DNA of 45,124 nt from an uncultured Croceitalea sp. GTDB lineage: Bacteria; Bacteroidota; Bacteroidia; Flavobacteriales; Flavobacteriaceae. Shown here piece after piece: positions 1 to 45,124 of the stretch. The position numbers were made by a program, and so were the translations under genes. Under the pieces are notes generated by a model. It was not told the DNA's origin. It did no database searches and worked only from the letters and a program-made list of their open reading frames with translations. How positions within the stretch are numbered: the first letter of the stretch is position 1; each line of letters opens with the position of its first letter. The stretch lies in NCBI GenBank assembly GCA_937926215.1, contig CALEYA010000001.1:1-45124 (forward strand), given 5' to 3'.

Positions 1-748
1 GACCGATGGTAGGATACACCCGGCCCGTATTGAAGAAATCGTTAAGAAAACGGAGAAGCAGATCAATGAGGAAATCGTAGATATCGGAAAACGCACGGTT
101 ATTGATTTGGGTATCCATGGCTTACACCCAGAATTGATCAAGGCGGTAGGGCGAATGAAATACCGTTCTTCTTACGGACAAAACTTATTGCAGCACTCAC
201 GGGAAGTAGCCAAACTTTGTGGCGTAATGGCAGCGGAACTGGGACTGAACCCAAAAATTGCCAAACGTGCCGGACTGTTACATGATATTGGTAAAGTGCC
301 CAATACGGAGGTGGAAGTGGAAACCCCGCATGCCATCTTAGGAATGCAATGGGCGGAGAAATATGGCGAAAAGAAGGATGTCTGTAATGCCATTGGTGCC
401 CACCATGACGAAATAGAAATGACCACCTTAATTTCCCCTATAGTCCAAGTGTGTGATGCCATTAGCGGTGCCCGACCGGGGGCTAGACGACAGGTGTTGG
501 ACTCTTACATTCAGCGTCTAAAGGATTTGGAGGATGTGGCCTTTGGTTTCCAGGGAGTACAGAAAGCCTATGCCATACAGGCCGGTAGAGAATTGCGTGT
601 TATCGTAGAAAGCGAAAAAGTCAGTGATGACAAAGCCGCTGAGTTGTCGTTTGAAATTTCGCAGAAAATCCAAACGGATATGACCTATCCCGGCCAAGTA
701 AAAGTAACCGTAATCCGGGAGACGAGAGCGGTGAATGTGGCGAAGTAG
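1..748 (+). CDS. rny: Ribonuclease Y, C-terminal part (cut by left edge)
   Basis: RNase Y is a membrane-anchored endoribonuclease that initiates mRNA decay. The reading frame is open from base 2, so the N-terminal membrane anchor, the coiled coil and most of the KH domain lie left of the window; 248 residues are visible. They begin with [14 protein letters not shown], a stretch typical of the KH-HD linker of the family, and continue into the HD phosphohydrolase domain, with LLHDIGK (codons at 275-295) carrying the metal-binding His-Asp pair and AHHDE further on. The C-terminal part, with [11 protein letters not shown] near the end, matches the family's usual terminus. A strong hairpin terminator follows 25 bp after the stop. 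The TTG at 107 is in frame but internal and is not the start. Identification is by motif recognition; no frame damage is visible. Confidence 0.96.
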
Positions 749-773
749 GTAACTAAAATTTTATGAGTAAAAG

Positions 774-802
774 AAAAGCTGCCTACTGGGGCAGCTTTTT
801 TT
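774..802 (+). terminator. Rho-independent terminator of rny
   Basis: A perfect 10-bp stem (774-783 pairs with 790-799) encloses a 6-nt loop and runs into a T tract ending at 802. It lies 25 bp after the rny stop codon, as expected for an intrinsic terminator. Confidence 0.9.
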
Positions 803-932
803 GTGGTCTTAGAATTACTTCGTGTTTTTCTCCATTCAAGCATTTAGTCTCTTAACAGCGAAGCTTATTTCTTCTTAAGTCCTTAAAGGCTACAACTTTT
901 TTTACTTGGTATAATCTTTTGAATCCCTCCGA

Positions 933-985
933 GTTGCTATTCCATAGCAACCCACCTCCCTTTTGAAAAAGGGAGGAGTTTTTTT
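933..985 (+). terminator. Double hairpin with T tract, terminator-like
   Basis: The first hairpin has perfect 8-bp arms (933-940 and 944-951) around a 3-nt loop. The second has arms CCTCCCTT (955-962) and AAGGGAGG (969-976) and is followed by a run of seven T at 979-985. The second hairpin has terminator architecture on the plus strand, although rny already has a closer one. The pair could equally be a dispersed intergenic repeat; copy number elsewhere in the genome would decide. Confidence 0.5.
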
Positions 986-1274
986 AGTTGACATTGTAAT
1001 AACCTTGAAATATTTTGGCTAATCCTCGGTGTATCGTAAATCCTTGTTTGCCGATAGCTGAGCTATTAATTACTTGGTAAAAGTTGCAATAAACTGTCCA
1101 AGAGATTGACTTTGAAGTAAGCCTTTTAAGGCAGTTTTCTGAATTTGTTTTATACTCGGTACGTTTAGAGATGTCCTATTCCATACAAAAATCATGATCA
1201 TATCATCCGGTTAGCGTTGATAAAGAAGTCAAAAAGAAGATTTAAATCCAAATGCAACTCCGTATTTAAATAGC

Positions 1275-3512
1275 TCACTCCTCCTCCCCAGTACCTTCCT
1301 CAGAATTCTCACCAGCTTCTGCCTCACGGTTGAGCTTGTTTTCCATGATGTTCAGGTTTTTAAGCTTGGTCTGCCATGTGGCCAAAGCATCCTTATGCCT
1401 GTTGATGTTGTTGATCACATCTTTTACCAAAGGATTATCCTCTGAGGCATTGGAGAAAAACTGAAGGTTGTTTTCCAATTGGCGAATCTCATTTTTGCTT
1501 TCATCAATCTTGCGTCGAATAAAAGTGCGCTCATTACCTATGGCCCTATCGTTATCGGAATTGGCGAGTTGTTTTATTTTATCGCCATATTTCAATAGCT
1601 CGGATTCTTGTCTGCTGACATCCAATTTTTTGAAAAGGGCATCAATGATTTTATTGAACTTGCCGTTGATGTGTTTTTTGTTATAAGGAAGGCGACCAAG
1701 GGTTTTCCATTCTGCAATAAAGTCCTTTATCGCTTTAATGTCCTTATCCCTATCACCACTTAGTTGAAACGCCTTTAAGCGGTCCAAACAGGCACTTTTC
1801 TTTTCAAAATTGGCGAATTCCTCTTTTTGGGCTTCGTTCTTTTCCGCGTGGATGCGGTTGAAGTAATGGTTACAAGCGTCCTTGAATTCTTTCCAGATTT
1901 TATCGGAATATTTACGGGGGACATGCCCAATTTTCTTCCACTCACTCTGGATACGTTTCATTTCTGGCGTCGCCATCGCTTGATCGTCACTATCCTTTAA
2001 AGCAACTGCCAAGCCCAACAAGGCACGCTTTTTATCCAAATTGTCCAGCTGCTCTTTTTTGAGGCCTTTGTAAAAGCTGTTTTTGCCTCTATTAAATTCC
2101 CGTACGGCATCTTTAAAGGATGCCCATGTGGCTTCGTTCACTTTTTGAGGCACCTTGCCTGCTTTAAAGAAGGCTTCCCGTAAAGCTTCCATCTCTTTGA
2201 TCTGTTGTTGTATGCCCCTGTGGTTGGTCGCTACATTTTGCGCGACCGCCGTTATGGCTGCAATAATCTTGGTTTTTTCTTCCAGATTCTGCTCGTAAGT
2301 GGCTTCCAACGCGTTATAATGTTCTTGCCTACGGGCGTGCATGGCCTTGGTGGCATTGCTAAAACGTTCCCAAATGGCTTCCCGGTGTTCTTGGGCAACC
2401 GGACCAATATCTTCTTTCCAAATCTTATGCAGCGTCTGTAACTCCCGAAACGCCTTTCCCAAATCAGGTTCGTTGGCCAAAGCTTCCGCCTTTTCGGTAA
2501 GTTTTACCTTTTCTTCCAGATTGTGCTTAAAATCCAGGTCGCGTAACTCTCGGTTGAGGTGCAGAAAATCATAGAAAATTTCGATATGGTGATGATAGGT
2601 CCGCCAAACGTCATTGTAGTTATTCCTTGGAATAGGACCTGCGTTACGCCATCTTTCCTGTATATCCTTAAAATTCTTATAAGTAGTATTGATATCCTCC
2701 TCAACGTTGACCAAGCCTTTTAGCTCGTCAATGATCGTCAATCTGTTGGTAAGGTTTTCCTTTAGGTTTTTCTCTAGGTTTTTATAGTACTGGTTGCGTT
2801 TTTCCCGAAACTCACCATACACTTCATTGAACTGTCTTTTGGTAACGGAATTGTAATGGAAATCTATCTCATTCCCGCCATTGGCCACGAATTCCTCTTT
2901 TTTATGCTCCAAAAACTCTTGGAACTTAAGGTCAAATTCATGTTTTATGCCACTCACATGTTTGTTTATGGCCTGTACTTTTTCATTTTTTACGAGGCGC
3001 TGTAATTCGCCCACCAAGTTCTCCATGGACATGGAATGGTAGTCGAGCATGGGAATTTCGTGCCGTTTCTCATTCTCCTTATCTTCTGCATCCTCGGCAT
3101 TTTCCTGGTCAATTTCCGCCAGTACTTTTTCCGTTTCCTCAGCAGGTATTTCAGTGGTGGCTTCCTCTCCTTCAGAAGGCTCGATGACAGCTTCCGTTTT
3201 TTCCTCTGCAATCTGTTCCGCTTCTACCGCTTCTTGGATAACTTCTGCCTTTTCCTCTGGCGTTTGTTCCGTTTCCACAGCTTGTTCTGCAGCTTCCGTT
3301 TTTTCCTCGGGAGCGAGTTCTGCTTCCTTTGGGGTTTCTGAGGCTTCGCTTTCAGGTGCTTCCGCAGTTACTTCGCTTTCCGCACTTTCTATTTCTGTAG
3401 TGGTTTCCTCATTTGCAAGCGTAGGGGTATCCTCCTTAGCAGGAACCTCAGTCGCATTTTCTAAATCTTCACCTGCAGTATTTTGCAGTTTCTCGTCGTT
3501 CTCGTCCATCAT
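1275..3512 (-). CDS. DUF349 repeat protein with acidic N-terminus
   Basis: This 745-residue protein belongs to the DUF349 family, which is widespread in Bacteroidota and has no firmly established function there. Residues 1-150 are extremely Glu/Ala/Thr-rich and include three 17-residue tandem repeats (68-118). Five DUF349-type units follow, each with a conserved Trp and a G-x-[IV]-P-like turn: around W288 (RWRNAGPIPR), W365, 445-463, W525 (EWKKIGHVPRKYSDKIW) and W602. The C-terminal region (about 640-735) is charged and likely coiled coil. No signal peptide or membrane segment is seen, so it is probably cytoplasmic. Two consecutive ATG codons (3510-3512 and 3507-3509) make the start uncertain by one residue. 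It is the last gene of the minus-strand run, 115 bp after aroE's stop boundary on the map, and has its own candidate -7 element. Family assignment is confident, function is not. Confidence 0.88.
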   Translation of the reverse strand: MMDENDEKLQNTAGEDLENATEVPAKEDTPTLANEETTTEIESAESEVTAEAPESEASETPKEAELAPEEKTEAAEQAVETEQTPEEKAEVIQEAVEAEQIAEEKTEAVIEPSEGEEATTEIPAEETEKVLAEIDQENAEDAEDKENEKRHEIPMLDYHSMSMENLVGELQRLVKNEKVQAINKHVSGIKHEFDLKFQEFLEHKKEEFVANGGNEIDFHYNSVTKRQFNEVYGEFREKRNQYYKNLEKNLKENLTNRLTIIDELKGLVNVEEDINTTYKNFKDIQERWRNAGPIPRNNYNDVWRTYHHHIEIFYDFLHLNRELRDLDFKHNLEEKVKLTEKAEALANEPDLGKAFRELQTLHKIWKEDIGPVAQEHREAIWERFSNATKAMHARRQEHYNALEATYEQNLEEKTKIIAAITAVAQNVATNHRGIQQQIKEMEALREAFFKAGKVPQKVNEATWASFKDAVREFNRGKNSFYKGLKKEQLDNLDKKRALLGLAVALKDSDDQAMATPEMKRIQSEWKKIGHVPRKYSDKIWKEFKDACNHYFNRIHAEKNEAQKEEFANFEKKSACLDRLKAFQLSGDRDKDIKAIKDFIAEWKTLGRLPYNKKHINGKFNKIIDALFKKLDVSRQESELLKYGDKIKQLANSDNDRAIGNERTFIRRKIDESKNEIRQLENNLQFFSNASEDNPLVKDVINNINRHKDALATWQTKLKNLNIMENKLNREAEAGENSEEGTGEEE
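3159..3311 (-). repeat. Three 51-bp tandem coding repeats
   Basis: Three consecutive 51-bp units (3261-3311, 3210-3260, 3159-3209) encode 17-residue repeats of the pattern (P/A)EEK(T/A)E..., including PEEKTEAAEQAVETEQT and PEEKAEVIQEAVEAEQI. The first two units are also similar in DNA sequence, suggesting expansion by slippage or unequal exchange. The third has diverged. The array lies in the acidic tail of the DUF349 protein. Confidence 0.75.
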
Positions 3513-3576
3513 GATTTACTTTATGGGTTTTGGATTGATGGCTTTATGGTAAGTTACTAACTATACCCAGCAACAA

Positions 3577-3584
3577 CAAAGATA
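3577..3584 (-). promoter_or_regulatory. Candidate -7 element for the DUF349 gene
   Basis: On the minus strand this reads TATCTTTG, a perfect match to the Bacteroidota -7 consensus TAnnTTTG. It sits 64 bp upstream of the first ATG of the DUF349 gene. I do not see a clear -33 TTG at the preferred distance, so this is a candidate only. Confidence 0.4.
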
Positions 3585-3627
3585 ACGGTTATTCTTTTGT
3601 AGTGCTCTACGGGGAAATGCGCATGTA

Positions 3628-4380
3628 TTACTTTTTATTCCAGATTTCCCATGCCTTTTCAGCCTGAAACTGGAGCATATGGAATCCGTTGGCATAGCCC
3701 GCGCCCCTTTTTTCCGCTTCTTGGAGAAAGGCCGTTTTTTCTGGATTATAGATTAAATCGAATAAAAGGTGCTGTGGGGCTAGATGTGCATACGGAATGC
3801 TAGGTTTGGCCTCAATGTCTGGAAATGTACCCACCGGACTACAATTGATGATGAGCGTATACGAAGTGAGCACAGTCGCAGTAACTTCGTTATAATGCAT
3901 TTGAAACCGCGATGGATTTCTGGACACAAAGCAAAAATCGATTCCCAAACCATCCAAGACATAGGCAATGGCCTTGGAAGCGCCCCCAGTACCCAATATC
4001 AGGGCTTTTTTATGGTGTGGCTTTAAATGGGGCAGTAAGGACTGCTCAAATCCGTAAGCATCCGTATTATAGCCTTTAAGACCGTTTTTTGTGAACTTTA
4101 TGGTATTTACGGCACCTATGGCCGCCGCTTGCCTGTCGATTTCGTCCAAATACGCCATAACACTTTCCTTGTAAGGAATGGTCACGTTTAACCCGCTCAA
4201 CGTATTGTTTTCAATTAAGCTTGTAAAGGCGGAGATATCTTCCAGATCAAAATTTTCATAACTATGGCCGTCAAGACCTAAATCCTCGAATTTTGACGAA
4301 AAATACCCTTTGGAAAAGGAGTAAGAAATGTTTTTTCCCACCAATCCAAACCTATTACCGCTATGCTCTTTTTTTGCCAT
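3628..4380 (-). CDS. aroE: Shikimate dehydrogenase
   Basis: AroE catalyses NADPH-dependent reduction of 3-dehydroshikimate to shikimate in aromatic amino-acid biosynthesis. From the chosen start the product has 250 residues, near the usual 260-280. Visible motifs are SYSFS (19-23, shikimate-binding region), NVTIPYK (65-71, with the catalytic Lys71), NTDAYG (105-110, with the catalytic-pair Asp107), the nucleotide-binding LGTGGASKA (about 129-137), INCSPVGTFPD, and the C-terminal GFHMLQFQAEKAW. The ATG at 4378-4380 (MAKKEHSG) is preferred; the frame is open eight codons further, to 4404, but that adds an atypical N-terminus. The gene overlaps the 3' end of the upstream DUF368 gene by 20 bp, which suggests translational coupling. 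Confidence 0.95.
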   Translation of the reverse strand: MAKKEHSGNRFGLVGKNISYSFSKGYFSSKFEDLGLDGHSYENFDLEDISAFTSLIENNTLSGLNVTIPYKESVMAYLDEIDRQAAAIGAVNTIKFTKNGLKGYNTDAYGFEQSLLPHLKPHHKKALILGTGGASKAIAYVLDGLGIDFCFVSRNPSRFQMHYNEVTATVLTSYTLIINCSPVGTFPDIEAKPSIPYAHLAPQHLLFDLIYNPEKTAFLQEAEKRGAGYANGFHMLQFQAEKAWEIWNKK

Positions 4381-5371
4381 ACCAATCAATTCCCAACAAC
4401 ACAAAAATTCCGACTAGAACAAAGAATAGTGCACCCCAAGTTTCAAAGGTGCTTACATCTGGCCAATACCGTTCATAGTTTTTTATGATATGATCCCCGT
4501 TGGAGTCCATTAAAATATTCCCTAACCCGTCTGCTTTGTAAATCGTTTTTTTCCATGGCCAAATTACCCCCAAAGAACCTGTGATGAACCCAATAATGAC
4601 CGCGGTGGTAATTTGTTTGTAATGTTTAAGTACATAACCTAAAAGGTGTGATAGGGTAACCAAACCTGTAGCGGAACCTAAGGTAAAAACCCCCAAAATC
4701 CTAAGGATGTGAAGCCGTTCCTTATTTCTCACAAAGCTAAAATCGCCCTGGACCATTTCCGTAAAAGTTTCGTACAGACTATTGACGGAGTCCACCAGCA
4801 ACAACACGTAATTTCCCAACAGGATGAGGATAAAGGAACCGGACAGCCCGGGCAAGGTCATCCCGGAAACACTTATCATCCCACAAAAAAATATGAAAAT
4901 CAAATTATCATTTTCCTTGGCGGGGCTTAGAAAACTTATGGAAATACCAATGAGTAACCCAATAATACCTGCGGTTACGGTTTTTTTGTTCCAATGCCCG
5001 TAATCTTTGGCAATGTAGTAGATGGAACCCAACACCATTCCAAAAAAAGCGGCCCAAACAAAAAGCTCCTTTTGCTCCAAGAAATAATCCAAGAGCCTGG
5101 AAACACTAAAATAACTGATGAGCATCCCTAATATCAAAAGGGAAAGAAAGGTAGCGTTGGTATACCGATAAAAACTTTTGAACCTGCCGCTGATCAATAG
5201 CTTAAAGGCCTTGCCATTGATTTTTTGAAGCGAATAGATAAACTCTTCATAGAACCCCCCTACAAAAGCCACGATACCGCCCGAAACCCCGGGTACTTTG
5301 TTGGCAGCACCCATAAAAAGGCCTTTTACTACCAGAAAAAACTTATCTGAAAATGTGCGTTCTTGATGCAT
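4361..5371 (-). CDS. DUF368 membrane protein, paralogue 1 (PopT-like)
   Basis: This is a 336-residue polytopic inner-membrane protein of the DUF368 family. Members of that family (PopT) have been shown to translocate polyprenyl phosphate, recycling the lipid carrier used for peptidoglycan and surface-glycan synthesis. The two family signatures are present as an inverted-repeat-like pair: VPGVSGGIVAF (26-36) and LPGLSGSFILILLGNY mid-protein. Multiple hydrophobic helices surround them. It is the second of two tandem copies, 5 bp after the stop of paralogue 2, and overlaps aroE by 20 bp at its 3' end. The C-terminus ends in a further hydrophobic helix (FFVLVGIFVLLGIDW). The family call is confident; substrate and direction are inferred from characterised homologues. 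Confidence 0.9.
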   Translation of the reverse strand: MHQERTFSDKFFLVVKGLFMGAANKVPGVSGGIVAFVGGFYEEFIYSLQKINGKAFKLLISGRFKSFYRYTNATFLSLLILGMLISYFSVSRLLDYFLEQKELFVWAAFFGMVLGSIYYIAKDYGHWNKKTVTAGIIGLLIGISISFLSPAKENDNLIFIFFCGMISVSGMTLPGLSGSFILILLGNYVLLLVDSVNSLYETFTEMVQGDFSFVRNKERLHILRILGVFTLGSATGLVTLSHLLGYVLKHYKQITTAVIIGFITGSLGVIWPWKKTIYKADGLGNILMDSNGDHIIKNYERYWPDVSTFETWGALFFVLVGIFVLLGIDWYGKKRA

Positions 5372-5376
5372 TTGAG

Positions 5377-6300
5377 TTACACCCCCTTATTTTTGGAGGC
5401 TATCCTTTCAAGGATAAAAATAAGGGAAAAACCTAGCACAGCCAGCAGAATGGCAAACATAAGTTGGGGGTCGCCCTCATACGAATTGGGTAAAATATTC
5501 TTTTCTACGATCGGGATGACCTTATCATCAAAAACTTTGGTTTCCAGGACTTTTTTCCACGGCCAAATTTTACTCAATGAGCCCAAAATGAAACCGGTCA
5601 ACAATGCCAAAGTGATATTTCTATAGTTTTTGAACATCCATTTTAACAAGCGGGCAAAACTGAGCAATCCAAAAATAGCCCCTAAAGCTACGGTGACTAC
5701 CATTTTTATTTCGCGCTCGTGTACCGCATCCAAAATCGTTTTATAAGACCCTAACAACACTAAAATAAAGGCCCCGGAAATGCCCGGAAGAATCATGGCA
5801 CAAACTGCTAAGGCCCCGGATAGGAACAAGAACGGCAGGCTGTCTACATTTTCATTAGGGGGTAAGGTAGTAATAAAGTAAGCGATAGCTGCTCCCAAGG
5901 CTAAAACTGCTATGGTAAGCACATTCCATTTTTTGATTTCCTTTCCTACCAAAAAAATACTGGCCGTTACCAATCCAAAAAAGAAGGACCAAAGCAAAAT
6001 AGGTTCGTTTTCCAACAACCAACTTAAAAACTTTGCCAAGGAAAAAAGGCTGATAAAGATGCCCAAAAAGAGTGCCGCCAAAAAATTGCCGTTCAGTTGT
6101 TTCCAAAACGCATGTATCCCTTCTTTTCTAAGGGTATGGAACAACTTTAGGTTGATATTGTTGATGGAAGAAATCAACTCTTCATAAATACCGGAGATAA
6201 ACGCGATAGTGCCACCGGATACCCCAGGTACCACGTCTGCGGCCCCCATAGCCATGCCCTTAAGCGTTATGATAAGGTAGTCAATCAGTTTACGCCCCAT
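5377..6300 (-). CDS. DUF368 membrane protein, paralogue 2 (PopT-like)
   Basis: This 307-residue polytopic membrane protein is the upstream member of a tandem DUF368 pair. It carries AADVVPGVSGGTIAF near residues 20-34 and ILPGISGAFILVLLGSY in the second half, the same two signatures as its neighbour. A cluster such as KIWPWKK occurs in the C-terminal third of both proteins (IWPWKK in both), which supports paralogy. The two copies have otherwise diverged, so the duplication is not recent. The role is inferred as polyprenyl-phosphate translocation from PopT-family work. The ATG at 6298-6300 is the natural start. It has a 206-bp leader region after the upstream TPR gene, which includes inverted repeats. 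Confidence 0.9.
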   Translation of the reverse strand: MGRKLIDYLIITLKGMAMGAADVVPGVSGGTIAFISGIYEELISSINNINLKLFHTLRKEGIHAFWKQLNGNFLAALFLGIFISLFSLAKFLSWLLENEPILLWSFFFGLVTASIFLVGKEIKKWNVLTIAVLALGAAIAYFITTLPPNENVDSLPFLFLSGALAVCAMILPGISGAFILVLLGSYKTILDAVHEREIKMVVTVALGAIFGLLSFARLLKWMFKNYRNITLALLTGFILGSLSKIWPWKKVLETKVFDDKVIPIVEKNILPNSYEGDPQLMFAILLAVLGFSLIFILERIASKNKGV

Positions 6301-6384
6301 ACTACGCTTATTTTTTTTAGGGACTCATTTGGACTTTTTGGATTGAAGCGAAAATTGAGGATGTTTTGCCCAATTGAAGACTTT

Positions 6385-6428
6385 TTTGAGTTACACCCGC
6401 CTTGCCGCGAGGCAGGTAGCACAGCTAC
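6385..6428. repeat. Intergenic inverted repeats and 14-bp direct repeat
   Basis: The gap between the TPR gene and DUF368 paralogue 2 contains two adjacent dyads: CTTGCC-gcga-GGCAGG (6401-6416, one mismatch) and GTAGC-aca-GCTAC (6416-6428). Just to the left, TTTGAGTTACACCC (6385-6398) recurs exactly at 5371-5384, so the same 14 bp lies upstream of each DUF368 gene. The higher local GC than its surroundings suggests a REP-like element or attenuator. It is not followed by a convincing T tract for the minus-strand TPR gene. Confidence 0.5.
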
Positions 6429-6506
6429 GGAAGGAAAAAAAGACAAAAAGTGGGTAAAAAAAACCGATTTTATAGCCAATTGAAAACGTTTAGATGAGTT
6501 CCATGT

Positions 6507-7907
6507 TTAAGTTGATGCTTTACTGTCGTTGGAGAAGCTATCCTTAATCCATTTAAGATTGGCATACTCCGGAAATTTCTTTTTAAAGAAAACTTGTTTT
6601 TCCGTATTTAATTGCAAGGCAGTATTTAATTTTTCCTTGGCCAGCGCAATTTGGTTGGTTTTAAGGTAAAGCCCCGATAGTTGATAGCTCATTTCCGCAT
6701 TTTCCGGATAAAACTCCAAACCTTGTAACAGCACCTCTACGGCAGATTCGTAATCTTCCAATTGTTGCAGGACATTGGCCCAATCCTGCCAAGTATCCAA
6801 CTCATAATTACCCAGATCCACGGATTGCTTAAAGGCAAAATCTGCCTCACTGAAATCTTTTTGCGCCATAAAAATTTTGGCACTCTTTTTCCAGTATAAC
6901 GCATTCTCACCATCGATATTTATGGCTTTGTTGATGTAGTGCTGCGCCTTGCTATAGTCTTTGAGTCGGGTGTAAAATTCCGTAATGGCCAACCAACCTT
7001 TGTCCAATAACGGGTCCTCATGCACCGTATTGTAATAGTAGTACTTTGCCAAATCGTCATTACCCAGCTTTTCATGGCACTTTCCAATACGCAAATAGGC
7101 ATGCGAGGTAGGGTCGTCCATGGCTATGGTAGTTTCATAACTTTCAATAGCTTCATTGTACTTGCCCAATTTTTCCAAGATTTTTCCTTTTTCAAAATAA
7201 GCACCTAAAAAGGATTCATCGGAAATAATGGCAAAATCATAGGCGGCTAATGCTTCTTTATGCATGTCCTTATGGTCGTACATTTTGCCCAACTGATGCC
7301 AAGCTACTTCGGAATATGGGTTTTTTTCCAAATATTCGTTCAAGAAATGGATAGACCCATCAAAATCTTCTAAAAATTCAAAACAATAGACCACGTTGTA
7401 GAGCGAAGAATAATCACTTTGGTCATAGTCCAAGCATTTGATGAAACTGTTCTTGGCCTTTTCAAAATCGTCCATAAACAGGTATTCCATGCCCAAAAGG
7501 GAATGGATATCAAAACTATCTTCGGCCATATGCAATGCTTGCATCAACATGTTTATGGCACCTTGATGGTCGTCTTGCTTGGATAGGATATTGGCCCGTT
7601 GGATAAAAATTTCCTCGTTGTTGGTGGCAATGGTCTCCAGTTCGTCCAAAAGTGTTTCCGCCTCGGAAAAGTGGTCTTCAAAAACCAAGACTTCTACCCG
7701 AAGTAATTTTAATTCTATAGAATTTGGATGTTGTTGCAAGCCTATTTTAATGGCTTTTTTGCCTAGGGCCACTTTACCAAGATTGAGATAATGGTGTATG
7801 ATGCCCTCAAAGTCCTCAGCATCAAAAAAATAAACATCATCCGTTTTGAGCATGGACTCAAACTTTAGGATGAACTTGTCCGCATTTTCGTTAGATTCTA
7901 ACGCCAT
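6507..7907 (-). CDS. Tetratricopeptide repeat protein
   Basis: This 466-residue protein consists almost entirely of TPR-type helical repeats from about residue 50 to 440. Recognisable units contain AWHQLGKMYDHKDMHKEAL, AYFEKGKILEKLGKYNEAI and AYLRIGKCHEKLGNDDLAK. There is no signal peptide or transmembrane segment, so it is likely a cytosolic scaffold. The N-terminal 30 residues (MALESNENADKF...) are not TPR-like. It sits between an aminotransferase gene (84 bp upstream) and the DUF368 pair. Function cannot be read from the sequence; the fold is clear. The ATG at 7905-7907 is the start. Confidence 0.9.
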   Translation of the reverse strand: MALESNENADKFILKFESMLKTDDVYFFDAEDFEGIIHHYLNLGKVALGKKAIKIGLQQHPNSIELKLLRVEVLVFEDHFSEAETLLDELETIATNNEEIFIQRANILSKQDDHQGAINMLMQALHMAEDSFDIHSLLGMEYLFMDDFEKAKNSFIKCLDYDQSDYSSLYNVVYCFEFLEDFDGSIHFLNEYLEKNPYSEVAWHQLGKMYDHKDMHKEALAAYDFAIISDESFLGAYFEKGKILEKLGKYNEAIESYETTIAMDDPTSHAYLRIGKCHEKLGNDDLAKYYYYNTVHEDPLLDKGWLAITEFYTRLKDYSKAQHYINKAINIDGENALYWKKSAKIFMAQKDFSEADFAFKQSVDLGNYELDTWQDWANVLQQLEDYESAVEVLLQGLEFYPENAEMSYQLSGLYLKTNQIALAKEKLNTALQLNTEKQVFFKKKFPEYANLKWIKDSFSNDSKAST

Positions 7908-7991
7908 AGACCGTTTTGTTTAACTATGGACTTAAAAATAGACTTTATACCGACTAATTTTCGTCCTTGATTTGGGTTTGTTATCAACAAT

Positions 7992-9185
7992 TTAGTTAAC
8001 ATCTGTTTTTGGATAATCCTCCAAAATAGCTAAAATGAGTTGACAACCCTTGCTGATTTCTTCCTTGGAAATCGTTAAAGGCGGCGAAATCCGAACCGCT
8101 TTTGGCTCAAATAACAACCAAAACAAAATAAGCTTTCTTTTTGCCGCTTCGAGCACCAAATAATTGGCAATATCGCCATTTCTAAAGAGCAAAGCTAGCA
8201 TTAACCCCTTACCTCTTACTTCTTTAATCAAAGGATGTACCAAAAGCTTTCTGAACAGGCTTTCTTTTGTCAACGTGTCCGTAACCAGTTGACTTTGAAT
8301 CAGTTCTGTAAGGGTCGCCAAACATGCGGCCGCTATGACAGGATTTCCGCCAAATGTGGTTATATGTCCTAGTTTGGGTTGTTCTTGCAAGGTTTTCATA
8401 AGCGCTTTAGAGGCTACAAAAGCCCCCACAGGTAAACCCGATGCCATGCCTTTGCCAATGACCAAGATATCGGGGATGCAGTTAAAGTGTTCAAAAGCGA
8501 ACAATTTTCCCGTACGGCCAAAACCCGGTTGAATTTCATCCAAGATCAGCAATGCGCCGACTTGATCACAACGTTTTCTAACTTGGGCCAGATATCCTTC
8601 GTTCGGCATAATGAACCCGGCACCACCTTGTATGGTCTCCAAGACTACCGCGGCTGTTTTTTCGGTAATCTGTGCTAAGTCCGGTTGGTGATTGAAGTTA
8701 ACAAACGAAACTTCCGGTAGTAAGGGACGAAAGGCACTTTTGCGCTCTTCAAGCCCCATAAGACTTAAACTTCCCATGGTATTGCCATGGTAGGCTTTAT
8801 TGGCGGCAATCAATTGGGACCGTCCCGTAGCCCTTCTTGCAAGTTTTATGGCCCCTTCCATGGCTTCCGTACCCGAGTTCACCAAATAGGTGGTCTGCAG
8901 GTTTGCTGGGAGGTGGTTAGCGAGCATTTTGGTATACGCGACCGCTGGTTGTTGCACGTATTCCCCGTAGACCATCACATGCATGTATTTTTTGAGTTGT
9001 GCCTCAATGGCGGATACCACTTTTGGATGGCAATGTCCTAAACTGCATGCGGAAACGCCGGCAACAAAATCCAAATGCGCATGACCGTCCGTATCATAAA
9101 TATAACTGCCGTTGGCATGGGAAATTTCCAACCCCAAAGGATGCGGGGTGGTCTGCGCCTGATATGTAAAAAAATCGTTTTTCAC
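7992..9185 (-). CDS. Class III PLP-dependent aminotransferase
   Basis: This is a 397-residue fold-type I aminotransferase of the acetylornithine/ornithine/4-aminobutyrate group. Evidence includes NSGTEAMEGAIKLAR (103-117, phosphate-binding loop), YHGNTMGSLS (132-141), LILDEIQPGFGRTG (213-226, with Asp216 contacting the PLP pyridine nitrogen) and the Schiff-base Lys245 in LVIGKGMASGLPVGAF. The length is normal. The only plausible start is GTG at 9183-9185 (MKNDFFTYQAQTTPHPLG), which agrees with how I remember flavobacterial homologues beginning. No arginine-pathway genes lie nearby, so naming it argD would be unsafe; substrate is unknown. It follows the OstA-like gene by 47 bp. Confidence 0.92.
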   Translation of the reverse strand: MKNDFFTYQAQTTPHPLGLEISHANGSYIYDTDGHAHLDFVAGVSACSLGHCHPKVVSAIEAQLKKYMHVMVYGEYVQQPAVAYTKMLANHLPANLQTTYLVNSGTEAMEGAIKLARRATGRSQLIAANKAYHGNTMGSLSLMGLEERKSAFRPLLPEVSFVNFNHQPDLAQITEKTAAVVLETIQGGAGFIMPNEGYLAQVRKRCDQVGALLILDEIQPGFGRTGKLFAFEHFNCIPDILVIGKGMASGLPVGAFVASKALMKTLQEQPKLGHITTFGGNPVIAAACLATLTELIQSQLVTDTLTKESLFRKLLVHPLIKEVRGKGLMLALLFRNGDIANYLVLEAAKRKLILFWLLFEPKAVRISPPLTISKEEISKGCQLILAILEDYPKTDVN

Positions 9186-9232
9186 GGGATTCTATAAGCG
9201 TTTGCTATATGCTGGGTACAACCTAACCCAAA

Positions 9233-10951
9233 TTATTGGGTATTTCCAACTTTTTTAAGTTTTGGTCGGGTAGGCTTCACCGCTTTGGCGTTGGGATTGG
9301 TGCCCTCCTTGTTCTCAAGAGGGGGAAGGCCACTGCGTTCCCGTTCCTCCGTATCGATATCCACGGGTTGGTCAATACCCCTTATTTTTACCAATTGGAT
9401 GTTGTTGTCGTCCTCATCAAAAATCTCGTCCTTGGAATAAATGCGTTCCTCCCCACGCCAAATAAACCCTTTTAACTTCCTGCTATCCTCCGGTAAATCC
9501 TCTTCCGGAAAAATATCCCCATCCGGATTCACAAAAAAGGTGATGTCCTCAATATCACTATTTTCCATAAGCAATCGTATTTTACTGCAAATGGTTTTAT
9601 CAATGCCAATGAGCTCATCGTCATCATTATAGAGGTAATAAATGACTTCGGTATTTTTGACTAGATCTATTATTTTAAGCTCGTTTTCTATAAACTTTCC
9701 ATAAAGATTGACACCTTTCGCTTGGTTATACCCGGTTTTGCCAATAGTATCCAAAGCAATGATGAAGGCATTTTCAATCACCTTTAGGGAATCTAGTTTT
9801 TCGGTCTCCAGATCAGATATCAGGTGGATGCTATCGCCCGTCATTTGATTGTCCACGTTCCATAAAATAGGATTGGTAATTAGTTTGGTGATGCCTGTTT
9901 TTTCTTCGGAATGAATGGAATCGCATTTACCGCTCATATCCGTCTTATAAAATTTGGCATTTCTGTAGGCCCGAAGCCTGCGATCTTCCGGGGGCCCTGT
10001 GACCAATAGGGTATCTCCGTGAATAAAAAGGGAATCTTGTTGCACCAAACTTATGGCGACCGCTCTTTTGGTGGCAAACACGGAATCTTTTTCTTTAAAA
10101 ATCTCGGCATAATGGGCACGTATGACCCCATTATTGATGGTATCCGTAACGGTAATGTTATTGGTGGCCGATGCAAAGGATGTTGCCTTATCAAAATACA
10201 CACTATCCCCTTCTATGATACGGTTGTTATAGTTGATGGTCGTATTCTTGACCCCGTAGCCTTGTTCAATTTTGGTATCGTAAAAACCACGCTCACAGTA
10301 AATGGTGTATTCCTCCCCAATAATGGTGGAAGGTCCATACATATAAGCGTTTTTGGAACGCCTGTAATAATCCAATTGCTCAGAATCTATGGTATATTCC
10401 GGGTTATCGATATGGACGTTTTTTTGAAACTGGACCTTTTTCAGTTCCATAAAATAAGTCCCTATGATGCTGGTCAAAGTATTTGCGGAATCCACTACTT
10501 TACCCCCAGTTTTATAAAAAGATTCCTGTTTTTCCCTATTAAAGTAAAGCGTATCCGTGGTCAGTGTCATTTGCCCATCGGTGAGGTCCACGCTTTCCCA
10601 TGCCTTTGCTATTTTGGTATTCCCGTCATAATTGATCTTGCCGCTGTTCATCTCTATGGAATCCCCTTGTTGTAAGCGAACGTTGCCAATCGCTTTTAAC
10701 CTGTTTTCTTCGGAATAAAAGATAGCAACATCGCACCATAGGTCCGCACCTTGGTGCTCAAACTGCACTTGGCGTTCATCGTCTTTGCTAAAAATGGAAG
10801 CTCCGGGAAATTGGGCCTCGTCCTTGGTGAAGTTTGCCCCGTAAACAATATTGATCTGTCTTTTTTGACCTTCATCTTCGGGCTTATCCTGGCCTAGTAC
10901 CATATATGGCAAACTAACTAAAAGAAGAAGTACTATCCAGATTTTTTTCAA
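9233..10951 (-). CDS. OstA-like (LptA-domain) secreted protein
   Basis: This protein of about 572 residues has an N-terminal signal peptide (hydrophobic core IVLLLLVSLPYMVLG, cleavage near GQ-DK) and a long run of short beta-strand repeats of the OstA/LptA fold, e.g. GDSIEMNSGKINYDGNTK and TLYFNREKQESFYKTG. OstA/LptA proteins form the beta-jellyroll bridge that carries LPS across the periplasm. It is much longer than E. coli LptA (about 185 residues), as is usual for Bacteroidota OstA-like proteins. The C-terminus is Pro/Lys-rich and probably disordered. No ATG is available: TTG codons occur at 10969 and 10951. I prefer 10951 (MKKIWIV...) because the 10969 TTG lies inside a perfect -7 element. 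An LPS-transport role is inferred from the fold. Confidence 0.87.
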   Translation of the reverse strand: MKKIWIVLLLLVSLPYMVLGQDKPEDEGQKRQINIVYGANFTKDEAQFPGASIFSKDDERQVQFEHQGADLWCDVAIFYSEENRLKAIGNVRLQQGDSIEMNSGKINYDGNTKIAKAWESVDLTDGQMTLTTDTLYFNREKQESFYKTGGKVVDSANTLTSIIGTYFMELKKVQFQKNVHIDNPEYTIDSEQLDYYRRSKNAYMYGPSTIIGEEYTIYCERGFYDTKIEQGYGVKNTTINYNNRIIEGDSVYFDKATSFASATNNITVTDTINNGVIRAHYAEIFKEKDSVFATKRAVAISLVQQDSLFIHGDTLLVTGPPEDRRLRAYRNAKFYKTDMSGKCDSIHSEEKTGITKLITNPILWNVDNQMTGDSIHLISDLETEKLDSLKVIENAFIIALDTIGKTGYNQAKGVNLYGKFIENELKIIDLVKNTEVIYYLYNDDDELIGIDKTICSKIRLLMENSDIEDITFFVNPDGDIFPEEDLPEDSRKLKGFIWRGEERIYSKDEIFDEDDNNIQLVKIRGIDQPVDIDTEERERSGLPPLENKEGTNPNAKAVKPTRPKLKKVGNTQ

Positions 10952-10966
10952 ACCGTAAAATTTAAC

Positions 10967-10974
10967 CAAAAATA
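10967..10974 (-). promoter_or_regulatory. Candidate -7 element for the OstA-like gene
   Basis: The minus strand reads TATTTTTG, a perfect TAnnTTTG. Its final TTG is the same triplet that would be the upstream start codon at 10969. With a transcription start about 5 nt downstream, the leader to the TTG at 10951 would be about 11 nt, similar to the short leaders inferred for ndk and other genes here. No clear -33 element was seen. Confidence 0.5.
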
Positions 10975-11026
10975 TACTTTTTAGCGGTAGGCCGTAAACC
11001 GATTAATACCGATTTATGATTCTAGC

Positions 11027-12295
11027 TTAGCGATGAATGGTCTGTGTACGATCTGGCCCTACGGAAACTATCTTGATAGGTACGTTCAATTCTTTCTCCA
11101 GAAAAGCGATATAGCCGTTCAGGGCATCCGGAAATTCGGACTCCGCGGACATTTTGGTCAAATCTTTGTCCCAACCGTCCATTTCTTTATAAACGGGCGT
11201 TACATTTTCCGGTTCAATATTATAGGGTAAATGGGTGATTTCTTCTCCTTTATAGTGATACGCCGTACATACTTTTAGGGTCTTAAATCCACTAAGGACA
11301 TCGCCCTTCATCATCATCAATTCCGTTACGCCATTGATTTGGACTGCATATTTTAAAGCCACTAAATCCAACCAACCGCAACGTCTTGGTCTTCCTGTGG
11401 TGGCACCAAACTCGTTACCTACACGTCCCATGGTTTCCCCATCCTCGTCAAAGAGTTCCGTTGGGAACGGACCACTACCCACGCGGGTAGTATATGCTTT
11501 AAAAATGCCCAACACACGACCTATTTTATTGGGGGATACGCCAAGTCCGGTGCATGCACCTGCAGCCGTAGTGTTTGAAGAGGTAACATAGGGATAGGTC
11601 CCAAAATCGATATCCAAAAGGGAACCTTGGGCACCTTCCGCCAAAATCTTCTTGCCAGAAGCCATGGCATCAAAAATATATTGTTCAGAATCTATGAACT
11701 TAAGTTCTTTGAGTTTGGCAATACCTTCCAAAAATTCCGATTCCAGTTCGTTTAGGTCATACTGTATGTCCACGTTATAATAGTCAATCATGGACTCGTG
11801 CTTGTTGGCAAGCTCTCGGTATTTTTCTTTCCAGTTGTCAAACTCCAAATCCCCAACACGCATGCCGTTTCTTCCGGTCTTGTCCATATAGGTTGGGCCT
11901 ATTCCTTTTAAAGTAGAACCAATTTTAGCCTTGCCTTTTGATGCTTCGGATGCGGCATCCAACAAACGATGCGTAGGTAAGATCAAATGCGCCTTTCTGG
12001 AAATCAACAGTTTTTTTACAAAGTCGATATTGAACTTTCCTAGGTTATCCAACTCTTTCTTAAATATCACGGGATCGATCACTACCCCGTTACCCACTAC
12101 GTTTATGGCATTCTCATGAAAAATTCCCGAGGGTATGGTATGTAAAACGTGTTTTATGCCATCGAACTCCAGGGTATGCCCTGCATTTGGACCTCCTTGA
12201 AATCTAGCGATTACATCATAATCCTTGGTAAGGACATCAACAATCTTACCTTTTCCTTCGTCCCCCCATTGGAGTCCAAGCAATAAATCTACCAT
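11027..12295 (-). CDS. purA: Adenylosuccinate synthetase
   Basis: PurA condenses IMP and aspartate using GTP, the first committed step to AMP. The 422-residue length matches the family. Diagnostic motifs are QWGDEGKGK (9-17, GTP-binding loop with catalytic Asp), FQGGPNAGHT, HTIPSGIF, GIGPTYMDK, the IMP-binding region ILAEGAQGSLLDIDFGTYP, the substrate-site TTGRPRRCGWLD, and the C-terminal SVGPDRTQTI. The ATG at 12293-12295 is preceded by only 12 bp after the stop of the Fur-like gene, so the two are probably co-transcribed. The gene looks intact. Confidence 0.98.
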   Translation of the reverse strand: MVDLLLGLQWGDEGKGKIVDVLTKDYDVIARFQGGPNAGHTLEFDGIKHVLHTIPSGIFHENAINVVGNGVVIDPVIFKKELDNLGKFNIDFVKKLLISRKAHLILPTHRLLDAASEASKGKAKIGSTLKGIGPTYMDKTGRNGMRVGDLEFDNWKEKYRELANKHESMIDYYNVDIQYDLNELESEFLEGIAKLKELKFIDSEQYIFDAMASGKKILAEGAQGSLLDIDFGTYPYVTSSNTTAAGACTGLGVSPNKIGRVLGIFKAYTTRVGSGPFPTELFDEDGETMGRVGNEFGATTGRPRRCGWLDLVALKYAVQINGVTELMMMKGDVLSGFKTLKVCTAYHYKGEEITHLPYNIEPENVTPVYKEMDGWDKDLTKMSAESEFPDALNGYIAFLEKELNVPIKIVSVGPDRTQTIHR

Positions 12296-12307
12296 GAAAA
12301 TTTTTGG

Positions 12308-12763
12308 TTAGTCGGTTACGTTTTCTTCTTTGTTCCTTGTTCCGTAGAAGTAAAGGGAGTGGTTACTGATTTTAATGTCAAAAACCTCTTCAATGGTCTT
12401 TTTTATGGATTGTATCCTAGGGTCGCAAAACTCTACCACTTCTCCGGTATCCGTTAGGATAACATGATCGTGCTGGCGGTCAAAATAAGATTTTTCGTAC
12501 TGCGCCTGATTTTTACCAAATTGGTGTTTGCGCACCAATTTACAGTCCAATAAAAGCTCAATGGTGTTGTACAATGTGGCGCGACTTACCCTATAGTTTT
12601 TGGTCTTCATTTTAATGTAAAGTGATTCTACATCAAAATGATCGTCCGACTCATAGATTTCCTGTAAGATTGCGTAACGTTCAGGTGTTTTGCGGTGTCC
12701 GTTTTCCTCTAAAAAAGTAGTGAATACGTTTTTGACAATTTCCTGATTTTTAACGTTTCCCAT
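12308..12763 (-). CDS. Fur-family transcriptional regulator lacking CxxC zinc site
   Basis: This 151-residue Fur/PerR-superfamily protein has a winged-helix DNA-binding domain ([16 protein letters not shown], 24-39; [15 protein letters not shown], 58-72) and a metal-sensing domain with HDH (98-100). The structural-zinc cysteines that follow HDH in E. coli Fur (HDHLICLDCG) are replaced by Leu103 and Thr106 ([10 protein letters not shown]), and no CxxC occurs near the C-terminus. The start is taken at ATG 12761-12763; an in-frame TTG at 12790 would add nine residues. It lies between rel and purA with gaps of 42 and 12 bp. The metal and the regulon cannot be told from sequence; Fur, PerR and Zur roles are all possible. 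Confidence 0.9.
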
Positions 12764-12805
12764 AGTGTTTTTCCCAATACTATCTTGCAAAGGTACATCT
12801 AAAAA

Positions 12806-15010
12806 TTAAATTCTGGACACTTTATCAATACCCCCAATTTGCTTTAAATTGGTAATCAATTTTTTGAGGATGACATTGTTTTTTACAACCAAGGTTATCT
12901 TGCCTTTAAAGGTGCCACCATCGGTACTAAAATTGAGGTTGCGCATGTTCACATGCATATTGTCCGAAATAATGTTGGTAATCTCATTGACCAGTCCTAG
13001 GTTATCGATTCCCGTAAGCTCAATATCCACGGTAAAATCTTCTTGAGTAGAATCTATCCACTTGGAAGAGATGATGCGGTAGGCATAATTGGATTGCAGG
13101 GAAATGGCATTGGGGCAGTTTTTGGTATGCACCTTAATACCATCATTTACGCTAATGAACCCAAACACCTCGTCCCCGGGTATGGGATTACAGCATTGCG
13201 ATAATTTATAGTTCAGTTTTTCTTCTTCACTACCAAAGACGAGCATGTCATAATTGGTGGTAATCTCGTCTTTTTGAACGTCCTCCGGATTGGGACTACG
13301 CCGCATTTTATTTTTGAAGAAGTTAAGGAAGGCATTGTTGTAGTTGGAGGCAAAATCCTTGATCTTCTGGTTGTCTATAACGCCGTTGCCCACCCTAAAG
13401 AAGAGGTCCAAACTGGTTTTCAGCTTAAAGAACAGTACCATTTTATTGACCACATCCTCATTTAAGGTAATTTTCTGCGATTTTAACTTTCTGCGCAAAA
13501 TCTCCTTGCCCTCGTCGGCTACCTCTTTCTTTTCTTCCCTTAGGGACGATTTTATTTTTGCCCTTGCTCTTGCCGTATGGGCATAATCCAACCAGTTTTG
13601 GTTGGGTTTGGCACTCTCCGATGTAATGATTTCTACCTGGTCCCCGCTATGGAGCATGGAATTGAGCGGTACCAATTTGCCATTTACCTTGGCACCACGG
13701 GTTTTCATGCCTATTTCCGTATGGATATGGAAGGCAAAATCCAAAGGTGTGGCCCCTTTGGGAAGGGATTTTAATTCCCCTTGCGGGGTAAACACAAAAA
13801 TTTCTTTGGAATAGAGGTTGAGCTTAAACTCCTCTACAAAATCTACGGCGTTGCTATTGGCATTCTCCAAGGCTTCTTGCAAGCGGTTGAGCCAAACCTC
13901 GATTCCCTGTTCCTTTTGATCGCCATGCTTGTACTTAAAATGGGCGGCATAGCCTTTTTCTGCAATTTCATGCATACGCTCACTGCGTATCTGTACTTCT
14001 ACCCATTTGCCCTCAGGTCCCATTACGGTGATGTGCAGGGCTTCATACCCTGTGGATTTGGGCGAAGTAATCCAATCCCGCAATCGTACGGGATTTGGCG
14101 TAAAATGGTCCGTAACTATGGAATAGATTTTCCATGCCAGGAATTTCTCGTTCTTTCTATCGGATTTGTAAATGATCCGTATGGCAAACTTGTCATAGAT
14201 CTCATCAAAGGCCACGTTCTGGGCTACCATTTTTCTTCGGATAGAAAAGATGGATTTCATTCGGCCTTTAATGTCATAGTTCAAGCCTTCGGTATCCAAA
14301 GAATCCCTAATGACTTTGGTAAAGGCATTGATGTAAGCCTTTTGCTCATCCTCGGTATCTTCAATTTTATTAAAAATATCCTCGTAAACCTGCGGTTCCG
14401 TGTATTTAAGACTCAGGTCTTCCAATTGGGTCTTTATATTGTACAACCCAATTCTGTGCGCCATGGGCGCATAAATATATAAGGTTTCCGATGCTATTTT
14501 TACCTGCTTATGCTCTGGCATGGCATCCATGGTGAGCATGTTGTGGTACCGATCTGCAATTTTTATAATGATGACCCTAACATCATCATTAAGGGTCAGC
14601 AACATTTTACGGAAGTTTTCCGCTTGCTGACTGATGTTCTTATCTTTTTTTAGGTGGGCAATTTTGGTAAGGCCGTCCACAATACGGGCAACGGTCTCCC
14701 CAAACATCCGCTCAATATCGTCAAGGGTATATGGGGTGTCCTCCACAACATCATGCAATAGTGCCGATGCAATGGAAACGGCATCCAAACCAATTTCCGA
14801 AGCCACGATTTTGGCCACTGCAATAGGGTGGAAGATATAGGCTTCGCCGGATTTTCTTCGCTGGTCCTTATGGGCATCTACTGCAATATCAAAGGCAGAG
14901 CGTATCAATTTTTTATCTTCTTTAGATAAAGTTTGATAGCTTATACGAAGCAATTCCTTGTACTGCTTGGCAATCTCTTTATTTTCCTTTTCTATGGCAG
15001 CCTGCGTCAT
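12806..15010 (-). CDS. rel: Bifunctional (p)ppGpp synthetase/hydrolase (RelA/SpoT)
   Basis: This 734-residue Rel-type enzyme makes and degrades (p)ppGpp in the stringent response. Domains in order: the HD hydrolase, with HDVVED at 86-91 and an FHP motif at about 60-62, intact and therefore presumably active; the synthetase, with SPKSTGYEALHITV and EVQIRSERMHEIAEKG; the TGS domain from IFVFTPQGELKSLPKGATP (about 410-470); a helical region with the conserved CCNPIPGDEV; and a C-terminal ACT domain (about 655-734). The length is typical for Bacteroidota. The ATG at 15008-15010 is the start. It is followed 42 bp later by the Fur-like gene. Confidence 0.97.
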   Translation of the reverse strand: MTQAAIEKENKEIAKQYKELLRISYQTLSKEDKKLIRSAFDIAVDAHKDQRRKSGEAYIFHPIAVAKIVASEIGLDAVSIASALLHDVVEDTPYTLDDIERMFGETVARIVDGLTKIAHLKKDKNISQQAENFRKMLLTLNDDVRVIIIKIADRYHNMLTMDAMPEHKQVKIASETLYIYAPMAHRIGLYNIKTQLEDLSLKYTEPQVYEDIFNKIEDTEDEQKAYINAFTKVIRDSLDTEGLNYDIKGRMKSIFSIRRKMVAQNVAFDEIYDKFAIRIIYKSDRKNEKFLAWKIYSIVTDHFTPNPVRLRDWITSPKSTGYEALHITVMGPEGKWVEVQIRSERMHEIAEKGYAAHFKYKHGDQKEQGIEVWLNRLQEALENANSNAVDFVEEFKLNLYSKEIFVFTPQGELKSLPKGATPLDFAFHIHTEIGMKTRGAKVNGKLVPLNSMLHSGDQVEIITSESAKPNQNWLDYAHTARARAKIKSSLREEKKEVADEGKEILRRKLKSQKITLNEDVVNKMVLFFKLKTSLDLFFRVGNGVIDNQKIKDFASNYNNAFLNFFKNKMRRSPNPEDVQKDEITTNYDMLVFGSEEEKLNYKLSQCCNPIPGDEVFGFISVNDGIKVHTKNCPNAISLQSNYAYRIISSKWIDSTQEDFTVDIELTGIDNLGLVNEITNIISDNMHVNMRNLNFSTDGGTFKGKITLVVKNNVILKKLITNLKQIGGIDKVSRI

Positions 15011-15054
15011 TGTAATTTAAAATTACATTAAACTTTATAGGCAACCAACAAAAA

Positions 15055-16287
15055 TTATGCCTTTAAGTTTCGTATGCGTTCTACCAATGGTGGATGGGAA
15101 TAGTGCATAAAAACATATGCAGGATGTGGCGTTAGATTGCTTAAATTGTTTTTGGACAACTTTTTTAAAGAGCTGATGAGAGGACTTGCGGCAAAGGTTT
15201 CCTTGGCATAATCGTCTGCTTGGAACTCAAACTTGCGGGAAAGATAGTTCATGGCCAGACCCGTAAGAACCGATATGGGACTGTACAACAAAACAAACCC
15301 AATCAAGGCGGCATGAAAACTTGGTCGGCTCACCCCTATGGCTAAGGATAATTGCGGATTGTTGACAAAAAGGGACAGGACAAAAAGGGTAACCCCTGTT
15401 AAGATTAGTGAGGTGATTAAATTAAAAACAATGTGCCTGCGTTTGTAATGCCCCACTTCATGGGCCAATACCGCCACGATTTCTTCCTCCTCCAAATCAT
15501 TGATCAGCGTGTCAAAAAGTGTAATGCGCTTTTGCTTGCCAAAACCTGAAAAATAGGCATTTGCTTTTGTAGACCGTTTTGAGCCATCTATGACAAAGAC
15601 ATTTTGAAGTTCAAAACCCACCTTTAGGGCATAGTTTTCTATGGCCTGCTTTAGGCTTCCATCATCCAAAGCGGTCTGTTTGTTAAACAAAGGCACGATC
15701 AGCTTGCTGTAGAATAGGTTTACGAAAAGCATCAAAATCCCGAATACGGCCCAAGCGTACCACCAAAAATTAGGGCCCATAAACTGCAACAGCCAAATGA
15801 CCAAAGCCAAAAGGCCGCCCCCTAGAATGGCGGTCAATAACCAACCTTTGATCAAATCCGTCCAAAACGTAGCCTTTGAGGTTTTGTTGAAACCATAACG
15901 TTCTTCTATAACAAAGGTTTTGTAATAGGAAAAGGGAATGGAAAACAAACTACTGCCCAAAACCAAAAAGCCAAAGAACAGTAAGGCCATTGGTATGGGC
16001 GCATCGCTTATGGATCGCACTATGGAATCCAACCATTCGAATCCGCCCAGAAAAAGGAACCCCAGTGTGAGCAATAAGGAAAACCCATTATTGAGCTGTC
16101 CAAAACGATAGTTACTTTGCTTGTATGCCTGGGATTTTAAGTATTCTTCCTTTGCAAAAACATCTTCCAGTTCTTCTGGAACATGATGTTTGAAACGTTG
16201 CGCATTGAGGTTGTCAACAATGGTATCCACAAGGTATTGCACCACCAAGATGCCTATGATGAGGTAAAAGAGGGAATCTTTGTCCAT
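15055..16287 (-). CDS. M48 family (Ste24-like) membrane metalloprotease
   Basis: This 410-residue integral membrane zinc protease resembles the CAAX prenyl protease 1/Ste24 group. The metal motif HEVGH lies at 276-280 (AVLAHEVGHYKRRH), and the third-ligand helix is probably FEFQADDYAKE. There are about six to seven hydrophobic segments, including FYLIIGILVVQYLVD at the N-terminus, and an N-terminal M48_N-like region. In bacteria such proteases act in membrane-protein quality control; prenyl substrates are not expected. It sits 5 bp after the stop of the SpoU methyltransferase gene and 44 bp before rel, so it is probably in the same transcript. The ATG at 16285-16287 is the start. Confidence 0.94.
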   Translation of the reverse strand: MDKDSLFYLIIGILVVQYLVDTIVDNLNAQRFKHHVPEELEDVFAKEEYLKSQAYKQSNYRFGQLNNGFSLLLTLGFLFLGGFEWLDSIVRSISDAPIPMALLFFGFLVLGSSLFSIPFSYYKTFVIEERYGFNKTSKATFWTDLIKGWLLTAILGGGLLALVIWLLQFMGPNFWWYAWAVFGILMLFVNLFYSKLIVPLFNKQTALDDGSLKQAIENYALKVGFELQNVFVIDGSKRSTKANAYFSGFGKQKRITLFDTLINDLEEEEIVAVLAHEVGHYKRRHIVFNLITSLILTGVTLFVLSLFVNNPQLSLAIGVSRPSFHAALIGFVLLYSPISVLTGLAMNYLSRKFEFQADDYAKETFAASPLISSLKKLSKNNLSNLTPHPAYVFMHYSHPPLVERIRNLKA

Positions 16288-16292
16288 AAGAT

Positions 16293-17090
16293 TTAAAATC
16301 CGCGTTGGCGTTTGGCCTCAAATATAAGTATTGCAGCGGACACGGAAACATTCATGGAATCAATATGCCCTTGCATGGGAATAATGAGGTTCTCCTGCGA
16401 ATTGGACAACCATGCCGAACTTAGCCCCGTAGCCTCTGTACCTACAACTATGGCCGTTGGCCCGGTAAGCGTAGCCTCAACATAGTTTTTGGAAGCCGAT
16501 AGGGAGGCACAAAAAATACCGATTCCCTTATCGTTTAAAAAGGAAATTACCCCTTCTGTAGTACCTAGGGCAATGGTATTGGTAAATACGCAACCCACAC
16601 TTGAGCGAATAATATTCGGATTATAGAGGTCGCCTTTTGGATTGGCAATGATGACCGCATCAATATTGGCGGCATCCGCGGTACGGAGTAAGGCGCCTAT
16701 ATTTCCCGGTTTCTCTGGGGCTTCCGCAACCAAAATGAGTGGGTTTTCAGTAGTTAGCATTATATCTTCCAAAGCATGTGATTTGGCCTTAGCAAGGGCT
16801 AGGATACCTTCGGTACCGCCCCTATGCGCCAATTTTTCGTAAACCGATTTTGAAATTAGGATGGTTTCCGCAGCTACGGGCAAAGTTTGGGAAAACCCAT
16901 CCCCTATAATTCCCTCACAGATAAAAAGGGTTTCCAAAGCATATCCACCGGCCACGGCCAATTCCAATTCCCGCTTGCCCTCGATAACAAATTGTCCGGT
17001 CTTTTTTCGTAGCCTGGATTTTTCCTTAAGCTGTGCAACTTGTTTTACCAAGCTGTTTTGTGTACTTGTAATTATTTTCCGTTCCTCCAC
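16293..17090 (-). CDS. SpoU/TrmH-family RNA 2'-O-methyltransferase
   Basis: This 265-residue protein is a SPOUT-class AdoMet-dependent RNA ribose methyltransferase. An N-terminal substrate-binding domain (NSLVKQVAQLKEKSRLRK...) precedes the catalytic domain with its three motifs: motif 1 PEKPGNIGALLRTADAANID, motif 2 IVVGTEATGLS, and motif 3 IPMQGHIDSMNVSVSAAI near the C-terminus. Whether it modifies rRNA or tRNA cannot be told. The start is GTG at 17088-17090; no ATG is close. It is divergent from the lipoprotein gene at 17125 with just 34 bp between the starts. Confidence 0.93.
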   Translation of the reverse strand: MEERKIITSTQNSLVKQVAQLKEKSRLRKKTGQFVIEGKRELELAVAGGYALETLFICEGIIGDGFSQTLPVAAETILISKSVYEKLAHRGGTEGILALAKAKSHALEDIMLTTENPLILVAEAPEKPGNIGALLRTADAANIDAVIIANPKGDLYNPNIIRSSVGCVFTNTIALGTTEGVISFLNDKGIGIFCASLSASKNYVEATLTGPTAIVVGTEATGLSSAWLSNSQENLIIPMQGHIDSMNVSVSAAILIFEAKRQRGF

Positions 17091-17124
17091 GGTCTAAAAG
17101 TAGGTATTCTTGTAATTTTAAGAA

Positions 17125-17958
17125 ATGAAAACGACAGATATGCAAAAATATACGACCATGAGACTTTTTACTTTTTTAACCATCACCTTAGTCATTTTTT
17201 CTTGCAAGCAGCAAACCCCTAAAACTCCGGAAACTGTGGCAACACCAGAACCAATGGAAGTTAAAACCGCTTTGTACCCAGAAGTTTTGCAGGATGTTTT
17301 TGAGGCCCATGGTGGACTTGATGCATGGAAAAAACAACGAACCTTGGAATTTACACTTCCAAAACCTGATAATCCAGAAACCCATACCATAGATTTATTG
17401 ACCAGAAAAGAGCGTATCCAAACCCCGGAATATACTATTGGATACGACGGTAAACCTTGGGTGGTGGATATTAATGGAAAGTATGAAAGCAATCCGGAGT
17501 TTTATCATAACCTCATGTTTTACTTTTATGCGATGCCATTTGTGTTGGCAGATGAAGGAATCAATTATGATATTGCCGAAGACCTGGTAGTGGAAGGCCA
17601 AGCGTATCCCGGTATCCGAATTTCTTATGATGCAGGGGTTGGGGTTTCCTCCAAGGATGAATATTTCTTGCATTTCGATGCCAAAACCCATAAAATGGCT
17701 TGGTTGGGGTATACGGTTACCTATCGTAGCGGAGAAGTTTCGGACAAAATCAATTGGATTGGCTACCATGAATGGGAAGCTTTGGATGGAGTGGTACTGC
17801 CCAAGGCAATCTCTTGGCATGCCCATGAAGGCCGCGATATCAAAGAAAAGGCAAATACCCTTGTGTTTGAAAATCGTTCCTTATCCACAGAGGCCAAACC
17901 ATCCGCTTTTTACTATAAGCCCGAAATGGGGACCTATTGGGAGAAACCAAGCGAATAA
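17125..17958 (+). CDS. DUF6503-like lipoprotein
   Basis: This predicted lipoprotein (277 residues from the first ATG) has the hydrophobic segment LFTFLTITLVIF followed by SC-KQQ, a lipobox. Residues after it include FEAHGGLDAWKKQRTLEFTLP, a LolA-like opening typical of a Bacteroidota family I recall as DUF6503; that name is from memory. ATG codons at 17125, 17140 and 17158 are in frame; the last (MRLFTFL) gives the most typical short signal peptide, so the mature protein is unaffected by the choice. It is an isolated plus-strand gene, convergent with the membrane-protein gene at 17961 with only 2 bp between the stops. A lipid or lipoprotein-handling role is guesswork. Confidence 0.75.
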   Translation: MKTTDMQKYTTMRLFTFLTITLVIFSCKQQTPKTPETVATPEPMEVKTALYPEVLQDVFEAHGGLDAWKKQRTLEFTLPKPDNPETHTIDLLTRKERIQTPEYTIGYDGKPWVVDINGKYESNPEFYHNLMFYFYAMPFVLADEGINYDIAEDLVVEGQAYPGIRISYDAGVGVSSKDEYFLHFDAKTHKMAWLGYTVTYRSGEVSDKINWIGYHEWEALDGVVLPKAISWHAHEGRDIKEKANTLVFENRSLSTEAKPSAFYYKPEMGTYWEKPSE

Positions 17959-17960
17959 AT

Positions 17961-18986
17961 TTAAACATTCGTTTTGGGCAATACTTCCGATACCCGATTT
18001 CTAAATCCCTTTGGGTCATCGACATAAAATGCCAAAGTTTGATATGCTTTGGTCATACCATAAAGGCTTTGTAAGGTGTTGGTGTTTTTCAATTTAATGA
18101 CTATGTTATGCTGTTCCATTTCCCCCAGAAAGGAAAGTTTTCTGTTCATTGGATGTTCTTCCAGGGGTCTGTTACTTAAGTCAATGCTATCAATCTGTTG
18201 GATGGGAATGGTAGCTTCGCCCATAATGCCATAACGCAAGAACAACGCATCTTTGGTGAGGGTGATAGGCCGTTTCGCCATGGATTTCATAAACCCGAAC
18301 AATTGCAATGCCGTATAAATACTAATCCCGCTAACAACAAAGGCAACGATAGTATTCCATTTGGCCAATAAAATATGCAACACAAAAGTTTCGATACCAA
18401 TAATGAATATCAAAGCGATAAGCAAGGTCAAAGTTCCGCTGTTTTTATGATAGGAAAACTCATTGTTTTTTAACGGACGTTTTTTCCAACTTAAAATTCC
18501 ATAATACAAAACTGCCAATTCGCTGGTCAATACCGATGCGACGCCTTTGGGTGCAATGTCGTTGCATGTTACTTTTAGGGTCGTATAAAAATCAAAACCG
18601 GATTTTGAGTGTTTACGATAATAGGCCGTTGCCTTAATCACTTTATATAGAACAACGGAAACGACTACTAGCTCTATGATGGGAAATCCCCAAGTTTTAA
18701 AATAACCCAATACTTCTTGATGTTCCACAGGAAGAAGGTAACCGGCAAGAAGCATGCCTATAACGGTAATAGGGAGTATGAGGGTTTTTGGGATCTTCGT
18801 TTTTCGAATCAAAAGGAAAAATACCAAGGGTATGGTGACTAAAAAGTCAATAGTAATCCCCAAGGATAGTTCTGCTGGATACTGTTGAAACAGTGCTGAT
18901 CTTGCTAAAAAAATCAACGCGATTGCACATAAAACGGGAACCCCAAAAATTAGGGCGTAATTCTTGGGGTTAAGGGTAGTATTCAT
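17961..18986 (-). CDS. Polytopic membrane protein, possible bPH-like C-terminus
   Basis: I do not recognise a named family for this 341-residue protein. It has five to six hydrophobic helices, including ALIFGVPVLCAIALIFLA, ITIDFLVTIPLVFFLLI, TLLIALIFIIGIETFVLHI and IVAFVVSGISIYTALQLFG. After the last, a soluble region (about 245-341) contains RPITLTKDALFLRYG and IPIQQIDSIDLSNR, which resembles bacterial PH (bPH/YdbS-like) domains. It follows the smaller amidohydrolase gene by 47 bp on the same strand, so it may be co-transcribed. Its stop is 2 bp from the stop of the convergent gene, leaving no room for separate terminators. Confidence 0.7.
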   Translation of the reverse strand: MNTTLNPKNYALIFGVPVLCAIALIFLARSALFQQYPAELSLGITIDFLVTIPLVFFLLIRKTKIPKTLILPITVIGMLLAGYLLPVEHQEVLGYFKTWGFPIIELVVVSVVLYKVIKATAYYRKHSKSGFDFYTTLKVTCNDIAPKGVASVLTSELAVLYYGILSWKKRPLKNNEFSYHKNSGTLTLLIALIFIIGIETFVLHILLAKWNTIVAFVVSGISIYTALQLFGFMKSMAKRPITLTKDALFLRYGIMGEATIPIQQIDSIDLSNRPLEEHPMNRKLSFLGEMEQHNIVIKLKNTNTLQSLYGMTKAYQTLAFYVDDPKGFRNRVSEVLPKTNV

Positions 18987-19033
18987 AACTATACTGTTTT
19001 TCTAAACCATAGGTCGCCTTTAACTGTCTTTTG

Positions 19034-20332
19034 TTACGGTTTTCCAGCTTCATATTTGTCCATATAGCGTTTCCACAGTTTGGTTTGATGGGTCTCCAAG
19101 GAAATACCTCTACCATCAATAAAAACATGGGTCAGTATATTGGTGCGCATATCCAAGGCATCGCCTTCTGATATAAACAGGGTGGCACTTTTACCCACGG
19201 CCAAAGTACCGTATTGATCTGCTATGCCTAAAATATCTGCAGTATTGCCCGTAATCAACTGTAAAGCTTTTTCCTTATCCAAGCCCTGCGCAACCACCTG
19301 CCCCGCGTAAAACGGAAGGTTTCTGGTTTGAAAGTTGGATGCTGTAGCATTTTGAAGCCCCACTTTGAGTCCTGCATCCATCAAAAGTTTGGGCAGTTTA
19401 TAGGTAAAATCGTAATCCTCGTCTTCCAAAAAGGGAAGGGTATGGGTAAAGCGCACCAAAACGGGAACATCATGTTTCTTTAAAAAAGAAGCAATTTTAT
19501 GGGCTTGATAGCCACCCATAATGACCACATCTTTGATTCCTTGGTTTTTGGCGAGTGTTACTGCATCTATAATCTCTTTTTCGCCATGGGCATAGATATA
19601 TAATTTTTGTTTCCCATTAAAAAGTCCTTGCATGGCGGCAAAGGCCAAATTCATTTCTTTGGAATCGCCGGTGCCATAGGCTTTGGCATTCTGCACGAAC
19701 ACGGCCACCTCATCGATATTTTCTTGATAGTTTTTGTTGGGTTGAAAGCCTCTAGGCTCCCCCAACCACCAGCGACCGTTCCTAAAGGTACTAGGCCAGT
19801 TCATGTGGATACCATCGTCTACTTTTACGGCTGCATCTTCCCAATTCCATGCATCGAACTGCACTATGGAAGAAGTTCCCGAAATCCGTCCACCTTTGGG
19901 TGCTATTTGCCCAAGCAAAACACCATTGGGACGCATACTTTCCACCACTTTAGATTCGGCATTGTAGGCAATCAAACTACGGATGTGGGGCAGGAAATTC
20001 CCAATTTCATCTTGGTCGTTACTGGCCCTGACTGCATTGACCTCTACCAGCCCCAAAGACTTTCCAGGGGCTATAAAACCCGGGTACACATGTTTTCCTT
20101 CCGCATTGATCACGGTTCCTTTTCTTGCTATTCTGCTATTGGCACTGCCCACATGGGTTATTTTGCCATCGGCGAACATGATCAATGAATTTTCAATGAC
20201 CTCACCGTTACCAAGGTGCGCGGTAGCGCCTTCGATAGTAAGGGCTTGGGTCTGCGGATTTGCGGGGGTCTGCTGCCCATAAAAGAAAGTACTGCAGAGT
20301 ATTGCTGTTAAAAGAATTTTTATTTTCATCAT
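19034..20332 (-). CDS. Amidohydrolase-like secreted protein lacking HxH
   Basis: This protein of about 432 residues begins with a signal peptide (MKIKILLTAILCSTFFYGQ). The fold is amidohydrolase-like: an N-terminal composite beta region (GATAHLGNGEVIENSLIMF; GKHVYPGFIAPG) and a C-terminal return (LAVGKSATLFISEGD). At the position where metal-dependent amidohydrolases have PG[FL]IDxHxH, this protein has PGFIAPGKSLGLVEV, so the first two metal-binding His are absent. It is therefore probably a pseudoenzyme or uses other ligands. The start is ATG 20330-20332 (or the next ATG, 20329); an in-frame GTG at 20353 overlaps the upstream gene and is unlikely. It lies 7 bp after that gene's stop, so the products are probably made together and may form a complex. 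Confidence 0.85.
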   Translation of the reverse strand: MMKIKILLTAILCSTFFYGQQTPANPQTQALTIEGATAHLGNGEVIENSLIMFADGKITHVGSANSRIARKGTVINAEGKHVYPGFIAPGKSLGLVEVNAVRASNDQDEIGNFLPHIRSLIAYNAESKVVESMRPNGVLLGQIAPKGGRISGTSSIVQFDAWNWEDAAVKVDDGIHMNWPSTFRNGRWWLGEPRGFQPNKNYQENIDEVAVFVQNAKAYGTGDSKEMNLAFAAMQGLFNGKQKLYIYAHGEKEIIDAVTLAKNQGIKDVVIMGGYQAHKIASFLKKHDVPVLVRFTHTLPFLEDEDYDFTYKLPKLLMDAGLKVGLQNATASNFQTRNLPFYAGQVVAQGLDKEKALQLITGNTADILGIADQYGTLAVGKSATLFISEGDALDMRTNILTHVFIDGRGISLETHQTKLWKRYMDKYEAGKP

Positions 20333-20339
20333 GTTTTGT

Positions 20340-23282
20340 TTAAAGGGTGTCACAGGTAAATCGTGCTTTTTTGGTTTGTTTTGGGCCTTGGGTTTTTCCG
20401 CCCCCTTCTTTCTCCTTTAACATAAGGTCAATGAGTTTGGCACGTTCTTCCGTAATCTTTTTTCGTTGGATTTTGTCTTTCTCCAAATCAAAATATTCCG
20501 CTCCTTGGATCAAGGTTTTTTCGGCCTTGGCGTAAACGGACATGGGATGGTCGCTCCAAAGGACCACATCTGCGTCCTTACCAATTGCAATGCTACCCAC
20601 GCGATCGTCTATGTGTAATAGTTTGGCGGGATTGAGCGTTACGGTCTTCCATGCCTCAATTTCGGACATTCCCCCATACTTGATGGTTTTTCCCGCTTCT
20701 TGGTTCAATCTTCTGGACATTTCCCCATCATCACTATTGATGGCTACGGTTACCCCTTGGCTTGCCATAATTGCCGCATTGTAAGGAATTGCGTCGTTTA
20801 CTTCATATTTGTAGGCCCACCAATCGCTAAACGTGGAGCCGCCAACACCATGCGCCGCCATTTTATCGGCCACTTTATATCCTTCTAGAATATGGGTAAA
20901 GGTGTTTACGGTAAAGCCGAATTTTTCGGCCACCTTCATCAACATATTGATTTCGCTCTGCACATAGGAATGACAGCTTATAAAACGTTCGCCATTTAGT
21001 ATTTCTGCCAGGACTTCCATCTCTTCGTCATAACGAACGGTAGCCCCCGACTTTTTTTGGGTATCATATTCCTTTGCCCTTTGAAAGTAGTCCATAAACA
21101 CTTGTTCCACACCCATTCTGGTCTGCGGAAAGCGCGAAAAACTTTGCCAATTGCTCTGCTTTACGTTTTCTCCCAAAGCGAACTTGATAAATTTGGGCAT
21201 ATTGGGGAACAAGAGCCCATCCGCGTTTTCGCCCCACTTTAATCGTAGGATGGCGGAACGCCCCCCAATAGGGTTTGCAGAACCATGAAGCAATTGTATG
21301 GTGGTAACGCCACCTGCTAGATTTCGATAAAGGTCAATATCCTGGGGGTCTACCACATCCGTCATTTTTACCTCGGCGGTAGAATTGTGTCCGGCTTCAT
21401 TGATGGCCAAAGCGCCAATATGGGAATGTTCATCGATGACTCCTGCGGTAAGGTGTTTGCCCGTGGCATCGACCACTTTGGCACTCCCGGCGTTGAGGTC
21501 GCTCCCCATCTTTGAAATCTTTCCGTTTTTGATAAGGACATCCGTATTTTGAAGAATCTCCGTTCCCGTCCATACCGTTGCGTTTTTAAAGAGCGTGTTT
21601 TCCGCTTTTGGTTTTGAGGCATATCCATACCCAATGTTAGGGAAGGTCATGGCCACAAGCTCAGGGGCATCTTCCTCACTTTTTTCCTTCTCCTTTTTTT
21701 CAAAAGAAGCGGTTCTTGATGCTTTAAAGGTAGTTTCTATGCCTTTGGAATCTACGAGCTTCCCGCTAATTTCATTGGTGCCCTGGCTTGCTAAACCGCT
21801 CATGCGATAACGGTCCCCATTTTCTTCTACCAGCGTTAGGTGTACCCAATTGTTGTTATAAGTAATCGTAGCCGTTAAATCCACCGTATCCTTTTTGATG
21901 TTGATTTTAGGCTTGTTCGTTTTACCGTTGATGGCCATGGTATAGGTTTTGCCAGCTGCATTTAGGGTGTAATCGCCGCGTATGTCTTTTTGGTCCTTAT
22001 CCGCCAAAACATATTTAGCGCCTTGTACCCAATTTTCGTAAATGGTGGCGTTTTTATCAAATACATCACCTGATACTACCAAGAAATTTGCTTGTCTCCC
22101 AACTTGAAGCGAACCTAGACTCCCGGATTTTCCCAAAATGGAGGCTGGAACAGTTGTTAGAGCCGCTAACGCTTTGGTTTTGGTTAGTCCATGCGTAAAT
22201 GCTTTTTGCAGTTGGCCCATAAAATCCGATGGTGATTTTAAGTGGTGCATGGTAAAACTGAAAGGGATGTCGTTTTTCTCCAGAACCTTAGGATTGGTAG
22301 GGGCAAGGTTCCAGTGCCGCATATCTTTTAGGTTTACATAGCGTGCCGCATAAGGGTCCGAAACATCAAAGGCCTTTGGAAAGTTAAGCGGAACAATAAG
22401 CGTGGCATTGGTGTTCTTTATGGCATCAACATACTGATACTCGTCACCACCGCCTAAAATGGCGTATTGGATACCGAATTGATCACCTATTTTATCGGCC
22501 CTAAGGACATTGCCCGCATTTTCTGAAGCAAAAATTTGAGGAAGGTCCTTATTTTCCATCAGGGCCTCCAAAGACCGGTCTTTCGTGGAACTGTTTCCTT
22601 TGGCGTACCAATCCAAATCATGATATAGCTGGCGCATCAAAGCGGTAGCTCCCATAAGCGAAGTGGGATAGGACTGTCTTTTTTGGACACTCTTGGAAAA
22701 CGAAAAATATTGACCGGATTCGTCTTCAAGAATCCGTTCGGCTTCCGTGCCTTTTCCGTTAAGGGCGACCAAAACTCCCGTTCCACGGGCAATACCATCT
22801 TGATAGTGGCTATTGACTACCCCAAAACCGGCTTTTCTAACCTCATCCGCTTTTTTATCGTCATAGGTAAACTTAGTAATGGCGTCGTTTTCAGGCATGA
22901 TATGGTCGTTCCAATAGAACCCTTCTCGCGTGGCTTCATACTGGGGGGAACGCCCACCCGCAGGATTGCGTTTTGCCTTTTCCATGCCAAAATTGGAGAA
23001 CACGTCAATAAAGGAAGGATAGATCCATTTTCCGTTCAAATCCGTTACCACGGTATTCTTTGGAAGACTTACGGAACTGCCCACTTGGACCACTTTTCCA
23101 TTTTGGATAAGTAAGGTTCCCTTTTCAATAATTTGGGTGGGCGTTACATAAATTTTAGCATTGGTAAATGCTGTGTAATTGTTGTTGGTGGATTTAATGC
23201 CGTCGTTTTCCGGAAAGTAATCTTGTGAAAACAAGGCCTGCCCAAAGAGTAGGAGGGCGCAACCCAAAAGTTTGATTTTCAT
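20340..23282 (-). CDS. Double-domain secreted amidohydrolase
   Basis: This 980-residue protein has a signal peptide (MKIKLLGCALLLFGQALFSQ) and two amidohydrolase-like domains. The N-terminal domain (about 25-430) has YPSFIDVFSNFGMEK where HxH would be, so it lacks metal ligands. A beta-rich linker (about 455-540) follows. The C-terminal domain (about 565-950) keeps the expected ligands: H619 and H621 (DEHSHIG), H771 (CHSY), H797 (FTHI) and D851 (NSDDGE), and ends with VGSIAIGKDADVVLWSDHP. It resembles imidazolonepropionase- or prolidase-like secreted amidohydrolases; the substrate is unknown. A candidate promoter lies just upstream, and the single-domain relative follows 7 bp downstream. Confidence 0.9.
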   Translation of the reverse strand: MKIKLLGCALLLFGQALFSQDYFPENDGIKSTNNNYTAFTNAKIYVTPTQIIEKGTLLIQNGKVVQVGSSVSLPKNTVVTDLNGKWIYPSFIDVFSNFGMEKAKRNPAGGRSPQYEATREGFYWNDHIMPENDAITKFTYDDKKADEVRKAGFGVVNSHYQDGIARGTGVLVALNGKGTEAERILEDESGQYFSFSKSVQKRQSYPTSLMGATALMRQLYHDLDWYAKGNSSTKDRSLEALMENKDLPQIFASENAGNVLRADKIGDQFGIQYAILGGGDEYQYVDAIKNTNATLIVPLNFPKAFDVSDPYAARYVNLKDMRHWNLAPTNPKVLEKNDIPFSFTMHHLKSPSDFMGQLQKAFTHGLTKTKALAALTTVPASILGKSGSLGSLQVGRQANFLVVSGDVFDKNATIYENWVQGAKYVLADKDQKDIRGDYTLNAAGKTYTMAINGKTNKPKINIKKDTVDLTATITYNNNWVHLTLVEENGDRYRMSGLASQGTNEISGKLVDSKGIETTFKASRTASFEKKEKEKSEEDAPELVAMTFPNIGYGYASKPKAENTLFKNATVWTGTEILQNTDVLIKNGKISKMGSDLNAGSAKVVDATGKHLTAGVIDEHSHIGALAINEAGHNSTAEVKMTDVVDPQDIDLYRNLAGGVTTIQLLHGSANPIGGRSAILRLKWGENADGLLFPNMPKFIKFALGENVKQSNWQSFSRFPQTRMGVEQVFMDYFQRAKEYDTQKKSGATVRYDEEMEVLAEILNGERFISCHSYVQSEINMLMKVAEKFGFTVNTFTHILEGYKVADKMAAHGVGGSTFSDWWAYKYEVNDAIPYNAAIMASQGVTVAINSDDGEMSRRLNQEAGKTIKYGGMSEIEAWKTVTLNPAKLLHIDDRVGSIAIGKDADVVLWSDHPMSVYAKAEKTLIQGAEYFDLEKDKIQRKKITEERAKLIDLMLKEKEGGGKTQGPKQTKKARFTCDTL

Positions 23283-23311
23283 CTAAGTTGGTATTTTGAA
23301 GTTCGTCGATT

Positions 23312-23342
23312 TAAAGGTAACGGAATGCCAACTCCTATGCAA
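23312..23342 (-). promoter_or_regulatory. Candidate promoter of the amidohydrolase genes
   Basis: On the minus strand TTG (23342-23340) is followed after 20 nt by TACCTTTA (23319-23312), a -7 element with one mismatch to TAnnTTTG. The spacing fits the Bacteroidota preference. The leader to the ATG at 23282 would be about 24 nt. The -33 element lies only 5 bp beyond the DUF3810 stop codon, so this would be an internal promoter of the run. Confidence 0.45.
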
Positions 23343-23347
23343 GGGCC

Positions 23348-24415
23348 TTAGAACCCATATTTAGCATGGTAGTTGATGAGCAAACCTACCACGGAATTGT
23401 AGCTTAAAATACCTTCCTCTTGATTGTTGGCTTTTAAGAACGCGTTAAAAACTTCTTTGAATAAAGGCTCTGCCGGATTTTGATAACCTTCCCAAAATGC
23501 ATTGAGTTCTTGGTAGTTTTTTTTAACGCCCCCATTAAGCTGTTCCCAGTATTTTTGGAAAGCCGCTTCATCTTTCAAGCGTAAATCCGATAGGCAATAC
23601 GCCAATGCGTTGGAATAACAAGCATAGTTAAAATGCGGATCGTTACTTTTTGAGGTCACTAAAAATCCAATAAAATTAGTGGCACCCTCTGCGGAATACC
23701 CTAGTTGGTGACCCACTTCATGGGCACTTACCGTTGGGTAACGCAAAATGGGGATCTTTGCATTTACTTGGGCCTCCCCCGTAAACGGATTAAAGTACCC
23801 GCCATACCCCATATAGGTTAAAGGTAGGCTGTAGAGCGATTCTTTTAAGCTGATTCTTTCATAGTGAAGAAATGGAAAAGCAGTGCTGACAACATGGTAG
23901 TTATCCGGTGTGTTTTGAAAAACTTCATCCTTGCTATGCGGTACTAGGACCAGTGCCGATGAATCCGTTGTAATGGTTTCTTGCAGCGCATTGGTCTTTT
24001 GTATCAAATAATCCGTAAAAGCCGTAAGTTGGTTTAGCGTGTATTCCCGTTTGATGTCCAATTTGTCTTCAATGGGCAGGCGGTAATAGTTCATCCCCCA
24101 AAACAGATGGAAAATGAAATAGGCAATGGATAGCAGCAGTCCTAAATCTGTAAGTACCTTTCTTTTACGTTCCCTAAAATTAAAGCGGTTTTTATAACAA
24201 TAGCGCAAGATTGCAAAAATCAGTAGGGTATAGAAGAGGTCACCCACGGAAAAGGGCAGCCAACCGAACAAGGTCCTTAAAAATTTGGAAATGACAGGGT
24301 AAATGCCTTCGGAATAATAGGTTTCCACCACATCAGGATTTTGTCCCAATAGCTTGACCAAAAGAATTTGGGGAAAAATGGAAAGGGCCGCAATAGTCCT
24401 AGGGATAGCTTTCAT
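23348..24415 (-). CDS. DUF3810 membrane protein with HExxH motif
   Basis: This 355-residue protein matches the DUF3810 family, common in Bacteroidota and Firmicutes. Hydrophobic helices are seen near the N-terminus (IAALSIFPQILLVKLLG), at about 55-72 (VGDLFYTLLIFAILRYCY) and about 88-108 (LGLLLSIAYFIFHLFWGMNYY). The soluble part contains VSAHEVGHQLGYSAEGATNF, a metalloprotease-like HExxH with a glutamate-containing following segment. A gluzincin-type zinc peptidase is a reasonable inference but is not demonstrated for the family as far as I know. The gene is separated from the upstream PPIase gene by a strong terminator, so it has its own promoter, not identified. Confidence 0.88.
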   Translation of the reverse strand: MKAIPRTIAALSIFPQILLVKLLGQNPDVVETYYSEGIYPVISKFLRTLFGWLPFSVGDLFYTLLIFAILRYCYKNRFNFRERKRKVLTDLGLLLSIAYFIFHLFWGMNYYRLPIEDKLDIKREYTLNQLTAFTDYLIQKTNALQETITTDSSALVLVPHSKDEVFQNTPDNYHVVSTAFPFLHYERISLKESLYSLPLTYMGYGGYFNPFTGEAQVNAKIPILRYPTVSAHEVGHQLGYSAEGATNFIGFLVTSKSNDPHFNYACYSNALAYCLSDLRLKDEAAFQKYWEQLNGGVKKNYQELNAFWEGYQNPAEPLFKEVFNAFLKANNQEEGILSYNSVVGLLINYHAKYGF

Positions 24416-24470
24416 TTCAATCCAAAACGTTTAAATGGGTTTAAGGTTAAAAGTAACCAATATCTATTTG

Positions 24471-24508
24471 TAAAAAACAAAAAACTCCGATGCATCCATC
24501 GGAGTTTT
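24471..24508 (-). terminator. Intrinsic terminator after the cyclophilin-FKBP gene
   Basis: A perfect 12-bp stem (24481-24492 with 24497-24508, 4-nt loop) is followed on the minus strand by an uninterrupted T-rich tract (complement of 24471-24480). It lies 19 bp after the stop at 24528 and ends the DHH-gldI-PPIase transcript. Confidence 0.92.
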
Positions 24509-24527
24509 TCTTAAAAGTATGTGGAAT

Positions 24528-25634
24528 TTACTTAATCGCTACGATCTCGATATCGAATACCAAAGTTGAGCCTCCAGGGATAGGGCCATAATCATTATCC
24601 CCATATCCCAAATATGGTGGAATAAAAAGCCTTTTTTTGTCGCCTACCTTCATAGTCAACAATCCTTCCCTAAAGCCAGCTGCCAAGGGTGCTTCTGGGC
24701 TATATTTCATTTTGGTGGGACCGTATAATCCCCTGTCCCTTCTACCAGGATTTAGAATGTTGAATTTTTCCGCCAATTCTTGATTACTGCTATCAAAAAG
24801 TTCGCCTTTATCCATCAAATAACCTGCATAGCTTACCATAACTTCTTGGCCTATTTTGGGTTGCTCCCCAGAACCTTCCGTTAGGGTCATCATTTTTAAA
24901 CCGGAGTCGGTCATTTCTGCGTTAGCTTCCTGCGCCTTGAATTCCGCAACCAGGTCGGTCTTCATTTTGTTAAACTCCGCGATGACCTTTTCTTCTTCCG
25001 CAAAGTAATCGGTCATGATTTGCACGGCGTCGAATTTTTTGGCCTCTTTACCATTTCTGATGATTTCTACTTTGTTCATAACCATGGTAGGTTCTGGTTT
25101 ACTTTGGTTTACGACCGTTGTATTGGCCAAGCTGTCCACAACATCCATACCTTTGATCACCTCACCAAAAACCGTATGTTTTCCGTTCAACCATGGGGTT
25201 TCTTTGTGGGTAATGAAAAATTGGCTTCCATTGGTCTTTGGACCGGAATTGGCCATGGACAGAATTCCTTTTTTGTCGTGCCCCAAAGAGTCCACGATCT
25301 CATCTTTGAATTTGTATCCTGGATTTCCGGTTCCGGTTCCCAACGGATCTCCACCCTGAATCATAAAATCCTTGATGATCCTGTGGAATATAAGTCCGTC
25401 ATAATATTTCTTGTCCTTGTACTCGTCACTTACAAAAGGGTTGTTCCCTTCTGCCAAAGCAACAAAATTTGCAACGGTAACCGGGGTAGCGTTATGGTGT
25501 AATCTTAAAACCACATCACCTTTGGTGGTTTGGATGTCTGCGTAGATCCCGTCATCCAAATCGGTATATTTACTGGTTTTACAGGCCGAGAACAATAATA
25601 CGGCCATTGTGAGGTAAACAAAATAATGTTTCAT
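24528..25634 (-). CDS. Cyclophilin-FKBP fusion peptidyl-prolyl isomerase lipoprotein
   Basis: This 368-residue lipoprotein (MKHYFVYLTMAVLLFSAC, lipobox Cys18) contains two different PPIase folds. The cyclophilin domain spans about 28-190, with FHRIIKDFMIQGGDPLGTGT, MANSGPKTNGSQFFIT and WLNGKHTVFGEV. A charged helical linker follows (about 195-245). The FKBP domain is C-terminal (about 250-368), with YAGYLMDKGELFDSS, AGFREGLLTMKVGDK and FIPPYLGYG...IPGGSTLVFDIE. It should help fold exported proteins in the periplasm or at the outer membrane. The start is ATG 25632-25634; a TTG two codons upstream is in frame. It follows gldI by 15 bp, so both isomerases are probably made from one transcript. 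Confidence 0.95.
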   Translation of the reverse strand: MKHYFVYLTMAVLLFSACKTSKYTDLDDGIYADIQTTKGDVVLRLHHNATPVTVANFVALAEGNNPFVSDEYKDKKYYDGLIFHRIIKDFMIQGGDPLGTGTGNPGYKFKDEIVDSLGHDKKGILSMANSGPKTNGSQFFITHKETPWLNGKHTVFGEVIKGMDVVDSLANTTVVNQSKPEPTMVMNKVEIIRNGKEAKKFDAVQIMTDYFAEEEKVIAEFNKMKTDLVAEFKAQEANAEMTDSGLKMMTLTEGSGEQPKIGQEVMVSYAGYLMDKGELFDSSNQELAEKFNILNPGRRDRGLYGPTKMKYSPEAPLAAGFREGLLTMKVGDKKRLFIPPYLGYGDNDYGPIPGGSTLVFDIEIVAIK

Positions 25635-25649
25635 GTTCAATATTTGATT

Positions 25650-26201
25650 TTAATTTAAACTATCGTTTTTCGTAATTATTTTTAAGAGTTCCAAACTGCT
25701 TTTTATGGGAGTTGCCGGACCTATTTTATCGTTGTCCCCTTTATAACCATAGGCCAAGGAGGAAGGAAAGATAAAGGTGGCTTTTTCCCCTTCTTTTAAT
25801 AGTTTAACCGCATTCCGAAGTCCGGGGAACAACTGTGATTTGTCAATAAGGTGAGGTACGATACCTATTTCTTCATTGCTATAAATGGTATCCCCATTGA
25901 GTTGCATAACGGTATAGCTAAGGAGCACTTCATCATTGCTCTTTAGTTGATAGGTTGCGGTATCGCTCTGTTTTTCAAAAGTATACCAAAATCCACTGTC
26001 ACTCGTCAAGTATGTTGCGGTACTATCCTTTTCAATACGTTGTTGTATTATTTGTTGTTCCTTGGCAAGCAGCTCTTTACTGCGCTCAATGGACTGTTTG
26101 AAAAATTGACCCGATTTTACCTGTACCGGTTTTCTGGGTTCAGGTTGGCCGCATCCAAAAACGAGGATCATTAGGAACAATAAGACCAATTTTTTTAGCA
26201 T
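25650..26201 (-). CDS. gldI: GldI-like FKBP-type isomerase lipoprotein
   Basis: This 183-residue lipoprotein (MLKKLVLLFLMILVFGC, lipobox Cys17) has a helical segment (QSIERSKELLAKEQQIIQQR) and a C-terminal FKBP domain (VLLSYTVMQLNGDTIYS; LFPGLRNAVKLLKEGEKAT; FPSSLAYGYKG; PIKSSLELLKI). It resembles GldI of flavobacteria, which is required for gliding motility in Flavobacterium johnsoniae, probably by folding secreted Gld/Spr components. The gene order DHH phosphoesterase-gldI-PPIase is one I associate with flavobacteria. It overlaps the upstream gene by 7 bp. Whether this organism glides cannot be told here, since gldI is also kept in non-gliding relatives. Confidence 0.87.
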   Translation of the reverse strand: MLKKLVLLFLMILVFGCGQPEPRKPVQVKSGQFFKQSIERSKELLAKEQQIIQQRIEKDSTATYLTSDSGFWYTFEKQSDTATYQLKSNDEVLLSYTVMQLNGDTIYSNEEIGIVPHLIDKSQLFPGLRNAVKLLKEGEKATFIFPSSLAYGYKGDNDKIGPATPIKSSLELLKIITKNDSLN

Positions 26202-27211
26202 GTCAATTGCTTTTTATACTCCTTTAAAATCGATTCAAAACGTGCGGTGGTGGTGTCCATATCCGTATCACTTCGGCCCCCGGCAGCATTGGTGTGCCCT
26301 CCGCCGTTAAAATGCGCCCTTGCAAACTCATTGACCGAAAAATCCCCAACGGACCTAAAGGAAATCTTGATGATACCTTCTTCTTTATTTTCGATAAAAA
26401 TCACGGCAAAATGTATTCCTTCCAATGTTAATCCGTAGTTTACAAAACCTTCGGTGTCCCCTTTATTGTAATTGTAACGGTCCAGTTCTTCCTGCGAAAG
26501 GGTGGTGTAGGCCGTCCCAAATTCTTCCAGAATGGTCAAATTGCTAAGGGCTACTCCCAATAAGTGCAATCTTCCCGGGGTGTTATTGTCAAAAACAGCT
26601 TGGTGTATTTGTGTGTGTTCCGCACCTTTATCTATAAGTTGGGCGACTATTTGGTGCGTTTTACTAGTAGTCGATGGGTATTTAAATGAGCCGGTATCCG
26701 TCATAATTCCGGTATACAGACAGGTAGCAATTTCTTTGTTGATTTCATCGGTACTCCCCAAGGCATCCATAAAATGATAGATCATTTCGCAGGTAGAACT
26801 CATACCGGTATCGGAATAGGTAACCTTGGCATAGGTGTCCGGTTGTTGGTGGTGATCGATCATAATAAAAGTGGCGTCACTTTCAGATAGAAAAGGCTCC
26901 AACTGTCCGGTTCTGGAAAAATGGTTGAAGTCCAAAGTAAAGATTAAGGTAGCTTCTGCCAATGCCCTTTTTGATTGTCCATTTTCCCGTTCAAAATTTA
27001 AGACCCGTTCATCCCCCGGAAGCCACTTTAAAAATTTAGGATAGTCGTTGGGGGCTACTATGGTTACGTTTTGTCCCATATTATGCAAAAAATGAGCGAG
27101 CCCCAAACAGGAACCCATGGCATCCCCATCAGGATTTTTGTGGGGTACGACAACAATTTTTTGAGGTTGGGAAAGCAATGCCTTTACAGTAGCGATATCT
27201 GCTGAATTCAT
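26195..27211 (-). CDS. DHH/DHHA1 phosphoesterase (NrnA-like oligoribonuclease)
   Basis: This 338-residue protein of the DHH superfamily resembles NrnA, which degrades nanoRNA and pAp. Metal motifs are VPHKNPDGDAMGS (22-34), LDFNHFSR (93-100) and the namesake DHH at 119-121, followed by SDTGMSSTCEM; the DHHA1 domain ends with GGGHTNAAGG. There is no membrane segment. The start is ATG 27209-27211 (MNSADIATVKALL). An ATG at 27238 is in frame but would add an unusual hydrophobic peptide and lies upstream of a perfect -7 element. It is the first gene of the DHH-gldI-PPIase run. Confidence 0.93.
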   Translation of the reverse strand: MNSADIATVKALLSQPQKIVVVPHKNPDGDAMGSCLGLAHFLHNMGQNVTIVAPNDYPKFLKWLPGDERVLNFERENGQSKRALAEATLIFTLDFNHFSRTGQLEPFLSESDATFIMIDHHQQPDTYAKVTYSDTGMSSTCEMIYHFMDALGSTDEINKEIATCLYTGIMTDTGSFKYPSTTSKTHQIVAQLIDKGAEHTQIHQAVFDNNTPGRLHLLGVALSNLTILEEFGTAYTTLSQEELDRYNYNKGDTEGFVNYGLTLEGIHFAVIFIENKEEGIIKISFRSVGDFSVNEFARAHFNGGGHTNAAGGRSDTDMDTTTARFESILKEYKKQLTC

Positions 27212-27216
27212 GCGCT

Positions 27217-27224
27217 CAAAGATA
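27217..27224 (-). promoter_or_regulatory. -7 element immediately before the DHH gene
   Basis: The minus strand reads TATCTTTG, a perfect TAnnTTTG, ending 5 nt before the ATG at 27211. If transcription starts about 5 nt after the element, the mRNA would be leaderless or nearly so. No good -33 element was found. Confidence 0.45.
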
Positions 27225-27258
27225 CAATAATATAACATAGTGCTAATCTGGGATGTTT

Positions 27259-27266
27259 TATTTTTG
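27259..27266 (+). promoter_or_regulatory. -7 element of the PhoD-like gene
   Basis: TATTTTTG matches TAnnTTTG perfectly and ends 21 bp before the ATG at 27288, giving an inferred leader of about 16 nt. The divergent 76-bp region also serves the DHH gene. A -33 TTG was not found at the best distance. Confidence 0.5.
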
Positions 27267-27287
27267 TTCCGTTTTTAATTTGCATCC

Positions 27288-28319
27288 ATGTATCGCTATA
27301 TCCTCTATTTATCGGTTTCCGTTTTAATCTTAGTTTCGTGTAAAAGCAAGGGACCACTAACGGAGGGTCAAGAAAACCAGGAAGATTTTATAATCACTTT
27401 TGGATCTTGTAACAAACCGGAGAAGACCAATGTTTTTTGGGACGATATTTTGGCGCTACGCCCCAATGTGTTTATCTGGGGAGGGGATATCGTTTATGCG
27501 GATACGGATGACATCAAAAAAATAAAGGATAGTTATACCCAACAGAATGCCGTACCTGCATATGCTGCCTTAAAGAATCAAGTATTGATTACGGGAACTT
27601 GGGACGATCATGATTATGGTTTGAATGATGGCGGTACCGAATTTGACTTAAAGCAAGAAAGTCAGCAAGTGTTTTTGGATTTTATGGACGTTTCTAAAAA
27701 TGATATCAGACGTGGGCAAGAAGGGGTCTATTCTTCCCAATTGCTTGAAAAGAAGGAAGGCTCCGTAAAAATCATCAATCTGGATACCCGTTATTTTAGG
27801 ACGGCCTTGACCGATAGTCCCCAAGAAGGAAAACGTTATCAACCTAATCCCTATGGCGAAGGAACTATTTTAGGCGACAAGCAGTGGAATTGGTTGCAGG
27901 AGCAACTAGAAAACTCTGAAGCCGATTTTAACCTTATCGTTAGCAGTATCCAATTTCTTTCCAATGCCCATGGTTATGAAAAATGGGCGAACCATCCCCA
28001 CGAAGTGGATAAACTAAAACAGCTGATTAAAAACAGCAATGCCAAAGGGGTTATTATTTTATCTGGGGATCGGCATATATCGGAATTTTCGAAAACGGAA
28101 GTGGAGGGACTGCCCTATCCATTGATAGATTTTACAAGTAGCGGTCTTACCCATTCGTATGCAGATTTTAAAGGGGAACCCAATCCATATCGAAGTGGTG
28201 ATGTCGTATTTATCCCCAGTTATGGAGCATTGCTCCTAAATGCCCAAAAAAAGGAAGCAACCCTTAGGATTATGGGAGAAAATGGAACGGTTTTACAGGA
28301 GCTAAAACAACGCTTTTAG
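27288..28319 (+). CDS. PhoD-like metallophosphatase lipoprotein
   Basis: This 343-residue lipoprotein (ILYLSVSVLILVSC, lipobox Cys18) belongs to the PhoD-like/alkaline phosphatase D group of metallophosphoesterases. Metal-binding motifs include FGSCNKPEKTNVFW, WGGDIVYADTD (GDxxY), GTWDDHDYGLND and LSGDRHISEFS. PhoD enzymes are calcium/iron-dependent phosphodiesterases or monoesterases that scavenge phosphate; the exact substrate is not readable from the sequence. It lacks the PhoD N-terminal domain and so is shorter than classical PhoD (over 500 residues). A perfect -7 element precedes it, and ndk follows 49 bp downstream with its own promoter. Confidence 0.9.
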   Translation: MYRYILYLSVSVLILVSCKSKGPLTEGQENQEDFIITFGSCNKPEKTNVFWDDILALRPNVFIWGGDIVYADTDDIKKIKDSYTQQNAVPAYAALKNQVLITGTWDDHDYGLNDGGTEFDLKQESQQVFLDFMDVSKNDIRRGQEGVYSSQLLEKKEGSVKIINLDTRYFRTALTDSPQEGKRYQPNPYGEGTILGDKQWNWLQEQLENSEADFNLIVSSIQFLSNAHGYEKWANHPHEVDKLKQLIKNSNAKGVIILSGDRHISEFSKTEVEGLPYPLIDFTSSGLTHSYADFKGEPNPYRSGDVVFIPSYGALLLNAQKKEATLRIMGENGTVLQELKQRF

Positions 28320-28321
28320 TA

Positions 28322-28352
28322 TTGTGGTGCTAATGAATAAAGCGTATTTTTG
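28322..28352 (+). promoter_or_regulatory. Promoter of ndk
   Basis: TTG (28322-28324), a 20-nt spacer and TATTTTTG (28345-28352) form the best-matching Bacteroidota promoter in the window. The inferred transcription start near 28357 leaves a leader of about 11 nt before the ATG at 28369. The -33 element begins 3 bp after the stop of the preceding gene. Confidence 0.65.
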
Positions 28353-28368
28353 CGCAAAATTTTAAACG

Positions 28369-28785
28369 ATGACAAATAGAACGTTTACCATGATCAAGCC
28401 AGATGCCGTTGAAAGTGGTCATATTGGTGCAATTTTGGAAAAGATAACAGCTGCAGGTTTTAAGATCGTAGCTATGAAATACACACAATTAAGTTTACGT
28501 GACGCGCAGGCTTTTTATGAAGTACATCAGGAACGTCCATTTTTTGGCGAATTGACAAGTTTTATGTCCAGGGGGCCTATTGTCGCGGCCATCTTGGAAA
28601 AAGACAATGCCGTGGAAGACTTTAGGGCGTTGATCGGGGCAACCAATCCTGCTGATGCAGCAGAGGGCACCATCCGTAAACTATATGCCAAAAATGTAGG
28701 GGAAAATGCCGTTCATGGATCGGATAGTGATGAAAATGCCGCTATTGAAGGAGCTTTCCATTTTTCGGGTAGGGAAGTATTTTAA
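28369..28785 (+). CDS. ndk: Nucleoside-diphosphate kinase
   Basis: Ndk transfers the gamma-phosphate of ATP to NDPs through a phospho-histidine. The 138-residue product has the family's usual length. Evidence includes the N-terminal [30 protein letters not shown], the [14 protein letters not shown] nucleotide-site region and the active-site NAVHGSDS with His116. It is flanked by its own promoter and a terminator, so it is probably monocistronic. Confidence 0.98.
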
Positions 28786-28806
28786 ATACCGTGGTAACCA
28801 TATTGT

Positions 28807-28837
28807 AAAAGCCATTCCAAACGGGATGGCTTTTTTT
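28807..28837 (+). terminator. Intrinsic terminator of ndk
   Basis: AGCCATTCC and GGGATGGCT pair (one G-T wobble) around a short AAAC-type loop, followed by a run of eight T beginning at 28830. It lies 22 bp after the ndk stop codon. Confidence 0.88.
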
Positions 28838-28967
28838 ATGCGGTGTGATTTCTCTTTGGGAGCTACTTTTTTTGCCAAATCCTTGAAGATGATCTATTTT
28901 GTATCCCAATTCAGAAATAACCATCAATCTTAAAACATCACTTTCATATTCATCAAAAACATCATTT

Positions 28968-31556
28968 ATGAAGCTTAAATCAAAATCATCCTCCAGGATT
29001 ATGCTGGCCTTATGCTGTGCGGTACTTTTTTTAATACCCTTTAATGGGGATGCACAAAAGAAGAAAAAGAAAAAAGGACAGCCGGAACAGACAGCCCCAA
29101 AGAAAGACAAGAAGAAGACTATTGAAGAATTGGTGAAGTCCAGTGAAAAATTGGATGGTTTGTTTCCCATATACCGCGATACCATTACGGGTTCCATTCA
29201 GCTTTTGGTTACCGAGGAGCAGTTGAACAAGGAGTTTATTTACTTTAGTCAGGTCGCCAATGGTGTAACGGATGCTTTTAGTTTTAGGGGTGCCTACCGC
29301 AACTCCCGTATTTTCACCATACAGAAGTACTACGATAAGCTGGAGTTTACCTATAAAAACCTTTCCCACTATTTTGACCCAGAAAATGCACTGTCAAAAT
29401 CTAGCAATGCCAATATTAGTGAGGCACCGTTGGCCAGTTTTATGATTGAAGCCTCGGATGCGGAAAAAGGACTTTACCTAATAAAGGCAGGGGATTTATT
29501 TTTAAAGGAGAGTTTGGCACAAATAAAACCACCAAAATTCCCAGGCAGTAAACCAACGGATTTTTCCTTGGGAAATTTGGACAAGGCCAAAACGAAAATC
29601 GATCATGTACGCAACTATCCCAAGAATACGGATATTTCCGTTTCTTATGTATACTCAAAGGGTTCTGCTTTGAATGGAGGTAGTACTGCCGTAACCGATG
29701 GCAGAAACGTAGCGATAACCATGTACCACAGTTTTATCGATTTACCGGAAAATGACTATGAACCAAGGTTCGATGATCCTAGGGTAGGGTATTTTTTTAC
29801 CTATCAAAACGATATGACTTCCGTAAGTGCAGCCAATTATAGGGACAAAATACACCGTTGGAATTTGGTTAAGAAAGACCCTGATGCTGAAATTTCCGAA
29901 CCGGTGGAACCCATTACTTGGTGGATTGAAAATTCGACGCCCATGGAGTTTAGGGAAACCATTAAAGAAGGCGTGCTGCAATGGAACAAAGCCTTTGAAA
30001 AAGCGGGTTTCAAAAATGCCATGGTCGTAAAAATACAACCAGATGATGCCGATTGGGACGCTGGGGATATCAGGTATAACGTATTGCGATGGACATCCTC
30101 CCCAAATCCCCCGTTTGGTGGGTATGGTCCAAGTTTTGTAAACCCTAAGACCGGACAGATTTTGGGTGCGGATATTATGTTGGAATTTATATACCATACC
30201 AATAGGGTGCGTATTGAAAAGTTGTATGATGCGATTACCGCTGCCGATACCCATGAAGCAGAGTGGAACTGGAACCAAGACAACAACCAAATGACCTGTT
30301 CCTTTGGGCATATGATGCAATTCAACACCCAATTTGGTAGGGCGGTATTGGAACTGAACGATGCTAATCCACTTCTCATGGAAGGCTTGCGTAAGGAAGC
30401 CATGTTGGAACTTATTATGCACGAGGTGGGACATACCCTTGGGCTTAACCATAATATGAAGGCCAGTCAGCTTTTTAGTCCGGAGCAACTTGCGGACAAA
30501 GAATTCATAAAAGGGAAAGCATTGGTAGGTTCCGTGATGGATTATACCGCAATCAACCTTACTAATGACCCCTTGGACCAAGGCCATTATTACAGTACTA
30601 CGGTAGGACCGTATGATGAATGGGCCATCCAATTTGGGTATCAAGATTTTAAGACGGAAGGTGAAATGCAGGCTTTGTTAAGCCAATCCACAAAACCAGA
30701 GCATATTTTTGGAAATGATGCCGATGATATGCGTTCCCCGGGAAAAGGTATTGATCCAAGGGTCAATACGGGAGATCTGTCCAATGACCAGATTACCTAT
30801 TCCTTAAACCGAATAGAACTGATCAATGGCCTGTTGGGAAAAATAAAGGAAAAGTATGCTGATGACGGTAAGAGCTATAACGATTTGCGTATTGCGCATG
30901 CCATATTAATGGGGCAGTATGCACAGGCCGGTAATGTAATTTCAAGATTTATTGGCGGTGTCTATGTAGATAGGGCCATGATGGGACAAGAAGGCGGTTC
31001 GCAACCGTTTACCCCGGTAGCTTATAAGGATCAGAAAAGGGCTATGGATGCACTTAATAAGAACTGGTTCTCCAAAGATGCGTTTGAAACACCCAATGCC
31101 TTGTATAATTATTTAGCAAGACAGCGTAGGGGTTTCAATTTCTTTAGAGGTCCAGAAGATCCAAAAATACATGCTACCGTTTTGCGCTTTCAAAGCAATA
31201 TCTTAAGACATATTCTTCATCCAAACACCTTACAACGTATCCAAGATTCCGAGTTGTACGGAAACACTTATGATTTGGGAGAATTTATGACGGATTTGAA
31301 CAAAGGGATCTTTGAAGCGGATATCTACGGTTCTATCAATTCCTTTAGACAGAACCTGCAATTGGATTATACCAACAAATTGATTGACGTATTGACGGGT
31401 AAGGCCCCCTATACCAATGCGGCAAAATCCATGGCACTTTATAATTTGAAGGCCATCAACCGAATGGCGAACAATTCCAATGGCAATGTGGCCTCCAAGG
31501 CCCACAAGACCCATTTAAGGACCCTCATCAAAAACGCGATGGAGGAAATAAAGTAG
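28968..31556 (+). CDS. Large secreted zinc-dependent metalloprotease
   Basis: This protein of about 862 residues has a signal peptide (IMLALCCAVLFLIPFNGDAQ) followed by a Lys-rich low-complexity stretch. The zinc-binding HEVGHTLGLNH lies at 485-495 (HExxHxxGxxH) with a metzincin-type Met-turn, SVMDYT, about 34 residues later. The N-terminal and middle regions (FRGAYRNSRIF; RFDDPRVGYFFTYQNDM; VLQWNKAFEKAGFKNAM) correspond to what I recall as the DUF5118/DUF5117 architecture of Bacteroidota proteases. The ATG at 28968 fits the signal peptide; the frame is open to an earlier ATG (28899), which would bury it. It likely acts in the periplasm or outside. A bidirectional terminator follows. Confidence 0.92.
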   Translation: MKLKSKSSSRIMLALCCAVLFLIPFNGDAQKKKKKKGQPEQTAPKKDKKKTIEELVKSSEKLDGLFPIYRDTITGSIQLLVTEEQLNKEFIYFSQVANGVTDAFSFRGAYRNSRIFTIQKYYDKLEFTYKNLSHYFDPENALSKSSNANISEAPLASFMIEASDAEKGLYLIKAGDLFLKESLAQIKPPKFPGSKPTDFSLGNLDKAKTKIDHVRNYPKNTDISVSYVYSKGSALNGGSTAVTDGRNVAITMYHSFIDLPENDYEPRFDDPRVGYFFTYQNDMTSVSAANYRDKIHRWNLVKKDPDAEISEPVEPITWWIENSTPMEFRETIKEGVLQWNKAFEKAGFKNAMVVKIQPDDADWDAGDIRYNVLRWTSSPNPPFGGYGPSFVNPKTGQILGADIMLEFIYHTNRVRIEKLYDAITAADTHEAEWNWNQDNNQMTCSFGHMMQFNTQFGRAVLELNDANPLLMEGLRKEAMLELIMHEVGHTLGLNHNMKASQLFSPEQLADKEFIKGKALVGSVMDYTAINLTNDPLDQGHYYSTTVGPYDEWAIQFGYQDFKTEGEMQALLSQSTKPEHIFGNDADDMRSPGKGIDPRVNTGDLSNDQITYSLNRIELINGLLGKIKEKYADDGKSYNDLRIAHAILMGQYAQAGNVISRFIGGVYVDRAMMGQEGGSQPFTPVAYKDQKRAMDALNKNWFSKDAFETPNALYNYLARQRRGFNFFRGPEDPKIHATVLRFQSNILRHILHPNTLQRIQDSELYGNTYDLGEFMTDLNKGIFEADIYGSINSFRQNLQLDYTNKLIDVLTGKAPYTNAAKSMALYNLKAINRMANNSNGNVASKAHKTHLRTLIKNAMEEIK

Positions 31557-31571
31557 AAAAACAGAAAAAAG

Positions 31572-31607
31572 AAAAAGCCCCATTTCCAGTAGAAATGGGG
31601 CTTTTTT
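31572..31607. terminator. Bidirectional intrinsic terminator
   Basis: A stem pairing AAAGCCCCATTT with AAATGGGGCTTT (loop near 31586-31592) has T-rich flanks on both strands. It lies between the metalloprotease gene (+, stop 31556) and the membrane-protein gene (-, stop at 31667) and can serve both. Confidence 0.9.
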
Positions 31608-31634
31608 ATTTGCACTGCCAACGAGAACAATATC

Positions 31635-31650
31635 CCAAGGCTTGCCTTGG
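31635..31650. repeat. 16-bp inverted repeat
   Basis: CCAAGGC-tt-GCCTTGG has perfect 7-bp arms. It lies between the bidirectional terminator and the stop of the membrane-protein gene. It could be an additional hairpin in the minus-strand 3' end or a remnant of a dispersed repeat. Confidence 0.55.
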
Positions 31651-31666
31651 AATTGCTCAATCCAGC

Positions 31667-32110
31667 TTATGCCGCCCACCTATTAGTGGCATAAAGTTTA
31701 GAGGCTAACCAAGCGCCCACGACCATCTCTAAGAGACTTAAAGGAAGGGCAATCAAAAGTGTTTTCCAATCAGAAAGGCCCATATTGGCCGTTGCCACCC
31801 AAAAGATGACAAAAACAGTAGACCAGACCACTGTGCCAGCTAAAAGGACAGTTATAGTAGAATTTCCAAAGGTTCTAGCGAACAACCAAAAAATAAATAC
31901 CAAAGCCAAGGTTAGCAACGTATCCCAGAATCCCCAAATGGTAAATATCCCCAAGTCCATTTCGGCTATTCCATCTCTTCCGTCGAAGAAAGATTTTATC
32001 CTAGGTCGTATGAATACAAAGTATCGGAACACTTCAGAGATATTTATCCATATGCTGACTACTAGGGTAATCATCAAAAATTGTTTGGTTGCAAATTTTT
32101 GGTCTAACAT
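31667..32110 (-). CDS. Four-helix membrane protein, unknown
   Basis: I do not assign a family with certainty. The 147-residue product has about four hydrophobic helices: FLMITLVVSIWINISEVFRY, IWGFWDTLLTLALVFIFWLF, ITVLLAGTVVWSTVFVIFWV and LLIALPLSLLEMVVGAWLAS. The only longer polar loop (about 32-52, FIRPRIKSFFDGRDGIAE) follows helix 1. It starts 2 bp after the stop of the sigma-factor gene, so co-transcription and perhaps functional linkage are likely. It does not look like a classical anti-sigma factor, which would have a cytoplasmic zinc-type or RskA-like domain. Confidence 0.8.
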   Translation of the reverse strand: MLDQKFATKQFLMITLVVSIWINISEVFRYFVFIRPRIKSFFDGRDGIAEMDLGIFTIWGFWDTLLTLALVFIFWLFARTFGNSTITVLLAGTVVWSTVFVIFWVATANMGLSDWKTLLIALPLSLLEMVVGAWLASKLYATNRWAA

Positions 32111-32112
32111 CG

Positions 32113-32919
32113 CTATTTAATTACTATCGTTTCGTTTATTTTTTTCATGATGCTATCCGGGGCGGGTATTCCCGGGCTTAAACGGTAAATAACCACTGAT
32201 TTTTCCAAGTCTTCAATCTGATGCACCAAATCAATACTCCTTTGGGTAAACTGGGCAAACCGTAAACCTTTGGCGTTGATGATATTTTGATTGATCAAAA
32301 AATCGATTTTCTTACTGCAACGACATGGATTGTTTGTATTAGCAAGACCACATTTGTTATTTAAGAAGTTTCGAATTTTTTCCCGGGAACGGGATAGTTT
32401 TTTTCTAAAATTGGTTGCTGTAATACCCAGTATTTCAGCACCTTCTTTTCCATTAAATTCTAAAATTTCCGCTAAGATGTAAACCAGCCTATCCGTTGGG
32501 TTTAGACAAAGAAGGAGTCCTTGGGTGCAGCTTACTTTAACCTCTTCCTCCAAAAGGGCAAGTTCACCGGCATTTTGGGCATGGGTTGCTTTGTTTGACT
32601 GGCCCATATCAATGAGGGTTTCATATTCATTAAAAGACCTTGCAAAAACCGCTGCTTTTTTTCCTTTGGAATTGATGAGGTAGTTTGTAGCGACCCGATA
32701 TACCCAGGTTTTGAATCGGCTTTCACCCTTAAACGTGCTCAAACGCGTTACAATTCTAATAAGAATCTCTTGAGTTGCATCCTTGGCGTCCTCAGGAAAT
32801 AAGAGCATTTTAAGGGAAAGGTTATACACTAAATCCTTAACCTCGTGGATGACTCTTTCTAATGCTTCCTTATCACCAGAATTGGCTTTTTTGACCAAGA
32901 TGTTCAGATTCTTATCCAT
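32113..32919 (-). CDS. ECF-type sigma factor with Cys-containing C-terminal extension
   Basis: This 268-residue sigma-70 family protein has region 2 at about 24-90 (YNLSLKMLLFPEDAKDATQE; RFKTWVYRVATNYLIN) and region 4 at about 130-187 (LVYILAEILEFNGKEGAEIL; FRKKLSRSREKIRNFL). An 80-residue extension follows, starting NKCGLANTNNPCRCSKK with Cys190, Cys199 and Cys201. Ordinary ECF factors of 160-200 residues stop after region 4. The extension is a soluble helical segment and could be a metal- or redox-responsive switch or an RNA polymerase contact; this is inference. I have seen the CGL..NPCRC pattern in other long ECF factors. It is transcribed with the membrane protein downstream. The ATG at 32917-32919 is the start. 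Confidence 0.92.
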   Translation of the reverse strand: MDKNLNILVKKANSGDKEALERVIHEVKDLVYNLSLKMLLFPEDAKDATQEILIRIVTRLSTFKGESRFKTWVYRVATNYLINSKGKKAAVFARSFNEYETLIDMGQSNKATHAQNAGELALLEEEVKVSCTQGLLLCLNPTDRLVYILAEILEFNGKEGAEILGITATNFRKKLSRSREKIRNFLNNKCGLANTNNPCRCSKKIDFLINQNIINAKGLRFAQFTQRSIDLVHQIEDLEKSVVIYRLSPGIPAPDSIMKKINETIVIK

Positions 32920-33002
32920 TGTTAGTAATTGGACAGTTATATGGTACTAAGTGTGACAATATAAAGTGAAAAAATGCTCTTGCAATACCTACGAACATCA
33001 TT

Positions 33003-33015
33003 GTTGGTAACCAAC
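33003..33015. promoter_or_regulatory. Palindrome upstream of the sigma gene, possible operator
   Basis: GTTGGT-a-ACCAAC is a perfect 6+1+6 palindrome in the 136-bp gap between the dciA stop and the sigma-factor start, 84 bp upstream of the latter. It is not followed by a T tract, so it looks more like a protein-binding site than a terminator. No regulator is identified. Confidence 0.4.
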
Positions 33016-33055
33016 TGATGCCCATATCAAACTTGGATGCGATACATAGTAGCGT

Positions 33056-33352
33056 TTATCGCAGCACTATCTTTTTCACCAATTCCTTACCTAGTTCTTC
33101 ATTGATCATGGCAATGATTTTGGTTTTGCCCATGCTTAATTCCTGCCGTAACACGGATGAGGAAAGGGAAACATAAAGGGTTTCGTTTTTAAGTTCCACT
33201 TGGGTGGTATAGTTGTTCACCCCATTTCCCATGAGTCTTTCCCAAGCTTCCCTGGCATCTACTTTATCAATGCCTTGCTGTAGCTTATTCTCCTTAATGA
33301 ACTCATTAAGTGCTTCTCCCATGTTCCTATGCTGATTGTATCTTTTGGCCAT
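33056..33352 (-). CDS. dciA: DciA-like (DUF721) replication protein
   Basis: This 98-residue DUF721 protein has the typical short form: an N-terminal basic segment (MAKRYNQHRNMGEALNEFIK) and the KH-like core (AREAWERLMG; LYVSLSSSVLRQELSMGK; IIAMINEELG). DciA is regarded as the ancestral loader that brings the DnaB helicase to the origin in bacteria without DnaC/DnaI. Its ATG overlaps the stop of the upstream lipoprotein gene in a TAATG junction, indicating translational coupling. It is the last gene of the recF run. Confidence 0.88.
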   Translation of the reverse strand: MAKRYNQHRNMGEALNEFIKENKLQQGIDKVDAREAWERLMGNGVNNYTTQVELKNETLYVSLSSSVLRQELSMGKTKIIAMINEELGKELVKKIVLR

Positions 33353-33771
33353 TAGGGTGTAATGTTTATTGCTTCGTATCGTTCATAGAAATAGGTAATC
33401 CCTTCTTGATTCTTAATGCGGTATGAATCCTTGTCAAGTTCCAGCAATTCTTCTTCCCAATCGCTTAGCGCATTTTTGTAATGCAGAAAAAAACGGCCCT
33501 CTCTTTCTTCTACTTTAAAGAACTCGGCATCGTCAGAAGTGTCATAGGTGCCATTTAGTTTTGGGTTCATCTTTTTCTTATATCCTTCCGTTCCCTTAAG
33601 TTCAAAATAGTCGACTGTTGTGCTTATGGCGTACTTTTTTTGTTGCCCATTAGGGAAAGTAACCTCCTTTATTTCCCAATACCCATTGAGCAAGGGCAGC
33701 TGTTCCTTAGTGGGTTTAGTGGAACATGCCAACATTAACAGGATTACCAAAGATGCGATTCCATTCTTCAT
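33352..33771 (-). CDS. Lipocalin-like small lipoprotein
   Basis: The ATG at 33769-33771 gives a 139-residue lipoprotein (MKNGIASLVILLMLAC, lipobox Cys16). The mature part begins with LLNGYWEIKEVTFPNG, which resembles the opening strand of lipocalin-like domains, and continues as beta-rich sequence ending FYERYEAIN. The frame is open far upstream inside recF, but the signal peptide and the 4-bp distance to recF's stop support this start. Its function is unknown; it is an odd occupant between recF and dciA, to which it is coupled by a 1-bp overlap. Confidence 0.8.
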   Translation of the reverse strand: MKNGIASLVILLMLACSTKPTKEQLPLLNGYWEIKEVTFPNGQQKKYAISTTVDYFELKGTEGYKKKMNPKLNGTYDTSDDAEFFKVEEREGRFFLHYKNALSDWEEELLELDKDSYRIKNQEGITYFYERYEAINITP

Positions 33772-33775
33772 GCGT

Positions 33776-34855
33776 TCACAAGTTAAATATTTTGTAGTTC
33801 TGATGGACGCTCTTGACCACATTTTCCGTTCGATCTGCATGCGTGTCCGATATAAAAAGTTGCCCAAAACTGGCGTCATCCACTAGTGCTACGATTTGCG
33901 CTACGCGGTGCTCATCAAGTTTGTCAAAAATATCGTCCAAAAGAAGGATGGGGGTGGTTTTCGCCTGTTCTTTGATAAAATGGAATTGTGCCAGTTTTAA
34001 GGCGATCAAAAAGGATTTCTGTTGCCCTTGGCTGCCGTATTTTTTTATGGGATACCCTGCAATGGAAAATTCCAGGTCGTCTTTATGGATACCTGCCGAG
34101 GTGTACTGCAAGGCACGGTCTTTATCTATGGAGCTCTTTAAAAGTTCCAACAAGTCCATTTCCTTTAACCTGCTTTGGTATTGAAGCAGAATCCCTTCTT
34201 CTTTTTTGGAAATATTCTGGTATTGCTCAATAAAAATAGGGATGAATTTCTCTAGAAAACCGACACGTTTTTTAAATATGGCCGTTCCATAGGTATGGAG
34301 CTGCTCATTATAGATTTGAAGCGTATCCTGATCAAAGGTAGCGTTAACGGCAAAGTATTTTAACAGGGAATTCCGTTGGGCCAGTACCTTGTTGTACTTT
34401 ATCAAGGTGCCTAAATATTCTTTATCCGATTGCGAAATAACACCATCCATAAATTTGCGGCGTGTATCACTACCTTCGGTAATCAAATCGCGATCCGCGG
34501 GTGAAATGATAACCAACGGTAAAAACCCGATATGTTCGGAGAATTTATCATAAGCCTTACCGTTTCGTTTGATGACTTTTTTTGCCCCTTTTTTATAGCT
34601 ACAGACAATTTTTTCTTCACGATCGCCCTTTTCAAAAGTGCCCTCGATCATAAAAAACTCCTCACCATGCCTGATATTCTGGGTAGCTAAGGGGTTGAAA
34701 TAACTTTTGCCAAAAGAAAGGTGGTAGATAGCATCTAAAATATTGGTCTTACCAATTCCGTTCGCACCAACCAAACAATTGATTGTGGGTTCAAAGTCAA
34801 GGTTTTGGCTATCAAAATTTTTATAATTAACTAAAGATAAGTGCTTTAAAAACAT
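33776..34855 (-). CDS. recF: DNA replication and repair protein RecF
   Basis: RecF is an SMC-like ATPase that helps load RecA at single-strand gaps. The 359-residue length is typical. Evidence includes the Walker A motif GANGIGKTN (30-38), the opening [34 protein letters not shown], the ABC signature region [18 protein letters not shown], and Walker B/D-loop [14 protein letters not shown]. It is divergent from the TPR gene at 35134 and followed after 4 bp by a lipoprotein gene and dciA. It is not next to dnaA/dnaN in this window. Confidence 0.97.
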
Positions 34856-35133
34856 ACGGAACCCGTTAAAACTTTTTCAATCTGCTAAAAAAATTAAGTT
34901 TTCAGCCTTATTATTGTCTTTTTCTTCTTCCGTAACCCTGCCATGCAACTAAAAAAAGTACCGTACGGAACCAAAAACTTTTAATTTTCGCTTAAATCCC
35001 AAAAGTCGCATCGAGTTCATTTTATCTTGGTGCAAAGCGCAGTTGTTTCCTGTAAAAAACCCAAAAATAACGAATAAATTAGCTTTCGGTTTTGGATAAA
35101 AACTTTATTTTTGCGCGATTAATAAAAACAAGA
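34856..35133. other. Divergent intergenic region (278 bp) between recF and TPR gene
   Basis: AT-rich DNA with the 8-bp palindrome CCGTACGG at 34961-34968 and, near the right end, a -7 element (35106-35113) for the TPR gene. No convincing -7 element was found for recF. No ORF or RNA gene is seen. Confidence 0.55.
35106..35113 (+). promoter_or_regulatory. -7 element of the TPR-ribH operon
   Basis: TATTTTTG matches TAnnTTTG perfectly and ends 20 bp before the ATG at 35134, giving an inferred leader of about 16 nt. The position excludes the in-frame TTG at 35092, which lies upstream of it, as the start. The -33 region is not well matched. Confidence 0.6.
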
Positions 35134-35895
35134 ATGGCTACATATAAAAAGCGCGGCTACAAACCAAAGAATAAGGCAGAGGAGTTAGAGCTGGACGAGC
35201 AGAACAGCACAACGGCAGAGGTATTCAATACCTTAGATGAGAATGCCTCCAAGACAGAAGCTTGGGTTTCCAAGAACCAGAATTATATTCTTGGTGTTAT
35301 TGGTGTTATTGCCCTAGGTGTTTTAGGCTATTTGGCGTATAATCAGTTCGTACAGCAACCTAAGGAAGCGGAAGCTGCCAACGATTTATATTACCCGCAA
35401 CAATATTTTGATCAAGCTATGGCACCCGGTGCGGCCAAGGATTCTTTATTGAATTTGGCACTTAACGGAGGCGAAGGAAAATATGGGTTTCTTGATATTA
35501 TCGAAGAATACCCAGGAACCAAAGCCGCTAATCTTGCGAACTACTCGGCGGGAATGGCATATTTAAACAATCAGAATTACCAAGAAGCCATTACCTATTT
35601 AGAAGGCTTTTCTTCCGATGATGCCGTATTGGGGGCATTGGCCAAAGGAGGCATTGGTGATGCCTTTGCACAATTGAATCAAGGGGAGGAAGCTTTGGAT
35701 TATTATGAAAAAGCCCTCGCACATAGCACTAACGATTATACAACACCTTTGTACTTGTATAAAGCTGGGGTTACCGCCATCAACTTAGGGTATGGGGATA
35801 AGGCTTTGGAGTTTTTTGAGCGAATCAAAGCTGATTTTTCAGCTTCCAAACAAGCAAGTAATATCGACGCCTTAATAGGTTCCGTAAAAAAGTAG
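35134..35895 (+). CDS. YfgM-like membrane-anchored TPR protein
   Basis: This 253-residue protein starts MATYKKRGYKPKNKAEELE, a basic then acidic cytoplasmic segment, followed by one transmembrane helix (YILGVIGVIALGVLGYLAYN, about 52-71) and a TPR region (AYLNNQNYQEAITYLEGFS; GDAFAQLNQGEEALDYYEKA; GYGDKALEFFERIK). The layout matches the YfgM/UPF0070 type, a periplasm-facing TPR protein that assists SecYEG substrates in E. coli. That role here is inference. The ATG at 35134 is chosen from the promoter position. ribH follows after 3 bp. Confidence 0.88.
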   Translation: MATYKKRGYKPKNKAEELELDEQNSTTAEVFNTLDENASKTEAWVSKNQNYILGVIGVIALGVLGYLAYNQFVQQPKEAEAANDLYYPQQYFDQAMAPGAAKDSLLNLALNGGEGKYGFLDIIEEYPGTKAANLANYSAGMAYLNNQNYQEAITYLEGFSSDDAVLGALAKGGIGDAFAQLNQGEEALDYYEKALAHSTNDYTTPLYLYKAGVTAINLGYGDKALEFFERIKADFSASKQASNIDALIGSVKK

Positions 35896-35898
35896 CAT

Positions 35899-36381
35899 AT
35901 GGCTACGGCAAATAAAAATCTTTCCGCTTACAACAAAGATGAAGTTCCAAATGCGGCCGCACTCCGGTTTGGAATCGTAGTTTCTAAATGGAACAACAAT
36001 ATTACCGAGCCGCTTTTCCAAGGGGCTATGGATACCCTTTTGGATTGTGGGGCTTTGGAAGAGAATATTGAACGATGGAACGTGCCTGGAAGCTATGAGC
36101 TCGTTTTTGGCTGCAAAAAACTCTTACAAACCAAGGAAGTGGATGCGGTAATTGCCATAGGGAGTGTCATTCGCGGGGAAACCAGCCACTTTGATTATGT
36201 ATGCAGTGCCACGGCCCAGGGCATAAAAGATTTAAACGTAGCTTTTGATACACCCGTTATTTTTTGTGTCCTTACCGATGATACGTTACAGCAATCCATT
36301 GACCGCAGTGGCGGAAAACATGGGAACAAGGGTAGTGAAGCTGCAGTAGCCGCCATAGAAATGGCCGTTTTGGGCAAGTGA
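35899..36381 (+). CDS. ribH: 6,7-dimethyl-8-ribityllumazine synthase
   Basis: RibH condenses 5-amino-6-ribitylaminouracil with 3,4-dihydroxybutanone phosphate in riboflavin synthesis. The 160-residue product has the usual length. Motifs are VSKWNNNITEPLFQGAMDTL, WNVPGSYELVFG, AIGSVIRGETSHFDYV (with the catalytic His) and FCVLTDDTLQQSIDRSGGK followed by NKGSEAAVAAIEMA. No FMN riboswitch precedes it, and no other rib gene is present here. It is 3 bp after the TPR gene and is probably co-transcribed. Confidence 0.97.
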   Translation: MATANKNLSAYNKDEVPNAAALRFGIVVSKWNNNITEPLFQGAMDTLLDCGALEENIERWNVPGSYELVFGCKKLLQTKEVDAVIAIGSVIRGETSHFDYVCSATAQGIKDLNVAFDTPVIFCVLTDDTLQQSIDRSGGKHGNKGSEAAVAAIEMAVLGK

Positions 36382-36436
36382 GGCCAAGCTTTCCACACCT
36401 GAAATAACACGCAATTTTAGTTAACAATTTTTGTGA

Positions 36437-36457
36437 GGCTGGCCCCCAGCTATTTTT
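36437..36457 (+). terminator. Weak hairpin after ribH
   Basis: GCTGG-ccc-CCAGC (36438-36450) is followed by TATTTTT. The 5-bp stem is short, so any termination is probably partial. It would separate TPR-ribH from the downstream small membrane protein and mutL. Confidence 0.4.
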
Positions 36458-36467
36458 CGATTTTAAC

Positions 36468-36475
36468 TACCTTTG
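36468..36475 (+). promoter_or_regulatory. Candidate -7 element of the mutL operon
   Basis: TACCTTTG matches TAnnTTTG perfectly and ends 21 bp before the ATG at 36497, giving an inferred leader of about 16 nt, the same as for two other genes here. No -33 TTG lies at the preferred distance. It argues against the in-frame TTG at 36473, which is inside the element. Confidence 0.5.
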
Positions 36476-36496
36476 AGATTACTCGATGGAGATGCT

Positions 36497-36781
36497 ATGC
36501 GGAATTTTTTAAAGCTAAGAAGAAACCGGTCTTTTGAATACAAACCCCGTTATTACGAGGGTGAAGGCAATCCTTATAAAATAGAACCGAAACTGGAAAA
36601 GTTCAGGAGTACGGTAAACAACCAAAGAGGCTTAAAAAACAAGTTTTCCAATGCGGTAAGCGATTTGCAAAAGGAAGGTGATAAAAACCTAAAACTACGC
36701 TTCATTGCCATCGTCGCAATATTGGTACTTATCTTCTTGTATATCATCGATTTTGATTTGTCCATATTTTATAAAGGCTAA
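36497..36781 (+). CDS. Small single-span membrane protein, unknown
   Basis: This 94-residue protein (MRNFLKLRRNRSF...) has a basic N-terminal half with the motif YKPRYYEGEGNPYKIEPK and one C-terminal hydrophobic helix (FIAIVAILVLIFLYIIDFDL). I recall close relatives next to ribH and mutL in many Flavobacteriaceae, sometimes labelled riboflavin synthase subunit beta; nothing in this sequence supports that. It is probably anchored with the N-terminus in the cytoplasm. Its stop overlaps the mutL ATG in a TAATG junction. The start is ATG 36497; an upstream TTG overlaps the -7 element. Confidence 0.82.
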   Translation: MRNFLKLRRNRSFEYKPRYYEGEGNPYKIEPKLEKFRSTVNNQRGLKNKFSNAVSDLQKEGDKNLKLRFIAIVAILVLIFLYIIDFDLSIFYKG

Positions 36782-38622
36782 TGGCGGACATCATTAAACT
36801 TTTACCCGATCATGTTGCCAATCAGATTGCAGCCGGAGAAGTCGTGCAGCGACCTGCTTCCGTGGTTAAGGAATTGTTGGAAAATGCCATTGATGCCGGA
36901 GCATCTTCCATAAAATTAATAGTAAAGGATGGAGGTAAGGCCCTAATCCAAGTGGTAGACGACGGTATTGGAATGAGCGGGACGGATGCCCGATTATCGT
37001 TCGAACGCCATGCTACTTCCAAAATATCGGCTGCAGAGGACCTTTTTAACTTGACCACCAAAGGGTTTCGTGGGGAAGCCTTGGCCTCCATTGCCGCAAT
37101 TGCCCATGTGGATTTACAGAGTAGGACGGCATTCAGCGAAACCGGCACACATATAAAAATTGAAGGGAGTAAAGTAATATTTCAAGAGGTGGCCGCTACC
37201 CCAAAAGGGACTTCCTTGGCCGTTAAAAACCTATTCTTCAATATTCCCGCTAGAAGGAACTTTTTAAAAAGCAACCAAGTAGAACTCAAACACATTACGG
37301 ACGAGTTTCAGCGGATAGCTTTGGTACATCCAGGGGTTGCCTTTCAGTACTATAACAATGGATCGGAATTGTTCAACTTACCCAAAGAAAACTATAGGCA
37401 GCGCATTGTACATGTGTTTGGAAGTAAAATGAACGAACGCCTGGTTCCGGTTGAAGAAACTACGGATGTGGTCCGCATTTCCGGCTTTATCTGTAAACCT
37501 GAGTTTGCCAAAAAGAGTAGGGGAACGCAATTCTTCTTTGCCAATGGGCGGTATATTAAAAGCCCTTACTTGCACCATGCGGTAAGTAATGCTTATGAGG
37601 GACTTATCAAATCCGATACCCATCCGGGATATTTTCTTTTTTTGGAGGTTGATCCCGCGGCTATAGATATCAATATCCATCCCACAAAAACAGAAGTTAA
37701 GTTTGATGACGAACCTACCTTGTATGCCATCCTTCGTTCTGCCGTAAAACATAGTTTGGGGCAGTTTAGTGTGGTGCCAAGCTTGGATTTTGAACGGGAC
37801 CGTAATTTGGATACGCCTTATTCCTATCAGGATAAGCAGGCGGTTTTGCCAAAAGTAACAGTGGATAAGGCATTTAATCCTTTTGAAGGATTAAGTCCAA
37901 CCAAAGGTGGTTCGCATAACTTTAAAAAGGAATCGGTAGTCGGTTGGGAGCAGTTGTATGAAGATTTGGAGGAAGATAGTAATGAGGCGTTCAGTAGTGT
38001 CCATTTTGAATCCGGTTTGGAGACCCCGGAAATTTTTGAACAAAAGGAAGCCGAACTTGCACCTGCACAGCTTACCTTTCAATTACAGCATAAATATGTG
38101 GTGACCACCATTAAATCGGGTTTATTGGTCATCAATCAAAATAGGGCACATAAACGCGTACTTTATGATCGGTTCATAGAACGTAAAGAACTCCGTAACG
38201 GGGTAAGCCAACAATTGTTGTTTCCGCTAAAATTGGAATATTCGCTACAAGAAATACAGCTTTTGAAAAACTTGGAACAAGAATTGGCTACCTTAGGGTT
38301 CGTACTGGTTTTTGACGATGAGGAATCCTTGACCATCACCGGAATTCCAAATATGATGACAGAGAGTTCCATTGCTGCCGTTTTGGCGGAAATCGTACAC
38401 CATTTTGAAGAAGATCATGCACCTAAGGTGAGTAGTGCCGATTTGATTGCAAAGAGTCTTTGCAAATCTTTGGCGGTAAAGAACGGACAACAGTTGGTGC
38501 CGGAGTCCCAAATGGCTCTGGTAAACGATTTATTTGCCTGTGAAGAAGCAAAGCTCGATCCTTTTAATAAAATGATCTATACCATGGTTGGCGTAGATGA
38601 AATAGATAAAAAATTTGTGTAG
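36781..38622 (+). CDS. mutL: DNA mismatch repair protein MutL
   Basis: This 613-residue MutL has an intact GHKL ATPase domain: ENAIDAGA, DDGIGMSGTDA, TKGFRGEALASIA and TPKGTSLAVKNLFFNIPARR, then KSRGTQFFFANGRYIKSP and the C-terminal-linker region. A variable acidic linker (about 345-430) leads to the dimerisation domain. There the endonuclease motif DQHA(x)2E(x)4E reads INQNRAHKRVLYD (from Asn452), and the usual C-terminal CPHGRP-type motif reads LDPFNKM (592-598). Both metal-site motifs are thus degenerate, and strand nicking by this MutL is doubtful. It starts on the last base of the preceding stop and is followed with zero gap by a rhomboid gene. Confidence 0.97.
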   Translation: MADIIKLLPDHVANQIAAGEVVQRPASVVKELLENAIDAGASSIKLIVKDGGKALIQVVDDGIGMSGTDARLSFERHATSKISAAEDLFNLTTKGFRGEALASIAAIAHVDLQSRTAFSETGTHIKIEGSKVIFQEVAATPKGTSLAVKNLFFNIPARRNFLKSNQVELKHITDEFQRIALVHPGVAFQYYNNGSELFNLPKENYRQRIVHVFGSKMNERLVPVEETTDVVRISGFICKPEFAKKSRGTQFFFANGRYIKSPYLHHAVSNAYEGLIKSDTHPGYFLFLEVDPAAIDINIHPTKTEVKFDDEPTLYAILRSAVKHSLGQFSVVPSLDFERDRNLDTPYSYQDKQAVLPKVTVDKAFNPFEGLSPTKGGSHNFKKESVVGWEQLYEDLEEDSNEAFSSVHFESGLETPEIFEQKEAELAPAQLTFQLQHKYVVTTIKSGLLVINQNRAHKRVLYDRFIERKELRNGVSQQLLFPLKLEYSLQEIQLLKNLEQELATLGFVLVFDDEESLTITGIPNMMTESSIAAVLAEIVHHFEEDHAPKVSSADLIAKSLCKSLAVKNGQQLVPESQMALVNDLFACEEAKLDPFNKMIYTMVGVDEIDKKFV

Positions 38623-39360
38623 ATGGGTAGAATTACGGAGGCAATAAAACATTTGTTGATCATTAATGTGTTGTTCTTTTTGGCCACGTCCTTGTACGGT
38701 GATCAAATGTACGAATGGTTCTCCCTATGGTTTCCAAAGAACGATAATTTTGCTTTTTGGCAAATACTAAGCCATATGTTCATGCATGGCGGCTTAATGC
38801 ATATTGTATTCAATATGTACGGGCTTTGGGCTTTTGGTTCCCCATTGGAACGGATGTGGGGCAGGAATAAGTTTTTATTCTTTTATTTTTCTGCAGGACT
38901 AGGTGCCGCATTGTTGCATACAGCCGCAAATTATTATTTCTTTAACCAAGGTCTGGACGCATTGGTAGCAACTGGTATCCCTGAAAACCAAATATTAGAA
39001 ACTATCACCGGTGGACAGTATTTTCCAAGTTGGTATGATGCGGTAGGGCAAGGGACCGTGGATAGTTTTTTGTCCGCATTTAATACACCAGCGGTTGGGG
39101 CCTCTGGGGCAGTATATGGTGTCCTAGTTGCTTTTGCATTCACCTATCCGGAAGCAGAGTTAATGCTCATTTTCTTACCGGTACCCATCAAGGCAAAGTA
39201 CTTTGTTCCTTTGATCATTGCTGGTGACCTCTTTTTCGGCTTCACCAATACCAATACGGGAATTGCACATTTTGCCCATATTGGTGGTGCATTGATCGGT
39301 TTTATTATGATGTGGTATTGGAAAAAGAATCAGTTTAATAAAAATAGATGGGATAGCTAA
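38623..39360 (+). CDS. Rhomboid-family intramembrane serine protease 1
   Basis: This 245-residue polytopic protein of the rhomboid family has the six-helix core. The catalytic dyad is visible as Ser161 in GASGAVYG and His219 in FAHIGGALIGF; the N-terminal-loop motif is HMFMHGGLMHIVFNMYGLW. An insertion (about 105-150) lies between helices. Rhomboids cleave transmembrane substrates near the membrane surface; the substrate is unknown. The ATG follows the mutL stop directly (no gap), and its stop overlaps the next gene's ATG (TAATG). Confidence 0.95.
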   Translation: MGRITEAIKHLLIINVLFFLATSLYGDQMYEWFSLWFPKNDNFAFWQILSHMFMHGGLMHIVFNMYGLWAFGSPLERMWGRNKFLFFYFSAGLGAALLHTAANYYFFNQGLDALVATGIPENQILETITGGQYFPSWYDAVGQGTVDSFLSAFNTPAVGASGAVYGVLVAFAFTYPEAELMLIFLPVPIKAKYFVPLIIAGDLFFGFTNTNTGIAHFAHIGGALIGFIMMWYWKKNQFNKNRWDS

Positions 39361-40235
39361 TGGCAACGGGAGGACTTAAATATCAATATGCGAGATTGAA
39401 CATTGCGGAAAAGCTCATTGCCATTAATGTGCTGGTCTTTATTTTGTCCAAGTTGATTCCCGTGCTCTTTGGAGTTTCGGAATTGGTATTGTTAAGCTGG
39501 TTTGAATTGCCTAGTGATGTCGTAGGCTTTCTGGGGAAACCTTGGACCATTATTACCTATGCGTTCTTCCATTCGAGCCTTGGACATATTTTTTGGAATA
39601 TGTTGTTGCTCTACTTTTTTGGTCGCACCTTTCTCAATTTGTTTGGTCCACAACGTTTTATTGCGGTCTATTTTTTGGGGGTGATTGCCGGAGGGATACT
39701 CTACATGTTGGGGTATAACGTCTTCCCCACCTTATTGGATACCAGCGCATTGCTTATTGGGGCATCTGCCGGGGTAACCGCGGTATTGATATTTGTATGT
39801 GCCTACATACCAAACCAAGAAGTGCGTATTATCTTCTTTAATGTAAAGCTTTGGCAGCTGGGTGTTTTTGTTATTCTAAAGGACGTGCTTACCTTATCCA
39901 TGGGCCAGAACGTTGGAGGCATGCTAGCGCACTTGGGCGGTGCCCTTTTGGGCTATGTTTATGCCAGGCAGTTGCTCAACGGAAAGGATATTGGAGAAGG
40001 CTTTAGCAAAATGCTTACAAGCCTAGGCAACTTCTTTAAACCCGGAACCAAAGCCCCGCTAAAAACGGTCCATAGAAAGAGTGCGGCAAAGCGAACTTCG
40101 CAAACCATAAACTATGATAAGGAAGCGCATCAACGTAAAATAGACGCTATTTTAGATAAAATCAGCACTTCCGGTTATGAAAGTTTGTCCAAAGCGGAAA
40201 AAGATTTTTTATTTAAAGCAGGTAAAGAAGAGTAA
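39360..40235 (+). CDS. Rhomboid-family intramembrane serine protease 2 with C-terminal motif
   Basis: This 291-residue rhomboid has catalytic Ser136 (GASAGVTAVL) and His191 (LAHLGGALLGY), with the loop motif FFHSSLGHIFWNMLLLYFFG. After the last helix a cytoplasmic tail of about 80 residues ends in RKIDAILDKISTSGYESLSK and EKDFLFKAG, a short helical motif that I remember from other Bacteroidota rhomboids (perhaps DUF6576). It differs from its neighbour by this tail and by lacking the mid-protein insertion. It is coupled to rhomboid 1 through TAATG and followed by an EEP gene after 2 bp. Confidence 0.95.
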   Translation: MATGGLKYQYARLNIAEKLIAINVLVFILSKLIPVLFGVSELVLLSWFELPSDVVGFLGKPWTIITYAFFHSSLGHIFWNMLLLYFFGRTFLNLFGPQRFIAVYFLGVIAGGILYMLGYNVFPTLLDTSALLIGASAGVTAVLIFVCAYIPNQEVRIIFFNVKLWQLGVFVILKDVLTLSMGQNVGGMLAHLGGALLGYVYARQLLNGKDIGEGFSKMLTSLGNFFKPGTKAPLKTVHRKSAAKRTSQTINYDKEAHQRKIDAILDKISTSGYESLSKAEKDFLFKAGKEE

Positions 40236-40237
40236 CA

Positions 40238-41269
40238 TTGAAAAAACCGGGAATTTTTCATAAATCCATGTTATTCCTCAATATCCTGATGGGATTGGCC
40301 TTGGTGCTATGCCTTTTTGTTCGCTGGATGCCATCAGAATACTTTCCTTTTTTCGCGATCTTTAGTCTTGTTGTTCCTTTTTTCTTAGGGATAAACGTAC
40401 TTTTTTTTGTCTATTGGCTGTTACGAAAACACAAGAATATGCTAGTTTCTGGCATTCCCTTGATGGCCAGTATTTTTATTTTGCACCCATTCTTTAAGAC
40501 GGGAAGTACTGAAGGTCAGCATGCGGATTCGGATATCAAGATCATGTCCTACAATACTAGGAACTTTAGTTTTGATATCAAGAATGCGGATAGTTTGATT
40601 ATAGATTTTGTGACCAAGGAAGATCCAGATATTGCTTGCTTTCAAGAGTTTTATTTCCGTATGAAAAAAAGGAAAGAACTCTCCCAATATCCTTATAAGT
40701 TTGTGGATTTTACCTATGGCGAACCCAAAGAACGCGTCATACAGGCCATCTATTCCAAGTATCCGATTTTAAAAATAGCCCCAATTAGTTTTCCTAAAAG
40801 TTCCAACAGCGCCGTTTATGCAGATATTTTGGTTAAGAACGATACCATACGGTTGTATAATTTACACCTGCAATCGTTTCGAATTGTTCCCGAAATTAAA
40901 ACTATTGAGAAACAAAAATACAAGAAGGTTATTTTCCAAATGAAGAAGGTGATGCGATTGCAAAAAGAACAAGCCACCTTGATACGGGAACATATTGCCC
41001 AAAGTCCGTATAAAACTATTATTGTTGGGGATTTTAACGCTACCCAATTCTCCAACACCTACCATTCGCTTGCCAAGGATTTCTCGGATTCTTATTTTGA
41101 AGCGGGAACCGGTTTCGGTAGAACCTACAATTTGAAAGGTTACCCTATGCGAATCGATTATATTTTGGCCGATAAGCATTTTGAGTTTACCTCACATAAG
41201 AATTATGATAATAGGTATTCCGATCATTACCCCATAATGGCCAGTTGTAAGCTAGTATCCGATCAATAA
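40238..41269 (+). CDS. Endonuclease/exonuclease/phosphatase family membrane protein
   Basis: This 343-residue protein has three N-terminal hydrophobic helices (to about residue 85) and then an EEP domain: IKIMSYNTRNFSFD, ACFQEFYF (metal-binding Glu), IIVGDFNATQFSNTYH and DNRYSDHYPIMAS with the catalytic DH. EEP proteins include nucleases, lipid phosphatases and sphingomyelinase-like enzymes; membrane anchoring makes a role on lipids or outside the cytoplasm likelier than DNA repair. The start is probably TTG 40238, 2 bp after the rhomboid stop; the next candidate is ATG 40268, which would shorten the first helix. The last 18 bp overlap the convergent gene. Confidence 0.9.
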   Translation: MKKPGIFHKSMLFLNILMGLALVLCLFVRWMPSEYFPFFAIFSLVVPFFLGINVLFFVYWLLRKHKNMLVSGIPLMASIFILHPFFKTGSTEGQHADSDIKIMSYNTRNFSFDIKNADSLIIDFVTKEDPDIACFQEFYFRMKKRKELSQYPYKFVDFTYGEPKERVIQAIYSKYPILKIAPISFPKSSNSAVYADILVKNDTIRLYNLHLQSFRIVPEIKTIEKQKYKKVIFQMKKVMRLQKEQATLIREHIAQSPYKTIIVGDFNATQFSNTYHSLAKDFSDSYFEAGTGFGRTYNLKGYPMRIDYILADKHFEFTSHKNYDNRYSDHYPIMASCKLVSDQ

Positions 41270-41566
41270 ACAGTCTATGTAATCTGCCGCAATGTGTAAG
41301 AGAAGTGCCCATCCAAACACTCTAGTTTTTTTAGGGACCAAGAGAAGCGTATAAATCGCTATAGCTACATAACTATGGAGGGGATGAAAGGCTATACTGC
41401 ATCTATTGGCATTATATACAGGGCTTGCGAATAGATGGTCTATATCGATTAAGATAGCGGCCCAAAAGACCAGTAGTACAAAAAGCCTTTTTTCCTTAAA
41501 GAAGCAATAGGCAAGGATTACGGGTGCCACAAAATGTATCCCATAGTGTACGAAAAACCTAAACAT
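41252..41566 (-). CDS. DUF6122-like small membrane protein
   Basis: This 104-residue protein has about four hydrophobic helices and polar residues suggestive of metal or substrate contact: FFVHYGIHFVAPVI, IDIDHLFASP, FHPLHSYVAIAIY and LLHIAADYIDCLLIGY. The pattern resembles membrane-bound metal-dependent hydrolase-like proteins (YdjM type); I recall the Bacteroidota family as DUF6122. The enzymatic role is untested. Its ATG overlaps the 3' end of the WbqC-like gene by 8 bp, and its 3' end overlaps the EEP gene by 18 bp on the opposite strand. Confidence 0.82.
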   Translation of the reverse strand: MFRFFVHYGIHFVAPVILAYCFFKEKRLFVLLVFWAAILIDIDHLFASPVYNANRCSIAFHPLHSYVAIAIYTLLLVPKKTRVFGWALLLHIAADYIDCLLIGY

Positions 41567-42194
41567 TGCGTAAAGGTAAGTCCTGTGCCTGCAAGTAACT
41601 CAATGCGTTAGTACCCTCATTGAACAGCAGGTCCAGTCCGCTTGCGTTTTCAGTAAAACCATTTCGGTCATCAAATACTTGAAAATAGGGACTGTTCTTA
41701 AAGGGGACTTGTTTTTTAGCCTTTATGAGGATTCTCCCGTCTATATCATCTAGGATTACTTTAGTATACTTCTCAGTGGTACTTCCAGAGAAATCGGCAC
41801 CTAGGGCTTCGGCCAAAAAGGTGATGGACGCATGGTTAAAATCCATCAAATAGGTAAAGGTTTTGGCATACAAAGGGGCCAGTCCATCTTCATAAAATTC
41901 AAAAAAGGCGGAAGTCCGATATGCGGTTTGTAGGGTTCGCCAGTGCTGTTGTTGCCAACGGTAGGTGTTGTCTATCTTAACCTCTTTAAAGGCTTGTCGC
42001 CCGGTGGACCCACCCACATGTTTTATGGGTATGGTCAATACATGCCCGCCTGTATCCGTGCAGATATGACAACGGTTTCTATAGGTCTGTTTTTGGTAGT
42101 TGTCATGGGCTTCCCAAACAAGCTCGTTCTTGATCATGGTAACCAAGGTGGCAATGTTTGGAAAATATGCAGGATGTAAGATTACCCTTTGCAT
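41559..42194 (-). CDS. WbqC-like family protein
   Basis: This 211-residue protein matches the WbqC-like family (HPAYFPNIATLVTMIKNELV at the start, ENYQKQTYRNRC-like segment, LTIPIKH, WRQQHWRTLQTAYRTSAFFE-like core, EFYEDGLAPLY). WbqC proteins occur in glycan and surface-polysaccharide gene clusters and are proposed to act in nucleotide-sugar or amino-sugar modification; the reaction is not settled. No glycan genes are near here. It follows lepB by 5 bp and is coupled to the DUF6122-like gene by an 8-bp overlap. Confidence 0.88.
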   Translation of the reverse strand: MQRVILHPAYFPNIATLVTMIKNELVWEAHDNYQKQTYRNRCHICTDTGGHVLTIPIKHVGGSTGRQAFKEVKIDNTYRWQQQHWRTLQTAYRTSAFFEFYEDGLAPLYAKTFTYLMDFNHASITFLAEALGADFSGSTTEKYTKVILDDIDGRILIKAKKQVPFKNSPYFQVFDDRNGFTENASGLDLLFNEGTNALSYLQAQDLPLRNV

Positions 42195-42199
42195 GGGAT

Positions 42200-43909
42200 T
42201 TAAGCTTCTTGTTTTGACTTTCTTTTCTTTCTAAAAAAATCGAAAACAAAATATCCAGCTAAGGCCAAAAGAAAATACTTAAAATAAGAAACGGGCTCGC
42301 CACTGCCGTTTACGGTAGTGAACATACGGTCCCATCGGGGTTTCTCATTAAAGCGGATACCGTCCTGGAAATTATCGAAACTCAACCAGATAAAAACGGG
42401 CTTCCCAACAATATGATCTTCCGCAACATAGCCCCAAGCCCTGCTGTCTTCAGAATGGTCGCGGTTGTCCCCCATCATCCAATAATAATCTTGATTAAAG
42501 GTATATGAAGAGGCTTCCTTACCGTTGATAAGGACTTTGTCTGCCGTTACCTGTACTTCATTGTGCTCATAATCCCGAATTATTTTCTTGTACAGCGGAA
42601 TAGTCCTTTTGTTTATGGCAACCGTAGCTCCCGCTTTTGGGATATAGATGGGACCAAAATTATCTACGTTCCACTTGTAATAGGGACTTTGGGGAAAAGT
42701 ATTGAACCCAGCTTCACCCTTGGGTTGGATTTCCATGACGATGGAATCTATTTTTTGGTTCTTTTTAAGCTCTGCAACCATTTCTTGTGTCATATTGACA
42801 ACACGCTGCCTAGGTGTCTCTTCCTTTAAGGAAAGTCGTAACGCACGGATTACTTCTACCGGAATGCCGGTTTTATCGGTATAGAGTTCAAATTGTCCTC
42901 CTGGGGTTTGGTTTGCACCTCTTAGGTAGGGAAGCAGTTTGTTGTACTGGGTTTGGTTAAGGGCAGCAGAGATAAACTTTCTTTGATAACTATCCGCATC
43001 CACTTCTTCCAAAAGTCGTCTAGAAACACCTTTGCTTGCGTAGATAATGTAGTTGGACATGGGTTTGGCGCGATCCGAAAGTTGGAGTCGCTTTCCATTG
43101 ATATGCACGAAACCATCAATAATTTCCAAAGAATCTCCGGGGGCACCCACACACCTTTTGACGTAATTCGATTTTTTATCGATGGGCTTTTCTACTCCTT
43201 TAGATTTTACAAAAAACTGTTTTACGGTATCCGCAGGCCAGCTGAAAACAACAATGTCGTTTTTCTTTGGGGTTTGGAATCCGGGAAGTCTAAAGTAAGG
43301 CAGTTGCGGTTTGTTGAGGTAGGAACGTTTTTTAAGCACCGGAATGGTATCATGTACCATAGGTGCCGCAATAGGCGTCATTGGTGCTCGCGCCCCAAAA
43401 TGAAACTTACTCACAAATAAAAAGTCCCCAATCCGCAAGGTTCTTTCCAAGGACCCTGTAGGAATTACATAAGGCTGGATAAAATACGTATGTACAAATG
43501 TTGCCGCTACGATGGCAAAAACAATAGAGCTTACCCATTCCCCAAGCCCTGTTCGCGGTTTTAAACTTCGGTCTTCAATATAATTAACGTCTTGGGTGTA
43601 GTTAATATAATAAATATAAAAACCAAGGGTCAGCAGCACCAGCCACGTGTCCAAGAGGGTATTTTTCCCAAAACTCCGCATAGTTTCTACCCAAATAACG
43701 GGGAACATCAATAAATTAATGATCGGAATGAACAACAGCAATACCCACCATTTAGGGCGATTGATAATTTGCATCAGCACAATACCGTTGTAGATAGGTA
43801 TGGCAGCTTCCCACGCTTTACGACCCGCTTTAACGTATAACTTCCAAGTGCCCAAAAAATGGATGACCTGGACGATAAGAATAAACAAAATCCACTGTGT
43901 ACCGTTCAT
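42200..43909 (-). CDS. lepB: Signal peptidase I, long Bacteroidota form
   Basis: Signal peptidase I removes signal peptides from exported proteins at the membrane. The 569-residue protein is much longer than usual (about 200-325). The N-terminal region (1-110) has three hydrophobic helices resembling a DUF5684-like domain. The catalytic Ser153 lies in IPTGSLERTLRIGD after the anchor helix, and the Lys is probably Lys251 in YVKRCVGAPGD. A long insertion of about 200 residues separates this from box E, WMMGDNRDHSEDSRAWGYV. A last hydrophobic helix (YFLLALAGYFVFDFF-like) near the C-terminus ends in a Lys/Arg-rich tail. It follows dapB by 46 bp. Confidence 0.94.
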   Translation of the reverse strand: MNGTQWILFILIVQVIHFLGTWKLYVKAGRKAWEAAIPIYNGIVLMQIINRPKWWVLLLFIPIINLLMFPVIWVETMRSFGKNTLLDTWLVLLTLGFYIYYINYTQDVNYIEDRSLKPRTGLGEWVSSIVFAIVAATFVHTYFIQPYVIPTGSLERTLRIGDFLFVSKFHFGARAPMTPIAAPMVHDTIPVLKKRSYLNKPQLPYFRLPGFQTPKKNDIVVFSWPADTVKQFFVKSKGVEKPIDKKSNYVKRCVGAPGDSLEIIDGFVHINGKRLQLSDRAKPMSNYIIYASKGVSRRLLEEVDADSYQRKFISAALNQTQYNKLLPYLRGANQTPGGQFELYTDKTGIPVEVIRALRLSLKEETPRQRVVNMTQEMVAELKKNQKIDSIVMEIQPKGEAGFNTFPQSPYYKWNVDNFGPIYIPKAGATVAINKRTIPLYKKIIRDYEHNEVQVTADKVLINGKEASSYTFNQDYYWMMGDNRDHSEDSRAWGYVAEDHIVGKPVFIWLSFDNFQDGIRFNEKPRWDRMFTTVNGSGEPVSYFKYFLLALAGYFVFDFFRKKRKSKQEA

Positions 43910-43924
43910 AAAATTTTTGTTGTA

Positions 43925-43958
43925 GGACTGCTATAGTCCGTATTTGTTACCAAATTTA
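43925..43958 (-). promoter_or_regulatory. -7 element and 5' hairpin of lepB
   Basis: On the minus strand TAAATTTG (43958-43951) matches TAnnTTTG and its first three bases are the dapB stop codon. Between it and the lepB ATG lies a small perfect hairpin, GGACT-gctat-AGTCC (43925-43939, plus-strand sense). The -33 element is not clear. Confidence 0.4.
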
Positions 43959-44657
43959 GTTTAGATTTAACACATCTTGCATGGTAAAGACCCCTTTTTT
44001 ACTCTGGATCCATTCTGCTGCAATGATGGCGCCAAGGGCGAAACCTTCCCTATTATGGGCCGTATGTTTAATGTCGATATTGTCAACTACACTCCCATAA
44101 GCAATGCTATGCGTGCCGGGAACAGTACCTATCCGTTTGGATACAATAGGGATTTGATGGTTTTCCGCTTTCTCTAAAGTCCAACCCGTATAGCCCGTAT
44201 TTTCAATGATTCCCTCTGCTAAGGTAATAGCGGTACCACTAGGTGCGTCCAACTTTTGGGTATGATGGATTTCCTCCATGGACACTTGGTATTCCTTAAG
44301 ATTGGCCATCATCTTAGCCAACTGTTTGTTCAGTTCAAAAAAGATATTCACCCCTAAACTAAAATTGGAAGCATAGATAAAAGCCCCATTTTTTTGGTTG
44401 CAAATTGCCGTAGCTTCTTCATAACGGTCCAACCATCCGGTGGTTCCTGAAATAACGGGTACTTGATGATCAAAACAACCCGTTATATTATCAAAAGCGG
44501 CATCTGGGGTGCTAAAATCAATGGCAACATCAAATTTTGAATAGTCAATTGTACCGGAATTGACGTCTATTTTAGCCACAATGTGATGCCCGCGATCACT
44601 GCCTATCTGCTCCAGCATTTTTCCCATTTTCCCATATCCGAAGAGCGCAATATTCAT
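43956..44657 (-). CDS. dapB: 4-hydroxy-tetrahydrodipicolinate reductase
   Basis: DapB reduces hydroxytetrahydrodipicolinate in lysine and diaminopimelate synthesis. The 233-residue protein is shorter than the E. coli enzyme (273), as usual for Bacteroidota. Evidence: the dinucleotide-binding FGYGKMGKML (6-15), the DFSTPDAAFDNI segment, ISGTTGW, SNFSLGVNIFFELN, and the catalytic/substrate region EIHHTQKLDAPSGTAITLAEG. The C-terminal NREGFALGA matches the family. The start is ATG 44655-44657, 4 bp after the DUF5683 gene's stop. Confidence 0.97.
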   Translation of the reverse strand: MNIALFGYGKMGKMLEQIGSDRGHHIVAKIDVNSGTIDYSKFDVAIDFSTPDAAFDNITGCFDHQVPVISGTTGWLDRYEEATAICNQKNGAFIYASNFSLGVNIFFELNKQLAKMMANLKEYQVSMEEIHHTQKLDAPSGTAITLAEGIIENTGYTGWTLEKAENHQIPIVSKRIGTVPGTHSIAYGSVVDNIDIKHTAHNREGFALGAIIAAEWIQSKKGVFTMQDVLNLN

Positions 44658-44661
44658 ACCG

Positions 44662-45124
44662 TTAAAATTTATAGATCATGGCCAGGCCATAATTGGGCCT
44701 ATTGGTAATGGGATTAAAATCGATAAAAGGTTCTATGTCCATGGATAGTTTTTCATCGACATTGTACTGTTTCAAATGGGCGTCTACGTTGGCGTCAATA
44801 ATATTTAAGGCATACAGTCCTATGGTGACCAAGAGGGCCAAATCCCGATCCCGTTGTAAACGTTCTTGGGCATCTTGCAACGCCGCCTCGCTTGCTCTCG
44901 GGTTTCCTGCAATGACGTTACCATCGTTTTGTGCAAAAAATTGATCATCTGTAAAACCAGCTCTACGTCTCTTAAAAGCATCTCTAAACCTATTGAACTC
45001 GTTGTTGTTTCTAATAAACAATGAACCGCTAAATCCAATAGCAGCCCAAACGATAGGGGCCTTCCAATACCGTTTGTTATAGATTTGTCCCAATCCGGGT
45101 AAAATGGCGGAATAGAATGCCGCT
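44662..45124 (-). CDS. DUF5683 protein, 5' end cut by right edge
   Basis: The minus-strand frame is open to the window edge, giving 153 visible residues and no start. It begins AAFYSAILPGLGQIYNKRYW, the hallmark of DUF5683 proteins found in Bacteroidota beside parA/parB and dapB. Further on are a hydrophobic helix (APIVWAAIGFSGSLFI), an insertion (RRRAGFTDDQFFAQ) and the second helix (LALLVTIGLYALNIIDANVDAH). The end MDIEPFIDFNPITNRP is typical of the family. The signal peptide must lie beyond 45124. A TTG at 45093 is in frame but internal to the conserved motif and not the start. Function is unknown. Confidence 0.88.
   Translation of the reverse strand, partial: AAFYSAILPGLGQIYNKRYWKAPIVWAAIGFSGSLFIRNNNEFNRFRDAFKRRRAGFTDDQFFAQNDGNVIAGNPRASEAALQDAQERLQRDRDLALLVTIGLYALNIIDANVDAHLKQYNVDEKLSMDIEPFIDFNPITNRPNYGLAMIYKF

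Follow-up and report, generated by a model that had tools for sequence, protein, structure and literature searches.

ECF41 sigma factors are described, in the parts of the source available to us, as recognising promoters with a TGTCACA −35 element, a spacer of 16±1 bp and a CGTC −10 element, as having a single target and as lacking an anti-sigma factor (PMC3426412). CorE carries a CXC motif in its linker and a C-terminal cysteine domain, and both are reported to be essential (available sections of PMC8999054 and PMC3107203), while OrbS has a built-in Fe(II) switch that operates via C-terminal cysteines (excerpts of PMC9023288). For ECF287 and ECF288, whose model members come from Nocardia seriolae and Blautia producta, the available sections of PMC8999054 describe abundant cysteines in a C-terminal extension and do not mention a membrane partner.

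The locus studied here lies in a stretch of 45,124 nucleotides from an uncultured Croceitalea sp. (contig CALEYA010000001.1), which we call the window. Its features are as follows.

32929..32958, minus strand: predicted autoregulatory ECF promoter, TGTCACA-N16-TGTC, with a core conserved in 14/14 loci
32113..32919, minus strand: ECF sigma factor of 268 aa (Pfam; AlphaFold2 fold model, mean pLDDT 90.2)
32506..32529, minus strand: C131-x6-C138 pair at the start of sigma region 4 (comparison of extended with unextended sigma factors)
32113..32352, minus strand: C-terminal extension of the sigma factor, residues 190-268, 79 aa, holding C190, C199 and C201
31667..32110, minus strand: four-helix membrane protein of 147 aa (AlphaFold2), whose gene adjoins the sigma gene in 14/14 loci
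31572..31606, minus strand: terminator-like hairpin of 16 pairs, 3' of the membrane gene (consensus match)

The first gene of the pair encodes an ECF sigma factor. Sigma70_r2 (PF04542) and Sigma70_r4_2 (PF08281) scored above cut-off in Pfam, TIGR02937 gave 69.5 bits against a cut-off of 42.9, and these matches show the arrangement that defines ECF factors, region 2 (at about residues 24-87) and region 4 (at about 134-182) without region 3. The extension that follows begins at C190 with CGLANTNNPCRC, as stated in the original prediction, and is 79 residues long where about 80 had been given. Residues 190-268 had no match in Pfam, including none to a SnoaL-like C-terminal domain of about 100 residues, and the WLPEP linker motif is absent from the sigma sequence. 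The motif CG..N..NPCRC is invariant in the extension across a set of 15 sequences. The fold model is confident to about residue 220 and weak at residues 221-250.

To place the cysteines, we aligned 66 ORFs of 250-305 aa out of the best 80 of 440 relatives; the 14 omitted were 10 over-long ORFs and four loci from which no ORF was recovered (L078, L098, L122 and L141). Among 67 extended sigma factors from several phyla, 66 have all five cysteines (C131, C138, C190, C199 and C201). C138 is found in 66 and each of the others in 67, a full score that for C190, C199 and C201 arises partly by construction, because these three belonged to the filter that selected most of the extended rows; C131 and C138 did not. 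None of 19 unextended ECF sigma factors of the relatives, for which an ORF was obtained from 19 of 21 loci, has a cysteine at position 131 or 138. The core pair thus accompanies the cysteine extension, as would be expected of a shared metal or thiol site, and the pattern suggests that the five cysteines form one such site spanning the sigma core and the extension. The proposal that the extension senses metal or redox state directly is therefore retained in part: the cysteines resemble a direct sensing or metal site, but the putative site comprises five residues, two of which (C131 and C138) lie in the sigma core, so sensing would not be the work of the extension alone.

We then examined the DNA in front of the pair. 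The pattern (T/A/G)GTCAC(A/G)-N16-TGTC precedes the sigma start in all 14 orthologous loci that we found, where the upstream DNA reads TGTCACACT-N14-TGTCTAA or a close variant. The window site (32958-32929) reads TGTCACACT-N14-TGTCCAA and is the only such site in the window. Invariant in the 14 sites are GTCAC, CT, TGTC and the closing AA; the variable positions are the first T (12/14), the A of CACA (13/14) and the T of TCTAA (12/14). The −35 and −10 elements were assigned from this conservation, and the sigma starts of five loci (G043, G033, G606, L069 and L071) were re-chosen by eye. Only 12 bases lie between the −10 TGTC and the sigma ATG (window 32920-32935), and other carriers look similar; a correct promoter call would imply a sigma transcript with little or no leader.

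A genome-wide search covered nine of the 14 carriers, those other than L068-L072. The exact core GTCACACT-N14-TGTC was found at the sigma promoter in 9/9 of these genomes and was absent from 17 of 18 non-carriers. Each carrier searched has one promoter-like exact-core site, always before the sigma operon, which makes the operon its own predicted target; by computation, the single-target arrangement of ECF41 is thus present in 9/9 carriers searched, under a strict pattern and a coverage of 9/14 that could miss diverged targets. The second exact-core match in G001 and the sole one in the non-carrier G041 fit, from their letters, a palindromic repeat, GTCACACTGAGC...GTCGAAGTGTC. This promoter-mimicking repeat or near copies of it occur at G001:C5:4842-4871, G005:C16:6951 and 7107, and G041:C1:407825.

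When two mismatches were allowed in 18 genomes (nine carriers and nine non-carriers), each carrier gave 0-4 matches in addition to its own promoter, a total of 12, each non-carrier gave 0-4, and the backward control gave 0-3 per genome. The numbers match the non-carrier level, and we treated the extra carrier sites as noise and not as further targets. Eight of the 12 were inspected. Six, including both from the window genome, lie inside ORFs of at least 359 aa; one in G539 falls within a 118-aa ORF and precedes a 334-aa ORF by 188 bp; and one in G033 falls within a 245-aa ORF, precedes a 162-aa ORF by 6 bp and may mark a second target. Three of the four other extra sites resemble the palindromic repeat. 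We predict an autoregulated sigma factor with one target operon. This bears out the suggestion that the membrane protein is a target of the sigma factor, in that a conserved promoter-like site precedes the operon and no second convincing one was seen in the nine carriers.

A related site also occurs outside the 14 loci. In 36 of 61 wider-family loci from the best 80 of 440 relatives (omitting 5 pair loci, 8 over-long ORFs and 6 unrecovered ones), GTCACA-N15/16-(C/T)GTC falls within −160 to +50 of the called sigma start; the reversed pattern gave 0, and 179 permuted −35 hexamers gave a mean of 0.02 and a maximum of 1. No such site was found near the start in the remaining 25 of the 61, and six wider-family loci have a GTCACA-type site at −700 to −160. 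The site is absent near the start from the Bacteroidota members among the 61 and from 18 long-extension Bacteroidota loci, so within the Bacteroidota sampled it marks the 14-locus clade.

We consider it probable that the pair is a self-contained, anti-sigma-free ECF switch with the membrane protein as its output. The sigma factor would carry its own regulator, C131/C138 and C190/C199/C201 together making up a single metal or thiol site through which the extension is linked to the core of the protein. A change of state at this site, by gain or loss of metal, oxidation or modification, would render the sigma factor active, and it would then recognise TGTCACA-N16-TGTC, as conservation and the published ECF41 promoter suggest. 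Because the only promoter-like exact core in nine carriers lies before their own operon, the output would be further sigma factor and the co-transcribed four-helix membrane protein, accompanied in 8/14 carriers by a third protein that is Atl-like. For the membrane protein, the likeliest role is that of an effector, acting in transport, membrane protection or efflux of a stressor, rather than that of an inhibitor. By analogy, CorE and OrbS, as far as the available parts of the sources describe them, offer precedents for metal sensing by cysteines of the sigma factor itself (PMC8999054, PMC9023288, PMC3107203).

The second gene lies 2 bp from the first in the window. The ORF and its AlphaFold2 model (mean pLDDT 77.7, from only 6 sequences) agree with the predicted 147-residue, nearly all-membrane protein, with helices at 8-38, 45-81, 85-109 and 115-141. 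Charge counts in 11 sequences place tails of about 10 residues and a short loop on its predicted inner side. The protein, called unknown in the original prediction, belongs to no family that scores above cut-off in Pfam or NCBIfam. Searches of Pfam, NCBIfam, PDB sequences and PADLOC, together with Foldseek and VIA on the model, returned nothing convincing; the best VIA match (Z 7.4, rmsd 5.8) is in the chance range for helical models. The TauE/SafE exporter family (PF01925) was rejected at 14.6 bits against a cut-off of 32.6, and is weakly matched by 3 of 7 members of the membrane-protein group (best E 7e-5).

The original prediction had called for a count of the co-occurrence of the two genes. 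A search that took in the best 80 of 440 relatives showed the membrane gene adjoining 14/14 of the orthologous sigma genes found, at distances of −20 to +11 bp. Five of the loci were added from that best-80 set, all with the membrane gene: L068 (Aquimarina litoralis), L069 (an uncultured Aquimarina), L070 (Cyclobacteriaceae), L071 (Dokdonia) and L072 (Flavobacteriaceae). The nearest named carriers of the pair are Flavobacteriaceae. The 14 sigma factors are one clade in the tree (support 100/100), and the pairing of the two genes is not chance. Among 98 relatives, six genomes have a close sigma ortholog (E < 1e-98), and the membrane gene is adjacent in the same six; a further membrane match, in G088 (E 9e-5), has no sigma gene in the 10.5 kb read. 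In 397 genomes of the family, the membrane profile has matches in eight, seven of them beside a short-extension sigma factor and one, in G542, solo. In 18 genomes of the family the extension profile has 24 matches, namely those seven and 17 long-extension sigma factors, none of which has an adjacent membrane-profile match by coordinates. In the profile searches of family and phylum, only the best 9-12 candidates of each genome were scored. Genomes in which either gene is routinely found without the other had been named as evidence against the pair; we found such separation at the level of the broad families, whereas the orthologous pair stayed together in the loci found.

These data also bear on a possible though unlikely alternative, that the membrane protein acts as an anti-sigma factor of a new type, which tethers the sigma factor through its short cytoplasmic parts or through the sigma extension and frees it on an envelope signal, the cysteines being structural. 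Fixed adjacency, genes that overlap (gap below 0) in 5/14 loci and correlated divergence all favour it, and the order of sigma gene and downstream gene with overlapping starts likewise fits a sigma/anti-sigma pair. Pairwise identity falls to 0.54 for the sigma factor and 0.38 for the membrane protein within the 14, and their distance matrices are correlated (r = 0.765; Mantel, 0 of 10000), as co-inheritance of any operon would also produce. The sigma model, too, resembles the anti-sigma-bound and not the RNA-polymerase-bound form: its compact sigma2-sigma4 arrangement is that of SigW bound to RsiW (5wuq; VIA Z 16.3, rmsd 2.1, 153 aligned; Foldseek TM 0.80 on target), whereas RNA-polymerase-bound SigH chains align to it only with an rmsd near 27. 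As a clue to function, this predicted resting conformation is only suggestive. Against an anti-sigma role, the tails of about 10 residues and the short loop leave little room for the usual anti-sigma domain, and across many phyla the same cysteine sigma family has other proteins next to it, most of them soluble. A class I anti-sigma factor (ZAS or RseA-like) was discarded for the membrane protein, which has no Pfam match and only short tails beyond its four modelled helices. In agreement with the earlier statement that there is no classical anti-sigma gene, none was seen by eye among the listed neighbouring ORFs of the window.

The relatives of the membrane protein that stand alone argue against an anti-sigma role as well. 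They were found in 25 loci (14 class genomes, 9 phylum genomes, G088 and G542), and a simple motif test with one positive control detected no ECF gene in the flanks read, which extended up to about 1.5 kb on each side for 18 loci and over longer stretches for 7. These solo proteins, for example G088:C1:66300-66662, are mostly about 125-145 aa long, and three that were scanned matched no Pfam family.

The window sigma factor belongs to a multi-phylum extended family with the five conserved cysteines. As this family includes Nocardia (L109 and L142) and many Lachnospiraceae members, it is probably of the kind that the available sections of PMC8999054 describe as ECF287 and ECF288. Its extended sigma factors often lie beside soluble SnoaL/DUF4440, SRPBCC, DinB or DUF2461 proteins, and in the window clade the membrane protein occupies the position where the wider family often has a SnoaL-like neighbour. 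Among 59 neighbouring ORFs, the matches (overlapping families; 25 of 45 listed) included SnoaL_2 (14), DUF4440 (11), DUF2461 (6), SnoaL (4), Polyketide_cyc2 (4), DinB (3) and DinB_2 (3). The 59 were picked by eye from 104 candidates, and of the 45 left out, roughly half were downstream ORFs of DUF2461 size and the rest were other ORFs, which makes the counts an unfair sample. The ECF literature searched, which did not include the 2021 ECF re-classification, held no report of the signal of this family.

Some members of the wider family have membrane or clustered neighbours of other kinds. At L052:4467-5694, a related sigma gene with another cysteine spacing (CFTC ... CALINKNGACHQC) overlaps the gene for a 125-aa membrane protein, which we take to be DoxX-like. 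Small membrane proteins with two to three segments by hydropathy adjoin cysteine sigma factors at L090:4858-5175, L093:1956-2273 and L092:3597-3983, one of 105 aa in two Clostridia loci and one of 128 aa in Leptospirales, perhaps the source of the DUF1304 match in the census. None of the neighbours at L052, L090, L092 and L093 proved to be a homologue of the window membrane protein (P0002), the scores being near 0. At L038 and L039, cysteine sigma genes lie within clusters of genes that, by eye, look SRPBCC-, DinB- and SnoaL-like, and the clusters resemble each other in two genera.

It is doubtful that the pair serves metal homeostasis in the manner of CorE, with cysteines that bind a metal, either toxic or scarce, for which the membrane protein is the exporter or importer. 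A cysteine extension with extra cysteines near the sigma core is what CorE has, and OrbS detects Fe(II) by C-terminal cysteines, as given in the available parts of the sources. On the other hand, the cysteine spacing differs from those described there for CorE, CorE2 and OrbS. The window membrane protein lacks both Cys and His, neither residue is conserved across the 14 proteins, the operon showed no gene for metal homeostasis, and the neighbours met most often in the wider family, in what is an unfair sample, are SnoaL, DUF4440, DUF2461, SRPBCC and DinB proteins.

The end of the operon differs between carriers. In the window, the hairpin after the membrane gene suggests a two-gene operon (four terminator-like sites were found in the region, against 2.4 expected). 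In 8/14 operons (G005, G033, G043, G606, G539, L068, L071 and L072), a third gene lies 3' of the membrane gene and encodes an Atl-like protein. The MGMT DNA-binding family (PF01035) reached at best 26.3 bits against a cut-off of 27 in three such proteins, and the profile matched 2kif (E 3e-4) and Atl1 (3gva, E 0.004). The acceptor-cysteine motif of MGMT is PCHRV, and the acceptor cysteine of PCHR is lost in Atl; all 8 third-gene proteins have PFWRV in its place. Across 27 genomes the gene is confined to this operon (5/9 carriers, 0/18 non-carriers). By eye, it is present in the three earliest branches of the sigma tree, and it is missing from L070, G001, G644 and the group of L069, G007 and the window, the branching among which the tree does not resolve. 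As the three earliest branches carry it, the Atl-like gene is probably ancestral and was lost two to four times, including in the lineage of the window.

One speculative extension of the switch, to which we give little credence, is that the five cysteines act as a zinc-thiolate switch responding directly to alkylating or electrophilic compounds that react with thiols, and that the operon protects the cell from them. The sigma factor would drive its own operon only, the membrane protein would keep out or move the compound, and the ancestral operon would add an Atl-like binder of DNA lesions. Ada senses alkylating compounds directly through a zinc-thiolate, and the system would, if this were true, be an ECF counterpart of the adaptive response and a new kind of it.

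Finally, it is very unlikely that this is an ordinary orphan operon of neighbours co-inherited in one flavobacterial clade without functional coupling: all pairs form one clade, which implies one origin and makes the mirror-tree correlation expected, and by eye some flanks are shared beyond the operon (G000/G007 and G033/G539), but adjacency holds in 14/14 loci though sigma identity falls to 54%, in the other five loci compared by eye the flanking genes differ, and the site before the pair is almost invariant across the same divergence.

An unexplained pair is thus narrowed to a circuit of one promoter, one candidate effector and five residues, and the window system points to a large multi-phylum cysteine sigma family. 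The predicted switch would join the promoter logic of ECF41 (TGTCACA, one target, no anti-sigma factor) with cysteine sensing on the sigma factor itself, two features that the accessible parts of the ECF literature searched describe separately.

With CorE and CorE2 (former ECF44, now ECF238) the window system shares the lack of an anti-sigma factor and C-terminal cysteines with extra ones near the sigma2-sigma4 linker, according to the available text of PMC3107203 and PMC8999054. The window sigma has neither the linker CXC nor the CorE-type Cys-rich domain that define that group: CorE has C-X4-C-X2-C-X-C and the linker CXC, whereas the window sigma has C-X6-C and C-X8-C-X-C, and CorE targets copper genes. 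OrbS (ECF243) differs in having four cysteines in a short tail, in being inhibited by Fe(II) and in acting on siderophore genes, as the available excerpts of PMC9023288 state. From ECF41, the window sigma differs in its extension, 79 aa with cysteines as opposed to about 100 aa with a SnoaL-like fold and a WLPEP linker, in its neighbours, a membrane protein and, in other carriers, an Atl-like protein as opposed to COE proteins, and in its predicted −10 element, TGTC as opposed to CGTC (available parts of PMC3426412). The SnoaL-like domain that is fused to the sigma factor in ECF41 is often a separate neighbour in the wider cysteine family. The likeness to ECF41 (Ecf41Bli and SigJ), as far as the same parts of PMC3426412 describe it, lies, for the predicted promoter, in the TGTCACA −35 element, the spacer of about 16 bp and the GTC within the −10 element, (T/A/G)GTCAC(A/G)-N16 fitting the ECF41 −35 element and spacer in 14/14 loci, and extends to the single predicted target, the lack of an anti-sigma factor and the presence of a C-terminal extension.
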